Source: Hyphomicrobium sp. (GTDB taxonomy: Bacteria > Pseudomonadota > Alphaproteobacteria > Rhizobiales > Hyphomicrobiaceae). From it: a stretch of 64,000 nucleotides of DNA. Shown here piece by piece: positions 1 through 64,000 of this stretch (position 1 is the stretch's first letter; each line of letters starts with the position of its first letter). The notes under the pieces were generated by a model, which was not told the origin of the DNA, did not search any database, and worked only from the letters and a program-made list of their open reading frames with translations. The DNA lies in NCBI GenBank assembly GCA_003987725.1, contig RXJH01000003.1, positions 307,474 to 371,473 on the forward strand, in the 5' to 3' direction. Both the position numbers and the translations under genes were made by a program.

Positions 1-883
1 CGCCGGACGTGTTCCCAGGCGGGATAAAGTCCAGCCCGAGATCGAGAACCGGGGCCGAATGCGTCAGGGCCCCGACTGAGATCATGTTGACGCCGGTCTC
101 TGCAATTTCTCTGACGGTGTCGAGGTTAACGCCACCCGACGCTTCCGTAAGGCATCGCCCGGCGACGATGCCGACGGCCTTCCGCAGATCGGTGGGCCCC
201 ATGTTGTCCAGCAGCACGCAATCGGCGCCTTCGCGGACGACAATCTCGAGCTGCTCGAGCGTATCGACCTCGACCTCGATTTTCGTCATGTGCCCGGCAG
301 TGGCCTTCGCGGCCCTGATCGCGGCTTCGATGCCACCCGCCGCGACGATATGATTGTCCTTGATGAGAACAGCATCGAACAGGCCGAACCGGTGATTATG
401 GCCGCCGCCGCATCGGACGGCATATTTCTCGAACGCTCTGAGCCCAGGCGTCGTCTTACGCGTATCGACGATCTGAGCGCCGGTGCCTTGAACCGCATCG
501 ACGTAACGGCGCGTCAGGGTCGCGATACCGCACATTCGGCCCATGAAGTTCAAGGCGACGCGCTCTGCAGAAAGGATGGCGCGGGATTTTCCGGAAATGC
601 GGGCGATCGTGTCGCCGGCGAATACCGGGCATCCGTCGGCGATCTGGATCGTGAAATCGCACGCGGGGTCGAGTTCCCGGAATGCCGTTTCCGCCAACGC
701 GAGACCGGATACGATTCCGGGCTTCCGCGCCGCAAGCAAAGCGACGGAGCGTGCGCTCGGCGCGACCGTCGCGTCGGTGGTGATGTCGCCCGAGAGCCCA
801 AGATCTTCGTCGAGCGCGCGACGAACCGCGGCCAGAACGAGATTGTGCGGAAGCGTGGCGAAAGAGGAGGGAGCCGCCGTCAT
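1..883 (-). CDS. nadC: Nicotinate-nucleotide pyrophosphorylase (carboxylating), 3' end cut by window edge
   Basis: NadC joins quinolinate to PRPP, releasing CO2 and giving nicotinate mononucleotide, the third step of de novo NAD synthesis in the cytosol. The minus-strand frame reads open from an ATG at 883 to base 1 (294 codons). It carries the family motifs RKTTPGLR, GGGHNHRFGL, the KDNHI strand and ASGGVNLDTV. The last visible residues, LDLGLDF and a few more, match the usual C-terminus, so only the stop or a few residues are missing. The start is fixed by a 4-base ATGA overlap with the nadB stop at 880-882, which implies translational coupling. An in-frame ATG at 892 is possible but less likely. 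It is the distal gene of nadABC. Confidence 0.95.
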   Translation of the reverse strand, partial: MTAAPSSFATLPHNLVLAAVRRALDEDLGLSGDITTDATVAPSARSVALLAARKPGIVSGLALAETAFRELDPACDFTIQIADGCPVFAGDTIARISGKSRAILSAERVALNFMGRMCGIATLTRRYVDAVQGTGAQIVDTRKTTPGLRAFEKYAVRCGGGHNHRFGLFDAVLIKDNHIVAAGGIEAAIRAAKATAGHMTKIEVEVDTLEQLEIVVREGADCVLLDNMGPTDLRKAVGIVAGRCLTEASGGVNLDTVREIAETGVNMISVGALTHSAPVLDLGLDFIPPGNTSG

Positions 884-2541
884 GTCCCGCATGGTGCCAG
901 CGTCGGCGGTTCGCAGTGACTTTTTTTTGGCTTCTCGTTAATCGCCTCGAGATCGGCGAGCGTGATGAAAGTGCGCTTCTGCAGCGCCGGATTCGCGTTC
1001 GGATAATCCGTGCGGTAATGGCCGCCCCGGCTTTCCTTGCGAAGCAGCGCCGCAGCCGTGATCAACTGGGCGGCAAGGAGCATGTTTGAGAGAACCCGGT
1101 CATTCACGACGGCTGCGCTCAACACTTTGAGTTCCGAAAGGGCCGTCTTCAGCCCCTTTCCGGAACGTTGAACACCGGCATACCTGGTCATGATCGCCCG
1201 CAACCGGTCTATCGCCTCTCGCCGCGAAGCGGTATCGGCCGCGCGGCCGCTGCCGGGAATGCGATGCGGCACGACGAAGTGGCCAACGCGGTCATGTGGA
1301 AGAAGGCCGCGAACGTCGTTTGCGACGCGCGCACCGAAGACGACGGCCTCGAGCAGCGAATTCGACGCCAACCGGTTGGCGCCGTGAAGGCCGGTCGAGG
1401 CAACTTCGCCCACAGCCCAAAGGCCCGTAAGACTCGTCCGCCCATTCGCATCGGCCGCGATGCCGCCCATGTGATAATGCTCAGCCGGCGCAACGGGGAT
1501 CAGATCCTTCGATGGGTCGATGCCGGCGCGCTGGCAATGCCCCCAGACGGTCGGGTATTCCTTTTCGAAGTCGGCGATCGCCGTGCGGCAATCGAGAAAT
1601 ACGCCGCGTCCCGCATTGAGCTCATTGTAAACGGCACGCGCAACGACATCGCGTGGCGCAAGTTCGCCGCGTGGATCGATCGCCAGCATGAAGCGTTCGC
1701 CGTTCGAGTTGACGAGCGTCGCGCCTTCGCCACGCAGCGCTTCCGTCGCGAGCGGGGCGGGATCAATGCCGGCATCGATGGCGGTCGGATGAAATTGCAC
1801 GAACTCCGGGTCCGCGATCACCGCGCCAGCGCGCGCCGCCATGGCGAGAGCTTCGCCCTTCGCATAGGAGGGGTTGGTCGTCAGCGCGAACAACGCTCCG
1901 ACGCCGCCCGTCGCCACCACGACTGCGGCCGCTGGAACGAACGCGTAGCGGCCATTGCCGAGAGCCGTCGGCCGGATCAGCCGGACGCCTTCGACCCGAT
2001 CGTTGGCAACGATGAGATCGTCGGCTTCATATCCTTCGAGCACCCGTATCGACGGCGTCGCGCGCACGGCGGCTATAAGCGCCTGCATGATCGCCGCGCC
2101 GGCTGCGTCTCCCGACACGCGAACGACGCGCTTTTCGGAATGAGCGGCTTCCTTTGAAAGAATATAGTGCCCTTCGAGGTCCCGATCGAACGGCACGCCA
2201 TAGGCGAGAAGATCGCGGATACGGTCCGGGCCTTCCTCGGCGACGAGCTGCGCGATATCGGGATCGACGATGCCCGCACCCGCTTCGATGGTGTCGGCGG
2301 CATGTTTTGCCGTGCTGTCGCCTTCGCCGACCGCAGCGGCGATACCACCCTGAGCCCACATGCTCGACGCGCCTTCGCCGAGCGGTGCGGCCGCGATGAC
2401 GGTCACCGGCAGCGGCGCAAGCTTCAGCGCCGTGAAAAGTCCCGCGAGTCCGGCGCCGATGATCACCACGTCGCCGGGGCCGGGCTCGCCTGTAAAGCCG
2501 CTGAACTTGGTAGCGGCGCGACGCTTCGTCGATGCAGCCAT
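880..2541 (-). CDS. nadB: L-aspartate oxidase
   Basis: NadB is an FAD flavoprotein that oxidises L-aspartate to iminoaspartate, which NadA condenses into quinolinate. The N-terminus holds the dinucleotide motif GAGLAGL. The SSMWAQGG, FVQFHPTA and GLHGANRLASNSLLE motifs of the succinate dehydrogenase/NadB flavoprotein family follow in order, and the helical C-terminal domain is present. I chose the ATG at 2541 because GGAGGG lies about 8 bases upstream; the frame extends to a TTG at 2574 with no good ribosome site. The gene begins about 40 bases after the nadA stop and overlaps nadC by ATGA. Length (553 aa) is normal for the family. Confidence 0.95.
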   Translation of the reverse strand: MAASTKRRAATKFSGFTGEPGPGDVVIIGAGLAGLFTALKLAPLPVTVIAAAPLGEGASSMWAQGGIAAAVGEGDSTAKHAADTIEAGAGIVDPDIAQLVAEEGPDRIRDLLAYGVPFDRDLEGHYILSKEAAHSEKRVVRVSGDAAGAAIMQALIAAVRATPSIRVLEGYEADDLIVANDRVEGVRLIRPTALGNGRYAFVPAAAVVVATGGVGALFALTTNPSYAKGEALAMAARAGAVIADPEFVQFHPTAIDAGIDPAPLATEALRGEGATLVNSNGERFMLAIDPRGELAPRDVVARAVYNELNAGRGVFLDCRTAIADFEKEYPTVWGHCQRAGIDPSKDLIPVAPAEHYHMGGIAADANGRTSLTGLWAVGEVASTGLHGANRLASNSLLEAVVFGARVANDVRGLLPHDRVGHFVVPHRIPGSGRAADTASRREAIDRLRAIMTRYAGVQRSGKGLKTALSELKVLSAAVVNDRVLSNMLLAAQLITAAALLRKESRGGHYRTDYPNANPALQKRTFITLADLEAINEKPKKSHCEPPTLAPCGT

Positions 2542-2580
2542 AAGTTTGCCCTCCCAGGGGCTGGTGGTCCCCAAGAGTTC

Positions 2581-3639
2581 TTAGTTGGTCAGGTTGACCA
2601 TGCGTTCGACTGCCCGGCGGGCGCGTTCGGCGACATCCGGATCGATGGTAACCTCATGCTGCATGTGCACAAGGCTCTCGTAGATATTCTCGAGGCTGAT
2701 GCGCTTCATGTGCGGGCAAAGATTGCACGGCCGGATGAACTCGACGTCCGGAACCTCGACCGCGACGTTCGACGCCATCGAGCATTCGGTGACGAGCATG
2801 ACCTTGGCCGGGCGCTTCTCTTTCACCCAGTGAATCATGGCGCCCGTCGAGCCCGTGAAGTCTGCGGCCTCGATAACGTCAGGCGGGCATTCGGGATGCG
2901 CAATGATCTTGAGACCGGGTTCATCCTCCCGCATGGCGCGAAGCTCTTCGCCGGTGAAACGCTCGTGCACCTCGCACGCGCCCTTCCACGCGATGACTTG
3001 GACCTTCGTCTGCGATTGCACCCATCTCGCCAGATACTGATCGGGTATGCAGAGAACCCTCGGCACGCCGAGGCTCTCAACGACCTGGACGGCGTTGGAG
3101 GATGTGCAGGTGATATCGCATTCGGCTTTCACCGCCGCCGAGGTATTCACGTAGGTGACGACCGGCACGCCGGGATAGGCCTCGCGCAGCATGCGAACGT
3201 CCTCAGGCGTGATCGACGACGCGAGCGAACAGCCCGCCCGCACGTCCGGGATGAGAACGGTTTTTTCCGGCGAGAGCAGCTTCGACGTCTCAGCCATGAA
3301 GTGGACGCCAGCCTGCACGATGACCTTGGCGTTGGTCCGGGCGGCTTCCTTCGCGAGCTGCAGTGAATCGCCGCGGAAATCCGCCACGCAATGGAAGATC
3401 TCCGGCGTCATGTAGTTGTGCGCGAGGATGACCGCATCGCGCTGCACCTTGAGTGCGTTTATCGACTTGATAAGCGGCGCATAATGCGGCCACTCCATCG
3501 GCGTGATGATATGCTTCACGCGGGCATAAAGGGGGGCCATCTCCGCCTCGAGAGCGGGTGACCACGCGAAGGCTTCAGGTGTTTTGGCGCTTGGCCGGGG
3601 TTTAGCCGGTTTCGCCAGACTTGAAACCAAAGCAGACAT
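2581..3639 (-). CDS. nadA: Quinolinate synthase
   Basis: NadA condenses iminoaspartate with dihydroxyacetone phosphate to quinolinate using a [4Fe-4S] cluster. Visible landmarks are [11 protein letters not shown] near residue 75 and cluster-type cysteines in RAGCSLA and CNLCPHM, with further cysteines in HPECPPDV and TECSMASN. The protein is 352 aa from the ATG at 3639, which has GGAGGGCGAAG just upstream. The frame stays open to 3726, but that stretch covers the promoter region and an operator-like palindrome, so the longer start is unlikely. It is the first gene of nadABC and is probably repressed by NadQ, encoded just upstream on the same strand. Confidence 0.95.
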
Positions 3640-3655
3640 TCTCTTCGCCCTCCAT

Positions 3656-3676
3656 ATATGCTCGAAACGAGCATAT
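3656..3676. promoter_or_regulatory. Candidate NadQ operator, proximal copy
   Basis: This is a perfect 21-base palindrome: arms ATATGCTCG and CGAGCATAT around an AAA spacer. It ends 17 bases before the nadA start codon. A second copy of the same core (TGCTCG-N3-CGAGCA) lies 69 bases away centre to centre. The adjacent gene encodes a NadQ-family repressor, so binding by NadQ is the natural inference. No binding data are visible. Confidence 0.7.
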
Positions 3677-3680
3677 TCGG

Positions 3681-3716
3681 GGTGTGAAACCCAACGGCAA
3701 ACGTGCCGTTCACACC
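3681..3716 (-). other. Hairpin between the two nadA operators
   Basis: The inner stem AACGGCA/TGCCGTT closes a 4-base loop, and an outer stem GGTGTG/CACACC encloses it with a one-sided bulge of about six bases. It lies exactly between the two palindromes in the nadA upstream region. If transcribed it would form a stable leader structure; as DNA it could be a third protein site. It has no U tract, so it is not an obvious terminator. I do not recognise it as a known riboswitch. Confidence 0.45.
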
Positions 3717-3725
3717 ACGCCCTCA

Positions 3726-3744
3726 AATGCTCGACACGAGCATT
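3726..3744. promoter_or_regulatory. Candidate NadQ operator, distal copy
   Basis: This is a 19-base palindrome: arms AATGCTCG and CGAGCATT around ACA. The core matches the proximal palindrome at 3656-3676 in both half-sites. It sits between the nadQ terminator and the nadA start. Two spaced sites suggest cooperative or looped repression of nadABC. Assignment to NadQ is inference from context. Confidence 0.65.
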
Positions 3745-3774
3745 CCTGATGACATTTAAAATAATAGATGTGCG

Positions 3775-3809
3775 AACAAATTTCCAGGGCGGTGGTTCCC
3801 GCCCTGGAA
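3775..3809 (-). terminator. Rho-independent terminator of nadQ
   Basis: An 11-bp perfect stem (TTCCAGGGCGG/CCGCCCTGGAA, 3782-3809) with a 6-base loop lies 15 bases past the nadQ stop. Read leftward it is followed by a short U-rich run (ATTTGTT). It separates nadQ transcription from the nadA operators. Confidence 0.7.
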
Positions 3810-3824
3810 TTTAGTCGATGCCGA

Positions 3825-4880
3825 TTAGCTTCGGCTCGGAGGCGCTGACACCCTGACGCCAGGTGCCGGGCGCTCGAGGAGGACTTCGCGGCGGAAACGG
3901 AAAAGTTTCGCCGGACGTCCACCCGTTCGCGTTTTGACTTCTCCGGTCGGCTCGACAAGGCCCGCACCTTCGACGAGACGACGGAAGTTTTGCTTGTGCA
4001 GATGCGGACCAAGAATGGCTTCGACGGTCTTCTGAAGCTCGTAGAGTGTGAACTCGTCGGGCATCAATTCGAAGACCACGGGCCGGTACTTGATCTTGGC
4101 GCGCGTACGGCTGATGGCCGTCGCCAGTATCCGCCGGTGATCGGACTGCATCGGCAAACCGAGTTTGGGCCTGTCGGTCCACTCTGCGGCGCCGGGCCTT
4201 CCGTCCCGGACGGCTTCGTCGGCAAGACCCGCTTCGTAGAGAAGCTCGAACCGTTCGAGAACCTTCTCTTCGTCCCAGGCGGTGCCATCGAGGCCAAAGC
4301 AGATACGTGCGCGATCGCCACGAGCGATCGATGGTTGAGTGCTCGTCGCGAGCGCAGGCTTCTCGGCCCACGCTTTGAGGCGAGGTTCAATGTCCCGGGC
4401 GATTATTTCGGGGCGCCCGCGACGCCAGTCTTCCCAAGGAAAATATTGGTACCAACTCCGCCAGAGACCATTGGTTAATCCATGGTGTCCGACAGCCTGC
4501 GTCAATGCGAGGTAACCGATGGAAACAATATTGGGAGTGGCAACGCCTGCGTCGGCGTGGCGGCCACGATCAGCAAATGTATAAAGTTGCTCGGCATAGC
4601 CGAGGTCAAGGCCGGTCTGGCTTTGAACCCAGGCTCGTAAGCCGCTCTCCAATGTTCTGTGCTCGCGCGGATTAAAAGGCCCGAACGGCAAAACGTCTGT
4701 TGCACCGATGGCGTCCGGATCGCCCCGGACCACAAGTGCGACTGGTTCGTTATCGGATACGGCGACGATCGCCGCATTTAGTCCGATGCCGAGAGAAGGC
4801 TCTAGCTCGTGATCGTCTTCTGGTGCGAGCTGAGACTTTTCAGGCGTCGGTTTTCTCCTGCCAGAAAGTTCCATGTTCAT
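3825..4880 (-). CDS. nadQ: NadQ-family transcriptional repressor of NAD biosynthesis (Nudix-like plus winged helix)
   Basis: This resembles the alphaproteobacterial NadQ family: an N-terminal Nudix-like ligand domain (roughly residues 25-180, with LGIGLNAAIVAV and LPFGPFNP) and a C-terminal winged-helix DNA-binding domain (about 245-330, around PDEFTLYELQKTVEAILG and KQNFRRLVEGAGLVEP, then RTGGRPAKLFRF). It is predicted to sense an NAD-related metabolite and repress nadABC, which starts 186 bases downstream behind two palindromes. The start at 4880 has GGGGAAG 8-9 bases upstream; the frame extends to a GTG at 4976. An AT-rich inverted repeat (ACAATT/AATTGT, 4975-4990) lies upstream. Function is inferred from family and position. 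Confidence 0.85.
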   Translation of the reverse strand: MNMELSGRRKPTPEKSQLAPEDDHELEPSLGIGLNAAIVAVSDNEPVALVVRGDPDAIGATDVLPFGPFNPREHRTLESGLRAWVQSQTGLDLGYAEQLYTFADRGRHADAGVATPNIVSIGYLALTQAVGHHGLTNGLWRSWYQYFPWEDWRRGRPEIIARDIEPRLKAWAEKPALATSTQPSIARGDRARICFGLDGTAWDEEKVLERFELLYEAGLADEAVRDGRPGAAEWTDRPKLGLPMQSDHRRILATAISRTRAKIKYRPVVFELMPDEFTLYELQKTVEAILGPHLHKQNFRRLVEGAGLVEPTGEVKTRTGGRPAKLFRFRREVLLERPAPGVRVSAPPSRS

Positions 4881-4989
4881 GTTTGTCTTCCCCGTGCTCC
4901 CCATGAGGCGAGCTAGTGGGCGATCATGGCGAATTTCAGATAGACCCTCTAAATGAAAAACGCGAATTAGCCCCACAATTGCCTAATTG

Positions 4990-5598
4990 TCAGTGCGGTG
5001 ACAAAATTCCGAACCGCAAAAGAAACTGCTTCTGGGCATCCTTTGCCGCTACGGGTTTCAAAACTGACAGCACGCTGTGAAGTTCCGCCGGCACCTTCGG
5101 AATTCGGAAAAAAATCTCGGCCTCGCTTGTATCGAACCCAGCGAGTTGCGTCGCTTCGTAGTACGCCGCGATCGTATCGGCCTCCTTAATTTCCGCCACA
5201 GCAGCGACACTGAGTTGCCCAACACCGAACCGCTTATGGATCGCTTCGAGCAAGTTGAGTTCGAACGATTTGTAGTCGAGCCCGATCGCGGTTTTGAAGG
5301 GGCTGATCAGATCGCCGATGACGTATTCCGGCGCATCGTGCAGCAACGCTGCGAGGCGTTCGTTGTTCGTTGAGTTTGGCCATAGAGCCGCAACGATGTC
5401 GGCGACGACGACGGAATGTTGGGCGACCGAAAAAGCGTAGTCGCCTTTCGTCTGTCCGTTCCATCGCGCAACGCGCGCGAGCCCATGAGCGATATCCTCG
5501 ATCTCGATGTCGCGAGGCTCCGGCGCGAGTAGATCGAGCCGGCGTCCCGACAGCATCCGCTGCCAGGCTCTCGGTGTCTTTGCGTGCGAAGAATTCAT
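4990..5598 (-). CDS. HD-domain phosphohydrolase (YfbR-like)
   Basis: A 202-aa HD-superfamily protein. Metal-ligand motifs are visible: a histidine in VAQHSVVVAD, the HD pair in LLHDAPEYVIGDLISPFK and a later Asp in KEADTIAAYY. This pattern matches YfbR-like 5'-nucleotidases that act on deoxynucleoside monophosphates, but the substrate cannot be read from sequence. The ATG at 5598 overlaps the tag stop as ATGA, so this is the third coupled gene of ygfZ-tag-HD. The frame continues 19 codons further upstream inside tag, which I reject in favour of the overlap start. Confidence 0.8.
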   Translation of the reverse strand: MNSSHAKTPRAWQRMLSGRRLDLLAPEPRDIEIEDIAHGLARVARWNGQTKGDYAFSVAQHSVVVADIVAALWPNSTNNERLAALLHDAPEYVIGDLISPFKTAIGLDYKSFELNLLEAIHKRFGVGQLSVAAVAEIKEADTIAAYYEATQLAGFDTSEAEIFFRIPKVPAELHSVLSVLKPVAAKDAQKQFLLRFGILSPH

Positions 5599-6203
5599 AG
5601 CTCTGCGATCTTCAGCTTCTTTTGAAGTTTCGCGCATGCCGCGTGCCTGAAGCACGAGACGAGGTGATCATTGACCATGCCGGTCGATTGCATGAATGCG
5701 TAGACGCTCGTCGATCCGACAAAACGAAATCCGTCAGCCTTGAGAGCTTTGCTTATTCTCTTGGAAACATCAGTCTCGGGCTTGATGTCTTTCGTGGATG
5801 CGAGCGCATTGACGATCGGGCGGCCGTCAATAAAACCCCATATATATTGCGAAAATCGCATGCGATTGCGAATTTCGAGATAGACCTTTGCATTTGAAAT
5901 CGTCGCTTCGATTTTGGCGCGGTTCCGGATGATACCCTCGTTTTTGAGAAGCCGTTCGATGTCGCGCGCCGAGTATCGCGCGATGCGCTCGGCATCGAAA
6001 TTATGGAACGCGTTCCGAAAATTTTCGCGCTTGCGAAGGATTGTGATCCACGAGAGGCCCGCTTGGAATCCTTCGAGCATCAACTTCTCGAACAGGGCGC
6101 GATCGTCCGTCATCGGCACGCCCCACTCTTCATCGTGGTAGCGGATGTAAGTGGCGTCCGCGCCGGCCCACGGGCACCGTTCGATCTCTCTTGATGTGAT
6201 CAT
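5595..6203 (-). CDS. tag: DNA-3-methyladenine glycosylase I
   Basis: Tag removes 3-methyladenine from alkylated DNA and starts base-excision repair. The 202-aa protein shows the zinc-site residues of the family: Cys and His in RCPWAGAD and IRYHDEEWG near the N-terminus, and His and Cys in VNDHLVSCFRH near the C-terminus. The active-site stretch LEGFQAGLSWITIL is present. The ATG at 6203 overlaps the ygfZ stop by ATGA and its own stop overlaps the HD gene the same way, so the three genes are probably translated as one coupled unit. Confidence 0.95.
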   Translation of the reverse strand: MITSREIERCPWAGADATYIRYHDEEWGVPMTDDRALFEKLMLEGFQAGLSWITILRKRENFRNAFHNFDAERIARYSARDIERLLKNEGIIRNRAKIEATISNAKVYLEIRNRMRFSQYIWGFIDGRPIVNALASTKDIKPETDVSKRISKALKADGFRFVGSTSVYAFMQSTGMVNDHLVSCFRHAACAKLQKKLKIAEL

Positions 6204-7105
6204 GGCGAAGGCAGTGACGTTGATGAGCGCGCGGCGGCAGATGCGGCGTAGCTCTCGAGGACAATATCGTCGACGCTGACCGCGGCATCGCCCGCTGCGA
6301 GCGGCTGGCTTTTCTGCTTCGCCTCAAGTGCGCGGTCGAGGCGAAGCATCGCGATCGCAGCGGTCCCGTCGACGGTCCCGATGCGTCCGATCGAAACGTC
6401 TCCTACAAGCACATCGTCGTTCGAGGAGAGGGGAGCCGAACCCGAAATTTTTACGGCGCGCTTTCGAACGACAGTCTTGTTCTGCATGCGCGCGACGATC
6501 TCTTGTCCGACGTAGCAGCCCTTCGAAAACGACACGCCGTTGAAGAGATCGAAGTCGGCTTCGTGCGGATACGCGTCGCCGAATTTATAATCGCGGCCAC
6601 CCTCGGGCACGCCGAGCAAAACGCGAAGCGCGTCGTACTGCCGAAGCGCGATTTCGCTATCCGCATCGGCAAAAGAATCGCGCGAGGGCGCGCCCTCCAC
6701 GATCAGTCGAACCCCAAGTGAGGAATGCCTGGGGTCCGGAAAATGCATGGCCCTATCCACAGGAAAACCCGCAGTTTCGCCGCCCCACGCCGCGTAGATT
6801 TTGAATGAGTCCGAAACGTCCGAGATGATCACATCAGCGCGGAGCTTATACATCGACAGGCGCTTAGCGAGATCGCCGGCGCTCGCGCGGAGAACATCGA
6901 GCAGGTATCCGTCGCCGCGGCGAAGGATAAAAAAGTCGAAAAGGATTTTGCCCTGCGGCGAAAGCAGCGCCGCGTGACGGGCCTCGCCGTCGCGAAGGCC
7001 TTCGACGTCGTTGGTCACCAGGCCTTGCAGCAGCTTTTCACTGTCCTGGCCGGTAACGCTAACGACTCCGCGATCTGCAAGTCGCGCTATCTTTGCGGCA
7101 GACAT
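6200..7105 (-). CDS. ygfZ: YgfZ/GcvT-like folate-binding protein
   Basis: YgfZ proteins bind tetrahydrofolate and help repair or mature certain Fe-S enzymes. The hallmark KGCYVGQE with its reactive cysteine lies at about residue 200, after an N-terminal GcvT-like region (VTGQDSEKLLQGLVTNDV). Length is about 301 aa. I start at the ATG at 7105, preceded by GAGG at a workable distance; an upstream in-frame GTG at 7114 has its ribosome site too close. It is the first gene of the ygfZ-tag-HD unit and is divergent from pyrC with an 83-base gap that must hold both promoters. Confidence 0.9.
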   Translation of the reverse strand: MSAAKIARLADRGVVSVTGQDSEKLLQGLVTNDVEGLRDGEARHAALLSPQGKILFDFFILRRGDGYLLDVLRASAGDLAKRLSMYKLRADVIISDVSDSFKIYAAWGGETAGFPVDRAMHFPDPRHSSLGVRLIVEGAPSRDSFADADSEIALRQYDALRVLLGVPEGGRDYKFGDAYPHEADFDLFNGVSFSKGCYVGQEIVARMQNKTVVRKRAVKISGSAPLSSNDDVLVGDVSIGRIGTVDGTAAIAMLRLDRALEAKQKSQPLAAGDAAVSVDDIVLESYAASAAARSSTSLPSP

Positions 7106-7188
7106 GAAGTTCACGCCTCGGTTGCAAATGGGGGAAGAGTTACGTATGCGGGGCTTTTCTCGTATGCAAGCCTTAGGAGCGCCGCAAG

Positions 7189-8523
7189 ATGGTTGAGACT
7201 TTCGACGTCGTTATTCGAGGCGCGACGGTCGTCAATCATGATGGTGAAGGCGTCCGCGATATCGCAATCCGGGGTGGCAGGATCGCCGCCATCGGCCAAC
7301 TCGGCGCGGTCAAGGCCACCGAAATCATTGAGGCGGCAGGGCTCCACATTCTGCCGGGCGTCATCGATACGCAGGTCCATTTCCGGGAGCCCGGCCTTGA
7401 GCACAAGGAAGACCTGGAGACCGGCAGCCGCGCGGCGGTCGCGGGCGGTGTAACGGCGGTTTTCGAGATGCCGAACACGAAGCCCCTGACGACGAGCGCG
7501 GAAACCCTCGCCGACAAGGTGCGCCGCGCCCGGCACCGGATGTTTAGCGATTTCGCCTTCTTCGTCGGCGGCACCCGAGACAACGTTGCCGATATTCCGG
7601 TTCTCGAGAAGCTCGAAGGCTCGGCGGGCATCAAGGTATTCATGGGATCTTCGACGGGCGATCTGCTCGTCGATGACGGTACGACGCTCGACCGCATCAT
7701 CGCCAAGATATCCCGCCGGGCATCCTTTCACGCCGAAGACGAAGCACGGCTGAAATCGCGGATGCATCTGCGGCGGAAGGGCGATCCCTCCTCGCACCCC
7801 GAATGGCGGGACCCGGAGGCGGCCCTCATCGCAACCAAGCGGCTTGTCGGCATGGCCGAGGAGCACGGCAAGCGCGTCCATGTGCTCCACGTTTCGACGG
7901 CCGAAGAGATGGAATTCCTGCGCGAGCATAAGGCCTATGCTTCGGTCGAGGTGACGCCGCACCATCTGACCCTTGAAGGACCGGAAGCTTATGAACGCCT
8001 CGGCACCTACGTTCAGATGAATCCGCCGGTTCGAGATGCCCGCCACCGCACCGCGATTTGGGCCGCGCTCCAATCGGGCGTCGTCGATATTCTGGGGTCC
8101 GATCACGCGCCCCACACGCGCGAGGAAAAGGATCACGTCTATCCCGACACGCATTCGGGCATGACCGGCGTCCAAACCCTCGTTCCGATAATGCTCGATC
8201 ACGTCAACGCCGGGCGACTTTCCCTACAGCGCCTCGTCGATCTGACCAGCCACGGCCCGCAACGGCTTTTCGGTATTCGCTCGAAGGGGCGCATCGCCGT
8301 TGGCTATGACGCCGACCTCACCGTCGTCGATCTCCACCGGACGGCAACGATCACCAACGGCTGGATCGAAAGCCGCGCCGCCTGGACGCCTTACGATGGC
8401 GTGAAAGTCAAAGGCTGGCCGGTCGGGACATATGTCCGCGGCCGGAAAGTCATGTGGGAGGGCGAGATCATCGGCCCGGCCCGCGGCGAGCCCGTCGGTT
8501 TTCTCGAGGGCTTTGCGCGCTGA
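7189..8523 (+). CDS. pyrC: Dihydroorotase (class I type)
   Basis: Dihydroorotase cyclises carbamoyl aspartate to dihydroorotate in pyrimidine synthesis. The 444-aa amidohydrolase has the first metal motif DTQVHFREPG, the substrate-binding MPNT, a later HVLHVSTAEE histidine, the metal Asp in GSDHAPHT, and the class I C-terminal strand DADLTVVDL. Class I length and motifs distinguish it from the shorter E. coli-type enzyme. The ATG follows AGGAG by about 10 bases. It converges with the transpeptidase gene 18 bases downstream, with no clear terminator between. A non-catalytic PyrX-like paralogue is unlikely because the metal ligands are intact. Confidence 0.93.
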   Translation: MVETFDVVIRGATVVNHDGEGVRDIAIRGGRIAAIGQLGAVKATEIIEAAGLHILPGVIDTQVHFREPGLEHKEDLETGSRAAVAGGVTAVFEMPNTKPLTTSAETLADKVRRARHRMFSDFAFFVGGTRDNVADIPVLEKLEGSAGIKVFMGSSTGDLLVDDGTTLDRIIAKISRRASFHAEDEARLKSRMHLRRKGDPSSHPEWRDPEAALIATKRLVGMAEEHGKRVHVLHVSTAEEMEFLREHKAYASVEVTPHHLTLEGPEAYERLGTYVQMNPPVRDARHRTAIWAALQSGVVDILGSDHAPHTREEKDHVYPDTHSGMTGVQTLVPIMLDHVNAGRLSLQRLVDLTSHGPQRLFGIRSKGRIAVGYDADLTVVDLHRTATITNGWIESRAAWTPYDGVKVKGWPVGTYVRGRKVMWEGEIIGPARGEPVGFLEGFAR

Positions 8524-8541
8524 GCCGGATCGTGACGCCTG

Positions 8542-9309
8542 TCAGCCTTCGCTGCCGGTTTTAGCGACGCGCGACATTTCCGGCGGCAGCCGCTTCAGCA
8601 CGTGAACAGTCGTGCCGACGTCGGCAAGCGTCGACAGATGCATGACGTTGCCGTTCGTCATCCGGATGCAGCCCGACGACGACGCCGTTCCGATAGACGA
8701 AGCCTCGTTCGTGCCGTGAATGCGATAGAGCGTGTTGCCGAGGTAAAGGGCCATGGCGCCGAGCGGGTTACGAACACCGCCGGACATCCGAACCGGGAGT
8801 TCAGGACGCCGGGCCCGCATTTCGGCCGGCGGGATCCAGTCGGGCCACGCCGCCTTTCTCGTGATCTTCTCCGTGCCGCTCCAGGCGAAACCCTGCTTGC
8901 CGACGGCGATAGGGTAGCTATACGCGCTCGAGGACGTGAGAACGTAATAGAGACGGCGCCCCGCCGTATCGACGACGATCGAGCCGGGCTCGAAGCTGCT
9001 GTGAAATGAAACCTTAGGTGGCGCAATTGCGGCTATGCGCGGCTGTCCGCCGCCGGTGAGAGAGCCGGGCCCGCGTCCGGCCGGGCCGTTACGAGCATCA
9101 TCGGCCGAGCGATCGGAGGCAGGCTGGTCCCAATCCCAGCCCATGCCGAAAAGCTGCTGGCCCATTTTCTGGGCACTTTCGCGTTGCTTGCGGTCGAGCT
9201 TCTTGGGGGTGACGTAACCGTAGGTCTCTTCAGACGGATGAAAGGCATAAGCCGGTGCAGCAATGGCGCAGCTCAAAATCGCTGCTGTCAAAAGCGATAT
9301 GCTCTTCAT
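8542..9309 (-). CDS. Periplasmic L,D-transpeptidase (YkuD domain)
   Basis: These enzymes make 3-3 cross-links in peptidoglycan or attach outer-membrane proteins to it. A cleavable signal peptide is visible (MKSISLLTAAILSCAIAAPAYA, ending in AYA). A low-complexity linker follows to about residue 90, then a YkuD domain with the catalytic signature HGTNEASSIGTASSSGCIRM, where the histidine and cysteine are the expected catalytic residues. The domain is at the C-terminus with only a short tail. I start at the ATG at 9309; the frame opens six bases earlier at a TTG. Whether it cross-links peptidoglycan or anchors proteins cannot be told. Confidence 0.9.
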   Translation of the reverse strand: MKSISLLTAAILSCAIAAPAYAFHPSEETYGYVTPKKLDRKQRESAQKMGQQLFGMGWDWDQPASDRSADDARNGPAGRGPGSLTGGGQPRIAAIAPPKVSFHSSFEPGSIVVDTAGRRLYYVLTSSSAYSYPIAVGKQGFAWSGTEKITRKAAWPDWIPPAEMRARRPELPVRMSGGVRNPLGAMALYLGNTLYRIHGTNEASSIGTASSSGCIRMTNGNVMHLSTLADVGTTVHVLKRLPPEMSRVAKTGSEG

Positions 9310-9436
9310 CAACAAAACTCCGCATTTTCATCTAATTTGTGAAAAGCGGAATAACCCCTTTAATCCGTCGCTGAATACCCCACTGCGGCAATTGGTGGTA
9401 ATGCAAGACGAGCGCGGCGGGCCGCTGGGCTGGAGT

Positions 9437-10042
9437 TCAATTGGCACGTTTGAACGAGGTCCAGCTTCCATCGGCGGCGATCACCAGACGCCACCAGAGC
9501 CACTGCTTCTTTTCGCGCATCTCCTGCGCCTTCGCGGGCGTGACGAGGCGATAGAGATCGACCTCTTCGGCGGGCGTCAGCTTGTCGAGCGGCCGCTCAG
9601 CGAGATAGGGCCAGACGTAGATCAGATTGTTCTCGATATCGTTGCCGAGGGGGAGGGCGACGGGCGGCATATTCAGTGTCTCGACGAGGGCTGCGAGAAT
9701 TTCCCGGCCCTCGTGATCTCCCGACCGCTCCTTCAGCGCCTTGATCGGATCGCTTCCCGGTTCGATGCCGAGGTCGGGAACAATGCCGCTGACTTCGAAT
9801 GCGGTTTTCAGTTCATCGATGTTTCCGGACCGTGCGGCAGTCAGGATCACGTCGCGAAGGTCTTCGACGTGCGGCGGTAATTTCACGGGCTCGCCGCCGC
9901 CTGCGTTGGCGTCCGCTCCGGCGACATGGACAAGAGCGCTCACCGCCACTACGAGTACTAAGAGCAGATTCACCAGGCTTGCTTTTTGAAAGAGGGCCTG
10001 CCGGAAACGCCGTTCGCATGTCGCTCGAGGGATTCCCCACAT
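9437..10042 (-). CDS. Uncharacterised exported or membrane-anchored protein
   Basis: A 201-aa protein with an N-terminal hydrophobic segment (about residues 22-42, LVNLLLVLVVAVSALVHVAG) after a basic stretch, which could be an uncleaved signal anchor or a signal peptide ending near ADANA. The rest is predicted soluble and would lie in the periplasm. The stretch ILTAARSGNIDELKTAFEVSG resembles a single ankyrin-type helix pair. The C-terminal end is rich in Trp (KQWLWWRLVIAADGSW). I recognise no enzyme family. It is transcribed divergently from the LysE-type gene. Confidence 0.7.
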   Translation of the reverse strand: MWGIPRATCERRFRQALFQKASLVNLLLVLVVAVSALVHVAGADANAGGGEPVKLPPHVEDLRDVILTAARSGNIDELKTAFEVSGIVPDLGIEPGSDPIKALKERSGDHEGREILAALVETLNMPPVALPLGNDIENNLIYVWPYLAERPLDKLTPAEEVDLYRLVTPAKAQEMREKKQWLWWRLVIAADGSWTSFKRAN

Positions 10043-10154
10043 TGCAGTTGCGCCCTCCGTTGATCCCAGTAGCCGTGGTGCTCGAAGCAGTGTTGGATGT
10101 GAGAATGCAGCCTAGCGCCTGTCGCTTCCAACTCAGAGATCGAGCACGTACCCC

Positions 10155-10820
10155 TTGCTGAGTTATATCCCGAACCCTCTTATCATCCCTGTCGGTCTGA
10201 TCGTCGGAATGCTCATTGCCGCCCCGGTCGGGCCTGTCAATGTGCTGTGCATCCAGAGGGCCATCGAACGGGGATTCTGGGGCGGAATCGCCGCCGGCAT
10301 AGGCTCGGTGATGGGGGATGGTCTCATCGCGCTCTGCGCCGGCCTGGGCGTCGGCACAGTTTCGGGCGTCGTCCAAACCCATCGCGCATTCATTCAGGCC
10401 ATTGGCGGCCTGGCCCTGATCGCTTTCGGGCTTCGTCTTTATTTCAGCGCGCCGCGACTGAAAATGGCGTCCGAGTCCGATGCGTCGACCGCTCGCCTCA
10501 AGGACTTTGCTTGGGACATCCCGCAGACATTCTTCCTGACGATCACCAATCCTGGTGCGGTCCTCGGACTGTTCGCCGTTTTTGGCGGCGTCACCACATT
10601 CGTCGAGGTCCATTCGACCATCGACGTTCTGCTGATGGTTTCATCCATCGTTGGCGGCAGCATGCTGTGGTGGATTGCACTGTCGAATTTCATCAGCCGC
10701 CATCGCCACCGGATCGATCTTCACGTTCTGCAGATCGTCAATCGGGTCGCGGGTGCACTGCTTGCGCTCTTCGGCGGCATCCTGATCGCCGAAGTGGTCC
10801 TGAAGGCTGGCCACTTCTGA
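10155..10820 (+). CDS. LysE-family transporter
   Basis: An integral membrane exporter of the LysE/RhtB amino-acid efflux family, 221 aa with about six hydrophobic segments. The N-terminal APVGPVNVLCIQRAIERG matches the conserved P-G-P region of the family, and a central TFFLTITNPGAVLGLFAVFGG has the second conserved N-P. The substrate is unknown. The start is uncertain: the frame begins at a TTG (10155) with no convincing ribosome site, and the next in-frame ATG (10209) would cut into the first membrane segment, so I keep the TTG. Confidence 0.8.
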   Translation: MLSYIPNPLIIPVGLIVGMLIAAPVGPVNVLCIQRAIERGFWGGIAAGIGSVMGDGLIALCAGLGVGTVSGVVQTHRAFIQAIGGLALIAFGLRLYFSAPRLKMASESDASTARLKDFAWDIPQTFFLTITNPGAVLGLFAVFGGVTTFVEVHSTIDVLLMVSSIVGGSMLWWIALSNFISRHRHRIDLHVLQIVNRVAGALLALFGGILIAEVVLKAGHF

Positions 10821-10854
10821 GCCGCCAGCCAGTCCCCTTAGGGGGCACTTCTGA

Positions 10855-11100
10855 TTATTGGTCGCGGCGGGTGAGTGTGAATTCGCCCTCGACGACCCGC
10901 TTTTCCAATCCACGCGTGAGATGGATAACCGCATCTTCACCGTAGATCGCAACGAGATCGGTAAGCGCCGTGAAGAGCGCCGCATACGCCATCTGCTGCG
11001 GCTCGACCCCCGTATCGACACCCTCGTCCCACGCGGCGAGAATAAGATCCAGCGCCTTCAGCGTCGGATTCTTGGTATCGATGTCCTCAAAACACTGCAT
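10855..11100 (-). CDS. Small uncharacterised protein
   Basis: An 81-aa acidic protein that I do not recognise. It starts at the ATG at 11100, which has GGGAGCG just upstream; the frame runs open much further upstream, but that region looks non-coding. It appears all-helical, with a conserved-looking core AALFTALTDLVAIYGEDAVIHL and a charged C-terminal end (EGEFTLTRRDQ). There is no signal or membrane segment. It lies 165 bases downstream of the TIGR02301-type gene on the same strand and converges with the LysE-type gene. Confidence 0.6.
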   Translation of the reverse strand: MQCFEDIDTKNPTLKALDLILAAWDEGVDTGVEPQQMAYAALFTALTDLVAIYGEDAVIHLTRGLEKRVVEGEFTLTRRDQ

Positions 11101-11264
11101 GTCGCTCCCAATCGTCCCTCTACCCTGGCCGTCGCATATGCAGACGGATACATCCCACCGTTTGTCACCTAGCACGAGCTTTTGCGATAGGTCGAAGCTG
11201 CCACTATTCACAGTAAACCTTGTGAAAAGGTCTGACCTGCGCGTTAAGCGTGACACCGCGCGCT

Positions 11265-11684
11265 TCAGTTGGGAAATGCTTTGAGGAGCCCGTCGGAAAG
11301 CTCGGAGCCCTCGGAGAGAAAACGGTTGATGGCCGTCTGGGCAGAAGGGCTGCACGTATTATAGGTGCGGCTGTAGCTGCGATACCCCTGGTTGAAAGCG
11401 CGCGTCAGCTTGGCGCGGCGAAGCGCCGTCGATCCTTCAGCGTCCATCAGATCGCGCATGCGGTCGCGCCAGTACTGGCCTTCGTTCGCCCCGCAAAGCT
11501 CGCGAAGATAGTGAACCGCGCCGAGGATTTCGGATAGCCGCATCAGCCGGTCGTCGTAAGGCTTGGTGTCTGAAGCTGCCATGACGGACGACCCGCCAGC
11601 TCCCGAAAAGAGCACGCTGAGCGCCAGAACAGGGGCCACAAGGTATCGGCTGCGACGTTTCACGTTCCGGTCCGGCTTTCTCAT
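11265..11684 (-). CDS. TIGR02301-like exported protein
   Basis: A 139-aa protein with a basic N-terminus and hydrophobic signal segment (LVAPVLALSVLFSGAG), likely secreted to the periplasm. The mature part carries LREICG-like and WRDRM motifs (LRELCGANEGQYWRDRM), an AxLTRAFNQGYRSYSRTY helix and two cysteines that could pair. This matches my memory of the uncharacterised alphaproteobacterial family TIGR02301; that is recognition, not a search result. No function is known. It is divergent from the SRAP gene with an 86-base gap. Confidence 0.75.
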   Translation of the reverse strand: MRKPDRNVKRRSRYLVAPVLALSVLFSGAGGSSVMAASDTKPYDDRLMRLSEILGAVHYLRELCGANEGQYWRDRMRDLMDAEGSTALRRAKLTRAFNQGYRSYSRTYNTCSPSAQTAINRFLSEGSELSDGLLKAFPN

Positions 11685-11770
11685 GCGGATCGCTTAAAGC
11701 AGATTCTGGGCCTTCGATCAGCGAACGCTTATATTGAACTTTCATTCGGCATCAAAAGGACCGGCCGGCC

Positions 11771-12454
11771 TTGTGCGCGCGCTACAGTTTGACGACACCC
11801 GCCGAAGCCGTGAGGGCCTTCTTCAAGGCGCCGGGCGTCCAAGATTTTCCCCCGCGCTACAATATCGCGCCGTCTCAGCCCGTTCTGATCGCGCGGAACG
11901 ACGTGCATAAGCGCCCCGAGCTGCAACTGGTGCGCTGGGGCCTCATCCCGTCCTGGTTGAAGGATCCGAAATCGCTCGGCTCGCCGCTGATCAACGCGCG
12001 GGCCGAAACCGCAAGCGAAAAGCCGGCGTTCCGCGGCGCGATGCGCCATCGCCGGTGCCTTGTTCCGGTGACGGGGTTCTATGAATGGACGGGGAACCGC
12101 AAGGCCCGCCAGCCGCACCTCATCCGCATGAAAGACCAAGAGCTTTTCGCACTCGCGGGGATTTGGGAAGATTGGCTCGGCGCCGACGGCAGCCAGATCG
12201 AAACGATGGCCATTCTGACGACGGCCGCCAACGACGAGATGGCGCGGCTGCACGACCGGATGCCGGTAATCATAGAGAGCGCGGATTTCGATCGCTGGCT
12301 CGACTGCCGCCCCGGAACAGCTGAGGTCGTGCTCGACCTGCTACAGCCTTTGCGCGCGGGGCGCCTGACCACGACGCCGGTTAACCGCAAGCTCAACGAT
12401 GCGCGAGCGGAAGGTCCCGAACTGCAAGAGCCCGAATTTTTGACCCTTCTTTAG
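11771..12454 (+). CDS. yedK: SOS response-associated peptidase / abasic-site shield (SRAP, YedK)
   Basis: SRAP proteins bind abasic sites in single-stranded DNA through a thiazolidine link with their N-terminal cysteine. The start at 11771 is a TTG, but it is fixed by biology: it places Cys at position 2, which must become the N-terminus. AAAAGGA lies about 10 bases upstream. Other family residues are the Asn in PLINARAET, the Glu in SEKPAFR, RRCLVPVTGFYEW, and the histidine in LHDRMPVII. Length 227 aa is normal. The start codon is unusual for such a conserved gene. No LexA-type box was identified in the short upstream gap. Confidence 0.92.
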   Translation: MCARYSLTTPAEAVRAFFKAPGVQDFPPRYNIAPSQPVLIARNDVHKRPELQLVRWGLIPSWLKDPKSLGSPLINARAETASEKPAFRGAMRHRRCLVPVTGFYEWTGNRKARQPHLIRMKDQELFALAGIWEDWLGADGSQIETMAILTTAANDEMARLHDRMPVIIESADFDRWLDCRPGTAEVVLDLLQPLRAGRLTTTPVNRKLNDARAEGPELQEPEFLTLL

Positions 12455-12628
12455 GCTTGCGTCGTCCGTGTGGCTCGCTCATCGGCGAAATCGGCGCTAA
12501 CCTAAACATAACCCTTAAACTGAAGACCTATTTGTCATCCAAGTGTAGATAGCTACGAAGAGATCGGCCGATCCTGGCCGCGCGGCTTAAGCGGCGGCGG
12601 GCGTCAAGGGGCACATGGGGAGAGCGCG

Positions 12629-14311
12629 ATGGCGTATCACGGCGAAGATCTCGACCTCAGAACACAGCAGACCTGGACCCCGCCGGACGGGACGCTCCAG
12701 GGCGACGCGTCGTTGACCAACGGCAAGCGTGCCCCCTTGCACGCGGGCCCCGTTCTTGTCGACGACACGGTGCTCGCCTGTTTCAACCAGGCTTACGACA
12801 TCGCATCCGCTCATCGCTCCGGTGAAGTCCGCATCGAGCACTTGCTGAACGCGATGACCCGCGTCGATCCCGCGGCGGCGGCGCTCGAAGCGCATGGGCT
12901 CCGGGTCGTCGCGTTGAAACGCGAGACGGCAACTATCATCGCGGGCGAGCTTCCGGCGGTTTCGGGCACCGGCGCCGTGTCGCCCCGCCGTTCCGACGAA
13001 TTGGCCGAACTCCTGCGCCTTTCTTCGTCATTTGCCGCGCGCAGAAATGCCGCCGTGAGCATCGACGATCTCCTGCATGTGCTGTTCGATCAGCGGTCGG
13101 ACTTCGCACAGTCCGAACTGCTGTTCCGTTTCTCCTCGCGCTTCACGCCGATGCCGGAACCTTTGCCGCCGTTGACGCGTGCCGAAGGCCGCTATCCGCC
13201 AAGCAACCTCCGCTACGCTGCGGACTACGGCCGGCCGGCCTATCGCAGCGACTATATGGCAACCTCCGCCGATACGCTGCAGAACTCCCGCCTCGACGCG
13301 CTCGAGCAAATGGTGCGCGCCCTGAGCCACGATTTCTCCAACGAGCGGCACGTCATAGCCGGGCTCATCCGCGACCTGAGCCGCGATACGCTCGCCTATC
13401 AGGATGACCAGGGGCGCGGCCAAGCCGTATTGATCGACCGCGTCGGCTCGCTAGAGGCGGCGTTCCGCGATGGCGGCACGGGCTCGACCGAAACCCTGCC
13501 GCTCGTCTCGAAGCTCGAGAACATCGAAGCCGGTTTGGAGCTTCGCCTGCAAGAGATGTCGCAATCCTGGGCGGTGCTCTCCACCCGCCTTCAGGAACTC
13601 GAAGCAACGATGCGGGCGCGTCCGGCCGCCGAAGCCGTGGTGGATCTGAAGCCGATTGCCGATCGCCTCGACGTCATCGAGGAGGCTGTGCTCGGCCATG
13701 ATCAGCGCGCGCTGGGTGACCTCACAGACCGGCTCTCGAAGCTCGACGACGACATCGGCCGCGTGCTCGCGACATCGCCCGATGCAGGAAGAACGGAAGC
13801 CTTGCTCGGAGGCCTCGACAAGATCGACGGCGTATCGAACAAACTCGACGCGCAGAACGGATCGCTTGCGGAACTTGGGATCGCTCTCGTCGAGCGCATG
13901 AATTCGGTCGAGCGCGCCGTCGCAGCCGAAATCGAAACGGCAGCCGCCAAGCATCAGGCCTACGCGCAGGATCTCACTGAGGTCCACGAAGCTCTGCTGA
14001 AGGTCAACGAAAACCAGCACACGCTCGCCGGGTCCATGGATCAATGGCGAACGGAATCGGCAACCGACGTCGCCAATATTCTAAACCGTCTCGAAACCAT
14101 CGATCGCGACGCCGCGCTACCCGCGGAAACGATCGCAGCGCTGAACAGTCATATGGAAGCGACGAACCGCTTCATCATCGAGCGGTACCATCGCCGGCAT
14201 CGCTTCCTGTATTGGTTGTTTGGAACCGACGACTGGATCGGCGCCAGCTGGCCGTCGAGCAAAGCGACGATCGAAGCCGAAGAGCGCCGCCTCAAGGAGG
14301 CCGGCGTTTGA
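12629..14311 (+). CDS. Stand-alone Clp N-domain protein with long coiled-coil region
   Basis: A 560-aa protein without an ATPase domain. Residues about 45-170 contain two repeats resembling the Clp N-terminal domain: a first centred on ACFNQAYDIASAHRSG and RIEHLLNAMTRVD, a second on LRLSSSFAARRNAAVSIDDL and HVLFDQ. A Pro/Tyr-rich linker (175-225) follows, then about 300 residues of heptad-like helix with many Glu, Leu and Arg, and a short aromatic end (RRHRFLYWLFGTDDWIGASW) that may touch a membrane. No Walker A or B motif is present. It could be an adaptor or scaffold that uses the Clp N fold to bind substrates; this is inference. A 174-base region upstream should hold its promoter. Confidence 0.75.
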   Translation: MAYHGEDLDLRTQQTWTPPDGTLQGDASLTNGKRAPLHAGPVLVDDTVLACFNQAYDIASAHRSGEVRIEHLLNAMTRVDPAAAALEAHGLRVVALKRETATIIAGELPAVSGTGAVSPRRSDELAELLRLSSSFAARRNAAVSIDDLLHVLFDQRSDFAQSELLFRFSSRFTPMPEPLPPLTRAEGRYPPSNLRYAADYGRPAYRSDYMATSADTLQNSRLDALEQMVRALSHDFSNERHVIAGLIRDLSRDTLAYQDDQGRGQAVLIDRVGSLEAAFRDGGTGSTETLPLVSKLENIEAGLELRLQEMSQSWAVLSTRLQELEATMRARPAAEAVVDLKPIADRLDVIEEAVLGHDQRALGDLTDRLSKLDDDIGRVLATSPDAGRTEALLGGLDKIDGVSNKLDAQNGSLAELGIALVERMNSVERAVAAEIETAAAKHQAYAQDLTEVHEALLKVNENQHTLAGSMDQWRTESATDVANILNRLETIDRDAALPAETIAALNSHMEATNRFIIERYHRRHRFLYWLFGTDDWIGASWPSSKATIEAEERRLKEAGV

Positions 14312-14434
14312 TCTCAGTCCCGATCCATAAATCCACAGACCCGCCGCTGCCCGCGATCTGATCGGCCGTTCACCAAAGCTTGCCAAAAAGCCTTGAGTTC
14401 AGCGCCGCGCCCTGCTTTCCTTAAGAAAGTGTGA

Positions 14435-14638
14435 ATGGCGTCGGGGGCAGACATGTTGCGGCGGTACTTGATCGTCAATGGCGTGACGACGGCATTTCTC
14501 TACGCCACGATTTATGCGCTCACGCCCTCGATGAAGTCGCTCGAATCCTTGCGTGACAGTTTCGAAGGCTTCGTCATGCAAAGCCCGGTTTTGGGCCCGC
14601 TCGTCAACAAGGTCGTCCTCGTAACGAGCGCCCTGTAG
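14435..14638 (+). CDS. Small membrane-associated protein of unknown function
   Basis: A 67-aa (or 61-aa) protein. The start may be the ATG at 14435 or, more likely by ribosome site (GGGGG 6 bases upstream), the ATG at 14453. One hydrophobic segment spans YLIVNGVTTAFLYATIYALT, followed by a short amphipathic part and a second mildly hydrophobic end (GPLVNKVVLVTSAL). It lies between the Clp-N protein and the convergent Sua5 gene. No family is recognised. Codon choice looks like its neighbours. Confidence 0.5.
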   Translation: MASGADMLRRYLIVNGVTTAFLYATIYALTPSMKSLESLRDSFEGFVMQSPVLGPLVNKVVLVTSAL

Positions 14639-14648
14639 CCGCCCCCAG

Positions 14649-15653
14649 TTAGTCGCGCGGCGCCGCAGCCCGCTTCAGCCTGTCGTTGATCGCTTCACCC
14701 AAGCCGTGCTTCGGGATGGGCGTTGCGGCAATTGTCGGCGCGCCGGAGGCGTCGAGCGTCCGCAGCGCCGCAAAGAGGTTTGCAGCGGCCTCGACGAGAT
14801 CGCCCGACGGGCTGAGATTGATGAAGACCCGCGCCGGTTTCTCGGCAACGCTCCCGAATGCCAGGACGGCTTCGTCCGCTCCCCATTCGTAGGCATTGAG
14901 CCTTAAGCCCGCCCGCGGCGCGTAATGGCTGAGGAGCTGGCCGGGTGAGACGGGTTTGCTGCTGCTCGCCTCGCTATCTCGCGTAAGACGCCCGCCCAAA
15001 ACCTCTTCGATCGCCTCAACCGTCACCGCGCCCGGCCGCAGCAGAACAGGCGTTTCACCTACAAGGCTGACGACGGCCGATTCCAATCCGTGCGACGTCG
15101 GCCCTGCGTCGAGGATCAATGCCGCCTTGTCGCCGAGGTCCGCCGCAACATGCTCGGCATGAGTCGCGCTGACATGGCCGGACCGGTTAGCGGATGGCGC
15201 CGCGAGCGGGCGCTGGGCTTCGGACAGCAAGGCGCGCGCAACGGGATGATCGGGAGAACGAAGTGCAACCGTCGGTAATCCGGCAGAAACCAGATCGCTG
15301 ACATCCGACTTGGCGGTCCGGGGCACGACGAGCGTTAGTGGTCCCGGCCAGAAGGCTTCCGCCAGTCGCCGCGCCACGGGCGAGAACTCGCCGATGATCA
15401 GCGCCTGCTCCAACCCGAGGACATGCACGATGAGGGGATTGAACGCTGGCCGGCCCTTGGCCTCGAACACGCGCGCGACGGCTTCACCGTTTGTCGCGTC
15501 CGCGCCAAGCCCGTAGACTGTCTCCGTCGGAAATGCGACGAGCGCACCCGACCTGATCATTTGTCCCGCTTCGGCGATCCACTCGGCGTTGGCGGGAGCA
15601 ATTCTGCCTTGCTTCAATTTTTCACCCGGTTTGCGCGCACGTTCGTTCGGCAT
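14649..15653 (-). CDS. tsaC: L-threonylcarbamoyladenylate synthase (Sua5 type)
   Basis: This enzyme makes threonylcarbamoyl-AMP from threonine, bicarbonate and ATP for the t6A37 modification of ANN-decoding tRNAs. The YrdC domain shows GALVAFPTETVYGLGADA near residue 37, KGRPAFNPL, and APSANRSGHVSAT, all parts of the RNA- and ATP-binding surface. The length (334 aa) and a C-terminal Sua5 domain after a linker (PVSPGQLLSHYAPR) place it with the long Sua5 type rather than short TsaC. It starts at the ATG at 15653, divergent from the acyl-CoA dehydrogenase gene with only about 40 bases between starts. Confidence 0.93.
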   Translation of the reverse strand: MPNERARKPGEKLKQGRIAPANAEWIAEAGQMIRSGALVAFPTETVYGLGADATNGEAVARVFEAKGRPAFNPLIVHVLGLEQALIIGEFSPVARRLAEAFWPGPLTLVVPRTAKSDVSDLVSAGLPTVALRSPDHPVARALLSEAQRPLAAPSANRSGHVSATHAEHVAADLGDKAALILDAGPTSHGLESAVVSLVGETPVLLRPGAVTVEAIEEVLGGRLTRDSEASSSKPVSPGQLLSHYAPRAGLRLNAYEWGADEAVLAFGSVAEKPARVFINLSPSGDLVEAAANLFAALRTLDASGAPTIAATPIPKHGLGEAINDRLKRAAAPRD

Positions 15654-15695
15654 AGTGTTCGGAAACAGAACCCTTGCGGCCTTGAGAGACGATCC

Positions 15696-17465
15696 ATGAC
15701 TTACCAGGCTCCAGTAGACGACATCGTCTTTTCACTTAAGACCGTTGCAGCTCTCGGCGAAATGGACACGAGCGGGCTCTATCCGGGGCTCGACGCCGAC
15801 ACCGTCATGGCCGTCATCGAAGAAGCGGGTAAGTTCGGCGCCGAGGTCCTAGCACCTTTGAACGCGGTCGGCGACCGTATCGGCTCGAAATTGACTGACG
15901 GAAAAGTGATGACCCCGCCGGGCTTCTCCGCCGCCTACCTGCAGTTCGTGGAGGGCGGATGGAGCGCGCTTCCCTGCTCGGAGGCGTATGGCGGGCAAGG
16001 CCTTCCCGAAATTGTGGCGACGCCCGTCGGCGAGATCTGGAATGCGGCGAACGTGTCGTTCGGGCTCTGTCCGCTCCTGACGCAAGGCGCAATTCACGCC
16101 ATAGAGGCGGGCGGCAGCGACGAGCTCAAGGCGAAGTTCCTGCCCAAGATGGTAGCCGGTGCGTGGACCGGCACGATGAATTTGACGGAACCTCACGCCG
16201 GCTCCGATCTCGGCCCCCTATCGGCGCGCGCCGAACCGCAGGGAGATGGAACGTATCGCATCACCGGTACGAAGATTTTCATCACCTACGGCGACCACGA
16301 CATGGCCGAGAACATCATTCACCTCGTTCTCGCGCGGCTGCCCGATGCCCCGCCCGGAACGCGCGGAATTTCGCTCTTCCTGGTCCCGAAATATCTGGTG
16401 AACGGCGACGGCTCGCTCGGCGATCGGAATGACGTCATTTGCGCCGGTGTTGAGCATAAGCTCGGCATCATGGCGAGTCCGACGTGCGTGATGAAGTTCG
16501 GCGAAAACGGTGGCGCCACGGGCTATCTCGTCGGCGAAGAAAATCGCGGCCTCGCGACGATGTTCGTGATGATGAACGCAGCTCGCCTCGGCGTCGGCGC
16601 TCAGGGCGTCGGCATCGCCGAGCGCGCAACGCAGCACGCAATCGCTTATGCAAAGGAGCGCCGCCAGGGCAAAAGTCTCTCAGCCAACGGCTCGGGCGGC
16701 ATGAGCCCCATCATCGAACATGCCGACATCCGCCGCATGCTCTTGACGATGAAGTCGCTCACACAAGCCGCCCGCATGATCTGCTATGCGACGGCGAGGG
16801 AACTCGACATTGGCCATCGCGGCAAAGACGAGAAGGAACGCAAGGACGCGTTGAACCGCGCCGCGCTTCTGACGCCGCTTGCCAAGGCCTTCTCCACCGA
16901 CATCGCCAACGAGGTCGCCTCGCTCGGCGTTCAAGTTCACGGCGGCATGGGCTTCGTTGAGGAGACGGGCGCCGCGCAATACCTCCGCGACGCACGCATT
17001 TTGCCGATCTACGAAGGCACGAACGGCATCCAGGCAATCGACCTCGTGACGCGCAAACTCACGCTGGATGGCGGCGCGACGGTGACGGCATTTCTGTCCG
17101 GCCTCGCCGGCATCGTCGCCAGCGTGCGGGCGGCGAACCGCAGCGATTTCGGCCACACGGCCGCACGCCTCGGCGAAGCGCTGGTCAGCCTGCAATCGGC
17201 GACGCTGTGGATGGCGCAGATGCTGCCGGGAAATACCGAAAAAGCCCTAGCTTCAGCGACTCCCTATCTGCGGGTGATGAGCCTGACGGCCGGCGGTGCT
17301 TACCTCGCGAAAGGAGCGTTGTCGGAGCCCGCCGGATCGCCGCGCGTTGCGATCGCGCGGTTCTTCGCGGAAAATCTTCTCACGGAAACGAAAAGCCTCG
17401 CGGAGGCGGTGCAACACGGCGCTGATTCCGTACTTGTCGATGCCCACGGCGCGGTGTTCGCATGA
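15696..17465 (+). CDS. Acyl-CoA dehydrogenase, long DmdC-like type
   Basis: A flavoprotein that introduces a double bond into an acyl-CoA. At 589 aa it belongs to the long group with an extra C-terminal domain, which includes 3-methylmercaptopropionyl-CoA dehydrogenase (DmdC). Visible motifs are LTEPHAGSDLGPL and ITGTKIFITYGDHDM in the FAD-binding middle domain, and QVHGGMGFVEE and YEGTNGIQAIDLVTRK in the C-terminal catalytic domain, where the Glu of YEGTNG is the expected base. The start at 15696 follows the sequence upstream of MTYQAP; the frame is open further 5' but overlaps the Sua5 gene. Its stop overlaps the crotonase start by ATGA. The actual substrate is not readable from sequence. 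Confidence 0.9.
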   Translation: MTYQAPVDDIVFSLKTVAALGEMDTSGLYPGLDADTVMAVIEEAGKFGAEVLAPLNAVGDRIGSKLTDGKVMTPPGFSAAYLQFVEGGWSALPCSEAYGGQGLPEIVATPVGEIWNAANVSFGLCPLLTQGAIHAIEAGGSDELKAKFLPKMVAGAWTGTMNLTEPHAGSDLGPLSARAEPQGDGTYRITGTKIFITYGDHDMAENIIHLVLARLPDAPPGTRGISLFLVPKYLVNGDGSLGDRNDVICAGVEHKLGIMASPTCVMKFGENGGATGYLVGEENRGLATMFVMMNAARLGVGAQGVGIAERATQHAIAYAKERRQGKSLSANGSGGMSPIIEHADIRRMLLTMKSLTQAARMICYATARELDIGHRGKDEKERKDALNRAALLTPLAKAFSTDIANEVASLGVQVHGGMGFVEETGAAQYLRDARILPIYEGTNGIQAIDLVTRKLTLDGGATVTAFLSGLAGIVASVRAANRSDFGHTAARLGEALVSLQSATLWMAQMLPGNTEKALASATPYLRVMSLTAGGAYLAKGALSEPAGSPRVAIARFFAENLLTETKSLAEAVQHGADSVLVDAHGAVFA

Positions 17466-18244
17466 CATCCGAAATCGCAGAAGTTGCTGTCTGGCGTGGC
17501 GATGGCGTTCAGGTTCTTCGCCTCGCGCGGCCGGAAAAGAAGAACGCCTTGACGGGCGCGATGTATCGCGCGCTCGCGGACGCCATAGAAGCGGGCGATG
17601 CAGATGACTCCATCGCGGCGCACATCATCACCGGCTCAGGCGGCGTCTTCACGGCGGGCAATGATATCGGCGATTTCCTCGCCACCTCGCGAGGCACGGG
17701 CGATCTCAGCACAGATGTGGTGCGCTTCATCCGGCTTCTGCCCGTCGTCAAGAAGCCTTTGATCGCGGCCGTCGACGGCGCCGCGATCGGCATCGGCACG
17801 ACCCTGCTTTTCCATTGCGACCTCGTCTACGCGACGCCGGACGCCACTTTCGCCACGCCCTTCCTGGATCTCGGCGTTACGCCTGAAGCAGCCTCGAGCC
17901 TCCTAATGCCGCAGCGAATGGGCTACGCGCGCGCCTTCGCGATGCTCGTGCTCGGCGAGCCGGTGTCTGCGGACGGCGCGGTCGTGGCCGGGTTTGTGAA
18001 CGCGATCATTCCGGCTGCCGACCTCGAAAAGACGGCGCTCGACGCGGCGCGCCGTCTCGCGAAGAAGCCACCCGAAGCATTGGCCGTCGCCCGCCGTCTG
18101 CTGCGCGGCGATGCGAGCGAGATCTTGCAGCGAACCGATCAGGAGGTGTCTGCCTTCCGCGAGCGGCTTCGCTCACCGGAAGCGATCGAGGCGTTTACGG
18201 CCTTTTTCGAAAAGCGGCCCCCGAGGTTCGACAAATCGGCTTAG
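17462..18244 (+). CDS. Enoyl-CoA hydratase/isomerase family protein
   Basis: A 260-aa crotonase-fold protein coupled by ATGA to the acyl-CoA dehydrogenase, so probably the next step in breaking down the same acyl-CoA. The oxyanion-hole motifs are GVFTAGNDIGDF and AAVDGAAIGIGTTLLFHCDLV. One acidic catalytic candidate is seen in LGVTPEAASSL, but the first Glu of true hydratases is replaced by the TTLLFHCDL stretch. That pattern fits an isomerase-like or other crotonase activity rather than a classic two-Glu hydratase. Confidence 0.88.
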   Translation: MTSEIAEVAVWRGDGVQVLRLARPEKKNALTGAMYRALADAIEAGDADDSIAAHIITGSGGVFTAGNDIGDFLATSRGTGDLSTDVVRFIRLLPVVKKPLIAAVDGAAIGIGTTLLFHCDLVYATPDATFATPFLDLGVTPEAASSLLMPQRMGYARAFAMLVLGEPVSADGAVVAGFVNAIIPAADLEKTALDAARRLAKKPPEALAVARRLLRGDASEILQRTDQEVSAFRERLRSPEAIEAFTAFFEKRPPRFDKSA

Positions 18245-18346
18245 GTCCGGGGGCTGCCTCGATGGGCCGGCTCTTCTCCTCTTACGCAACCGAAGCTGTC
18301 ATATTAAGTTGATCCCCCGTATTTGGCAGCGAACGAGAGCAGCGGA

Positions 18347-19231
18347 ATGGCGTCCCTGAAGGGCAAGACCCTATTCATTACCGGCGCGAGCCGCGGCATC
18401 GGATTGGCGATCGCGAAGAGAGCGGCGAGGGACGGTGCGAACATCGCCATCGCCGCTAAGACGGCCGAGCCAAACCCCAAGCTCGAGGGCACCATCCATT
18501 CCGCGGCGAAGGAGATCGAAGACGCAGGCGGCGCCGCGCTCGCGCTCGAATGCGATATCCGCAACGAGGATGAAGTTCAGGATGCCGTCGCGAAAACGGT
18601 CGAACGCTTCGGCGGGATCGACATTTGCGTCAACAACGCCAGCGCGCTGTCCCTGACATCCATAGAGAAGACCGAGCTGAAGCGCTTCGATCTGATGTTT
18701 GCGGTCAATACGCGTGGCACGTTCCTGACGTCGAAAACGTGTCTGCCGCATCTGAAGCGAGCCGAGAACCCACACATTCTGACGTTGTCGCCGCCGCTCG
18801 ACATGCACTCCAAATGGTTTGCCGGACACGTCGCCTATTCGATCGCGAAGTACGGCATGAGCCTCTGCGTCCTCGGCCTCTCCGACGAGTTGAAGAAGGA
18901 CGGCATAGCCGTCAACGCACTCTGGCCGAGGACGACAATCGCGACGGCGGCCGTGCAGAACATTCTCGGCGGCGACAAGCTCATGCGCATGAGCCGCACA
19001 CCCGATATCGTCGCCGACGCGGCCTATCTCGTCTTCGCGCAGCGCGCGAAAACATTCTCCGGCCATTTCCTCATCGACGATACGTTCCTTGCCGAAGTCG
19101 GCGGCGTACGGGATTTTGAAGGCTATCGCGTCGATAAGTCGATGCCTTTGGCGCCTGATTTCTTCGTCCCCGCAGAAAGCAAGCCGCCGCCAGGGGTTCA
19201 GATCGCGCGGCTGTCGGAACTGGCGCAATGA
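18347..19231 (+). CDS. Short-chain dehydrogenase, HSDL2-like
   Basis: An NAD(P)-dependent SDR of 294 aa. The Rossmann glycine motif TGASRGIG is at the N-terminus, NNASA follows, and the catalytic Tyr and Lys are in YSIAKYG. The long insertion after the cofactor motif (AKTAEPNPKLEGTIHSA) and the C-terminal FLIDDTFL stretch are typical of hydroxysteroid dehydrogenase-like 2 proteins; there is no SCP2 domain here. I use the ATG at 18347 with GAGAG upstream rather than a TTG at 18323. It probably belongs to the lipid-related cluster just before it. Confidence 0.85.
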   Translation: MASLKGKTLFITGASRGIGLAIAKRAARDGANIAIAAKTAEPNPKLEGTIHSAAKEIEDAGGAALALECDIRNEDEVQDAVAKTVERFGGIDICVNNASALSLTSIEKTELKRFDLMFAVNTRGTFLTSKTCLPHLKRAENPHILTLSPPLDMHSKWFAGHVAYSIAKYGMSLCVLGLSDELKKDGIAVNALWPRTTIATAAVQNILGGDKLMRMSRTPDIVADAAYLVFAQRAKTFSGHFLIDDTFLAEVGGVRDFEGYRVDKSMPLAPDFFVPAESKPPPGVQIARLSELAQ

Positions 19232-19256
19232 ACAAGTCGGAGCGCGACAGCAGCAG

Positions 19257-20201
19257 ATGACGACCGCATTGATCACGCATCCGGCGTTTCTCAACCACGA
19301 CACTGGAGAGCTTCATCCCGAACGGCCGGACCGCATGCGGGCCATCGATGAGGCATTGTCGGAGGAGAGCTTCGTCCTTCTCGATCGCCGCGAGGCGCCC
19401 CTTCGCGAAGACGATAAAACATATATCGCCATGGCGCACACCGCCGGGCACGTTGCGGCTCTCACCGCGGCGGTAGCGCATATCGATGAAGGCCGGAAAT
19501 ATATCGACGGGGACACGGTGGCGTCACCCGGCACATGGGAAGCTGCCCGCAGGGCCGTCGGCGCGGCGCTAGACGCTGTCGATATCGTGATGACCCGCGA
19601 AGCGGCGAACGTTTTTTGCCAGGTCCGCCCGCCGGGACATCACGCCGAAAGCCAGCAGGCGATGGGCTTTTGCTTTTTCAACAATGTTGCGATAGCGGCG
19701 CACTACGCGCGAAAAAAATATGGCGCCGAGCGGGTCGCCGTCGTCGATTTCGACGTTCACCACGGCAACGGTACGCAAGAAATTTTCTGGTCCGATAAGG
19801 ACCTTTTTTACGGCTCGACGCACCAGATGCCGCTCTTTCCAGGCACCGGCGCGTTGCGGGAAACGGGGGTCGGCAATATATTTAATGCGCCGCTGCGTGC
19901 GGGCGATGGGCGTGAACACTTCGAAGAGGCGTTCAGAAGCCGGATACTCGGGCCGTTGCAAAATTTTGCCCCTGACGTGCTATTGATTTCCGCGGGCTTC
20001 GATGCCCACCAGAGAGATCCGCTCGCTTCGCTCAATCTTGTCGCAAAAGACTTTTATTGGGCGACCGAATCCCTTTCTGAAGTGGCTCGGCGTCACAGCA
20101 ACGGCCGGATCGTCTCAGTTCTGGAAGGCGGTTATGATCTCACGGGACTTGCCCAATCGGTTGCAGCCCACGTAAAGGCGTTGATCGAAGCGGGCCACTG
20201 A
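19257..20201 (+). CDS. Histone deacetylase-like amidohydrolase
   Basis: A 314-aa zinc hydrolase of the arginase/deacetylase fold. The active site is intact: [20 protein letters not shown] carries the His pair, [16 protein letters not shown] supplies Asp and His zinc ligands, and [14 protein letters not shown] and LEGGYDL are conserved. Bacterial relatives include AcuC and acetylpolyamine amidohydrolases; the substrate is not readable. The start is the ATG at 19257, 26 bases after the SDR stop. It is followed by xseB and dxs, a neighbourhood common in Rhizobiales genomes as I recall it. Confidence 0.9.
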
Positions 20202-20238
20202 CCGGCATGCCGATCCCAACGCTCGGAAGCAGGACAAT

Positions 20239-20517
20239 ATGAATACGAAAACGCCGGAAAAAAACTTCGCCGATATCAAGGAGATGACATTCGAGCGCGC
20301 GTTGAAGGAGCTTGAGGCCATTGTCGGCAAGCTCGAGCGCGGCGATGTCGAACTTGAGGAAAGCATAACGATATACGAGCGCGGCGAAGCGCTTCGCGAT
20401 CACTGCGACCGCCTGCTGAAGGCCGCTGAGGCGAAGGTCGAAAAATTGACGCTCGGCGCCGATGGCTCTCCGGCCGGCACCGCACCGCTCGACAAGGACG
20501 GCAATGCGCCGTTCTGA
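20239..20517 (+). CDS. xseB: Exodeoxyribonuclease VII small subunit
   Basis: XseB is the small subunit that joins XseA to make the single-strand exonuclease ExoVII. The 92-aa protein has the family core [19 protein letters not shown] and [14 protein letters not shown] followed by [15 protein letters not shown], and a short disordered tail. It begins 37 bases after the HDAC-like stop and is probably co-transcribed with it. No xseA is in the window, which is usual. Confidence 0.93.
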
Positions 20518-20596
20518 ATGGGCCTGGCCGGTGAACCGCGCCGCACTTCCGCCAAACATTAACTTCTCTGCGGCACGCAAGCGCATTATGCCATCT

Positions 20597-20623
20597 GCGA
20601 ACCTCCGCAGTTGGGAGGATCGC
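20597..20623 (+). other. Hairpin in the dxs leader
   Basis: Within the 202-base gap before dxs, arms GCGA-A-CCTCC and GGAGG-A-TCGC enclose a 7-base loop. A smaller stem (AGGC/GCCT) follows at about 20628-20644. Together they could structure the dxs 5' leader. I do not recognise a TPP riboswitch consensus. No U tract follows, so an xseB terminator is less likely. Confidence 0.35.
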
Positions 20624-20719
20624 CGATAGGCGTTATGAATGCCTCGTACTTTCGGGGACGTTTGTTTACCGCCTGTTTCCACAACGGTACTTAAGTGACC
20701 ATCGCATCAAGGTTTTACC

Positions 20720-22627
20720 GTGAGCCAGACACCGTTACTTGATCGGATCAAGACACCGCAAGATCTGCGTCAGTTGCAGGAAGATCAGTTGCCGCAGCTC
20801 GCAGCAGAACTCCGCGACGAGACGATCAATGCCGTTTCTGAGACGGGTGGTCATTTGGGCGCGGGTCTCGGCGTCATCGAGCTGACGGTTGCGTTGCATT
20901 GGGTCTTCAACACGCCGGACGATCGCCTGATCTGGGACGTGGGCCATCAGGCGTATCCGCACAAGATTTTGACGGGCCGGCGCGATCGCATTCGCACGCT
21001 GCGCCAGCCGGGCGGTCTCGCAGGCTTCACGAACCGTGAAGAAAGTCCCTACGATCCGTTCGGCGCAGGACACTCCTCGACCTCGATTTCCGCAGCGCTC
21101 GGCATGGCCGTCGCGCGCGATCTCAGCAACAAATCGAACAACGTCATCGCCGTCATCGGTGACGGCGCGATGAGCGCAGGCATGGCCTACGAGGCGATGA
21201 ACAACGCCGGCGCGCGCGATGAGCGGCTGATCGTCGTTCTCAACGACAACGACATGTCGATTGCGCCGCCGACAGGCGCACTCTCGGCTTATCTCGCGCG
21301 CGTGACGTCGAGCGGCACCTACATGCATTTGCGCGATTATGCGAAGCAGCTGGCGAAGCTTCTTCCGAAGGCGTGGGAACGCCGCGCGGCCCGCGTAGAA
21401 GAATACACGCGTCACCTTTGGCAGGGCGGGGCCTGGTTCGAGGAACTGGGCTTCTATTACGTCGGCCCGCTCGATGGGCATGACCTCGATCAGCTACTTC
21501 CCGTCTTGAAAAACGTGCGCGATCTTCAGCAAGGCCCGATCTTGCTGCACGTCGTGACGAAGAAGGGCAAGGGCTACGCGCCGGCGGAAGCTGCTGACGA
21601 CAAATATCACGGCGTCAACAAATTCAACGTCATCACTGGCGCGCAGGTGAAGCCGAAGCCCAATGCGCCGAGCTACACGAAGGTCTTCGCCGATGCTTTG
21701 ATCGCGGAAGCCCGGAAGGACAAACGCGTTGTCGCGATCACTGCGGCAATGCCGTCCGGCACCGGCCTCGACCACTTCGGCAAGGAATTCCCCGATCGCA
21801 CCTTCGACGTCGGCATCGCCGAGCAGCACGCCGTGACTTTCGCAGCAGGTCTCGCAACCGAAGGCTACAAACCTTTCGCGACGATCTACTCGACGTTCCT
21901 GCAGCGCGCTTACGATCAGGTCGTTCACGACGTCGCGATCCAGAGCCTGCCGGTCCGCTTTGCGATCGACAGGGCTGGCCTCGTCGGCGCCGACGGCGCA
22001 ACGCATGCCGGATCGTTCGACATCGCCTATCTCGCGTGCCTTCCGAACTTTGTCGTGATGGCTGCGGCCGATGAGGCCGAACTCGTCCACATGGTGGCGA
22101 CGCAAGCGCAGATCGACGACCTGCCGAGCGCGCTCCGCTATCCGCGCGGCGAAGGCGTCGGCATCGAACTGCCCGAAGTGGGCATTCCGCTTGAGATCGG
22201 TAAGGGCCGCATCGTCCGTCAGGGCACCAAGATCGCGCTTCTCTCGCTCGGGACGCGGCTCGCCGAATGCCTGAAGGCCGCCGATCAACTTGCCGCCGCC
22301 GGGCTATCGACGACGGTTGCCGACGCGCGTTTCGCCAAGCCTCTCGACACGGCGATGATCCGCGAGCTGGCCACCAACCACGAAGTTCTTGTCACCGTCG
22401 AAGAGGGGTCTATCGGCGGCTTCGGCAGCCACGTGTTGCAGTTCTTGTCCGACGAAGGCTTGCTCGATGGTGGCCTGCGGGTGCGCTCCAAAGTTCTGCC
22501 GGACGTTTTCATCGATCACGGCAAGCCGGAAGTCATGTACGAAGAAGCTCGCCTCAATGCGTCGGGGATCGTCGAGACGGTTTTTGCCGCGCTTGGCCGT
22601 GCCGTTGCTGTAGGGGAACGCGCCTAG
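20720..22627 (+). CDS. dxs: 1-deoxy-D-xylulose-5-phosphate synthase
   Basis: DXS condenses pyruvate and glyceraldehyde 3-phosphate with thiamine diphosphate, the entry step of the MEP isoprenoid pathway. The product feeds hopanoids, for which modification genes lie further right in this window. The 635-aa protein shows the thiamine-binding [18 protein letters not shown], the catalytic Glu region [19 protein letters not shown] early on and the transketolase C-terminal domain. The start is a GTG at 20720 with a weak AAGG upstream. The 202-base leader is unusually long for this cluster and contains two hairpins. Confidence 0.95.
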
Positions 22628-22672
22628 AAGTAGAAGCGAGCCGCGAGGGCTCTGGGACTCGGAGGGAATGCA

Positions 22673-23041
22673 ATGCATGCGATCGTGAGCCTTGTTGCGC
22701 GAATACTTCTCTCGGCAATCTTCGTCACCGCGGGCATCAGCAAGATCTCTGGCTACGAGGGCACACAGGCCTACATGGAGTCTCACGGGCTGCCCGGCAG
22801 TCTTCTTCCTCTCGTGATCGCGCTTGAGGTGATCGGCGGCCTCGCCGTGCTCTTGGGTGTCTTCTCGCGTTGGGCGGGCCTCGCGCTCGCGGCCTTCTGC
22901 ATCGCGGCGGCCTTCATCTTTCACTTCAACTTCGCCGATCAGGCCCAGGCAACGAACTTCATGAAGAACATCTGCATGGCTGGAGGCTTCCTCCTGCTCT
23001 TCGCGAACGGCTCTGGCCGTTACGCGCTGAGGCCCGACTGA
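22673..23041 (+). CDS. DoxX-family membrane protein
   Basis: A 122-aa protein with four hydrophobic segments, the DoxX arrangement. The conserved region RILLSAIFVTAGISKISGY opens the protein, GLPGSLLPLVIALEVIGGL follows, and the end shows AGGFLLLFANGSGRYALRPD. Members are linked to quinone or thiol redox processes, but the role here is unknown. It starts 46 bases after dxs, on the same strand, and converges with the DUF4399 gene. Confidence 0.85.
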   Translation: MHAIVSLVARILLSAIFVTAGISKISGYEGTQAYMESHGLPGSLLPLVIALEVIGGLAVLLGVFSRWAGLALAAFCIAAAFIFHFNFADQAQATNFMKNICMAGGFLLLFANGSGRYALRPD

Positions 23042-23063
23042 AAGCCGGGCCCCGCGGCAGATC

Positions 23064-23489
23064 TTATTCTACGGTGATCGTCACGACGTCCGATTTCACC
23101 GGCGGATCGTGCGGAATGTGGTTCTTGTCGCCGAGCAGAAGCTGCAGCGTGTGTTTCCCGGGCTTCAGCTCGACGGACGCTTCCGTCTGGCCTTTGCCGT
23201 AGTGAACGTGGTGTTCGTCCTTGGGGATTGCCTCGCGAAGGTCGGGGACGGGCGCATCGATCAAGAGATGATGATGGCCGGAGTGGGGTGTATCGCTTCC
23301 CGCCGGAGCAACCTCCATGCCCTCGATGCCGAATTTTATGGTAACCGGGCTCGAAACGGTCGCGCCGTCCTTCGGCTCGATGATAAAGACTTTCGCACCC
23401 GCGGGAGACGGTGTCCGCGCGCTGTCGGCTAAGGCAGCGACCGGCAGCGTCAGCGCCACGAGCGCTGCGGCGAATATGGCAGGTTTCAT
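23064..23489 (-). CDS. DUF4399 exported protein
   Basis: A secreted 141-aa protein. A signal peptide (MKPAIFAAALVALTLPVAALA) is followed by a beta-rich domain with GHHHLLID and HVHYGKGQTEASVELKPG, then HTLQLLLGDKNHIPHDPP, the pattern of the DUF4399 family. The clustered histidines suggest metal contact, which is not established. The start at 23489 has GGAGAG 8 bases upstream; an ATG 15 bases earlier is in frame but less good. It is convergent with DoxX and divergent from tlyA. Confidence 0.85.
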   Translation of the reverse strand: MKPAIFAAALVALTLPVAALADSARTPSPAGAKVFIIEPKDGATVSSPVTIKFGIEGMEVAPAGSDTPHSGHHHLLIDAPVPDLREAIPKDEHHVHYGKGQTEASVELKPGKHTLQLLLGDKNHIPHDPPVKSDVVTITVE

Positions 23490-23564
23490 GTTTGTGCTCT
23501 CCATCTAGACCCGTCAAGAGATGGGGCGGATGCCGGGTAACGTCAATCAGGTCGGCTAAGGATC

Positions 23565-24296
23565 ATGCGTTTGGATCAGATGCTCGTTACGCGCGGATTG
23601 GCGCCGTCGCGTGCCCGCGCACAGGATCTGATCCGGCGCGGCTTCGTTCGCGTCGGCGGCAACGTTTGCGATAAGCCGGCGCAGGATGTGAAGGATTCTC
23701 TGGCGATCGAGATTTCTTCCGAAGCTCCCGCCTATGTTTCGCGCGGCGCCGAAAAACTTGCGGCGGCCCTCGCACACTTCGGCTTCGACCCCTCGAATAG
23801 AATTTGCCTCGACGTCGGCGCCTCGACCGGAGGCTTCACCGAGGTTCTGCTCGAAAATGGCGCCGCCCGAGTTTATGCGGTCGATGTCGGCACCGCGCAG
23901 CTGCATCCGCGCATGAAGGATGACCCGCGCGTAGTGTCCCTCGAAAACTTCGACGCGCGACGCCTGTCGTATTCCGAGGTTCCCGATCCCGTTGCGGCGA
24001 TCACCGTCGATGTCAGTTTTATTTCCGTCACCAAGCTGCTGGCCCCGGCACTACAACTCGCGAGCCCCGGCGCGTGGATGGTCGTGCTCGTCAAGCCGCA
24101 ATTCGAGGTCGGAAGGGATAATGTCGGTAGCGGTGGCATCGTGCGTGACGAGGCGGCGCGTCAAGGTGCTTTAGAAAGCGTCCGCGCGTGGATCGAAAGC
24201 CAACCGGAATGGAGCGTGGCCGGTACAATCCCGTCGCCCATTCTCGGCGGCTCCGGCAATTCAGAATTTCTACTTGGAGCACGACGCAATGGCTGA
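23565..24296 (+). CDS. tlyA: TlyA-family rRNA 2'-O-methyltransferase
   Basis: TlyA proteins methylate cytidines of 16S and 23S rRNA at the 2'-O position. An S4 RNA-binding domain covers the first 60 residues (MRLDQMLVTRGLAPSRARA), then a FtsJ-like methyltransferase domain with the AdoMet motif CLDVGASTGGFTEVLL and the catalytic Asp/Lys strands (TVDVSFISVTK, VVLVKPQFEVG). Length 243 aa is typical. AAGGATC precedes the ATG. The 3' end overlaps the next methyltransferase gene by eight bases. Confidence 0.93.
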   Translation: MRLDQMLVTRGLAPSRARAQDLIRRGFVRVGGNVCDKPAQDVKDSLAIEISSEAPAYVSRGAEKLAAALAHFGFDPSNRICLDVGASTGGFTEVLLENGAARVYAVDVGTAQLHPRMKDDPRVVSLENFDARRLSYSEVPDPVAAITVDVSFISVTKLLAPALQLASPGAWMVVLVKPQFEVGRDNVGSGGIVRDEAARQGALESVRAWIESQPEWSVAGTIPSPILGGSGNSEFLLGARRNG

Positions 24297-25521
24297 CGCG
24301 CGCGAACTCTCGATACGCCGCATCGGCGCGCAAGGCGATGGGGTGGCAGACCTCGATGGCGAACCCGTGTTCGTGCCGTTTACGCTGCCGGGAGAGCAGA
24401 TCGAAGCGGAAGTCGATGGCGACCGTGCGCGTTTGCTGCGCGTTCTCAAGCCGAGCCCGGAGCGCATCACCCCGGTTTGCAAGCACTTCGGAAAGTGCGG
24501 CGGCTGTTCCGTTCAGCACATGGCGCCGGACACCTACGCCGAATGGAAGCGGAATCTCGTCGTCGATGCGTTCCGTTCACGTGGCCTCGAGCCCGTCGTC
24601 GACCCCTTGCAAAGAACAGCAGGCAAACGCCGTCGCGCGGTGATGAAGGCCGAACGCACGCCCGAAGGCGTGGCTCTCGGCTTTTACGAGGCATCGTCGC
24701 ATGATCTCGTCGCCATTGAGGAATGCCCCGTTCTCGAACCGAAAATTGTCGCAGCACTCCCCGGCGTCGGCAATCTGATTGCACCGCTGCTCTCGAAGCG
24801 CGGAGAAGCGCGCGTCGCCATAACGCTCACCAAGTCCGGTCTCGACGTGGAGATATCGGGCATCGAGCGGCAATTGACGCCGGAAGTCAGAACCGCGCTT
24901 GCGACGAAAGCCAGCGAAATGAAACTCGTGCGTCTCGTCGTTAGAAACGAAGTCGTCGTCGAGACGCTGCACCCGTTTCTGAGCTTCGGCACGGCGGACG
25001 TAATCCTGCCACCCGGCGTCTTCGTGCAAGCGGTGGAAGAAGCGGAAACTGAGATCGCACGCCGCGTCGTCGCTGCTTCCGGCAAAGCGAAGGCCGTGGC
25101 CGACCTGTTCTGCGGCTTGGGCGCGTTTACGTTTCCCTTGGCTGCCCGCTCCCGCGTCTCGGCATTCGACGGAGATAAGGCTGCCGTCGCCGCGCTGACG
25201 TCGGCCGCAAAGAAGACGTCCGGCCTGAAGCCGGTCACTGCCACGGTTCGCGACCTTTTCCGCGAGCCTCTGTCGCCACTGGAACTCAAGGAGCACGATG
25301 CCGTCGTGTTCGATCCGCCGCGCGCTGGAGCCGAAGCACAGTCGCAAAGACTGGCACGATCGAAGGTGAAAACCGTCGTTGCCGTGTCCTGCAATCCGGC
25401 GACGCTCGCACGCGACGCGCGCCACCTCGTCGACGGCGGATACAAAATCGAGTCCGTGACCCCGATTGACCAGTTTCTTTATTCCGCACACGTCGAAGTC
25501 GTGGCAGTCTTGCGGCGTTAG
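24289..25521 (+). CDS. TrmA/RlmD-family 23S rRNA (uracil-5-)-methyltransferase
   Basis: A 410-aa protein with an N-terminal TRAM domain (about 1-55), an Fe-S cysteine cluster in CKHFGKCGGC, an AdoMet-binding ADLFCGLGAFTFPLA, and the catalytic cysteine region VAVSCNPATLARDARHL. This is the RNA m5U methyltransferase family of RlmD and RlmC; which uridine is modified cannot be read. The ATG at 24289 lies inside the end of tlyA with GGAG about 11 bases before it. Its TAG stop overlaps the TAA stop of the convergent sirtuin gene. Confidence 0.9.
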   Translation: MADARELSIRRIGAQGDGVADLDGEPVFVPFTLPGEQIEAEVDGDRARLLRVLKPSPERITPVCKHFGKCGGCSVQHMAPDTYAEWKRNLVVDAFRSRGLEPVVDPLQRTAGKRRRAVMKAERTPEGVALGFYEASSHDLVAIEECPVLEPKIVAALPGVGNLIAPLLSKRGEARVAITLTKSGLDVEISGIERQLTPEVRTALATKASEMKLVRLVVRNEVVVETLHPFLSFGTADVILPPGVFVQAVEEAETEIARRVVAASGKAKAVADLFCGLGAFTFPLAARSRVSAFDGDKAAVAALTSAAKKTSGLKPVTATVRDLFREPLSPLELKEHDAVVFDPPRAGAEAQSQRLARSKVKTVVAVSCNPATLARDARHLVDGGYKIESVTPIDQFLYSAHVEVVAVLRR

Positions 25522-26222
25522 CGGTCGCCAAGAAGCCGATTGACGAAAGCCGGCACGATCTCGGTCGCCTTCCCATAGTGCGCCTCGTTGAAGAGGCTTG
25601 CACCTTCGGAAGGTTCGAGATTGAGCTCGACTGTATGCGCCCCATTCGCCGCCGCCTCGGCGACGAAACCAGCCGCCGGATACACATTCCCACTTGTGCC
25701 GATCGAGACGAACAGATCCGCCTTGGCAAGGAGAGCGCTGATCCGTCCCATTTCGTAAGGCATCTCGCCGAACCAGACGACGTCGGGCCGCATGCCGCCG
25801 GGCAAGCCGCAAAATGGACAAGCCGTGTCGACGCGAAGATCGTCGCGCCAAACCGTGCGATGAGAACAGAATGTGCAAAGCACTTTGAGCAGCTCGCCGT
25901 GCATGTGGATCAGCGACCGCGAACCCGCAGCTTCATGCAGCGCATCGATGTTCTGCGTGACGATCATCACGCCGCCGTGTTCCGCCTCGAGGCGGGCGAG
26001 CGCGAGATGTGCGGCGTTGGGCTTGATGTTTCGATGCGCGTGCCGCCGGGCATTGTAGAAATCGTGCACGAGAAGCGGATTGCGCCGAAAACCCTCGGCC
26101 GTCGCGACATCCCGATAATCGTATTTCGACCAGATGCCGTCCGGATCGCGAAACGTCGAAAGACCGCTTTCAGCCGAAAGGCCGGCGCCGGTGAGAACGA
26201 CGATGTTCTGAAAACGCGCGAT
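25518..26222 (-). CDS. cobB: NAD-dependent deacylase (sirtuin, CobB-like) with apparent ATC start
   Basis: A 234-aa class III deacylase. The N-terminal NAD motif TGAGLSAESGLSTFRD, the catalytic VTQNIDALH with HGE, four zinc cysteines (CTFC and CPFC) and IGTSGNVYPA are all in frame. Between the in-frame TAG at 26238 (the aroC stop) and the first ordinary start, a GTG at 26069, there is no ATG, GTG, TTG or CTG. Starting at that GTG would delete the NAD motif. An ATC at 26222 sits 7 bases after GGAGG, ideal spacing, so I place the start there. It would be translated with aroC. A sequencing or assembly error changing ATG to ATC is the main alternative. Confidence 0.85.
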   Translation of the reverse strand: MARFQNIVVLTGAGLSAESGLSTFRDPDGIWSKYDYRDVATAEGFRRNPLLVHDFYNARRHAHRNIKPNAAHLALARLEAEHGGVMIVTQNIDALHEAAGSRSLIHMHGELLKVLCTFCSHRTVWRDDLRVDTACPFCGLPGGMRPDVVWFGEMPYEMGRISALLAKADLFVSIGTSGNVYPAAGFVAEAAANGAHTVELNLEPSEGASLFNEAHYGKATEIVPAFVNRLLGDR

Positions 26223-26237
26223 TGTGTCGCCTCCGGC

Positions 26238-27326
26238 CTAGCCGCCGATCTGCCCCCGGTGCCGCAGGAAATGGTCGGCAAGCACGATCGCCATCATGGC
26301 CTCGCCGACCGGAACGGCGCGAATGCCGACGCACGGATCGTGGCGGCCCTTGGTGATGATCTCGGTCTCATGTCCCTGCCGGTCGATCGTGCGGCGCGGC
26401 TGGAGGATCGACGAGGTCGGCTTCACCGCAAAGCGGCAAACGACGGGCTGTCCCGTCGAGATGCCGCCGAGAACACCGCCCGCATTGTTCGATAGGAAAT
26501 CCGGTGCGCCGTCGTTGCCAATGCGAATTTCATCGGCGTTCTGCTCTCCGGTCAGTTCTGCGGCGGCCATGCCCGCGCCGATTTCGACGCCCTTGACCGC
26601 GTTGATCGACATCATCGCGCTCGCAAGGTCCTGGTCGAGCTTGCCGTAAAGCGGCGCGCCCCAACCGGCAGGAACGCCCTCGGCCACCACCTCGATGATC
26701 GCGCCAACGGACGAGCCGGATTTGCGAACTTTGTCGAGATAATCCGCCCAGTGTTCGGCCGCCGTCGCGTCCGGCGAGAAAAACGGGTTGTTATTGACCT
26801 CGTCCCAATTCCAGTTGGCGCGATCGATCTTGATCTGGCCGATCTGAATGAGCGCACCGCGGATCTTGACGCCGGGAATGATCTTCCGCGCCACGGCACC
26901 GGCTGCAACGCGCGATGCCGTCTCGCGCGCGGACGAACGGCCGCCGCCGCGATAATCGCGAATGCCATACTTCGCATCATACGTGAAATCGGCGTGACCG
27001 GGCCGGTAAGTCTCTTTGATGTCGCCGTAGTCCTTGGACCGCTGATCGGTGTTTTCGATTTCGAGCGCGATCGGCGTCCCTGTCGTCACCTGCTTGCCTG
27101 ATGCATCCGGAAAAACACCTGACAGAATTTTGACGGCGTCCGCTTCCTGGCGCTGAGTTGTGAAGCGCGATTGTCCGGGCTTTCGCTTGTCGAGGTAGCT
27201 CTGGATGTCGGCGGCTTCGAGCGCGATGCCAGGCGGGCATCCGTCGACGAGGGCGCCGATGGCAGGGCCGTGGCTCTCGCCCCAGGTCGTCACGCGAAAA
27301 AGATGGCCGAAAGTGTTGTGAGACAT
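26238..27326 (-). CDS. aroC: Chorismate synthase
   Basis: AroC converts EPSP to chorismate, the last step of the shikimate pathway, needing reduced FMN. The 362-aa protein begins [20 protein letters not shown], a family signature; [17 protein letters not shown] and the C-terminal [15 protein letters not shown] region follow. The frame opens 46 codons earlier, but that extension is not conserved. The stop overlaps the ribosome site region of the sirtuin, which suggests a two-gene unit. Confidence 0.95.
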
Positions 27327-27718
27327 TGCCTGAATATTCGGAGTGGTGCCCGATGAGCGAATTCGGTGGCTCTGCAACGATTGTTGCCGGGCTGCGTCAC
27401 CGTTCTTCATAGGAGCCGTAGCGAAAGGCGGCAAGACCGCATCGCCCGCAAAGCCGCGTGACAAGCTCCGGCGACGCAGATTAACTCAAGCACAGTAGCG
27501 CGTTCGCCGGTCGGTCCTTCACCTGATGATGGGGCACGGCGAGACCCATGTATCCGTATTTGATCGACAACTCGGCCGAGCCCGCGTCCGCTGCCCGACC
27601 GCAGCCCGCGGCGCATCGAAAGATCGCAGGTGGCGGCAATGCGGATCAACCGTTCTCATCGAACGGCGGGCCTCGATCCGCGTCGCATCTCTTCGTGAAA
27701 AGCCCGCTGCCGGCTCAT

Positions 27719-27826
27719 AAAAAGACCGTTCTGCCCGGATTGAGCGTCCGTGGTCGAGGGGTCTTTCAGCATGCACTCTTGATTGAGTGTGGAAGAGCCG
27801 GAGAGCCGCATCTCCGGCTCTTTTTC
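27719..27826 (+). ncRNA. Candidate small RNA ending in a strong terminator
   Basis: Three stems occur in order on the plus strand: AAAGACC/GGTCTTT (27721-27766), CACTC/GAGTG (27774-27789) and a 12-bp GC-rich stem (27793-27822) followed by TTTTT. No coding gene lies upstream on this strand for this terminator to serve; the nearest upstream genes are all on the minus strand. A small RNA is the simplest reading, but no promoter or known family is recognised, and the 5' end is a guess. Confidence 0.3.
27793..27825 (+). terminator. Rho-independent terminator
   Basis: The stem AAGAGCCGGAGA/TCTCCGGCTCTT (12 bp, loop GCCGCA) is followed by TTTTT on the plus strand. On the minus strand the hairpin lies 12 bases after the histidine-phosphatase stop but is not followed by a U tract, so it may act weakly in that direction too. 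Confidence 0.75.
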
Positions 27827-27833
27827 ATCCGGC

Positions 27834-28451
27834 TCAAATCCACTGCATCTTGCCGTTCGCGAGCTTCAGGATCCTGTCCTGAGGAACTTCGAGGAATGGC
27901 ACGAAAGCCCGGTCGATTCCGAGAAGCGCCCCGCGCGCGACGCGGCTGACGCCGCCGTGGCTGACGGCAACGGTGTCGGTCGAAAGGCTCGCCAGCCAGG
28001 CCGAGACGCGTTGCTCGAGGTCGCGATAGCTTTCGCCGCCTTGGGGTCGCCAGCCGTAAGGGTCGGCGGACTTGCCCGCGACACCCTCGGGATCCCTGGC
28101 GGGAAGCTCCGCCGCTAGCTCGCCCTCCCAATGGCCATAGCTCAACTCGACGATTTCGGGCGCGGTACGAAAGGCATCGGGATCGAGCCCGAGTGCCGAC
28201 CGCGTCAGCCGCATCGTCTCGACAGCACGCTGCAGCGGGCTCGACACGAAATCGAAGTTCGCGACGGAGGGCACGATCCCCTTCAGGATCTCGCCGTGAC
28301 GGCGCGCCTGCGCAATTCCCGTTTCGTTCAAGGGAATGTCGCGTTGCCCCTGGTAACGAGACTCCCGATTCCAATCGGTCTCGCCGTGGCGGATGAGATA
28401 AAGTGTGATTCCCGGCTTCAAAGAGACAGCGACTGACGCGTCCCCGCTCAA
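27834..28451 (-). CDS. Histidine phosphatase family protein
   Basis: A 205-aa phosphoglycerate-mutase-like phosphatase. The catalytic LYLIRHGETDWN is near residue 20, SSPLQRAVETM follows, and the second catalytic histidine is in VSHGGVSRVAR. The substrate is unknown; relatives include GpmB, CobC and sugar or nucleotide phosphatases. The start appears to be a TTG at 28451 overlapping the fabI TGA (TTGA), so translation is probably coupled; another in-frame TTG lies at 28421. No ATG exists before the catalytic motif. Confidence 0.85.
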   Translation of the reverse strand: MSGDASVAVSLKPGITLYLIRHGETDWNRESRYQGQRDIPLNETGIAQARRHGEILKGIVPSVANFDFVSSPLQRAVETMRLTRSALGLDPDAFRTAPEIVELSYGHWEGELAAELPARDPEGVAGKSADPYGWRPQGGESYRDLEQRVSAWLASLSTDTVAVSHGGVSRVARGALLGIDRAFVPFLEVPQDRILKLANGKMQWI

Positions 28452-29299
28452 GCGTCTTCGCTCTTGACGACAGAGATGTCGGGAGCGTCCTCGTTCTTCA
28501 TGCCCTGGATGTGGTAGCCGCTGTCCACGTGATGGATTTCGCCGCTGACGCCGCGCGAGAGATCGGACAGCAGGTAGAGACCGGCGTTACCGACATCCTC
28601 GATCGTGACATTCCGGCGAAGCGCGGAATTGTACTCGTTCCACTTCAGGATATAGCGGAAGTCCGCGATTCCGGAGGCCGCGAGCGTTTTGATTGGACCC
28701 GCCGAAATGGCGTTGACGCGGATGCCCGTCCGGCCGAGGTCGGCCGCCAGATAACGCACGCTCGCCTCAAGGGCCGCCTTGGCGACGCCCATGACGTTGT
28801 AGTGCGGCATGACCTTCTCGGCGCCGTAGTAGGTGAGCGTCACCAGCGATCCGCCGTTCGGCATCAGCTTTTCGGCGCGCTGGGCGAGCGCGGTGAACGA
28901 AAAGCACGAGATCAGCAGGCTCTGCGTGAAGTTCTTTTCCGTGGTGTCGACGTAGCGGCCATCGAGCTCGTTCTTGTCGGAAAAGGCGATGGCGTGGACC
29001 AGGAAGTCCAGGCTGCCCCAGGTCTTGGCGATGTGATCGAACAGGTTATCGATGGATGCCGCGTCGCTCACGTCACAGTGCAGGACGTTTTTCGCGCCGA
29101 GTTCGGCAGCGAGCGGCTCGACGCGCTTCTTGAGTGCATCGCCTTGATAAGTCAGGGCGATTTCCGCGCCTTGCGCCGCGCAGGCCTTGGCGATGCCCCA
29201 GGCGATCGATCGATTGTTCGCGACACCCATGATGAGGCCGCGCTTGCCCGCCATGAGGTTGCCTGGGAAGGTGGACGTGTTCGCTTGAGGCCCCGCCAT
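28448..29299 (-). CDS. fabI: Enoyl-[acyl-carrier-protein] reductase (FabI)
   Basis: FabI reduces enoyl-ACP with NADH in the last step of fatty-acid elongation. The 283-aa SDR-type protein has the FabI cofactor motif GVANNRSIAWGIA, the substrate-loop region and the active-site tyrosines and lysine in YYGAEKVMPHYNVMGVAKAALE spaced as in the family (described, not quoted in longer form). I start at the ATG at 29299 with AAGGAAA upstream; the longer frame to 29425 has no conserved residues. It lies downstream of the ABC exporter genes with a 168-base gap and is followed by a coupled phosphatase. Confidence 0.94.
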   Translation of the reverse strand: MAGPQANTSTFPGNLMAGKRGLIMGVANNRSIAWGIAKACAAQGAEIALTYQGDALKKRVEPLAAELGAKNVLHCDVSDAASIDNLFDHIAKTWGSLDFLVHAIAFSDKNELDGRYVDTTEKNFTQSLLISCFSFTALAQRAEKLMPNGGSLVTLTYYGAEKVMPHYNVMGVAKAALEASVRYLAADLGRTGIRVNAISAGPIKTLAASGIADFRYILKWNEYNSALRRNVTIEDVGNAGLYLLSDLSRGVSGEIHHVDSGYHIQGMKNEDAPDISVVKSEDA

Positions 29300-29467
29300 G
29301 GGCGCAATTTCCTTAATTATTCCAATTTGGGATTGGTAAGTTTGGCCGCATCCTACACAAATGCCCCTCCCGGTCCAGATGCCCGGATGGGGGTAATGCG
29401 CGGCCATTGGCCCGGGGGCGGCCATCCGGCCCCGGCGCCGTCGTTGTTTCGTAATGGGATCGGTAGC

Positions 29468-30208
29468 TTAGTGAGCCGCCACGGCGACGGCGTTTCCGGA
29501 AATCTTCGGCCGCTCTGAGCCTGCGATGCGCCCGTCGTCGATGGTTATAATCCGGTCGGCATATTGAAGCGTACGGTGGTCATGGGTGACCGCCAGAACG
29601 GCTCTGCGCGTGTCCTGGGCGACCTGGGCGAGCAACTCCATGACAGCCATGCCGTTTTTGGCGTCGAGCGCCGCCGTCGGCTCGTCGGCCAGGATGACCG
29701 AGGGCGATCCCGCCAGAGCCCGGGCGATTGAAACGCGCTGCTTTTCGCCGCCCGACATCTTCGACGGCATGGCGCTGATGCGATGGCCGAGTCCCACGGC
29801 TTCCAGCGCCTCGGCGGCCTGGTCGTAGGCGCCCGCCCCGTTGATGTCGCGAAGATCGAGCGCCAGCATGACGTTCTCGACCGCGGATAAGGTCGGCACG
29901 AGATTGTACGACTGGAACACGAACCCAACGTGCTTCCGCCGGAGGTTGGCAAGCTGCTCCTTGCTCATGTTTTGCGTCTTCATGCCGGCGATCGTGAGCT
30001 TTCCCTCCGTCGGCGAAAGGATGCATCCGAGGATCGAGAGCAGTGTCGTCTTGCCCGAACCGGACGGCCCCATCATGAGCGTCAGCTCGCCGGTCTGTAG
30101 TTGCAGGTCGATGCCTTTGAGAACCTTGATCTCGTTCGGCGCCGAGCCGAGCACCTTTACGATGCCTTCGGCCTCAACGATCACCTTGCTGTTGCTCGGC
30201 TCGGTCAT
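29468..30208 (-). CDS. ABC transporter ATP-binding protein (DevA/MacB type)
   Basis: A 246-aa ATPase with Walker A GPSGSGKTT, Q-loop FVFQSYNL, signature MSGGEKQRVSIARAL, Walker B VILADEPTAALD and the switch histidine in VTHDHR. The subtype is the LolD/MacB/DevA group that powers export through a four-helix permease and a membrane fusion protein. It starts 21 bases after the DevC-like permease with AGGAGA in front. The fusion-protein gene of the set lies about 3 kb upstream. Confidence 0.93.
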   Translation of the reverse strand: MTEPSNSKVIVEAEGIVKVLGSAPNEIKVLKGIDLQLQTGELTLMMGPSGSGKTTLLSILGCILSPTEGKLTIAGMKTQNMSKEQLANLRRKHVGFVFQSYNLVPTLSAVENVMLALDLRDINGAGAYDQAAEALEAVGLGHRISAMPSKMSGGEKQRVSIARALAGSPSVILADEPTAALDAKNGMAVMELLAQVAQDTRRAVLAVTHDHRTLQYADRIITIDDGRIAGSERPKISGNAVAVAAH

Positions 30209-30229
30209 GTTACGTCTCCTGGAAACCGG

Positions 30230-31444
30230 TTAGCGGCTGAACACGACGGCCGGGTCGATACGGACGACCTTGATGATGGCACTTGTCGCAGCGAAAATGC
30301 ACATGCCGATCGTGATCGCGAAAAGCTGCACTGCGAGCGGCGTCGTCATGATGATCGTCAGTTTCGTATCCTGCGCGGCTTGGATGGCGATGAGCGCCAG
30401 GCTCATGCCGAGAACGTAGCCGATGAGGCCGGATAAAACGGCCTGAATGAGAATGACCTTGACGATGTAGCCCGCACCGGCGCCAAGAGCGCGCAACGTG
30501 GCAAACTCGTTGATGTGATCCTTCGTGCTCGAGTAAAGCGTCTGGGCGACGATGACAATACCGACGATCAGTCCGAGAAGCTTACCCGCGTCAAGCGCTG
30601 CGCCCGCACCGGTTTGTTTCAGCCAATAATCCTGGCTGCGTGTGCGGAATTGCTCCTGCGTCAAAACTTCTGTGTCGGGAAGCCGCCTTTCGATTTCCTT
30701 ACGCACCGTTTCGATATCGGCGCCCGGCAAGAGCGTCACACGCTGATAGCTCGCCTGGTCCTGATTGGCACCCGCCAGACGGCGGGACTCTTCGAGCGAC
30801 ACGAAGACAAAAGGCAGTGTGGTGAACGAGCGCACGCGCTTGGTGATGGCGACGAGCTTGACCGTTGTGCCGTTGAGTTCAGCCACGTCGTTGAGCCGGC
30901 TGACGCCAAGATCGTTGAAATAGCTGCGATCGATCGCGACCGTGTTCGGCGCTTCGAGCGCTGCGCGGCTGCCGTCGGTGATATTCAAGGGCAGCGCTTT
31001 CGGGCTGTCCCCGGCGGTGCCGATCAGTAGAACGGTCGTTTCTCCGCCAGCCGGTTTCCGCCAGCGAGCGAATGAAACCAGCATGTCCTCCGAATTGGCG
31101 ACTCCGGGTGCCGACAACGCCATGTAGCGCTCGCGGCCAGACAGGAACGACGGATCGTCGTAGCTCTTCGTCCCGAGCGGAACGACCCAAAGATCAGCAG
31201 GCGCTGCATCGATGATGGCCGCGATCTTGTTGGCGGAGCCGAGATAGATGCCGGACTGCACCGCGACGAGCACGACCGAGAACATGATGCCGACGACGGT
31301 CACGAAAAAGCTCAAGCGGTCATGGAAGAGATTGCGGTACGCAAGCTTCACAACCATTGGCAGTGTGCGCTTGCCCTGCCTGGGCCGCGGCGACGGTGCA
31401 GTTCTCGTCTTCGCGAAGGTCGTCGCTGAAGCTGCAAGTTCCAT
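30230..31444 (-). CDS. ABC exporter permease (DevC-like)
   Basis: A 404-aa permease with a cytoplasmic N-terminal stretch of about 35 residues, a first membrane helix (LSFFVTVVGIMFSVVLVAV), a periplasmic domain of about 200 residues, then three C-terminal helices (LLGLIVGIVIVAQTLYSS, YIVKVILIQAVLSGLIGYVL, LAVQLFAITIGMCIFAATS). This is the MacB/FtsX plan of heterocyst DevC-type exporters, which move glycolipids in cyanobacteria; the substrate here is unknown. AGGAGGGG precedes the ATG. It forms a two-gene unit with the ATPase. Confidence 0.88.
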   Translation of the reverse strand: MELAASATTFAKTRTAPSPRPRQGKRTLPMVVKLAYRNLFHDRLSFFVTVVGIMFSVVLVAVQSGIYLGSANKIAAIIDAAPADLWVVPLGTKSYDDPSFLSGRERYMALSAPGVANSEDMLVSFARWRKPAGGETTVLLIGTAGDSPKALPLNITDGSRAALEAPNTVAIDRSYFNDLGVSRLNDVAELNGTTVKLVAITKRVRSFTTLPFVFVSLEESRRLAGANQDQASYQRVTLLPGADIETVRKEIERRLPDTEVLTQEQFRTRSQDYWLKQTGAGAALDAGKLLGLIVGIVIVAQTLYSSTKDHINEFATLRALGAGAGYIVKVILIQAVLSGLIGYVLGMSLALIAIQAAQDTKLTIIMTTPLAVQLFAITIGMCIFAATSAIIKVVRIDPAVVFSR

Positions 31445-31558
31445 GACCCTTTTCCCCTCCTTGAGGCAATGGTCGAAATTTGACGATAGCGGTTCGGTTT
31501 GAGCTTTCCCAGGGCCGGGCGTGCGGATAGCCCTGGGGCTTTAGAATTAGGCTTAGCG

Positions 31559-32113
31559 TTACTCGCAGGGCACATCGACGAGCCCGGCAATGGCCGGCGA
31601 GTAGCGGCGGCAGACATGCTTGGTTTCGACGGCTGCGGTGGTCGTTTCCGTATCGGCCTTCGCAGTGGTCACAGTCTTGTCCGTCGTCGTCGAAGCCTGC
31701 TTAATCGAGCCGGTGGTGACATCCTTGGCCGGCGTCGTCGTTTCGTTCGCGGCGGCCGGTGACTTCTCGATGACCGTCGTGGTGGCCGGATCGGAAGAAA
31801 GCTTGTCTTCGAGCTTGGCCGTCTGAACGACGGGCGTCACGGGAGCCTTCACAGGCACGTCGGCGACATCAACCTTCGGAGCGCTCTTGGCCTTTGCGAT
31901 TTTGCGTGCCGGAGCATCGTCCTGGTAGTCGCGGCGCACGGTGCGGGGGCGGTCGTTACGCCGGTAGTCCCTGGCGCTCAAATTCTCGGCCGAGTGCGCG
32001 ATGAACGTTCCGAGCGGGAAGCCGAAGCCGAGGCGGACGCCGGCGTTCGCGGCATTTGTCATCGTGGTGCCGGCCAGTACGGCAGCGGCGAGGGCGAAAG
32101 CGATCTTGGTCAT
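31559..32113 (-). CDS. Exported Thr/Ala-rich protein of unknown function
   Basis: A 184-aa secreted protein. The signal peptide MTKIAFALAAAVLAGTTMTN ends near ANA. The middle is low complexity, rich in Thr, Ala, Lys and Val, and looks disordered. The C-terminal 20 residues form a compact motif with two cysteines (HVCRRYSPAIAGLVDVPCE) that could make a disulfide. GGAGG precedes the ATG at 32113. It sits between the DevC-like permease and the small cytoplasmic genes, all on the same strand. I recognise no family with a known role. Confidence 0.7.
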   Translation of the reverse strand: MTKIAFALAAAVLAGTTMTNAANAGVRLGFGFPLGTFIAHSAENLSARDYRRNDRPRTVRRDYQDDAPARKIAKAKSAPKVDVADVPVKAPVTPVVQTAKLEDKLSSDPATTTVIEKSPAAANETTTPAKDVTTGSIKQASTTTDKTVTTAKADTETTTAAVETKHVCRRYSPAIAGLVDVPCE

Positions 32114-32282
32114 GTGAGCCTCCAGCGGCAATTTTGTTTCTATCTCGTCGCCGGTCCTCGCCGGCTATGAGAGGAGAATGCCTCAGCGCTTCTTCCACCG
32201 CTGTTCCAGCCGGAACACCGCGATCGAATTCGGAAATTCTGAATTTGCGTAGTTAAATCAGTATGTTAGATGGCACGCCAGG

Positions 32283-32705
32283 TCATGCAGCGATCCGCAG
32301 TCCCAAGTCGTCGCTGACATTGTGTGCCACGGGGGCGGTCGCCGCATCGAGCGCCATCAGCAATTGCTGTGCATTGAACCCGAAGCGGATGTTCAGTGGA
32401 CGCCGCGCCGCTTCGCGCACAGCTGCAGCCCAAATCCGGAAGCCTCTGTCCAGAAACAGGGCCTTGAGACGCCGGCTTGCGAACACGTCGAGAAGCGCAC
32501 GAAAGCGGAGCGCGGTCGCGAGACGGATAGCGTCGGGAGCTTCAAACTCAGCCCAGAGATCGTCTTCGAGAACGCGGATCTCGTCCTCCCTGAGACCGCG
32601 GAGAAGCGCCAGCCCCTGACCTCGCTCGATCAGCATCTCTATGATGACGTTAAGCTCTGAAGCGTTGACCGCCGGAACGTCGGCGAGATCGATATTCGCA
32701 CGCAT
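32283..32705 (-). CDS. Uncharacterised protein, partner of a cold-shock-like gene
   Basis: A 140-aa cytoplasmic protein, mostly helical, with Leu/Ala/Arg-rich segments (NVIIEMLIERGQGLALLRGL, then RLATALRFRALLDVFASRRL). There is no membrane or signal segment. The start at 32705 has AGGGAGAG upstream and lies 23 bases after the cold-shock-like gene, so the two are probably co-transcribed. I recognise no family. Confidence 0.65.
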   Translation of the reverse strand: MRANIDLADVPAVNASELNVIIEMLIERGQGLALLRGLREDEIRVLEDDLWAEFEAPDAIRLATALRFRALLDVFASRRLKALFLDRGFRIWAAAVREAARRPLNIRFGFNAQQLLMALDAATAPVAHNVSDDLGLRIAA

Positions 32706-32728
32706 GGCACTCTCTCCCTGAACACCGA

Positions 32729-32947
32729 TCAAGCAGCGATGCTGCCGAAAGCCGACCACGGCGAACCAGCAAGCACGATGATGTCGCGAGCCTTGAGTTC
32801 ACCAAGCTGAAAATGAACCTCCTGGCCTTCGAGATCTTCGAAGCGATTGCGAATGTCGGCGCCTTCGAAACGATAGGCGCGGCCGTCTTCAGCGCGGATC
32901 ACGCCGACCCCGAGATCGCGGCGGAATTTTTTGATTTCTCCGTACAT
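32729..32947 (-). CDS. Small cold-shock-domain-like protein
   Basis: A 72-aa protein whose opening MYGEIKKFRRDLGVGVIRAE has the beta-strand rhythm of a cold-shock domain (compare G-x-V-K-W-F-x-x-x-K-G-F-G-F-I), followed by DGRAYRFEGADI and QEVHFQLGELKARDI. The aromatic RNA-binding residues of classic CspA are largely replaced, so nucleic-acid binding is uncertain. GGAGAG lies 6 bases before the ATG at 32947. A longer frame to 33004 lacks a ribosome site. Confidence 0.6.
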   Translation of the reverse strand: MYGEIKKFRRDLGVGVIRAEDGRAYRFEGADIRNRFEDLEGQEVHFQLGELKARDIIVLAGSPWSAFGSIAA

Positions 32948-33122
32948 TTGTTCTCTCCATGAGGCTGCCAGGATGGCCGCTGTCTTCATGGATGCATCAT
33001 GCAAAAGACCTTGATTCTCCGCTGTTCCTGAGGGGACACGACGAACACGGATAATAAATTTCGCGACGCCGTTTGCATCTTTGCGAGCTCATGAAGAATT
33101 CGGAACGAATGGTTAAAACGCC

Positions 33123-33177
33123 GGCGGGGAGGCGCGGAGAATGGGACCGCATTCCCATCTCGCACGGCCTCCCCGCC
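33123..33177 (-). terminator. Long hairpin downstream of the membrane fusion protein gene
   Basis: The arms GGCGGGGAGGC and GCCTCCCCGCC pair over 11 bp, and an inner stem ATGGGA/TCCCAT with flanking GAG/CTC extends the structure to about 55 bases. Read leftward it is followed by GGCGTTTTAA. It lies 130 bases after the fusion-protein stop and probably ends that transcript. The remaining part of the 360-base gap (32948-33122) should hold the cold-shock-like gene's promoter; I see nothing else in it. Confidence 0.55.
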
Positions 33178-33307
33178 ATAGGACCGGCGACAGCTTCGCT
33201 AAGGAGGAAGCAAGCCGCCGCTGGCCTTTCGAAGGTTCCGTTTTAAAGCTGACCAACCGCCAACATCACGCGCCGGCGATTTCCCTCGGGAGCGCTCGGC
33301 TTCCCCC

Positions 33308-34390
33308 TCACTTGAAAAAAGCGTCGGCCCTCATTCCGGGGAGCAACGGGGGATTGCCGTCGAGATCGACCGTGACTTCGAGAACTTCGACGTCGGTCGG
33401 ACGGCGGGCGCCGCGAAGCGCGAACTGCGGCGAAGAGAGCGACGGGGCGAGCGCTGCGACCGTGCCTTGGAATTCCTTGCCCGGATACGCATTGCTCTTC
33501 ACCGTGACTTTGCCACCGACCTTGATCTTCGAGACGTCGGTCTCGTCGACCTCGGCCTTGAGACGCACGACCGACATATCGCCGAGAACGGCCAGAGCCT
33601 GGTCGGGAGAAGGCGCAACCATTTCGCCGGCCTTGGCGGGAAGCTGGAGAATACGGCCCGCGACCGGCGCGCGAATACGTGTTTTCTCGAGCAGCGCTTC
33701 GGCAACCGAAACATCCGAGCGTGCCGCTTGCAATGCCGATTCAAGCCGATTGGGCGCGGGAATATCGGCCTTTGATTGCGCGGAAGCATAATTGGCGCGT
33801 TCCTTTTGCAGCTTGGCTTTCGCTTTTGCCGCGTAATTGCGCGCATCTTTTACGCGGTCGGCGCTGCCGGTGCCCTGGCGCTGGGCCTGCAGTTCGTATT
33901 CAAGCCCGAAGCGCGCATTCGTCAGTGCCCGTTCGGCGGTGAAGACGTTGTCTTCTGCGGTGCGAAGATCGTCACGTGCCTTGTCGAGAGGCTGGGCGTC
34001 GCGCTCGCGTTTGCGGGACGCGGCCTCCGTCTCTGCTGCCTGTAGACGTGCGCGGGCCTCATCGTCGTCGAGGCGGATCAGAAGCTCGCCTTCCTCGACA
34101 TTGTCGTTGAGCTTCACATTGACCTCGGCGATGCGGCCGAGAAGCTGCGCGCCGACGCGAACAAGTCCGGACTTCGGCTCGATCCGGCCGGGTGCTGCGG
34201 CTACCCAGTCGATTTTCGCCGATGTTTCCTCGTTTTTGACAGTGTCGTCGTTTGCGGACTTGGCGCCCAGCAAGTCGCTGCGTGAAATGGCGATCGCCCC
34301 GAAGGCTCCGGCGCCGACCGCAACGAGCAGAAAGAGCAGCTTCGCGAGGAAGCCCCCTCTGCGTGGATGGTACGTATCGTCAGTGCTCAT
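33308..34390 (-). CDS. Membrane fusion protein (HlyD/DevB-like)
   Basis: A 360-aa periplasmic adaptor anchored by one N-terminal helix (AKLLFLLVAVGAGAFGAIAI). A lipoyl-like half-motif (GRIAEVNVKLNDNVEEGELL) is followed by a coiled-coil hairpin rich in Ala, Glu and Arg (about 105-235), the second lipoyl half (KTRIRAPVAGRILQLPAKAGE), and a beta-barrel region ending MRADAFFK. It is the natural partner of the DevC-like permease and ATPase, but three small genes and a terminator separate them. AAGGAGG precedes the ATG. Confidence 0.88.
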   Translation of the reverse strand: MSTDDTYHPRRGGFLAKLLFLLVAVGAGAFGAIAISRSDLLGAKSANDDTVKNEETSAKIDWVAAAPGRIEPKSGLVRVGAQLLGRIAEVNVKLNDNVEEGELLIRLDDDEARARLQAAETEAASRKRERDAQPLDKARDDLRTAEDNVFTAERALTNARFGLEYELQAQRQGTGSADRVKDARNYAAKAKAKLQKERANYASAQSKADIPAPNRLESALQAARSDVSVAEALLEKTRIRAPVAGRILQLPAKAGEMVAPSPDQALAVLGDMSVVRLKAEVDETDVSKIKVGGKVTVKSNAYPGKEFQGTVAALAPSLSSPQFALRGARRPTDVEVLEVTVDLDGNPPLLPGMRADAFFK

Positions 34391-34570
34391 GTCATAGTCC
34401 TCCTTAAAAATGCAGAGCTGGCCCGATATCGAAATCGGACCAACATCACGATGGACGCTATCGATCCTATCCCGCCTTCGCTGTTTCGGTTGGAACAGTC
34501 CGGTGATTGGGTCAATATCGTCGTTTGCGCGCTGACGTTTTTTGTAATCCGGGAATTGCGATTTAAGACG

Positions 34571-34604
34571 AAAAAAAGCTCCGGAATTCTCCGGAGCTTT
34601 TTTT
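34571..34604 (-). terminator. Bidirectional Rho-independent terminator
   Basis: The stem GCTCCGGA/TCCGGAGC is flanked by seven A on the left and seven T on the right, so the fold works on both strands. It lies 43 bases after the stop of the small exported-protein gene at 34647, whose transcript it most likely ends. Confidence 0.85.
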
Positions 34605-34646
34605 GTGTGTCGTTGGTGAGACTTCGCCGAAGACGATATCGGGGGC

Positions 34647-34922
34647 CTACTGGCACATCTCCCGGAGTGTCCAGCCGACGATTTTGCAGCTCTCCGAACC
34701 GTTGGCGTTTACGACGCATTTGCGATTGGGCAAGCGTTGATAATCACAATAGTAATTGCCCGAGTGCCCCGAATACCCGTGCATCGGCTTCGCGAAATTA
34801 TAGTCTTGGACGAAGAACTCCTTGGCGCCGCCGGCAGCGTATGCGGCCGAGGTGTTGAACGCCATCGCGGCAGCCAGAACGGCCAATGCGCCGAAAGCAA
34901 ACGTCGAGCTGAATTTCGTCAT
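34647..34922 (-). CDS. Small exported cysteine-containing protein
   Basis: A 91-aa secreted protein. The signal peptide runs from MTKFSSTFAFGALAVLAAAM to about AYA. The mature part is about 60 residues, rich in aromatic and glycine (HGYSGHSGNYYCDYQRLPNR), with four cysteines that suggest two disulfides. GGGAGGATTT precedes the ATG at 34922. It has its own terminator and is divergent from the glutathione-peroxidase gene. No family is recognised. Confidence 0.7.
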   Translation of the reverse strand: MTKFSSTFAFGALAVLAAAMAFNTSAAYAAGGAKEFFVQDYNFAKPMHGYSGHSGNYYCDYQRLPNRKCVVNANGSESCKIVGWTLREMCQ

Positions 34923-35139
34923 TGCCAAATCCTCCCTGGGTGAGCCTCGGAGGGCTCGTGAACATGATGGAGGCAATCTAGTCGCGGCAGCTGCCTGCGA
35001 CTGTTACGAGCGGAACAGGACTGCGGCCGCCTGGTGGCAAACCGGCCAAAAGTGCTATAATCCCGCCTGCATTGAACGTCGGCAAGCGTTGGAATTTGCG
35101 AGGAAAAATTTGCAGAAGCTTTTGAAGGCCGGCGCCAGT

Positions 35140-35691
35140 ATGTTCTCGCTCTGGAGGGCGCCCAAAAGCGTGGCGCCGCTGGCAGACGTAAACGGCACCG
35201 CCTACGATTTTGAATTCGTCAGCATCGACGGCGCCCCGATGAAGCTTTCGGATTGGCGCGGCCGCGTGCTGCTGGTCGTCAATTCAGCTTCGCTCTGCGG
35301 CTTCACCAAGCAATATGCAGGATTGCAGGAACTGTGGACGCGCTATGAGAATTCCGGCCTCGTCGTAATCGCCGTTCCATCGAATGATTTCGGCGAACAG
35401 GAACCCTCGCCCGACGGTGAGATCCAGTCGTTCTGCCAGGGCGTGTTTGGCGTTTCTTTTCCCCTGACATCGAAGCACTCGGTCGTCGGGCCGGAGGCGC
35501 ATCCCTTCTACAAATGGGCCGCCGAAACGATGGGCCCGGCCGGGATCCCCGTATGGAACTTCCATAAATATCTCGTCGGGCGGGACGGGCATCTTTTGCG
35601 CTCATTTTCCACCAAGTTGGTGCCCACATCCCATGAAATGATCTCCTGGATCGAGAAGGCTTTGGAGAAATCTTCTCCTCCACCGCACTAA
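35140..35691 (+). CDS. Glutathione peroxidase family protein
   Basis: A 183-aa thiol peroxidase. The peroxidatic cysteine is in NSASLCGFTKQYAGL; the Gln of the catalytic set is in FGEQEP and the Trp-Asn in VWNFHKYLVG. The usual FPCNQ cysteine is Ser here (VPSNDFGEQ), but a cysteine in FCQGVFGV is placed like the resolving cysteine of thioredoxin-dependent members. It is therefore probably thioredoxin-dependent rather than glutathione-dependent. Cys, not Sec, is encoded even though the genome has a selenocysteine system. There is no signal peptide. The start at 35140 is the first ATG near the domain; the open frame further upstream lies over the divergent gene. Confidence 0.9.
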   Translation: MFSLWRAPKSVAPLADVNGTAYDFEFVSIDGAPMKLSDWRGRVLLVVNSASLCGFTKQYAGLQELWTRYENSGLVVIAVPSNDFGEQEPSPDGEIQSFCQGVFGVSFPLTSKHSVVGPEAHPFYKWAAETMGPAGIPVWNFHKYLVGRDGHLLRSFSTKLVPTSHEMISWIEKALEKSSPPPH

Positions 35692-35776
35692 ATCGATCGT
35701 CGCGCGTTTCTGTTCAGGCCCGGTTCAAAGGGGCAACGGACAAATGACGCGTATTGATGATCATAGAGGGCGGACG

Positions 35777-37378
35777 ATGAATAACAGCCGCCGGGTGCTT
35801 TTGAAGTCAGGAGCAAGTTTGGGGCTGGCGTGGATGTTCGCGGCCCGCCCGCTGAAGGCGATTGCCGCAACCGGTATTCCACAAAACGAGTTCAAGGCCC
35901 CCGTGCCCTTCTCGTTCGACCTCCTGGAGGAGGAGGCAAGGCGCCTTGCCCAGTACTCCTACGAGCCGCCCGTCAACCCTTCTCCGGGAGTGCTTGCGGA
36001 AATCGATTACGATCAAACGCAGCGCATTCGCTACCGGACCGACCGGACCGTTCGCGTCGGTAACGCGGACCACTACCCAGTTCAGTTTTTCCATCTGAAC
36101 AAATACGCGTCCGATCCTGTCCGCATCAGCGTGGTCGAAGGCGGCCAAGCTCGCGAGGTGATCTACAACCATGATCTGTTCGAAATTCCCGTCGGTCATC
36201 CGGCCGAAGGCCTTCGCGCCGGTGCCGGGTTCGCGGGCTTTCGCATCATGGCAGATGATCTCAAGACCGATTGGTTCGCGGCCATCGGAGCGAGCTATTT
36301 TCGTAGTTCCGGCCCCTTCAACCAGTATGGGTTATCGGCGCGAGGCATTGCCATCAACACGGCAATGTCGAAGCCCGAAGAATTTCCGCGCTTCAAACAT
36401 TATTGGCTCGAAGCCTCACCGGAGCCGGACGGAGGAATAAACGTCTACGCGTTGCTCGACGGGCCGAGCATAGCCGGTGCCTACTGCATGAAGACGAAGC
36501 GGAAGACTGAGCCTGACGGTTCTTATCGGGTCGTCATGGAAATCGAGGCGCGGCTGCACATGCGCGCGGACGTCGACCGCATCGGTATTGCGCCGTTCTC
36601 GAGCATGTTCTGGTACGGCGAGGACACGCACCTGGAACCGCGCGACTGGCGCCCGGAAATCCACGACAGCGACGGCTTGGCGGTTTTGACCGGCAATGGT
36701 GAGCGCATCTGGCGGCCGATCATCAATCCTCCGCACGTCATGACGAACACATTTTCAGATCGCGATCCGAGGGGCTTCGGATTGCTCCAGCGCGACCGCA
36801 ACTTCGATCACTATCTGGACGACGGGATTTTCTACGAGAAGCGCCCCTCCGTTTGGGTCGAGCCGCTCGACCCCTGGGGCGAGGGCGCCGTGCACCTGAT
36901 CGAGCTTCCGACCGATACCGAGACTTGGGACAACATCGTCGCCTGTTGGGTGCCGAAGGAGAAAGCGAAGTCGGGCCAGCGCCGCGTGTTTCGCTATCGG
37001 CTCTCGTGGCTCGACGACATTCCATTTCCCAAAACCTTGGGGCAGACGATCGGCACATGGTCGGGCATCGGCGGCCCGCCGGGCTTGAACTTCAACGCCC
37101 GGCCCGCCGGTACGCGGAAGTTCGTCATCGACTTCGCCGGTGAGATATTCGAAGGCCTCGGACGCGACAGCGGCGTAGAACTCGTCGTCAATTGTTCGCG
37201 CGGATCGATCTCTGGCATCGCGACCTATCCTGTGGTCGGCCAGCGCCACCGGTGGCGCGCGATGTTCGATCTGAAAGTCGCGGGGCTCGATCCGATAGAC
37301 CTTCGAGCCTATCTGCGGAAAGGCGACGCCGCGCTCACCGAAACGTGGCTCTACCAGGTCTTTCCCGCGTCCGTCTGA
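35777..37378 (+). CDS. opgD: Periplasmic glucan biosynthesis protein (OpgD/OpgG family)
   Basis: OpgG and OpgD act in the periplasm on the backbone of osmoregulated periplasmic glucans. The N-terminus MNNSRRVLLKSGASLG is a twin-arginine (Tat) signal, which points to OpgD rather than Sec-exported OpgG. The MdoG domain fills the rest, with AGFAGFRIMADD, YFRSSGPFNQYGLSARGIAI, and FWYGEDTHLEPRDWRPEIHD, which carries acidic residues conserved in the family. I start at the ATG at 35777 (AGGGCGGACG upstream) so that the Arg pair is near the N-terminus; an ATG at 35744 is in frame. No opgH synthase is in the window. Confidence 0.88.
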   Translation: MNNSRRVLLKSGASLGLAWMFAARPLKAIAATGIPQNEFKAPVPFSFDLLEEEARRLAQYSYEPPVNPSPGVLAEIDYDQTQRIRYRTDRTVRVGNADHYPVQFFHLNKYASDPVRISVVEGGQAREVIYNHDLFEIPVGHPAEGLRAGAGFAGFRIMADDLKTDWFAAIGASYFRSSGPFNQYGLSARGIAINTAMSKPEEFPRFKHYWLEASPEPDGGINVYALLDGPSIAGAYCMKTKRKTEPDGSYRVVMEIEARLHMRADVDRIGIAPFSSMFWYGEDTHLEPRDWRPEIHDSDGLAVLTGNGERIWRPIINPPHVMTNTFSDRDPRGFGLLQRDRNFDHYLDDGIFYEKRPSVWVEPLDPWGEGAVHLIELPTDTETWDNIVACWVPKEKAKSGQRRVFRYRLSWLDDIPFPKTLGQTIGTWSGIGGPPGLNFNARPAGTRKFVIDFAGEIFEGLGRDSGVELVVNCSRGSISGIATYPVVGQRHRWRAMFDLKVAGLDPIDLRAYLRKGDAALTETWLYQVFPASV

Positions 37379-37465
37379 GTGAAGGCATATAGCGCGTCGC
37401 GCAGCTGAAAGGCGCGGCGCGCTGATGCTCCGGCCGGAGCGAGTCCGGCTTTGCTGTGCCCCGCC

Positions 37466-38356
37466 TTACGACGCAGGGCCTGTTCCGATGGGGAGCCCGT
37501 TCTCCTGGCCCCACTCGGCCCAGCTGCCATCGTAGACGGCGGCATTCGTCTGCCCGACCACAGCCAGCGCAAGCGCAAGCATCGAGGCCGTGACGCCCGA
37601 GCCGCACGTCGTCACGACCGGCTTCGTAATGTCGATGCCGGCAGCCTTGAAGAGCTGCGTGATTTCGGCGGGCGACTTATACGTGCCGTCAGGGTTCAGA
37701 AGCTGCTGCGAGGGAATGTTCTTCGATCCCGGGATGTGGCCCTGGCGCAAGCCCGGGCGCGGCTCCGGTTCGCTGCCTTCGAATCGCCCGGCGGGACGCG
37801 CGTCCACGATCTGCGAGCCGTTCTTCTTGAGCAGCGCCTTCATCTCGTCGAGGTCACGAATGATCTCGGTATTCTGCAGGGGCGAATAGTGCCGTTCCGA
37901 ACGCTTCGGCGGCGGTCCGTCCTCGAGCGCGCGTCCCTCGGCCTTCCATTTGCGGAGGCCGCCGTTCAGAACAGCGACGTCGCGATGCCCCATGGCACGG
38001 AAAGTCCACCACACCCGTGCGGCCGAGAAAATGCCGGTCGTGTCGTAAACGACGATGCGCGCGCCGTCGCCGATGCCCATTTTCTTCATCCGCGACGCGA
38101 ATTTCACGGTCGACGGCAGCATATGCGGCAGCGACGATTTCTCGTCGGATAGATCGTCGATGTCGAAGAACAGAGCACCCGGAATGTGCTCGGCGAGATA
38201 TTCCTTCTTGGCGTCGCGGTTGGCGGTCGGAAGATGCCAACTGCCATCGAGAATGATTAAATCGGGCGAGGAGAGGTGATCAGCGAGCCAATCCGTCTCG
38301 ACGATCCAGTTCTTGGCTGTAACAGGCAAGGAATTTCCCACGGGTTTGCTGGTCAT
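37466..38356 (-). CDS. sseA: 3-mercaptopyruvate sulfurtransferase
   Basis: A 296-aa protein of two rhodanese domains. The C-terminal active site reads TTCGSGVTA, the loop typical of mercaptopyruvate sulfurtransferase rather than thiosulfate sulfurtransferase. It moves sulfur from 3-mercaptopyruvate to thiols or cyanide. The N-terminal domain has the substrate-binding ARVWWTFRAMGH and NGGLRKWK. The start at 38356 is chosen over a longer frame to 38458 that has no conserved residues. Confidence 0.92.
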   Translation of the reverse strand: MTSKPVGNSLPVTAKNWIVETDWLADHLSSPDLIILDGSWHLPTANRDAKKEYLAEHIPGALFFDIDDLSDEKSSLPHMLPSTVKFASRMKKMGIGDGARIVVYDTTGIFSAARVWWTFRAMGHRDVAVLNGGLRKWKAEGRALEDGPPPKRSERHYSPLQNTEIIRDLDEMKALLKKNGSQIVDARPAGRFEGSEPEPRPGLRQGHIPGSKNIPSQQLLNPDGTYKSPAEITQLFKAAGIDITKPVVTTCGSGVTASMLALALAVVGQTNAAVYDGSWAEWGQENGLPIGTGPAS

Positions 38357-38567
38357 GGCTTTGCTTGGCGGTTGCAAGCACATAGGCAAATCTGGACGGA
38401 CCCGCAAGTTGAAGCGGCGAATTGGTGCAGGCAACGCGCTTGCACCATTTTGCGGCATCTCAGCCTTTGGACAGGCCGGTTTACGCGTTGTTTTTGACCG
38501 CGCTATTCAGTAAGAGACGCCCTTCGCGACCGGCTGGCGGGGCAACCCCCTTTGGTTGGAAGCACGT

Positions 38568-38652
38568 GCGGGCGTGGCGGAACTGGTAGACGCACTGGAT
38601 TTAGGTTCCAGCGGCGCAAGTCGTGGGGGTTCAAATCCCTCCGCCCGCACCA
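38568..38652 (+). tRNA. tRNA-Leu (TAG anticodon)
   Basis: The acceptor stem GCGGGCG/CGCCCGC, the anticodon stem CTGGA/TCCAG with loop TTTAGGT (anticodon TAG), a long variable arm and the T loop TTCAAAT are all visible. CCA is encoded. The size and long variable arm fit a class II leucine tRNA. Confidence 0.97.
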
Positions 38653-38836
38653 CGCTTATCCCTAAAGCACTGAAATCGCGATCTTTGTCCGTTCGCATCA
38701 CCCCAAGGATTGCACGCTTGTTGTCTCCCTTCCTGAACCCTGAACGAGGCCGCTTCGGCCAGCCGATGATGCAAACGATACAATTGTCTCCGCTCTACGC
38801 CACGCGTCAGCCCCATTCTCGAACCAACAAGCTCGG

Positions 38837-40153
38837 ATGTTGACGCAGATGTCACGAAAATGGCTCGTTGCGGGGGGCGGGATCTCGGGCCTTTCCGCAG
38901 CGCAATCTCTCCAGGCAAGCGGCCGTGATTACCTCCTTTTGGAGCGCTGTCCGGCGGTCGGCGGCCTGACGCGCACCACGCAGGTCGAAGACTTCTGCTT
39001 CGACTACACAGGCCACTTTCTTCACCTTCGCCGTTACCCGTCGCCGTCTCAGATCCCGTATGCCCATCTGAACGATGAAGACTGGGAAACCGTCGAGCGG
39101 AAATCATACTTCTTCGCCGGTGGCCGGCTGATCGATGCGCCGATCCAATATCACCTCGGCGAATTGCCCGACGAGCTTCGCAAAGAGTGCGAAGCCTCCT
39201 ACAATGCGAGGCCCGCAGCCGGTGGCGGCAGCGATGGTTTTCGCGAGTTCATCGTCTCGGGCTTCGGCCAGGCTGTGGCCGATAAGTTTCTCATTCCCCA
39301 AAATGAGAAGACGATGGCGACGCCGCTCAGCCGGCTCTCGATCGGCGCGGTTAAGAGATTTTTCCCTCCGCCCGACGAACAGCGCATCCGCGCCGGCTTC
39401 GCGAACAAGGCTTTGGAAGTCGCAGAGTATAACAGCAAGTTCTGGTATCCGAAGCGCGGCGGCATCGATGTTCTGACGCGCGGCCTCGCGCAGGGCCTCA
39501 AAAGCGTTGCGACGAACGAAGAAATCGTAGCGATCGACCTCGATAAGCGAACCGTCACGACGAGCGCGGGACGCAGCATCGCTTGGGAAAGGATGCTGCC
39601 CAGCGTCCCGCTCAAAGCGCTGTGTAAGATGACGGGCGACCCGCAGCTGTCCGCGGCTGCAAATCAGTTGAGCCACAGCTCGACGATCAGTTTCAATTTC
39701 GGCGTCCGCGGAAAATTGCCGGCCGCCCTGAAGGACGCGCACTGGGTCTATGTGCCCGACCGCGCCATCCCGTTCTATCGGTTCGGCTGCTATTCCAACA
39801 TCAGCCCGGCCATGGCCTCGAATGGCTACAACGCCGTATACGTTGAGGTGGGCGTCCCGGGCGAGGATATCGACCGCACCGACATCGTCAGCAAAATCCA
39901 GCCTCAAGTCGTCGATGCGCTGGAAAAGCTCGGATGGGTGAAAAGCGACGACATCGTTTGCACGGTCGCGCACATCATCCGTTGCGCCTACGTTCATCAC
40001 ACGCCTGAGCGCGATCAACTCGTGCAGGAGATACTCGCGCGGCTGAATGCTGCGGATGTTCATCCCATCGGCCGTTATGGGCTATGGGACTATGTGGGGA
40101 TGGAAGATTCGATCAGCTCGGCGCTGACGACGGTCGAGGCACTGGCTGGATGA
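38837..40153 (+). CDS. FAD-dependent oxidoreductase (protoporphyrinogen oxidase / UGM-like) in hopanoid operon
   Basis: A 438-aa flavoprotein with an N-terminal FAD motif (VAGGGISGLSAAQSLQ) and LERCPAVGGLTRTT, and a later YPKRGGIDVLTRGLAQGL typical of the amine-oxidase/UDP-galactopyranose-mutase-like group. No membrane segment is seen. It ends 13 bases before hpnK, so it is probably the first gene of the hopanoid-modification operon. It is not HpnE or another named hpn product that I can identify. It might act on the sugar or hopanoid side chain, or be unrelated; that is inference. The start at 38837 is an ATG with a weak ribosome site. Confidence 0.82.
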   Translation: MLTQMSRKWLVAGGGISGLSAAQSLQASGRDYLLLERCPAVGGLTRTTQVEDFCFDYTGHFLHLRRYPSPSQIPYAHLNDEDWETVERKSYFFAGGRLIDAPIQYHLGELPDELRKECEASYNARPAAGGGSDGFREFIVSGFGQAVADKFLIPQNEKTMATPLSRLSIGAVKRFFPPPDEQRIRAGFANKALEVAEYNSKFWYPKRGGIDVLTRGLAQGLKSVATNEEIVAIDLDKRTVTTSAGRSIAWERMLPSVPLKALCKMTGDPQLSAAANQLSHSSTISFNFGVRGKLPAALKDAHWVYVPDRAIPFYRFGCYSNISPAMASNGYNAVYVEVGVPGEDIDRTDIVSKIQPQVVDALEKLGWVKSDDIVCTVAHIIRCAYVHHTPERDQLVQEILARLNAADVHPIGRYGLWDYVGMEDSISSALTTVEALAG

Positions 40154-40166
40154 GGGGGGCTGCCGC

Positions 40167-41015
40167 GTGAAAGCATTGATCGTGACCGCCGACGATTTCG
40201 GGATGTCGATCCCGGTCAATGAAGCCATCGAAGCCTCCCATAGCAACGGCATTCTCTCGGCGACGAGCCTCATGACGGGCGGCGACGCATTTGCCGACGC
40301 CGTCGAACGCGCAAAGCGTTTGCCGAACCTCGGCGTCGGCCTGCACATTCACTTGGTCGATAGCCGCCCGGTGCTGCCGCCTGAAAAAGTTCCGCTGCTC
40401 GTCGGCCCTGACGGATGCTTCTCGAATAATCCCGAGCTCTTTGGTTTCAACCTGTTCTTCTCGCACGAGATGCGGAAGCAGGCCGAGGCCGAGATCGAAG
40501 CGCAGTTTCAACGCTTCGAAGGGACCGGCCTCGTGATGGATCACATCAACGGTCATCACCACTTCCACATGCACCCGGCCGTGACCGACGCTATCGCCAA
40601 GCTCGCTCCACGATACGGCGCTCCGCCTGTCAGATTCCCGGTCGAACCATTTGGCCCATCGTGGCGGGCCGGCGCCGACAAACCCGTTCAGCGCTTCTTC
40701 AATTGGGCATTCTATGCCGGGCTGACGTACCGGATGCGCCGGAAGCTCACTGCTGCCGGACTGGCGCTCAACGACCACGTGTTCGGTGTGACCGATACAG
40801 GCGCGATGACAGAAAAACGCATCCTTGCGTATCTGGACCATCTACCCGACGGCGTCACGGAGCTTTATGCCCATCCGGCAATTCGCACCGAAAGTCAGCC
40901 GCAAACCTACACCTCCGCCGAGGAATACCACGGACTTGTCAGCCCGGTTGTCCGCGCCAAAGTTGCCGCCCTTGGGTTGCAACCTCTGACGTTCAAAGCC
41001 GCCTTCGCCACCTGA
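40167..41015 (+). CDS. hpnK: Hopanoid-associated deacetylase HpnK (YdjC/ChbG family)
   Basis: HpnK is a YdjC-type carbohydrate deacetylase that removes acetyl from N-acetylglucosaminyl bacteriohopanetetrol. The metal-site pattern is intact: VTADDFGMSIPVNEAI near the N-terminus, LGVGLHIHLVDSRPVL, and VMDHINGHHHFHMHP. Length 282 aa fits. It starts at a GTG with GAGGGGGG about 8 bases upstream and lies between the flavoprotein and hpnI. The family assignment rests on sequence plus the hpnI and hpnL neighbours; on its own it could be another YdjC deacetylase. Confidence 0.88.
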   Translation: MKALIVTADDFGMSIPVNEAIEASHSNGILSATSLMTGGDAFADAVERAKRLPNLGVGLHIHLVDSRPVLPPEKVPLLVGPDGCFSNNPELFGFNLFFSHEMRKQAEAEIEAQFQRFEGTGLVMDHINGHHHFHMHPAVTDAIAKLAPRYGAPPVRFPVEPFGPSWRAGADKPVQRFFNWAFYAGLTYRMRRKLTAAGLALNDHVFGVTDTGAMTEKRILAYLDHLPDGVTELYAHPAIRTESQPQTYTSAEEYHGLVSPVVRAKVAALGLQPLTFKAAFAT

Positions 41016-41084
41016 GGTGTCGAAAGCCTGAGCCATGTGGTACGCCGACCGGAATTCTCGTAGCCCCTAGGAGACGTGCTCCGC

Positions 41085-42296
41085 ATGCACTTGCCGATCC
41101 TGGTCCTCAATCCCTTTGTGATCGCCGGTATCATCCTGGGTCTTGCGGCATTGGCCTATTTGGCGCTCGCCCTTTACTTCACGCGTCGCTTCCGTGAGCG
41201 TCCGGCCGCGGTGGCCGAGGGATGGCGCCCGCCCGTCTCGGTGCTGAAGCCCGTCCACGGTGCGCAGCCCTTCCTCTACGATTGCCTCCGCACGTTCTGC
41301 GATCAGGATTGGCCCGAGTACGAAATCATCTTCGGCGCGCATTCGGAAACGGATCCGGCCGTCCAAGTCGTCAAGCGCCTGATCGCCGAGTTTCCCGAAC
41401 GCAATCTGCGACTGGTGGTCGACGCAAATCTCGTCGGCCCCAATCCGCGCGCGTCGAACCTCGCGAATATCTACAAGGCCGCACGCTACGACATTTTGAT
41501 CGTCGCCGACGCCGATCTGAAGGTCGATCGCAACTGCATCGCTTCGATGGCCGCGCCGTTTGCGGATCCGAAGGTCGGAGCCGTGGCCTCGATCTACAAG
41601 GGCCTTCCTTACGGAGGAGCTGCTGCTGCCGATTTCGGCGCAATGAATATCAGCGATTGGTTTGCACCGTCGGTTCTGGTCGACGTCGGCCTTCGCGGCA
41701 TCGATTTCGTATTCGCCATGTGCGGCGTGCGCCGCGAAGCGCTCGACTCGTTCGGCGGCTTCGATCATCTCGCCAACTTCTTCCCGGACGACTTTGCACT
41801 CGGCAACCTCACGGCTCAGAAGGGCTATGAGGTCGTGCTCTCTTCCTATTGTTGCGACACCATCGTCGCGGAGAAGAGCTTCAGCGAACTGTTTCGTCAT
41901 GAGATCCTGTGGCAGCGGATGGAGCGGTTCTGCCGCCCGGGCGACCACTTCATGTCCGTGATCACCTGGCCATTGCCGCTGCTTCTCGTCTTGCTGCTTC
42001 CGTGGCCGTCCATCGTCGGATTGTCGATCATCGGCTTGGAGATTCTGCTCCGCATCGCCCTTCACTATCAGGTTCGCCAGAGCTTCCGGATGAACACGCC
42101 CGCTCAGCCTTGGCTGGTGCCGGTGCGCGAATGCGTATGCTTCTTCGCCTGGGCGTTCGGCCTTTTCGGCAACAAAGTGCGCTGGGGGAAGAACATCTTC
42201 ACCTACGAAGCTTTCCGTAAGCTCATCGCGGACGGCCGCAACGCCGCGTCCATGAGCGAGCGGCGCCTGGCTGCGCCGGCCGGAGACAAAGGATGA
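41085..42296 (+). CDS. hpnI: Hopanoid glycosyltransferase HpnI
   Basis: HpnI adds N-acetylglucosamine to bacteriohopanetetrol. This is a 403-aa membrane GT2 enzyme like ceramide glucosyltransferase: an N-terminal helix (LVLNPFVIAGIILGLAALAY), a catalytic domain with SVLKPVHGAQPFLYDCL, the metal motif VADADLK, FFPDDFALG, and the HEILWQRMERF acceptor region, then C-terminal helices. The ATG at 41085 with AGGAG about 11 bases before it is preferred to a GTG at 41076 that is too close. The stop overlaps hpnL by ATGA. Confidence 0.88.
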   Translation: MHLPILVLNPFVIAGIILGLAALAYLALALYFTRRFRERPAAVAEGWRPPVSVLKPVHGAQPFLYDCLRTFCDQDWPEYEIIFGAHSETDPAVQVVKRLIAEFPERNLRLVVDANLVGPNPRASNLANIYKAARYDILIVADADLKVDRNCIASMAAPFADPKVGAVASIYKGLPYGGAAAADFGAMNISDWFAPSVLVDVGLRGIDFVFAMCGVRREALDSFGGFDHLANFFPDDFALGNLTAQKGYEVVLSSYCCDTIVAEKSFSELFRHEILWQRMERFCRPGDHFMSVITWPLPLLLVLLLPWPSIVGLSIIGLEILLRIALHYQVRQSFRMNTPAQPWLVPVRECVCFFAWAFGLFGNKVRWGKNIFTYEAFRKLIADGRNAASMSERRLAAPAGDKG

Positions 42297-43318
42297 GCGC
42301 CGAGCCCATGGCCAGCTCCTCCAATTCACGCGTCGCGCTGTTCATTGCCGCGATGCTGGGAATAGCGGTCGCGATTTGCCTTGTCGTATATTTCGGCATC
42401 TCCGGGGTCTGGGATGCGATCGCGACAGCAGGTTGGCGCGGTATGAGCGCGATCCTCGGCGCCTATATGCTGTCGCTATTTTTCTGCGCGTGGGGGTGGC
42501 GTGTGCTGCTCATCGAAAAGCATTCGCAGCATCGGGGCCTGTTGTTCCTGTGGGCGCGCTGGGTCCGCGACAGCATCGGCAATCTGCTCGCCATCATTCC
42601 CGGAGCCGGCGAGGCGGCGGGAGCGCGCGAATTGAGCAAGCACGGTCTGAAGGTGAGCGTCGCCGCCGCGACGACGATCACCGACATGACGACCGAAATG
42701 ATGAGCCAGCTCATTTATACGTTTCTGGGGCTCGCCATTCTCTTCGTTTATCATCCTGCCGAGCAAGCAGCCTGGTGGGCGGCCGCCGGTCTCGGCATAG
42801 CGACTATCGCCGTCGCGGGATTCGTCATCGCCCAGAAAAATGGACTGATCCTCTTTCTGGAAACGCTCCCGGCGAAGCTCGGCTTCACGCGCGCCTGGGA
42901 TGGCCTATCCGACAGTGAGAGTGTGCATGCCGCCATCCAATCGATCTATCGCGAGAAGGGCGCGGTCAGCGCATCGACCTTCCTGCATCTTTTGGGTTGG
43001 CTCGCGGGCGCAGCGGAAACCTGGATTGCGTTGTGGTTCATGAACCATGCGCTTTCGGCGGGTGACGTACTGTCTCTCGAAAGTCTCGTCTTCGCGCTCC
43101 GCACAGCCGCATTCATCGTTCCCTGGGCGGCCGGCGTTCAGGAGGGCGGTTACGTCGTTATCGGCGCGCTGTTCGGCCTGGGTCCGGACGTGGCGCTCGC
43201 CCTCTCGCTGCTGAAACGTGCCCGCGAAATAATCTCTGGCCTGCCCGGCCTTCTCGTGTGGCATTTCTCTGAAGGCAAGCGCCTTTGGCAGAGCCGCCTT
43301 GCAGCCTCCCGCAAATAG
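42293..43318 (+). CDS. hpnL: Hopanoid-associated membrane protein HpnL
   Basis: A 341-aa protein with about seven to eight hydrophobic segments of the UPF0104/lysylphosphatidylglycerol-synthase transmembrane family; HpnL is the member found in hopanoid clusters. Segments include SRVALFIAAMLGIAVAICLV and LGIATIAVAGFVIA, with the polar region PGAGEAAGARELSKHG between. Role: suggested in moving or handling modified hopanoids, not proven. It is coupled to hpnI by ATGA. No hpnJ, the radical-SAM enzyme that completes the cyclitol ether, lies in this window. Confidence 0.85.
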   Translation: MSAEPMASSSNSRVALFIAAMLGIAVAICLVVYFGISGVWDAIATAGWRGMSAILGAYMLSLFFCAWGWRVLLIEKHSQHRGLLFLWARWVRDSIGNLLAIIPGAGEAAGARELSKHGLKVSVAAATTITDMTTEMMSQLIYTFLGLAILFVYHPAEQAAWWAAAGLGIATIAVAGFVIAQKNGLILFLETLPAKLGFTRAWDGLSDSESVHAAIQSIYREKGAVSASTFLHLLGWLAGAAETWIALWFMNHALSAGDVLSLESLVFALRTAAFIVPWAAGVQEGGYVVIGALFGLGPDVALALSLLKRAREIISGLPGLLVWHFSEGKRLWQSRLAASRK

Positions 43319-43322
43319 CACG

Positions 43323-43341
43323 GGCCCGAACGCAGCGGGCC
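43323..43341 (+). terminator. GC-rich hairpin after hpnL
   Basis: The stem GGCCCG/CGGGCC with a 7-base loop starts five bases after the hpnL stop. No U tract follows, so its terminator role is uncertain. The remaining gap to 43518 has an inverted repeat around GCGCTTAAAGCGC (43432-43444) and otherwise nothing I recognise. Confidence 0.4.
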
Positions 43342-43518
43342 TCGGATCGATGGCCAATCATTAACAGGCGTCTCGGAATTGCCTCGGGCCCATCAATCGC
43401 CCGTTAGGCGAGGATGCTCTGTTGTCTTGGGGCGCTTAAAGCGCTTTACTGTAAAAGACGTCCACGGAACGTGCGCGCGCAGAGCTACAGCCAAGCCAAA
43501 GAATCCCGGAGGCAGCTG

Positions 43519-44061
43519 ATGAGCCAGTTATGGATGCCGGTTTCCGACGCCGACCACATCGAAGGCCGGCGTAATGCGCCTATGACCTTGCTCGAATACG
43601 GCGATTTCGAGTGCCCGTACTGCGCAGAGACCTATCCGGTCATCAAGGCGGTGCAGGACACGATCGGCTTGGACATGCGGTTCGTCTTCAGGCATTTCCC
43701 GCTCACCCGCCTTCATCCGCACGCCGAACACGCAGCTGAAATCTCGGAAGCGGCCAATACGATCGATCGCTTTTGGGAAATGCACGATATCCTTTTCGAG
43801 AACCAGACGGCGCTCGATGACACCCACCTGCTGATTGAGGCAAGAGCTGTCGGCCTGGATGACGAGACCGCTCGCATGGCCTTCGAGGGCCGTTACGCTG
43901 ACCATATCAAGAAAGATTTTCGCGGCGGCGTGCGCAGTGGTGTGAACGGAACGCCGTGCCTGTTCGTTAATGGACAGCGCTTCGATGGCCCGCGCGACGT
44001 GGAAGCCATCGTGGCAGCGCTCGAGGCCACCATTTCCGACACGTCCAAGTTCGACGCCTGA
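43519..44061 (+). CDS. Cytoplasmic DsbA-family thiol oxidoreductase
   Basis: A 180-aa thioredoxin-fold protein with the redox motif FECPYCAE near residue 30, a helical insertion, and the cis-proline strand GTPCLFVNGQRFDG near the end. There is no signal peptide or membrane helix, so it should act in the cytosol, unlike classical DsbA. GGAGG sits 6 bases before the ATG. It is 57 bases upstream of selA on the same strand and may be co-transcribed; a role in selenium or thiol handling is possible but only inferred from position. A tandem 11-base repeat (ACCGTAACGAC twice, 44062-44083) follows its stop. Confidence 0.85.
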   Translation: MSQLWMPVSDADHIEGRRNAPMTLLEYGDFECPYCAETYPVIKAVQDTIGLDMRFVFRHFPLTRLHPHAEHAAEISEAANTIDRFWEMHDILFENQTALDDTHLLIEARAVGLDDETARMAFEGRYADHIKKDFRGGVRSGVNGTPCLFVNGQRFDGPRDVEAIVAALEATISDTSKFDA

Positions 44062-44118
44062 ACCGTAACGACACCGTAACGACGGAACCGGCGTTGAATT
44101 CCTTCCCTTGAGGTCCAA

Positions 44119-45528
44119 GTGGAAATTTCAAGAGCCGCGCTCCGCGACCTGCCCTCCGTCGATGCCGTTCTGAAAAGCGCGACCGCCGCGGTGCTCTTGG
44201 AGCGCTTCGGGCGTTTCGCGACGACAGAGACGATCCGCACCGTGCTTGCGGAAACCCGCGTTGCCTTGAAGTCCGGAACGCACGATGTCCCGACAATCGA
44301 CCAAGTGGCACGTCTGGCGTTGGCCCGATTGGCCGACGGCGATCGCTCAGGGCTCCGTCCGGTGTTCAATCTCACGGGCACCGTTCTCCATACCAATCTC
44401 GGACGCGCTGTGCTCGCCGACGCCGCGATCGAAGCGGCCATCGCAGCCATGCGAGATCCGGTCGCCCTGGAATTCGATTTGGCGACAGGGGCGCGCGGTG
44501 AACGCGACGATCATGTGAACGAGCTTCTCTGCGCTTTGACGGGCGCCGAAGATGCGACGGTCGTCAACAACAACGCCGCCGCCGTCCTTCTTTCGCTCAA
44601 CACACTGGCGGCCGGACGCGAAGCCATTGTCTCTCGCGGCGAGTTGATCGAGATCGGCGGCGCGTTCCGCATGCCCGATATCATGACCCGCGCCGGTGCG
44701 AAGCTCGTCGAAGTCGGGACGACGAACCGAACCCATCCGAAAGATTATGCAGCTGCGATCAATGAAGCGACCGGCGTCATCCTCAAGGTTCATACCTCGA
44801 ACTATCGCATCCTGGGGTTCACGTCCGAAGTCGGCGCCGCCGAACTCGCGCGCATCGCCGCGGCGCAGCAGGTTCCGTTATTGAACGATCTCGGATCCGG
44901 AACCCTCGTCGATTTGTCTCCCTATGGGCTGAAGCGCGAGCCAACCGTGCGGCAAGCCGTGGCGGAGGGCGCCGACGTCGTGACCTTTTCGGGCGACAAG
45001 CTTCTCGGCGGCCCGCAGGCGGGTTTCATTGTCGGCAAGCGTGACATCATCGAAGTCATCAATCGCAATCCGCTGAAACGCGCGCTCCGCGTCGATAAAA
45101 TCCGTCTCGCCGCCATCGAGGCGACGTTGAAGCTTTTTCGCGATCCCGACCGTCTTGCGGAGCGTTTGCCAGCGCTGCGGTTGCTCGCGCGGCCGCGTTT
45201 CGAAATTGAAGATCAGGCGCTCCGCCTGTTGCCGCACATGCAGCACGCCGCGGGACGAGACTTCGCCGTAAGCGTTTGCGAATGCGAAAGTCAGATCGGC
45301 TCCGGTGCGATGCCGCTCGATACGATCCCGAGCGCAGGTCTCCGCATCGTGTCGAACGCCGGCGGCATCGCACTCGAACGATTGGCCGCAGCGCTGCGTG
45401 GCTTGGAGCGGCCGGTCATCGGTCGTTTGGAGGAGGGCGCCATAATTCTCGATCTTCGATGCTTGACCGATGAAGACGCATTTCTATCGGCACTGAGCAC
45501 GCTCGAGCGAGATGCCACGGCAAAATGA
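44119..45528 (+). CDS. selA: L-seryl-tRNA(Sec) selenium transferase
   Basis: SelA converts Ser-tRNA(Sec) to Sec-tRNA(Sec) with selenophosphate from SelD, using PLP. The 469-aa protein has the N-terminal tRNA-binding region, FNLTGTVLHTNLGRAVL, NNAAAVLLSLNTLA, and the PLP lysine in FSGDKLLGGPQAG, with the C-terminal domain intact. The start is a GTG with GAGG 6 bases upstream. Its stop overlaps selB by ATGA, so the two are translated together. Confidence 0.96.
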   Translation: MEISRAALRDLPSVDAVLKSATAAVLLERFGRFATTETIRTVLAETRVALKSGTHDVPTIDQVARLALARLADGDRSGLRPVFNLTGTVLHTNLGRAVLADAAIEAAIAAMRDPVALEFDLATGARGERDDHVNELLCALTGAEDATVVNNNAAAVLLSLNTLAAGREAIVSRGELIEIGGAFRMPDIMTRAGAKLVEVGTTNRTHPKDYAAAINEATGVILKVHTSNYRILGFTSEVGAAELARIAAAQQVPLLNDLGSGTLVDLSPYGLKREPTVRQAVAEGADVVTFSGDKLLGGPQAGFIVGKRDIIEVINRNPLKRALRVDKIRLAAIEATLKLFRDPDRLAERLPALRLLARPRFEIEDQALRLLPHMQHAAGRDFAVSVCECESQIGSGAMPLDTIPSAGLRIVSNAGGIALERLAAALRGLERPVIGRLEEGAIILDLRCLTDEDAFLSALSTLERDATAK

Positions 45529-47594
45529 TCATTGGCACCGCAGGTCATATCGATCACGGCAAGACGGCTCTGGTCAAAGCCTTGACGGGGGTCGACGGCG
45601 ATCGCCTGAAGGAAGAAAAAGCGCGCGGCATAACGATCGATCTTGGCTTCGCATATTTGCCGGCGGCTGGCGGGAAAATACTCGGCTTCATCGACGTACC
45701 GGGCCACGAGCGCTTCGTCCACACCATGCTGGCGGGCGCGAGCGGCATAGACTTCGCTTTGCTAACGGTCGCCGCCGACGACGGGGTGAAGCCGCAAACC
45801 CTTGAGCATCTCGCGATCCTCGATCTTCTCGGCATCGGCAACGGCGTCATCGTTGTGACGAAGGCTGATCTCGTCAGTGACGAACGCATCGGCGATGTTA
45901 CGAGCCAGATCAAAGAAGCCGCTTCAGGCTCCGTGCTCGAGAACGCGGATATCCTGAACGTCTCCGCAATGACGGGACAGGGCATCGATCAGCTCCGCGA
46001 ATATCTCATTGCCGCCGCGTCGATGATCCACGCGCGCTCGGCGGAGGGACGCTTTCGCCTCGCCATCGACCGCGTTTTCACACTGTCTGGCGTCGGCGTC
46101 GTCGTGACGGGCACGGTTCTGTCAGGCTCTGTCCACGTCGGTGATCGAGTTGCGCTCAGCCCATCCGGATTGGAGGCGCGCGTTCGCTCGATACATGCGC
46201 AAAATAGGCCAGCCGACACCGGTCGAGCCGGTGACCGGTGTGCGCTGAATATCGCCGGACCCGCCATCCACAAAGATGCGATACGCCATGGCGACGTCGT
46301 GCTCGATCCCGCGCTTCACGCGCCATCCGACCGCATCGACGCCGTCTTTCGAATATTGCCTTCGGTACAGAAATCCATCGGCCAATGGTTTCCCGTGCGC
46401 TTGCACCATGCCTCCGCCGAAGTCGGCGCGCGCATTGTTCTGCTAGATGATAAATCGCTTCGCCCTGGCGAGTCGGCTGACGTACAACTTGTTCTCGATC
46501 AGCCGATTGCGGCAGGCGTGCCCGATCGCTTCGTTCTGCGCGACGTCTCGGCGCAACGCACGATCGGCGGAGGCAAGTTCATCGATCTCCGCGCGCCGGC
46601 GCGAAAGCGGCGAACGCCGGAACGGCAAGCCCGACGCACCGCATTGGCAATCGACGATCCGCGGACCGCGTTATCGGTTTTGCTTGATACGCCGCCATTT
46701 AGCGTCGATCTGACGGCGTTTGCGCGCGACCGGACGCTCTCTGATGCACAAGTCGATGAGCTTGCTTCTGAAGCCAACCTGATGATCTTGGAAGCCCGCG
46801 ACGCGCGCACGGCCTTATCGCGAGAGCGATGGATATCCTTTGCGGCAAGCTCGCGAGAGCGCGTTGCGGCCTATCATGCCGCGAACCCCGATCTGCAAGG
46901 CATCGGGCGCGAGCAGCTGCGCCTGATGCTCGAACCGCGTTTGTCCAAGACCGCATTCGCTGTCGCCATCCAGAAGTTTTCGGATGACGGCAGCATTGCG
47001 CTCGACGGCGCCTTCGTGCGCCTCGCGTCCCATCACGTACGTTTCGCGCCCGATGACGAAGCCGCATGGAATGCTGTCGCTGCGCTCCTCGGCGGCGAAG
47101 AGCGGTTCCGCCCCCCAAGAGTGCGCGACATCGCCGGCACAACCGGGCGCGCCGAGCGAGATGTCCGCCGTCTGCTGAAGCTCGCCGGCCGCCTGGGCTG
47201 GGTGGATGAAGTGGCGCACGACCACTTCTTTCTCCGCGAAACCGTCCGCGAGATCGTCGCTATCGCCGCCGGTATCGCAGCACAGGCGGAAACCCAAACC
47301 CTCAACGCCGCCGATCTTCGCGACCGCCTCGACAACGGCCGCAAGGTCGCAATTCAGATTTTGGAGTTTTTCGATCGCCACGGCGTTACCCTGCGCAAGG
47401 GCGATCTGCGGCGCATGAATGAGCACCGGCTGGACTTGTTTGGAAACCCCGTGCTTTCGTCAGTCGATACGTACGGAGGTGAATCGTCCCCGGTGGGACG
47501 TTCGGACTTCAAATCCGAGTGGGGCAGCGAGCCTGTCCCAGGTGGGTTCGACTCCCATTCGCCTCCGCCAACCTTTCCAAAAGGGCGGGCCTGA
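45525..47594 (+). CDS. selB: Selenocysteine-specific elongation factor, reading frame runs through selC
   Basis: SelB brings Sec-tRNA(Sec) to UGA codons next to a SECIS. The EF-Tu-like GTPase has GTAGHIDHGKTALVKALTG, DVPGHERFVHTM and TKAD; winged-helix domains follow, and the last conserved part ends about residue 640 (HRLDLFG). The frame then continues without stop for 49 codons to 47594. The tRNA-Sec gene (47475-47570) lies entirely inside this tail, so residues 651-682 are encoded by tRNA sequence. Processing of the tRNA from the selAB transcript would cut off the selB stop. Start: ATG at 45525 inside the selA stop. Confidence 0.94.
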   Translation: MIIGTAGHIDHGKTALVKALTGVDGDRLKEEKARGITIDLGFAYLPAAGGKILGFIDVPGHERFVHTMLAGASGIDFALLTVAADDGVKPQTLEHLAILDLLGIGNGVIVVTKADLVSDERIGDVTSQIKEAASGSVLENADILNVSAMTGQGIDQLREYLIAAASMIHARSAEGRFRLAIDRVFTLSGVGVVVTGTVLSGSVHVGDRVALSPSGLEARVRSIHAQNRPADTGRAGDRCALNIAGPAIHKDAIRHGDVVLDPALHAPSDRIDAVFRILPSVQKSIGQWFPVRLHHASAEVGARIVLLDDKSLRPGESADVQLVLDQPIAAGVPDRFVLRDVSAQRTIGGGKFIDLRAPARKRRTPERQARRTALAIDDPRTALSVLLDTPPFSVDLTAFARDRTLSDAQVDELASEANLMILEARDARTALSRERWISFAASSRERVAAYHAANPDLQGIGREQLRLMLEPRLSKTAFAVAIQKFSDDGSIALDGAFVRLASHHVRFAPDDEAAWNAVAALLGGEERFRPPRVRDIAGTTGRAERDVRRLLKLAGRLGWVDEVAHDHFFLRETVREIVAIAAGIAAQAETQTLNAADLRDRLDNGRKVAIQILEFFDRHGVTLRKGDLRRMNEHRLDLFGNPVLSSVDTYGGESSPVGRSDFKSEWGSEPVPGGFDSHSPPPTFPKGRA
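47475..47570 (+). tRNA. selC: tRNA-Sec (TCA anticodon), nested in selB
   Basis: All hallmarks of a bacterial selenocysteine tRNA are visible: an 8-bp acceptor stem (GGAGGTGA with TCGCCTCC, one G-U), a 6-bp D stem with a 4-base loop (CGTCCC-CGGT-GGGACG), an anticodon stem TCGGA/TCCGA around CTTCAAA (anticodon TCA), a long variable arm (TGGGGCAG/CTGTCCCA) and encoded CCA. At 96 bases it is the usual size. It lies on the same strand as selB, within its coding frame. Confidence 0.97.
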
Positions 47595-47600
47595 TGCGCG

Positions 47601-48647
47601 TCAGAAAATATTGATCTGCGGATCTCCGGCTAGAACGGAGCCGATGATGCGCGCGTTCGGATGCCCGGCTGCTTCTATGGTGTTGCGCAAGTCGTCCGCG
47701 TGCTCGGGAGCGCAGGCGATGAGGAGGCCGCCCGATGTCTGCGGATCGGTCAGAAGCACGCGCGCCGTTTTCGGCAGGCTCGCCGGCAAGAGCACTTCGT
47801 GGCCGTAGCTGGTCCAATTGCGCCCTGACGCGCCTGTCGCAAATCCTGCCTCGGCGAGGACTCGGGCGGATGCCAGAAAAGGAATGCGGTCGTAAGCGAT
47901 GTCGATACCGACGCCACTTCCGCGCGCCATTTCGAGAGCATGTCCGAGAAGGCCAAAGCCGGTCACGTCCGTAATGGCGTGAACGTGCGCGTTCCCGCCC
48001 AATTCAGCGCCAACGCGATTGAGCAAAGTCGTCGACGCGATCATCTCGGCGTAGGCGTCGGCTGGAAGCGCGCGTTTCTTGAATGCCGCGGAATAGATGC
48101 CGACGCCGATGCCTTTCGTCAGAATGAGAGCGTCGCCGGGCCGCGCGCCCGCATTCCGGCGAATGTTCTGCGGCTTCGCGAGACCGATGACCGCCAGCCC
48201 ATAGATCGGTTCGGGCGTGTCGATCGAATGCCCGCCCGCAACGGGAATTCCGGCCTCGGAGCAAATGGAGGCGCCGCCCGCAAGGATTTCCCGCACCGTC
48301 TCGACCGGCAGCTTGTCGAGCGGCATCCCGAGGATCGCCAGCGCCATGATGGGCCGCGCACCCATGGCGTAGACGTCGGAAATAGCGTTGGTCGCGGCAA
48401 TGCGCCCGAAGTCACGCGCATCATCCACCATCGGCATGAAGAAGTCGGTCGTCGCCACGACGCATTGATCGTCGTCGATGCGCCAGACGGCGGCGTCGTC
48501 GCCGGTTTCCGTGCCGACCAGGAGCTGCGCGAACGGACCGGTACTCGGATGACCGGCGAGCAATTGCTGCAGGACTGAGGGCGCGAGCTTGCAACCGCAG
48601 CCACCGCCATGCGCCAATTCGGTCAAACGAATAACAGGTCCAAGCAT
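47601..48647 (-). CDS. selD: Selenide, water dikinase
   Basis: SelD makes selenophosphate from selenide and ATP, the selenium donor for SelA. The 348-aa protein carries the glycine-rich loop [13 protein letters not shown] with the catalytic cysteine (Cys rather than Sec), the metal and ATP residues in GDDAAVWR and [11 protein letters not shown], and [19 protein letters not shown]. It is convergent with selB, the stops only 6 bases apart, and divergent from the permease. An ATG at 48647 with AGAGG upstream starts it. All four sel genes are thus contiguous. Confidence 0.96.
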
Positions 48648-48793
48648 TCTTTACGTACCTCTTCGGAAACGAAAGTTCCTAGCGCGGAGAAAGAAATAAT
48701 AAAATTACTTGATCTTCGGTGCCAGGATATAGGTGGACGGTCCGTATACGCCATTGCAGAAATGTTTTGCCCGAAGTGTCGTTGGAGGAATCC

Positions 48794-49861
48794 ATGAACG
48801 CCGGTCGTCAATCCGATATGACGCTAAGGTGGGCCGTCTTCTTGATGATCGCAATAGTCGGGCTTTTCTACGTAAAATGGTTTCCATACTATAACCGCGC
48901 GTTCATTGCGGCCGATCAACATTCGATCGGTTATTCGATATTGATGGGCACGGCCACGGCTCCGCCAGCAGCCTCATGGGACGCAGCATTCGGCTACGCC
49001 CTGGCCTATGGCAAAGCCATCTGGCAGGCGATGGTGCTCGGCTTGCTGCTGGGCTCAGGAATCCAGGCACTTCTACCGGCCGACTGGATTGCGCGCATAC
49101 TGGGCAAGACGAACTTCGGCACCGTCGCGGTTGCTGGCATTCTCTCTGTGACGAGCATGATGTGCACGTGCTGCGCCGCGCCTGTCGTCGTCGGGCTGCG
49201 CGAACGGCAGGCGTCTCCCGGCGCCGCCATCGCCTTCTGGCTTGGCAACACGGTACTCAATCCCGCAACGCTCGTATTCATGGGATTTGTCCTCGGTTGG
49301 AATTGGACAGCGCTTCGCATCCTTTTGGGAATCCCGATGGTGTTCGGTCTCGGCTACCTCATCAATCAGATGGTGACGCCAAAGGAAGCCGCAGCGGCCG
49401 AGGCCCACATCACAGCGCTCGCGGCTAAATCGGATATTCCCGGCTTGACCACGCCGAACGCATTCGTCCGCTGGATCGAAATCTTCCTTCGGATGTCGCT
49501 ACGCCTGATCCCGGAGTACATCGTCCTCGTTTTACTGCTAGGAGCGGCGCGCGCGTTTCTATTTCCCGAAATCGGGCCCGCCATCGACAACAACCTCGGC
49601 TGGATAGTCGCGTTTGCGGTTGTCGGAATGCTATTCGTGATTCCGACGGCGGGCGAGGTGCCGATCATTCAGGCGATGCTCGCACTCGGCATGGGCGTTG
49701 GACCTGCGGCCGCGCTATTGATGACGCTGCCGCCGGTGAGCTTGCCCTCTCTAGCCATGGTCAGCGGATCGTTCCGCCTGCAGACACTTCTGACAGTCGC
49801 AGGCGGAGTTGTAATTTTTGGCATCGTCGCCGGCCTGATCGCCGCCGGCTTCAGAATATGA
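48794..49861 (+). CDS. UPF0718/ArsP-like permease in the selenium island
   Basis: A 355-aa membrane protein with about eight hydrophobic segments. The pair of conserved loops SMMCTCCAAPVVVGLRERQA with LGNTVLNPATLVFMGFVLGW, and later VIPTAGEVPIIQAMLALGMG with TLPPVSLPSLAMVS, matches the permease family PF03773 (ArsP_1), whose members include organoarsenical exporters. Three cysteines in the first loop could contact a soft element. Its place between selD and fdhE suggests selenium transport, but that is inference. GGAGG precedes the ATG at 48794; the frame opens earlier without a good site. It converges with fdhE 7 bases away. Confidence 0.85.
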   Translation: MNAGRQSDMTLRWAVFLMIAIVGLFYVKWFPYYNRAFIAADQHSIGYSILMGTATAPPAASWDAAFGYALAYGKAIWQAMVLGLLLGSGIQALLPADWIARILGKTNFGTVAVAGILSVTSMMCTCCAAPVVVGLRERQASPGAAIAFWLGNTVLNPATLVFMGFVLGWNWTALRILLGIPMVFGLGYLINQMVTPKEAAAAEAHITALAAKSDIPGLTTPNAFVRWIEIFLRMSLRLIPEYIVLVLLLGAARAFLFPEIGPAIDNNLGWIVAFAVVGMLFVIPTAGEVPIIQAMLALGMGVGPAAALLMTLPPVSLPSLAMVSGSFRLQTLLTVAGGVVIFGIVAGLIAAGFRI

Positions 49862-49868
49862 GATCGCT

Positions 49869-50798
49869 CTAGCCGATGAGAAGCATGGGATTGGGAGCAT
49901 GCCGCGCCCAGCCGGCTTCCCCGACCATGATGTCGAGATCGAGCGTGGCGAGATCGTCTGCGTAAGGATCGGCCTTCGTGTCCTTGGCCTGATAGATCAT
50001 CTTCGCATAGGTCTGGCAGTCGTCGCAGGTTTCCGCCTTGACGATGCCCGGTCCGCCCTCGATCTCCTTCAGCGAAACGTGGCGCGTGCTCTCGCATGTG
50101 ATGCAAATCGCACGTGTGTGGTTCCATGCCGTCGAGCAGAGCGAGCAATAGAGGTAGCGTATCCCCGGTGCGTCTCCCGAAGCGGTGATCACTCCCGAAA
50201 CGGCCGTCGAGCCGCAACACGGGCAAAGACCTCGCTGCGGCAGCAGCCGTAATGCCGAAGCGTCGAGCGATCCGGCGAGCCGTGTAAAATAAACCTGGAG
50301 CGCCGCGGCGACGTAAAGGGTCGCGCCGACGTCGCCACTGCTGACGGAACCGCGAAGAAAATCGTCCGCGAGATCTTCGATGGCGTCAGTCGGCGCGCTG
50401 CGCAGTTTATCAACCGCCTCGCGTGCAGGCGCTCGAAGCGAGGGAGCGTCCAACCCATCGAGCAGCATGGCGAGACCGTCGCGCCAAGCCGAATTGCGAT
50501 GATGCCCGTCGGCCGCAAGCGGCGGCATCCGCCCGGCCACCGATCGATCGACGAGAGATCGATCGATGGCAGGCAACGGCGCCAACGTCGTCGCTGCCGC
50601 GTGTTGTGCTTCCGATAGGGTGGCCATGAACATCAGCCATTCCGCCGTGGGATGGCCAGCCGCCAACGCTTTCAGCCGGTACGCAGCATCTGCAAAGCGT
50701 GCTGTGGGGTTTGGCAAGATGAGCGGCTCCGGCGTTTTTACGCCGCCTTGCGGATTGCCGACCCATTTGCCGCTCGGAGGTGTGCCGCCTTGCTTCAT
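49869..50798 (-). CDS. fdhE: Formate dehydrogenase accessory protein FdhE
   Basis: FdhE is a cytosolic iron-binding protein needed to make active, Tat-exported respiratory formate dehydrogenase. The 309-aa protein has a helical N-terminal half and a C-terminal rubredoxin-like region with four CxxC pairs: CPCC, CSLC, CITC and CDDC. It starts at the ATG overlapping the fdoI stop (ATGA), in the same gene order as E. coli fdoGHI-fdhE. It is the last gene of the minus-strand operon. Confidence 0.93.
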   Translation of the reverse strand: MKQGGTPPSGKWVGNPQGGVKTPEPLILPNPTARFADAAYRLKALAAGHPTAEWLMFMATLSEAQHAAATTLAPLPAIDRSLVDRSVAGRMPPLAADGHHRNSAWRDGLAMLLDGLDAPSLRAPAREAVDKLRSAPTDAIEDLADDFLRGSVSSGDVGATLYVAAALQVYFTRLAGSLDASALRLLPQRGLCPCCGSTAVSGVITASGDAPGIRYLYCSLCSTAWNHTRAICITCESTRHVSLKEIEGGPGIVKAETCDDCQTYAKMIYQAKDTKADPYADDLATLDLDIMVGEAGWARHAPNPMLLIG

Positions 50799-51469
50799 TC
50801 ACCCGCCTCGCGTCTCACGGCGTTCGGTCTCGGGCCCGATGAGCCCGTCGCCACCAGCGACCGGAACCATTTGCGATGGTGTCGCCACGCCCAACCGGGC
50901 GTCACGTATCCTTGCGTCATAGCCCTCATCGATCCGCGCACCCAGATTGCCGCATAAACGTGGACGATCCAGATGAGAATGGCGCCGATCGCACACAATG
51001 AATGAATGAGAAGCGCCGCGCGTTGAGTAGGGATGGAAGTCCACGTCCCGAAATAATATTCCCAAATGACGAGGCCGGTGACGAAGAGAACCGGAACCAG
51101 GATCGCCATCGACCAGAAGACGAACTTCTGTCCGGCATTGAAGCGCGCGACTTCCGGCACGCCTTCCTCCTCGTTGGCAAGCACCCGCCTTATCGCCATC
51201 ATCCACCTGACATCGTCCATGTTCCAAAGATTGTCGCGCCAGAACTGAATGATGAGACCGCTATAGCTGATGAGCAGCACAATGCCGATCCACGGATGGG
51301 CTTGCCGCGCCCATTGGCCACCGCCGAAGAATGCCGAAAGCCAATAGAGCAGCGGATCAAACATCGAAAGACCCGAAATCATCAAAAGTACGAAACAGAG
51401 CGCGGTGATCCAGTGGTTGATCCGCGTCACCGTATCGTTTCTGATCAATGTTCCGCGCGGCCGTGTCAT
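50795..51469 (-). CDS. fdoI: Formate dehydrogenase gamma subunit, cytochrome b556
   Basis: The gamma subunit is the membrane cytochrome b that passes electrons from the beta subunit to quinone. The 224-aa protein has four hydrophobic helices, including [22 protein letters not shown] and [15 protein letters not shown], with histidines in helices 1 and 2 and near [19 protein letters not shown] placed as haem ligands. It starts at an ATG that overlaps the fdoH stop by ATGA and ends by overlapping fdhE the same way. Confidence 0.93.
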
Positions 51470-52398
51470 GTCGCGGCCTCCGGTGGCGATTTCGGTGCGT
51501 TCTTTCCTTCGATGATGCGGTGGGCCTCCTCTTCGTCTTCGGGCTGAACTTCATTCGGTCCGGCGATGACCCAATGCATGAAGCCCGAGACGACCGCAGC
51601 CGCAACGCCGAGAAGCGCCACCGGCTTGATGAGCCCCTTCCAGAATTCCACTGTGGCGCTGATTTTCGGATTGTCGGGCAAGCCGGCGTAGATCGACGGT
51701 GTGTCCGCGTGGTGCAGGACGTACATGACATGCGTGCCGCTGACACCGGGCGGATCGTAAAGGCCGGCATTTTCAAAGCCGCGCGATTTGAGATCTTCCA
51801 CGCGTTCGCCGGCCCAGTCGGTCATGTTCTGCTTCGAGCCGAACAAAATTGCGCCAGTCGGACACGCTTTCACGCACGCAGGCTCCAGGTTGACCGCCAC
51901 GCGGTCCGAGCAGAGCGTGCATTTGTACGACTTGTGATCGACCTGGCTGATGCGTGGGATGTTGAACGGGCAGCCTTTCACGCAATAACCGCAACCGATG
52001 CAGTTCTCGCTGATGAAATCGACGATGCCGTTTTCGTACTGCACGATGGCGCCCGGCGCGGGGCACGCCTTGAGGCAGCCAGGGTCCTCGCAGTGCATGC
52101 AGCCGTCTTTTCGGATCAGCCACTCGAGATCGCCCTTGTCGTTTTCATGCTCGGTAAACCTCATCAGCGTCCACGTTTGTGGATCGAGATCCATCGGATT
52201 TTCCAACGTGCCATGAAACGTTCCGACGGTGCTCCTGAGATCGTTCCACTCCATGCACGCCGCTTGGCAGGCTTTACAGCCGATGCACCGGGTGACGTCG
52301 ATAAGCTTCGCCATCTCCGCTTCGTGATTGCGCGCGGACGGCGGTGTCAGCGTCGTTGCTGATATCCGGATGTAGTTCTGCGATTGATAATTCGTCAT
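51466..52398 (-). CDS. fdoH: Formate dehydrogenase beta (iron-sulfur) subunit
   Basis: The beta subunit carries electrons between the molybdenum or tungsten subunit and the cytochrome. The 310-aa protein has ferredoxin-type cysteine clusters for four [4Fe-4S] centres ([48 protein letters not shown] with CVKACP), and one C-terminal membrane helix ([20 protein letters not shown]) that anchors the complex. It starts 12 bases after fdoG with GGAG upstream. Confidence 0.95.
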
Positions 52399-52409
52399 CG
52401 ACGACTCCG

Positions 52410-55400
52410 TCAGACCTCGCCCTCAGGCCCGTTGCTCGGCTCGATATTCACGAGGAACGCTTTGAATTCGGGCGTCTGCGTGTTGGCATCGCCGACCGAC
52501 GGCGTCAAAATGTTCGCGCCGTAGCCCTTCTTCGCCAAACCCGTGAACCCCCAGTGAAGAGGAACACCGATGACGTGCGTCGGCTTTCCTGCGACCGTCA
52601 TCGGCTTGATCCGCTTGGTGACGAAAGCTTTGCAGATCATGTGGCCACGCTTCGAACTCACGCGAACCCAGCCGTTGTTCGTGATGCCCTTTTCCTTCGC
52701 TAGAATTTCTCCGATCTCGATGAATTCCTGCGGCTGCAGAATCGCGTTGATCAGCGCGTGCTTTGTCCAGAAGTGGAAATGCTCGGTCAGCCGGTATGTG
52801 GTTCCGACGTAGGGGAACTGTTCCGGCGTTCCGAAGTCGGCGCGATCGTCAGCGAACACACGCGCCGCCGGATTGTTCTGAACCTTCGGATGGAGCAAGT
52901 TCTCGACTGGCGATTCCATCGGCTCGTAGTGCTCGGGGAATGGTCCGTCCACCATCTGATCGAGCGCGAAGAAGCGGCCTGTTCCTTCCGAGTTCATGAT
53001 GAAGGGGCCGACACCATCTGACGGTTTGATCGTCGGGCCGTAATCGGGAACGTCGATGCCGACCCATCGGCTACCGTCCCATTGGATGATCGGTTTGGCG
53101 GGATTCCACGGGTTGCCCGCAACGTCCGAGCTGGCGCGATTGTAAAGAATTCGCCGGTTGGCCGGCCAAGACCACGCCCAATCCGGCGTGATGCCCTGGT
53201 CGCGCGGATCGTGGGTATCGCGGCGGGCCATCATGTTGCCCTTCTCGGTATAGGAACCCGTGAAGATCCAGCAGCCGCTCTCGGTCGTACCATCGTCGCG
53301 CAATTGTCCAAAGGTATCGAGCTGCTGGCCCGCCTTGATTGCGATCGCTCCGGAAGCGTCCTTGATGTCGGCCCGCGCCCTTCCGTTCATTTCCTTCGCC
53401 AGCTCATCGGCACTCGGTTCGACGGGGTCGGTGTAATTCCACGTGAGCTTCAGAATGGGGTCTGGGAAGGCGCCCCCTTCCTTGCGATAAAGCTCACGCA
53501 TCCGGTGGAAAATGCCGGCCATGATCCAGATATCGGATTTTGCTTTGGCGGGAGGTTCGGCGGCTTTCCAATGCCATTGCAGCCAGCGCGCCGAATTGAC
53601 GAGCGTCCCGTCTTCTTCGGCGAAGCACGTCGTCGGCAACTGGAAGACTTCGGTCTCTATTTTCGCAGGATCGGACGGATTGAACGGCCCGACGCTTTCC
53701 CAGAACCGCGACGTCTCCGTGTCGAGTGGGTCCATGACGACGAGGTACTTGAGTTTGCTCAGTCCACGCCGGATCTTGTTCTTTTCGGGGAACGCCTGCA
53801 GCGGATTGAAGCCCTGGCAGATGTAACCGTTGATCTCGCCATGAACCATCATCTCGAAGGCTTTGATGATGTCGTACATCGGAACATCGAGCTTCGGCAG
53901 ATAGTCGTACGCCCAATTGTTTTCGGCGGTCGCGGCATCTCCGAACATCGTCTTCTGGAAGCTGACGAAGAACTTGCGATAATTCTGCCAGTAACTCATC
54001 TGGTTCGGACGCAGCGGTTTGAACTGCCGCGTCTTCATGTAATCGTCGAACGTCTGCTCCTGGTCTTTCGGCAAGGTCAGGTAGCCGGGAATCTGGTTGG
54101 ACAGCAGCCCGATGTCGGTAAGTCCCTGAATGTTGGAATGGCCGCGCAGAGCATTCATGCCGCCACCGGCGACGCCAATGTTGCCAAGCAGAAGCTGCAC
54201 CATCGCCATCGTGCGAATGTTCTGCGAACCGACGGAATGTTGCGTCCAGCCGAGAGCGAAAAGGCTGGTCATCGCCTTGTCGGGAAGGCACGTTCCCGCG
54301 ATCAGATTACAAACGGTGAGGTATTTATCGACCGGCGTACCGCAGATGCGGCTGACCATCTCCGGTGTGTACCGATCCACGTGCTGGCGCATGAGATTGA
54401 TGACGCAACGCGGATTTTGCCACGTGTCGTCGATCTTCGCAAAGCCTTGGTCGTCGAGTTCGTATTGCCAGTCGGTTTTGTCGTAACTGTGCGTATCGGC
54501 ATTGTAGCCGCTGAAGAGACCGTCTTTGAAGCTGAAGCCCTCTTTGACGATCAGGCTGGCATTGGTAAAGGCGCGCACGTATTCGTGCTGAATTTGATCC
54601 TTTTCCAAGAGATAGCGGATGACGCCCGACAGGAACGCGATGTCCGTCCCCGGCCGGATCGGCGCGTAAGAATCGGCAACCGACGCCGTACGCGTAAAGC
54701 GCGGATCGACGACGACGAGCTTGGCGCCATTATGGATCTTGGCTTCGATGACCCATTTGAAACCGCAAGGATGGGCTTCGGCCGCATTGCCGCCCATGAC
54801 GATCACCACATTGGCATTCTTGATATCCTGCCAAGTGTTGGTCATTGCGCCGCGACCGAATGTTGGAGCCAGACTGGCTACCGTCGGCCCGTGTCAGACA
54901 CGGGCCTGATTGTCGAAGACAAGCATTCCGAACGCGCGGGCCACCTTCCATGTCAGCAGCGCGGTTTCGTTCGATGAGGCCGATGCCGCGAGCATTCCGG
55001 TCGTGAGCCACCGGTTGACGGTTCCGCCTTGCTCGTTCTTCGCGATGAAGTGCGCGTCGCGATCGTCTTTCATCAGCCGGGCGATGCGGTCGAGCGCGAA
55101 ATCCCAGGTGACTTCCTTGAATTCATTGCTGCCTGGCGCGCGATATTTCGGAACCTGTAGCCGCCCGGGCGAATGCACCACGTCGAGGAGGGCCGAGCCC
55201 TTCGGACAAAGCGTGCCGCGGTTCACCGGATGGTCCGGATCGCCTTCGATGTGCATGATGTTCGCGTGTGAATTCTTCGCACCGTCGCCCGACGTGTAGA
55301 TCAGGATGCCGCATGCAACCGAGCAATAGGTGCAGGTGTTTCGGGTTTCCTTGGCAGCGGCAAGCTTGAAGGGCCGAACGGATTCAGCCAAAGCGACACC

Positions 55401-55487
55401 GCACCCTCCAAATCCCATCGCGCCCATGCTTGACGAAGCGAGCGTCGCACCGGACAGCTTGATGAACCCTCTGCGTGTCAGTGTCAT
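52410..55487 (-). CDS. fdoG: Selenocysteine-containing formate dehydrogenase alpha subunit (UGA at codon 198)
   Basis: The catalytic alpha subunit of membrane-bound formate dehydrogenase, 1025 residues including selenocysteine, exported by Tat (TRRGFIK signal). The N-terminal [4Fe-4S] cysteines are in CTYCSVACG. The reading frame meets TGA at 54894-54896 in the context [19 protein letters not shown], identical around the site to E. coli FdnG/FdoG, where UGA is Sec. A SECIS hairpin follows it. It would oxidise formate with bis-molybdopterin, reducing the beta subunit. Simple gene callers will split it into two genes (55487-54894 and 54845-52410). Downstream partners are fdoH, fdoI and fdhE. 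Confidence 0.96.
54856..54896 (-). promoter_or_regulatory. Bacterial SECIS element of fdoG
   Basis: Right after the UGA, with the same 11-base spacer as E. coli fdhF, the RNA can fold into an upper stem GG-U-AGCC/GGCUCC with one bulged U and loop AGUCU, and a lower stem CCGA/UCGG. The bulged U and a G-U in the loop are the features SelB recognises. It lies in the coding sequence at 54856-54893, the UGA being 54894-54896. Confidence 0.85.
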
Positions 55488-55503
55488 CGGGCACTCCGTA
55501 CTT

Positions 55504-55517
55504 TTCGCGTGCGCGAA
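55504..55517. promoter_or_regulatory. Palindrome just upstream of fdoG
   Basis: TTCGCG-TG-CGCGAA is a perfect inverted repeat 16 bases before the fdoG start codon, beyond the ribosome site (GGAG). It is a candidate operator or leader hairpin for the formate dehydrogenase operon. The regulator is unknown. Confidence 0.4.
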
Positions 55518-55557
55518 CCGGGTACGTGGAGAACTTAGTATACGCAGCGACGGTTGC

Positions 55558-55929
55558 CTAGGAAACCGGCCGTATCCTCCGAGAGTTACCTCGCCAATCC
55601 ACCATCAAGACGCCCGCCGGTTCGAACCCGGGAGGGGGCCATAGGTGGAGAGGAAACGAAGGCCCCGGTCTCTTTTTGAACCAATCGCGACAGCGTATTG
55701 CCAATCGGGCTGAAAGGCTGTTTAAGGCCTCCTCATAGGCTTCCAGGCGCGCGATGTTGGCATCCCTCCAGGGATTGTTCCGGGTCGGCGGCACGCGGTG
55801 GTTTAAAAAACGTAGCAAATTCAACGCAATAGCTGCGAGGGCAACGTCTGTCCGCAAAGGTATTGCGGCAGCTGGCGGCGTTAGCGCTTTGTAGACGCGC
55901 CGGCGTCTCCCCAAATAGTTGAGCGGCAA
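55558..55929 (-). CDS. Doubtful small ORF between fdoG and tig
   Basis: A 123-codon frame in the 479-base gap between the divergent fdoG and tig. The middle (IALNLLRFLNHRVPPTRNNP, then ANIARLEAYEEALNSLSARL) could be helical, but third-position GC looks lower than in nearby genes and no family is recognised. It may be spurious; the rest of the gap should hold the two promoters, and I see nothing else there. Confidence 0.25.
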   Translation of the reverse strand: MPLNYLGRRRRVYKALTPPAAAIPLRTDVALAAIALNLLRFLNHRVPPTRNNPWRDANIARLEAYEEALNSLSARLAIRCRDWFKKRPGPSFPLHLWPPPGFEPAGVLMVDWRGNSRRIRPVS

Positions 55930-55966
55930 GGTGCTAGGATGGCACCGGCAATAGGATTAAACGGCG

Positions 55967-57325
55967 ATGCAGGTCACGGAAACGGCAAGAGACGGATTGA
56001 AGCGCACTCTCGAGGTGGTTGTGGGCAAATCAGAGCTCAACGAGCGCTTCACCTCTCGCCTCGACGAGCTCAAGGATCGTGTGCAGATCAAAGGCTTCCG
56101 TCGTGGCAAGGTTCCGCTGGCCCATTTGAAGAAGGTCTACGGCAAGTCGCTGATGCAGGAAGTGATGGAGCAGACGCTCAACGAAACGAGCGCGCAGGCC
56201 ATCAAGGATCGCAACGAGCGTCCGGCGCAGCAGCCGAAGGTCGAACTCGTCGATTTCAACGAGCAGACGTTCGAGAAGATTGCAAACGGCGAGGGCGATC
56301 TTGCCTACAAGATGTCGTTCGAGGTTTTGCCGCCGATTCCGCTGACGGACCTGAAATCGCTGAAGCTCGAGCGCCTCGTTTCCGAAGTTGACGACGGCGC
56401 CCTCGAGAAGGCTCTCACGAGCCTCGCTGAGCGCAACACGGCCTATGACCCCGAAGAAGGGCGCGTCGCGGGCGAAGGCGACCTCGTAACGATGGATTTC
56501 GTCGGCAAGATCGACGGCGAAGCGTTCGAAGGCGGCTCCGCCGAGGGGCAGAGCCTCGTGCTCGGCAAGAAGCAGTTCATTCCGGGCTTCGAAGAGGGCG
56601 TTGCAGGCATGAAGGCCGGCGACGAGAAGATCGTCAGCGCGACGTTCCCGGAAGATTACCCGATGGCGTCGTTGGCCGGAAAAAAGGCTGACTTCGACGT
56701 CAAGGTGACGGCGGTCGCAAAGCCCAGGACGCCGGCGATCGATGAAGACTTCGCGAAGGGTCTCGGAACCGAAAATCTCGAGCAATTGCGCGGGTTCGTG
56801 AACGAGCAGATCAAGCGCGAATACGACCAGGCGTCGCGGGCGAAGCTGAAGCGTGAGATCCTCGACGCGCTCGATAAGGCGCACACGTTCGAGCTTCCGG
56901 CCTCTCTTGTCGATTTCGAATTCGACAATATATGGAAACAGCTCGAGAACAATCTCAAAGCCACGAATAAGACGTTCGCCGACGAAGGTAAGACCGAGGA
57001 CGAGGCTCGAGCCGAGTACCGTGGTATCGCCGAACGCCGGGTTCGCCTTGGTCTCGTGATCGGCGAGATCGGAGAAAAGAACAATCTGCAGGTCTCGCAG
57101 GACGAGTTGCGCCGCGCGCTTGTCGAGCAGGCACGCCGCTACCCGGGCCGGGAAAAGCAGGTGTACGAATATTACGAGAAGACCCCCGGCGCCATTGCTG
57201 AGCTTCGCGCACCCATCTTCGAAGACAAGGTCATCGACTACGTGATCGAAGAAGCAAAGCCGGTGGAAAAGAAGGTCTCGCGAGACGAACTGTTGAAGGC
57301 CGTCGAAGAAGCGACCGAACGCTGA
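55967..57325 (+). CDS. tig: Trigger factor
   Basis: Trigger factor is the ribosome-bound chaperone and peptidyl-prolyl isomerase that meets nascent chains. The ribosome-binding signature is GFRRGKVPLAHLKKVYG near residue 45; an FKBP-like domain (about 155-240, EGDLVTMDFVGKIDGEAFEGG) and the helical C-terminal chaperone domain follow. Length 452 aa is normal. It is followed by clpP, clpX and lon, the usual proteostasis order in proteobacteria. Confidence 0.96.
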   Translation: MQVTETARDGLKRTLEVVVGKSELNERFTSRLDELKDRVQIKGFRRGKVPLAHLKKVYGKSLMQEVMEQTLNETSAQAIKDRNERPAQQPKVELVDFNEQTFEKIANGEGDLAYKMSFEVLPPIPLTDLKSLKLERLVSEVDDGALEKALTSLAERNTAYDPEEGRVAGEGDLVTMDFVGKIDGEAFEGGSAEGQSLVLGKKQFIPGFEEGVAGMKAGDEKIVSATFPEDYPMASLAGKKADFDVKVTAVAKPRTPAIDEDFAKGLGTENLEQLRGFVNEQIKREYDQASRAKLKREILDALDKAHTFELPASLVDFEFDNIWKQLENNLKATNKTFADEGKTEDEARAEYRGIAERRVRLGLVIGEIGEKNNLQVSQDELRRALVEQARRYPGREKQVYEYYEKTPGAIAELRAPIFEDKVIDYVIEEAKPVEKKVSRDELLKAVEEATER

Positions 57326-57423
57326 TTGCCTTCATCTGCAGAGCAGTGAAAGCTAGAGACTGAAGCGTGCGAGTCAGGCCGGTCTGCTGAACGGGCCGGC
57401 CGATATGAGGAAAGACGAAGGCG

Positions 57424-58074
57424 ATGCGCGATCCGGTAAACACCCTGACAAACACATTCTGGCCGATGGTCGTCGAGCAGACGACGCGCGGCGAACGCGG
57501 CTACGATTTGCCTTCGCGCCTTTTGAAAGAGCGCATCATTTTCGTAACCGGCCCGGTCGAGGACCACATGGCCGCATCGATCTGCATGCAGCTGTTGTTC
57601 CTCGAATCCGAGAACCCGAAAAAAGAAATCTCGATGTACATCAACTCGCCGGGCGGCGTGGTGACGGCCGGCATGGCGATCTACGACACGATGCAGTTCG
57701 TGAAGCCGCAGGTCGCGACGCTCTGCATTGGCCAAGCTGCGTCGATGGGTTCGCTGCTGCTCTGCGCCGGTGCGAAGGGCATGCGCTATGCGCTCCCGAA
57801 CGCGCGCATCATGGTGCATCAGCCGTCGGGCGGGTTCTCAGGACAGGCGTCCGATATCGAGCGCCACGCCGAGGACATCATCAAGATGAAGCGCCGTCTC
57901 AACGAGACCTATGTGAAGCACACGGGTCAGACATACGAGATGATCGATAAAACTCTGGATCGCGATTACTTCATGACCGCCGACCAGGCCCGCGATTTCG
58001 GCCTTATCGATAAGGTTCTCGAAAGCCGCGACGAAGTCGACGCGGGCGTATTCGAGGCCAAAGCGCCGGCTTGA
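57424..58074 (+). CDS. clpP: ATP-dependent Clp protease proteolytic subunit
   Basis: ClpP forms the tetradecameric serine protease chamber that works with ClpX or ClpA. The 216-aa protein has the catalytic Ser in [11 protein letters not shown], His in [10 protein letters not shown] and Asp in TLDRDYFM, all in the expected order, plus the INSPGG strand. It starts 98 bases after tig. The N-terminal 20 residues or so form the usual propeptide. Confidence 0.96.
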
Positions 58075-58437
58075 CCCGAAACGTTTGCGTGACCAAGTGC
58101 AGGCGCAACAATAAAGCCGTTCGCCGCGCGGGAGCAGAAGGTCTGCGCGCCCCCGCGCCGGCGAAGCGGAACAAACGCTGCACGGTGGCGGCGGTTTAGG
58201 TAAATTATCGCAATAAATTCGCGGTGTTGCCGGGTCATTTATCAACTGTGGCAATAGCGCCGCTTGCGCCTACGGCTGGGTGAGCCCCATTAATCCAATC
58301 TTGATCTGCTGAACGTTAGCGTGCTGAGATTGGTTATGGAGTTCACGTCGCCGCAGAATCGGCTCAGCGCCGGGCGTGAATAGCGGGCCAAAGCAAGAAC
58401 ATCGCGTTGATGTGGCTTGCACGGAAGGTGAGAACAA
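58075..58437. other. 363-base gap between clpP and clpX
   Basis: A GC-rich inverted repeat (GCGCGGG ... CCCGCGC, about 58115-58160) lies 40 bases after clpP and could fold, but no U tract follows. The rest presumably carries the clpX promoter and leader. I see no gene, tRNA or repeat. Confidence 0.4.
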
Positions 58438-59688
<1,251 letters not shown>

Positions 59689-59966
59689 CCCATCGCGACA
59701 ATTACGGCCTTCCGGGGGCTTGGTCCCGGGACTTGCATGCGGGACACCGGTCCCCATTTGTTCGGAGGGAGTGGCGTCAAGCAGCCAGCCGAGGAAATCC
59801 GTAAAACCGGTGGTCCTGAGCTTGGGTCTCACCCCGCGCTCGCGCTCACGAGCATGTCGACCGTCGCCACAAAAAGGGACGGGAAACGTGGCTCCTAAGT
59901 GGAACGAGTGTGGAATGCGCTGGTAGGCTGTGACAAGCTTCCGGCGCACGGCGAATAGGTAGTGAA

Positions 59967-62393
59967 ATGAGCGAAGACAAAAAGTCCAAAGAGAAAGCCG
60001 GCGGCAAGGAGCTGTTCCCGGTTCTGCCGCTTCGCGACATCGTCGTTTTCCCGTACATGGTCGTTCCGCTCTTCGTCGGCCGCGAAAAGTCGATCGCGGC
60101 GCTCGAAGAGGTGATGCGCGCCGACAAGCAGATCCTGCTTGCCGCGCAGAAGAACGCGGGCGACGACGATCCGGCACCCGATGCCATTTACGAGATCGGC
60201 ACGCTTGCCTCCGTGCTGCAGCTCTTGAAGCTGCCCGACGGGACCGTGAAGGTTCTCGTCGAAGGCAACGCGCGCGCCAAGATCGTTCGTTACACGTCGA
60301 ACGCCAACTACTTCGAGGCTGAGGTCGAACGCACCGCCGAAGTTCCGGGCGCCAAGGATGAGCTCGAAGCGCTCGCGCGTTCCGTCGTGACGCAGTTCGA
60401 GAGCTACGTGAAGCTCAACAAGAAGGTCTCGCCGGAAGTTCTGAGCAACGTCGGCCAGATCGAAGACTATGCGAAGCTCGCCGATACGATCGCCTCGCAC
60501 CTCGCCGTGAAGATCTCCGAGAAGCAGGATGTGCTGGAAACCGTCAGCATTTCCGAGCGGCTCGAGCGCGTCTACACGCTGATGGAGAGCGAGATTTCCG
60601 TTCTTCAGGTCGAGAGGAAGATCCGCTCGCGCGTCAAGCGCCAGATGGAGAAGACGCAGCGCGAGTACTATCTGAATGAGCAGATGAAGGCCATTCAGAA
60701 GGAGCTTGGCGATTCCGACGAACGCGATGACATCGCCGAGTTCGAGGAAAAGATCGAGAACACCAAGCTGTCGAAGGAAGCCAAGGACAAGGCGCTGGCT
60801 GAGCTGAAGAAGCTCAAGCAGATGTCGCCGATGTCGGCCGAAGCGACGGTTGTCCGCAACTATCTCGATTGGCTCTTGTCGATCCCGTGGGGGATCAAGG
60901 GCAAGGTCAAGAAGGACATTGCCGAAGCGCAGACGATCCTCGATCAGGAGCACTACGGCCTCGAGAAGGTCAAGGAACGCATCCTTGAGTATCTCGCCGT
61001 GCAGGCGCGCACCAATAAGCTGAAGGGGCCGATCCTCTGCCTCGTCGGACCTCCGGGCGTCGGTAAGACGTCGCTTGGAAAGTCGATCGCGAACGCGACC
61101 GGCCGTGAGTTCGTGCGCATGTCGCTCGGCGGCGTTCGTGACGAAGCGGAAATCCGTGGCCACCGCCGCACCTATATCGGCTCCATGCCGGGCAAGGTGA
61201 TCCAGTCCATGAAGAAGGCGAAGCGGACGAACCCGCTCTTCCTTTTGGACGAGATCGACAAGATGGGTCAGGACTTCCGCGGCGATCCGGCAGCGGCATT
61301 GCTCGAAGTGTTGGATCCTGAGCAGAACGGCACGTTCAACGACCACTATCTGGAGGTCGACTATGACCTCTCGAACGTGATGTTCGTGACGACGGCCAAC
61401 ACGCTCAACATTCCGCCGGCCCTGATGGACCGTATGGAGATCATTCGTCTCGCGGGTTACACCGAAGACGAGAAGCTTGAGATCGCCAAGCGCCACTTGA
61501 TCCCCGAGCAGTACACTGCGCACGGGCTCGAGCAGGGCGAGTGGTCCGTCGAGGATGGCGCCCTGAAAGAGGTCATCCGCCGTTATACGCGCGAAGCCGG
61601 CGTTCGCTCTCTCGAGCGTGAGATCGCCAAGCTTGCCCGTAAGGCGGTGAAGGAGATCTTGACGTCGTCGAAGACGTCGATCGTCGTCACGGCTGAGAAC
61701 GTCCACGACTTCCTCGGCGTGCCGAAGTATCGCTACGGCGAGGCAGAGCTCGAGGACCAAGTCGGCATCGTGACAGGCCTTGCCTGGACCGAGGTTGGCG
61801 GCGAGCTGCTGACGATCGAAGGCGTCATGATGCCGGGCAAAGGCAGAATGAGCGTCACGGGCAACCTGCGCGATGTGATGAAGGAATCGATCCAAGCGGC
61901 GAACGCCTACGTGCGCTCGCACTCCATCGATTTCGGCATTCATCCCTCGCTGTTCGAGAAGCGCGACATCCACGTGCACGTGCCGGAAGGCGCGACGCCG
62001 AAGGACGGGCCTTCCGCAGGCATCGCGATGACGACGGCGATCATCTCGGTTCTGACCGGCGTTCCCGTCCGCAAGGATGTGGCGATGACGGGCGAAATTA
62101 CGCTTCGCGGTCGCGTGCTTCCGATCGGCGGCCTCAAGGAAAAGCTCCTTGCGGCCCTGCGCGGCGGCATCAAGACGGTCATCATTCCGGAAGAGAACGC
62201 CAAGGACTTGGCGGAAATTCCGGCCGAGGTGCAGACCAAGATGGACATCATCCCGGTTTCGCGCCTCGATGAAGTCTTGAAGATCGCACTCGTTCGCGTG
62301 CCCGAGCCCATCACCTGGGACGAAGCGGCTGAGGCCGAGGCGCTTGAGGCGAAAGAGTCCGGAAAGGGCGGTGCGCGGATAACCGCTCACTAA
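59967..62393 (+). CDS. lon: ATP-dependent protease La (Lon)
   Basis: Lon is the cytosolic AAA+ serine protease that removes misfolded and regulatory proteins. The 808-aa protein has the N-terminal substrate domain, Walker [14 protein letters not shown], Walker [12 protein letters not shown], and the Ser-Lys protease site: [11 protein letters not shown] and [16 protein letters not shown]. It ends at 62393, followed by a strong terminator. The 278-base gap before it, after clpX, shows no other gene; a heat-shock promoter is expected but not clearly identified. Confidence 0.96.
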
Positions 62394-62422
62394 GCTTACC
62401 GAACGGAAAAATTTAGCGAAAT

Positions 62423-62465
62423 AAATGCCCCTGCGCAGTAACTGTGCAGGGGCATTTTTCTTTTG
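62423..62465 (+). terminator. Rho-independent terminator of lon
   Basis: A 16-bp stem (AAATGCCCCTGCGCAG/CTGTGCAGGGGCATTT with one G-U) and a 3-base loop at 62423-62457 are followed by a T-rich run. It lies 30 bases after the lon stop. Further right, TTGACG at 62518 may be a -35 element for the HU gene. Confidence 0.88.
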
Positions 62466-62640
62466 CGCATGCTGAGCATTTTGGCGTGTTTTTGTCCGGA
62501 AATACGGGCTTTTCCGCTTGACGGGAGGGGCGATTGGGCGCTTCTAGCCGAGCATGCGCGGCTGGCTACTCCCCGATGTGGCCGCCTCGGGCGTTATGCC
62601 CTGAGCTGAAACCCATCTCCCACATTAGAGGAAAGACGAG

Positions 62641-62919
62641 ATGAGCAAGAAAGATTTGATTGATGCCGTCGCCAGAGATTGCGAGCTGACGAAAGAAAAG
62701 GCGAGCGGCGTGGTTGATGCCGTGCTCGCCCACATTCGCGCTGCGATGAAGGACGGCCATGAAGTCCGCATTCCCGATTTCGGAACCTTCAAGGTCGCTG
62801 CCCGTAAGGCGCGCGAAGGCCGCAATCCCGCTACCGGCAAAACCATCCAGATCCCGGCTTCGCGCGTGCCGAAGTTCACGCCGGCAAAGGGCCTGAAGGA
62901 CGCGCTCAACCTGAACTGA
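62641..62919 (+). CDS. hup: HU family DNA-binding protein
   Basis: HU is the abundant nucleoid protein that bends DNA. The 92-aa protein has the HU fold with KKDLIDAVARDCELTKEKA, IPDFGTFKVAARKAREGRNP and the arm region TGKTIQIPASRVPKFTPAKGLKDALN. AGAGGAAAG precedes the ATG. It lies after lon, separated by a terminator, as is common in proteobacteria. Confidence 0.95.
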   Translation: MSKKDLIDAVARDCELTKEKASGVVDAVLAHIRAAMKDGHEVRIPDFGTFKVAARKAREGRNPATGKTIQIPASRVPKFTPAKGLKDALNLN

Positions 62920-63009
62920 TCGCTTTCACGTATTTTCTGCGCGCGTCGCGAGAGCGGCGCGCGTGTTTGTTTTGACAGCCCTTTCGAGACCGATTAGCAA
63001 GGGCGCTTC

Positions 63010-63084
63010 GGGCGGTTAGCTCAGTGGTAGAGCGCCTCGTTTACACCGAGGATGTCGGGAGTTCGACCCTCTCACCGCCCACCA
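63010..63084 (+). tRNA. tRNA-Val (TAC anticodon)
   Basis: The acceptor stem GGGCGGT/ACCGCCC, the anticodon loop TTTACAC (anticodon TAC) in stem CCTCG/CGAGG, the T loop TTCGACC and an encoded CCA are all visible. Size 75 bases. The 222 bases between it and the next gene show nothing I recognise. Confidence 0.97.
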
Positions 63085-63306
63085 TGTCCGCTGAGAATTG
63101 GACGGCAGAGACGGGCTCTGCCAGCGCCGCCAGCCCTCCAGCCAGTCTCGGCCTATCCAACCTTCATACCTCTTATGTCGCGATTAAGCGGCCCCGGCAT
63201 TTCGGGGACACGCCGGACTCGGTTTGAAGCCGCGCATATTCTAAATTGACGGACTGATCCCACATGAACGCCCGTCCGTTCTCATCCAACGAAGAAAGAG
63301 CATCTC

Positions 63307-63813
63307 ATGGCCGTTTCGATGTACGACATCGCGATCCCGACGTTTCAGAGACAGTTGGCCAACCTCGACGCGATCCTCGACAAAGCCGAGGCCTACGCCA
63401 CCGCGAAAAAGATCGACATCGCGGTGTTGCTGGCTGCGCGCCTCTATCCCGATATGTTCAATCTCACGCGCCAGGTTCAGCTGGCGACCGACTTCGCGAA
63501 GGCGGCTCCGGCGCGTCTGGCGGGTGTTGAGGTGCCGAGCCTACCCGACACCGAGACCACGCTCCCAGAACTCAAGGCGCGCATCGCAAAGGTTCAGGCG
63601 ATGCTCGCGGCCTATAAGCCGCAGCAGTTCGAGGGCTCAGACTTGAAGCAATTGACGCTCAAGCTGGGCGGCAACGATATGACGTTGAGCGGGCGTGATT
63701 ATCTGCTGCACGCGGCGCTGCCGAATTTCTATTTCCACTGCACAACGGCCTACGACATCCTGCGACACAACGGCCTCGAGATTGGCAAGCGCGATTTTGT
63801 TGGCCGCCCCTGA
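63307..63813 (+). CDS. DUF1993 family protein
   Basis: A 168-aa helical protein of the DUF1993 family, related to the DinB-like four-helix fold. Recognisable parts are SMYDIAIPTFQRQLANLDAIL, ARLYPDMFNLTRQVQLATDF, and YLLHAALPNFYFHCTTAYDIL near the C-terminus, which holds the histidines. The function is unknown. It starts at an ATG with GAAAGAG upstream and is followed by a hairpin and tRNA-Asp. Confidence 0.88.
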   Translation: MAVSMYDIAIPTFQRQLANLDAILDKAEAYATAKKIDIAVLLAARLYPDMFNLTRQVQLATDFAKAAPARLAGVEVPSLPDTETTLPELKARIAKVQAMLAAYKPQQFEGSDLKQLTLKLGGNDMTLSGRDYLLHAALPNFYFHCTTAYDILRHNGLEIGKRDFVGRP

Positions 63814-63904
63814 GCGCCGACCTGGCCAGAGCGCGCGTTTTTGTTGTCTTTCCAGTGCGATCTCCGGCTTGACGTCCGGACGGCCATCACGTATTCCCAG
63901 CGTC

Positions 63905-63936
63905 GTGACGGCGGGCGCTTCGGCGCCCGTCACTTT
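63905..63936 (+). terminator. Hairpin terminator before tRNA-Asp
   Basis: GTGAC and GTCAC pair around an inner GGGCGC-TTCG-GCGCCC stem with a 3-base bulge at 63905-63933; TTT follows. It lies 92 bases after the DUF1993 stop and just before the tRNA. Confidence 0.6.
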
Positions 63937-63943
63937 CTGGATT

Positions 63944-64000
63944 GCGGGAGTAGCTCAGTTGGTTAGAGCGCCGCCCTGTCACGGCGGAGGCCGCGGGTTC
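63944..64000 (+). tRNA. tRNA-Asp (GTC anticodon), cut by window edge
   Basis: The 5' acceptor half GCGGGAG, the D arm AGCTCAGTTGGTTAGAGC, the anticodon stem CCGCC/GGCGG with loop CTGTCAC (anticodon GTC) and the start of the T arm (CGCGGGTTC) are present; the 3' end lies beyond base 64000. Confidence 0.93.

Follow-up and report, generated by a model that had tools for sequence, protein, structure and literature searches.

A tRNA-Sec gene nested in frame within selB of Hyphomicrobium, in a reading frame that appears to be held by selection among related loci

Our analysis of a 64,000-nt stretch of DNA from Hyphomicrobium sp. (assembly GCA_003987725.1, contig RXJH01000003.1, positions 307,474-371,473 of the forward strand; hereafter the window, whose own numbering is used for all of its positions) found that the selB ORF remains open through the entire tRNA-Sec gene selC, and comparison with related loci indicates that the frame in which selB reads the tRNA appears to be held by selection. 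The window locus has the nested selB-selC arrangement known from Alphaproteobacteria through a 2021 paper by Mukai (IJMS 22:4605, PMC8124441). That paper reported selC nested in selB across diverse Alphaproteobacteria, called it the first such case in bacteria, and hypothesized that processing of the tRNA destroys the selB message to create a non-stop selB mRNA. The nested arrangement was thus already known, and the processing mechanism already proposed, in that work (PMC8124441). What is new here is a test of frame retention against drift, which is absent from the text of the Mukai paper, where the sole remark about frame is that the 96-nt length of the tRNA may help to keep it. Passages of a 2022 review and a 2026 review, both citing Mukai, repeat processing as a possible mechanism, while our literature search, which had most subscription papers outside its reach, found no experimental test of the nested selB-selC mechanism.

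The selB ORF of the window (45525-47594, + strand) encodes 689 aa from ATG to TGA without an internal stop and matches TIGR00475 with 430.8 bits over residues 1-631. Its downstream portion contains selC (47475-47570, + strand), a 96-nt tRNA-Sec with its CCA encoded in the DNA, which was identified by both ARAGORN (anticodon tca) and Rfam RF01852 (47475-47566, 82.7 bits against a gathering score of 47), so that a UCA anticodon accompanies a score above the gathering threshold. The tRNA begins in frame at selB codon 651 and its 32 codons correspond to SelB residues 651-682, preceded by an 11-codon linker that separates it from the last conserved SelB motif, DLF (47442-47474, + strand), and followed by a tail of 7 codons plus the stop (47571-47594, + strand). 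The TGA itself occupies 47592-47594, ending 24 nt past the tRNA. Thus, the earlier note was right to read selB through the whole of selC on the same strand to a TGA at 47592. It had also placed the end of conserved SelB sequence at about residue 640, ahead of the tRNA, and this was likewise confirmed: the tRNA lies outside conserved SelB, because the TIGR00475 match ends at residue 631 and the alignment to the best solved relative, 5lzb chain z, which we take to be E. coli SelB, extends only as far as residue 629. A genome-wide search with RF01852 returned 11 matches, only two of which exceeded the cut-off, namely the window selC and a 52.6-bit match that ARAGORN called tRNA-Ser, and a second tRNA-Sec in this genome is accordingly not supported.

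Like the nested loci of Mukai (PMC8124441), in which the tRNA is mostly 96 nt and the selB stop often overlaps the next start, the window carries the entire tRNA-Sec in frame in selB, beginning with a GGA codon and finishing with CCA, and it fits the nested type in having a tRNA length that is a multiple of 3, GGA first, and CCA/CCN last. Mukai (PMC8124441) also described partly overlapping selB and selC in Dyella/Luteibacter. In our Dyella loci (L035, L042, and L061), selB similarly enters selC with the linker in the same register as in the nested loci, but unlike the window, it stops inside the tRNA at nucleotides 46-48. The same paper retells a further case, a tRNA-Lys inside cox1 of Armadillidium vulgare mitochondria, which resembles the window in having a full tRNA in direct orientation within a coding region and differs from it in belonging to a compact mitochondrial genome and in that its protein and tRNA are not partners. 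Upstream of the window selB, selA (L-seryl-tRNA(Sec) selenium transferase; 44119-45528, + strand; TIGR00474, E=2.5e-177) ends in a TGA that overlaps the selB ATG (ATGA). This overlap suggests one transcript, and selABC is probably transcribed as a unit. The selenide water dikinase gene selD (47601-48647, - strand) is convergent and lies 6 nt after the selB stop. Further Sec-related features include a SECIS_3 element (54841-54899, - strand; RF01989, 78.5 bits) located within a formate dehydrogenase-N alpha gene that starts at 55487 on the - strand (TIGR01553, 1214.8 bits), with fdhE present further along.

The nested arrangement is widespread among relatives. Within the genus, 13 of 22 genomes had a SelB match (E 1e-60), and all 13 of these were nested. 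The wider survey was queried with SelB residues 1-640, so that the tail could not attract matches, and covered overlapping sets of genomes that were at least 90% complete, with SelB matches in 26 of 79 genomes at the level of family, 31 of 397 for the order, 63 of 387 for the class, and 61 of 397 for the phylum. The resulting 167 rows comprised 29 nested loci, 3 that overlapped partly, 72 with a selB stop before selC, 52 without a tRNA-Sec within 1,500 nt, 7 with alignments short of residue 600, and 4 at a contig end; in one additional row (L278), tRNA-Sec was absent from the stretch taken. Another locus set consisted of the best 80 of 564 matches to a tail-bearing query, and for this reason we also give survey-only figures below. 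Pooling the genus, survey, and tail-query sets yielded 175 distinct loci in which a tRNA-Sec follows selB on the same strand, including 83 nested, 84 with an earlier selB stop, and 8 partial. The tRNA measured 96 nt in 77 of the 83 nested loci. We next placed these loci on a tree of 230 SelB cores built with FastTree, from which the 7 short and 4 contig-end rows were omitted. A single clade of 112 tips contained all 83 nested loci, the window's included, together with 19 tips with an earlier stop, 7 partial, and 3 without tRNA-Sec within 1,500 nt. On this one tree, the clade contains at least 16 switches to or from the nested or partly nested state, counted irrespective of direction. Nesting is consequently dispensable, given these changes, the 19 earlier-stop tips, and the 3 tips lacking a tRNA-Sec within 1,500 nt. 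It should be noted that the 19 earlier-stop loci are not all independent, since 9 of them have a TGA inside the tRNA in common with the 7 partial loci.

A single open frame through a single tRNA is unremarkable by chance. Outside the nested clade, 53 of 66 non-nested tRNA-Sec genes were open in the nested register. Together with the 16 or more changes of state, this openness could favor a neutral accident, in which the selB stop codon was simply lost without consequence. The distribution of frames across loci speaks strongly against it, and we regard such an accident as extremely improbable. The tRNA is read in a single register at all 83 nested loci, although the other two registers are open through it in 74 and 75 of them, and the 7 in-clade partial loci share that register, whereas selB genes that stop before selC are found in all three registers (30, 32, and 22 of 84). 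Over a summed branch length of 21.3, the linker of the nested tips changed in length at least 38 times, generating 23 lengths from 0 to 99 nt, every one a multiple of 3, and re-anchoring the measurement on the DLF motif gave identical numbers. The 19 in-clade earlier-stop loci were instead spread over frames 7/7/5, with 12 frame changes on a branch length of 8.2. If frame did not matter, out-of-frame nested loci would be expected, because a simulated +1 or +2 shift at the end of the core still passed the whole tRNA in 113 of 166 readings, yet none of the 83 nested loci was out of frame. The result was the same for the survey and genus loci with the tail-query loci left out (29 of 29 nested loci in frame, with 9 linker lengths and 11 changes). 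Taking the chance per event as roughly 0.42, the probability comes to 8e-5 over 11 events and to 7e-15 over 38, values that are approximate because the tips are related and all change counts rest on a single FastTree tree. According to the earlier note, relatives with a selB stop before selC would reduce the nesting to local drift. Such relatives do exist (19 of the 112 in-clade tips), but drift fails to explain 83 in-frame nested loci that kept one frame through at least 38 changes of linker length, and it was rejected. Overall, with one register in 83 of 83 loci, linker changes that are all multiples of 3, and mixed frames where selB stops earlier, selection appears to hold the frame.

One candidate for the target of this selection is the protein itself, with the linker and tRNA-encoded peptide serving as a functional C-terminal extension of SelB. 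The frame kept in all 83 nested and all 7 in-clade partial loci is compatible with this, and a V[LH]xS-like motif is seen repeatedly in the linkers of the 12 genus loci. Three Sinorhizobium plasmids also retain a 5' tRNA remnant in frame, even with no complete tRNA-Sec in the flank examined; tRNA remnants in Sinorhizobium meliloti were reported by Mukai (PMC8124441). However, the linker ranges from 0 to 99 nt, and in the 12 genus loci the dN/dS (pooled over all pairs by simple counting) was ~0.59 for the 10 codons that precede the tRNA compared to 0.09 in the core, while the tail after the tRNA varied widely. The 13 remnant codons of the three Sinorhizobium plasmids, which constitute a very small sample, differ by amino acid changes only (3, 2, and 1 nonsynonymous codons per pair and 0 synonymous), and an ordinary stop precedes selC in 72 of the 167 survey rows. 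We therefore consider a functional extension improbable. The comparison of SelB C-termini that the earlier note called for shows that the reading frame is kept among nested relatives, while the linker peptide is, as judged from its divergence, poorly conserved and the tail is variable. From this poor conservation, we infer that selection may act on passage through the tRNA rather than on the peptide.

Several relatives carry variants of the locus. In Sinorhizobium meliloti pSymA (L269), S. chiapasense plasmid pA (L270), and Mesorhizobium temperatum (L095), the nested tRNA breaks off at the anticodon loop or just past it. The break falls either after GAC TTC AAA or two codons further along, and selB runs on in frame into other sequence. 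In S. chiapasense, a complete tRNA-Sec is found ~2 kb downstream (6559-6655 of that locus). The three breaks resemble integration at the anticodon loop, but no integrase was identified in the ORF lists. In Microvirga calopogonii (L092), an interruption lies in the 3' half of the nested tRNA, selB remains open, and tRNA-Sec is absent within 1,500 nt. At a locus outside the nested clade (L225, class-level genome G499, tRNA at 1963-2058), selB runs into selC in another register and terminates within it, which is a probable second origin of selB-selC overlap. An Ensifer adhaerens plasmid (L271) has its selB TGA directly before the tRNA (TGA GGA AGG), while L272, L273, and L276 of related genera are nested; this looks like a loss of nesting.

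Selection might alternatively maintain translational coupling to a downstream ORF that starts in or near the selB stop. The window has a TGATG overlap at this site, where the ATG opens a 6-codon mini-ORF (47594-47614, + strand), and in many relatives one of two small protein families starts there instead. A start of one of these families lies within the selB stop in 35 of the 83 nested loci (125-126 aa in 9 loci and 149-187 aa in 26), 18 more have a homologue on the same strand no more than 300 nt away, and 1 more has it further off, so that 54 of 83 have a downstream ORF homologue at, near, or further after the stop. The two families are probably ORF1 and ORF2 of Mukai, and one member of each (L116 and L153) had no Pfam match up to E 0.1. 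No homologue was found in the examined flank (0.4-4 kb) of the other 29 nested loci, the window among them, and these are nevertheless all in frame with 8 linker lengths and 8 changes, which suggests that the frame is held by selection in these loci as well. Unlike many of Mukai's nested loci, in which overlap of the selB stop with an ORF1/ORF2 start is frequent without being universal, the window has only its mini-ORF, with selD convergent behind, and neither family was found in its genome by searches run without a positive control. Coupling to a downstream ORF would be a partial answer at best and is hard to hold for the window; as the general explanation, we find it highly improbable.

The earlier note had raised the alternative that selC has its own promoter inside selB. 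If such a promoter lay within the 3' part of selB, the tRNA would derive mostly from a short transcript and the SelB tail would be a tolerated by-product. Synonymous divergence is mildly consistent with this, as pS over the final 30 codons ahead of the tRNA (0.47-0.51) was somewhat below that of the 70 codons upstream (0.50-0.87). In addition, the selB stop lies no more than 60 nt before selC in 63 of 85 non-nested tips, where a separate selC promoter would likewise have to sit in selB. On the other hand, a scan for sigma-70-type promoters, other types being outside its coverage, found no site on the + strand of 45102-47474, and the sigma-70 consensus scan of 43300-48800 found 2 sites compared to 1.0 expected. 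A tolerated tail also gives no reason for the frame to be kept through at least 38 linker changes. The search thus yielded nothing firm for an internal promoter, and we judge this reading unlikely.

The explanation we favor, with confidence barely above an even balance, is that SelB and tRNA-Sec are competing alternative products of each selB-selC transcript. Either ribosomes would continue through the tRNA to the SelB stop that follows it, or the tRNA would fold and be released by RNase P and 3' nucleases, in which case the selB message would lack its stop and would presumably be rescued. As the two products would exclude each other on any one transcript, SelB would be limited relative to its tRNA. 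Passage of ribosomes through the tRNA would most likely compete with tRNA folding and processing. This processing conflict is plausible and identical to the proposal of Mukai (PMC8124441). Competing products are consistent with the single register of the 83 nested loci, the 38 or more in-frame linker changes, the higher dN/dS of the linker relative to the core, the ATGA overlap of selA and selB, and the presence of smpB in the window's genome. Several observations weigh against this reading. Nesting is dispensable in the clade, as described above; an alpha-tmRNA search found no match in the window's genome, even though its positive control was found in Caulobacter; and the fold of 47415-47625 was only slightly better than that of shuffled sequences (z -1.6). 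Furthermore, a linker dN/dS below 1 leaves room for constraint on the peptide, and the 54 nested loci with a downstream ORF homologue leave room for coupling. A more specific version, which we offer tentatively as a possibility rather than an expectation, is that selection in this clade keeps a ribosome-passable frame that needs neither a particular peptide nor a downstream gene, and that regulation acts on the passage itself, in which the ribosome would unfold the tRNA and keep RNase P from acting.

Retention of the frame takes the published hypothesis beyond annotation and closer to evidence of selection. If passage is indeed what is regulated, each selB-selC transcript would act as a one-molecule switch, spent either as mRNA for a translation factor or as the tRNA of that factor. 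A transcript that must serve as one or the other would fix how much SelB there is relative to tRNA-Sec with no need for a regulator.
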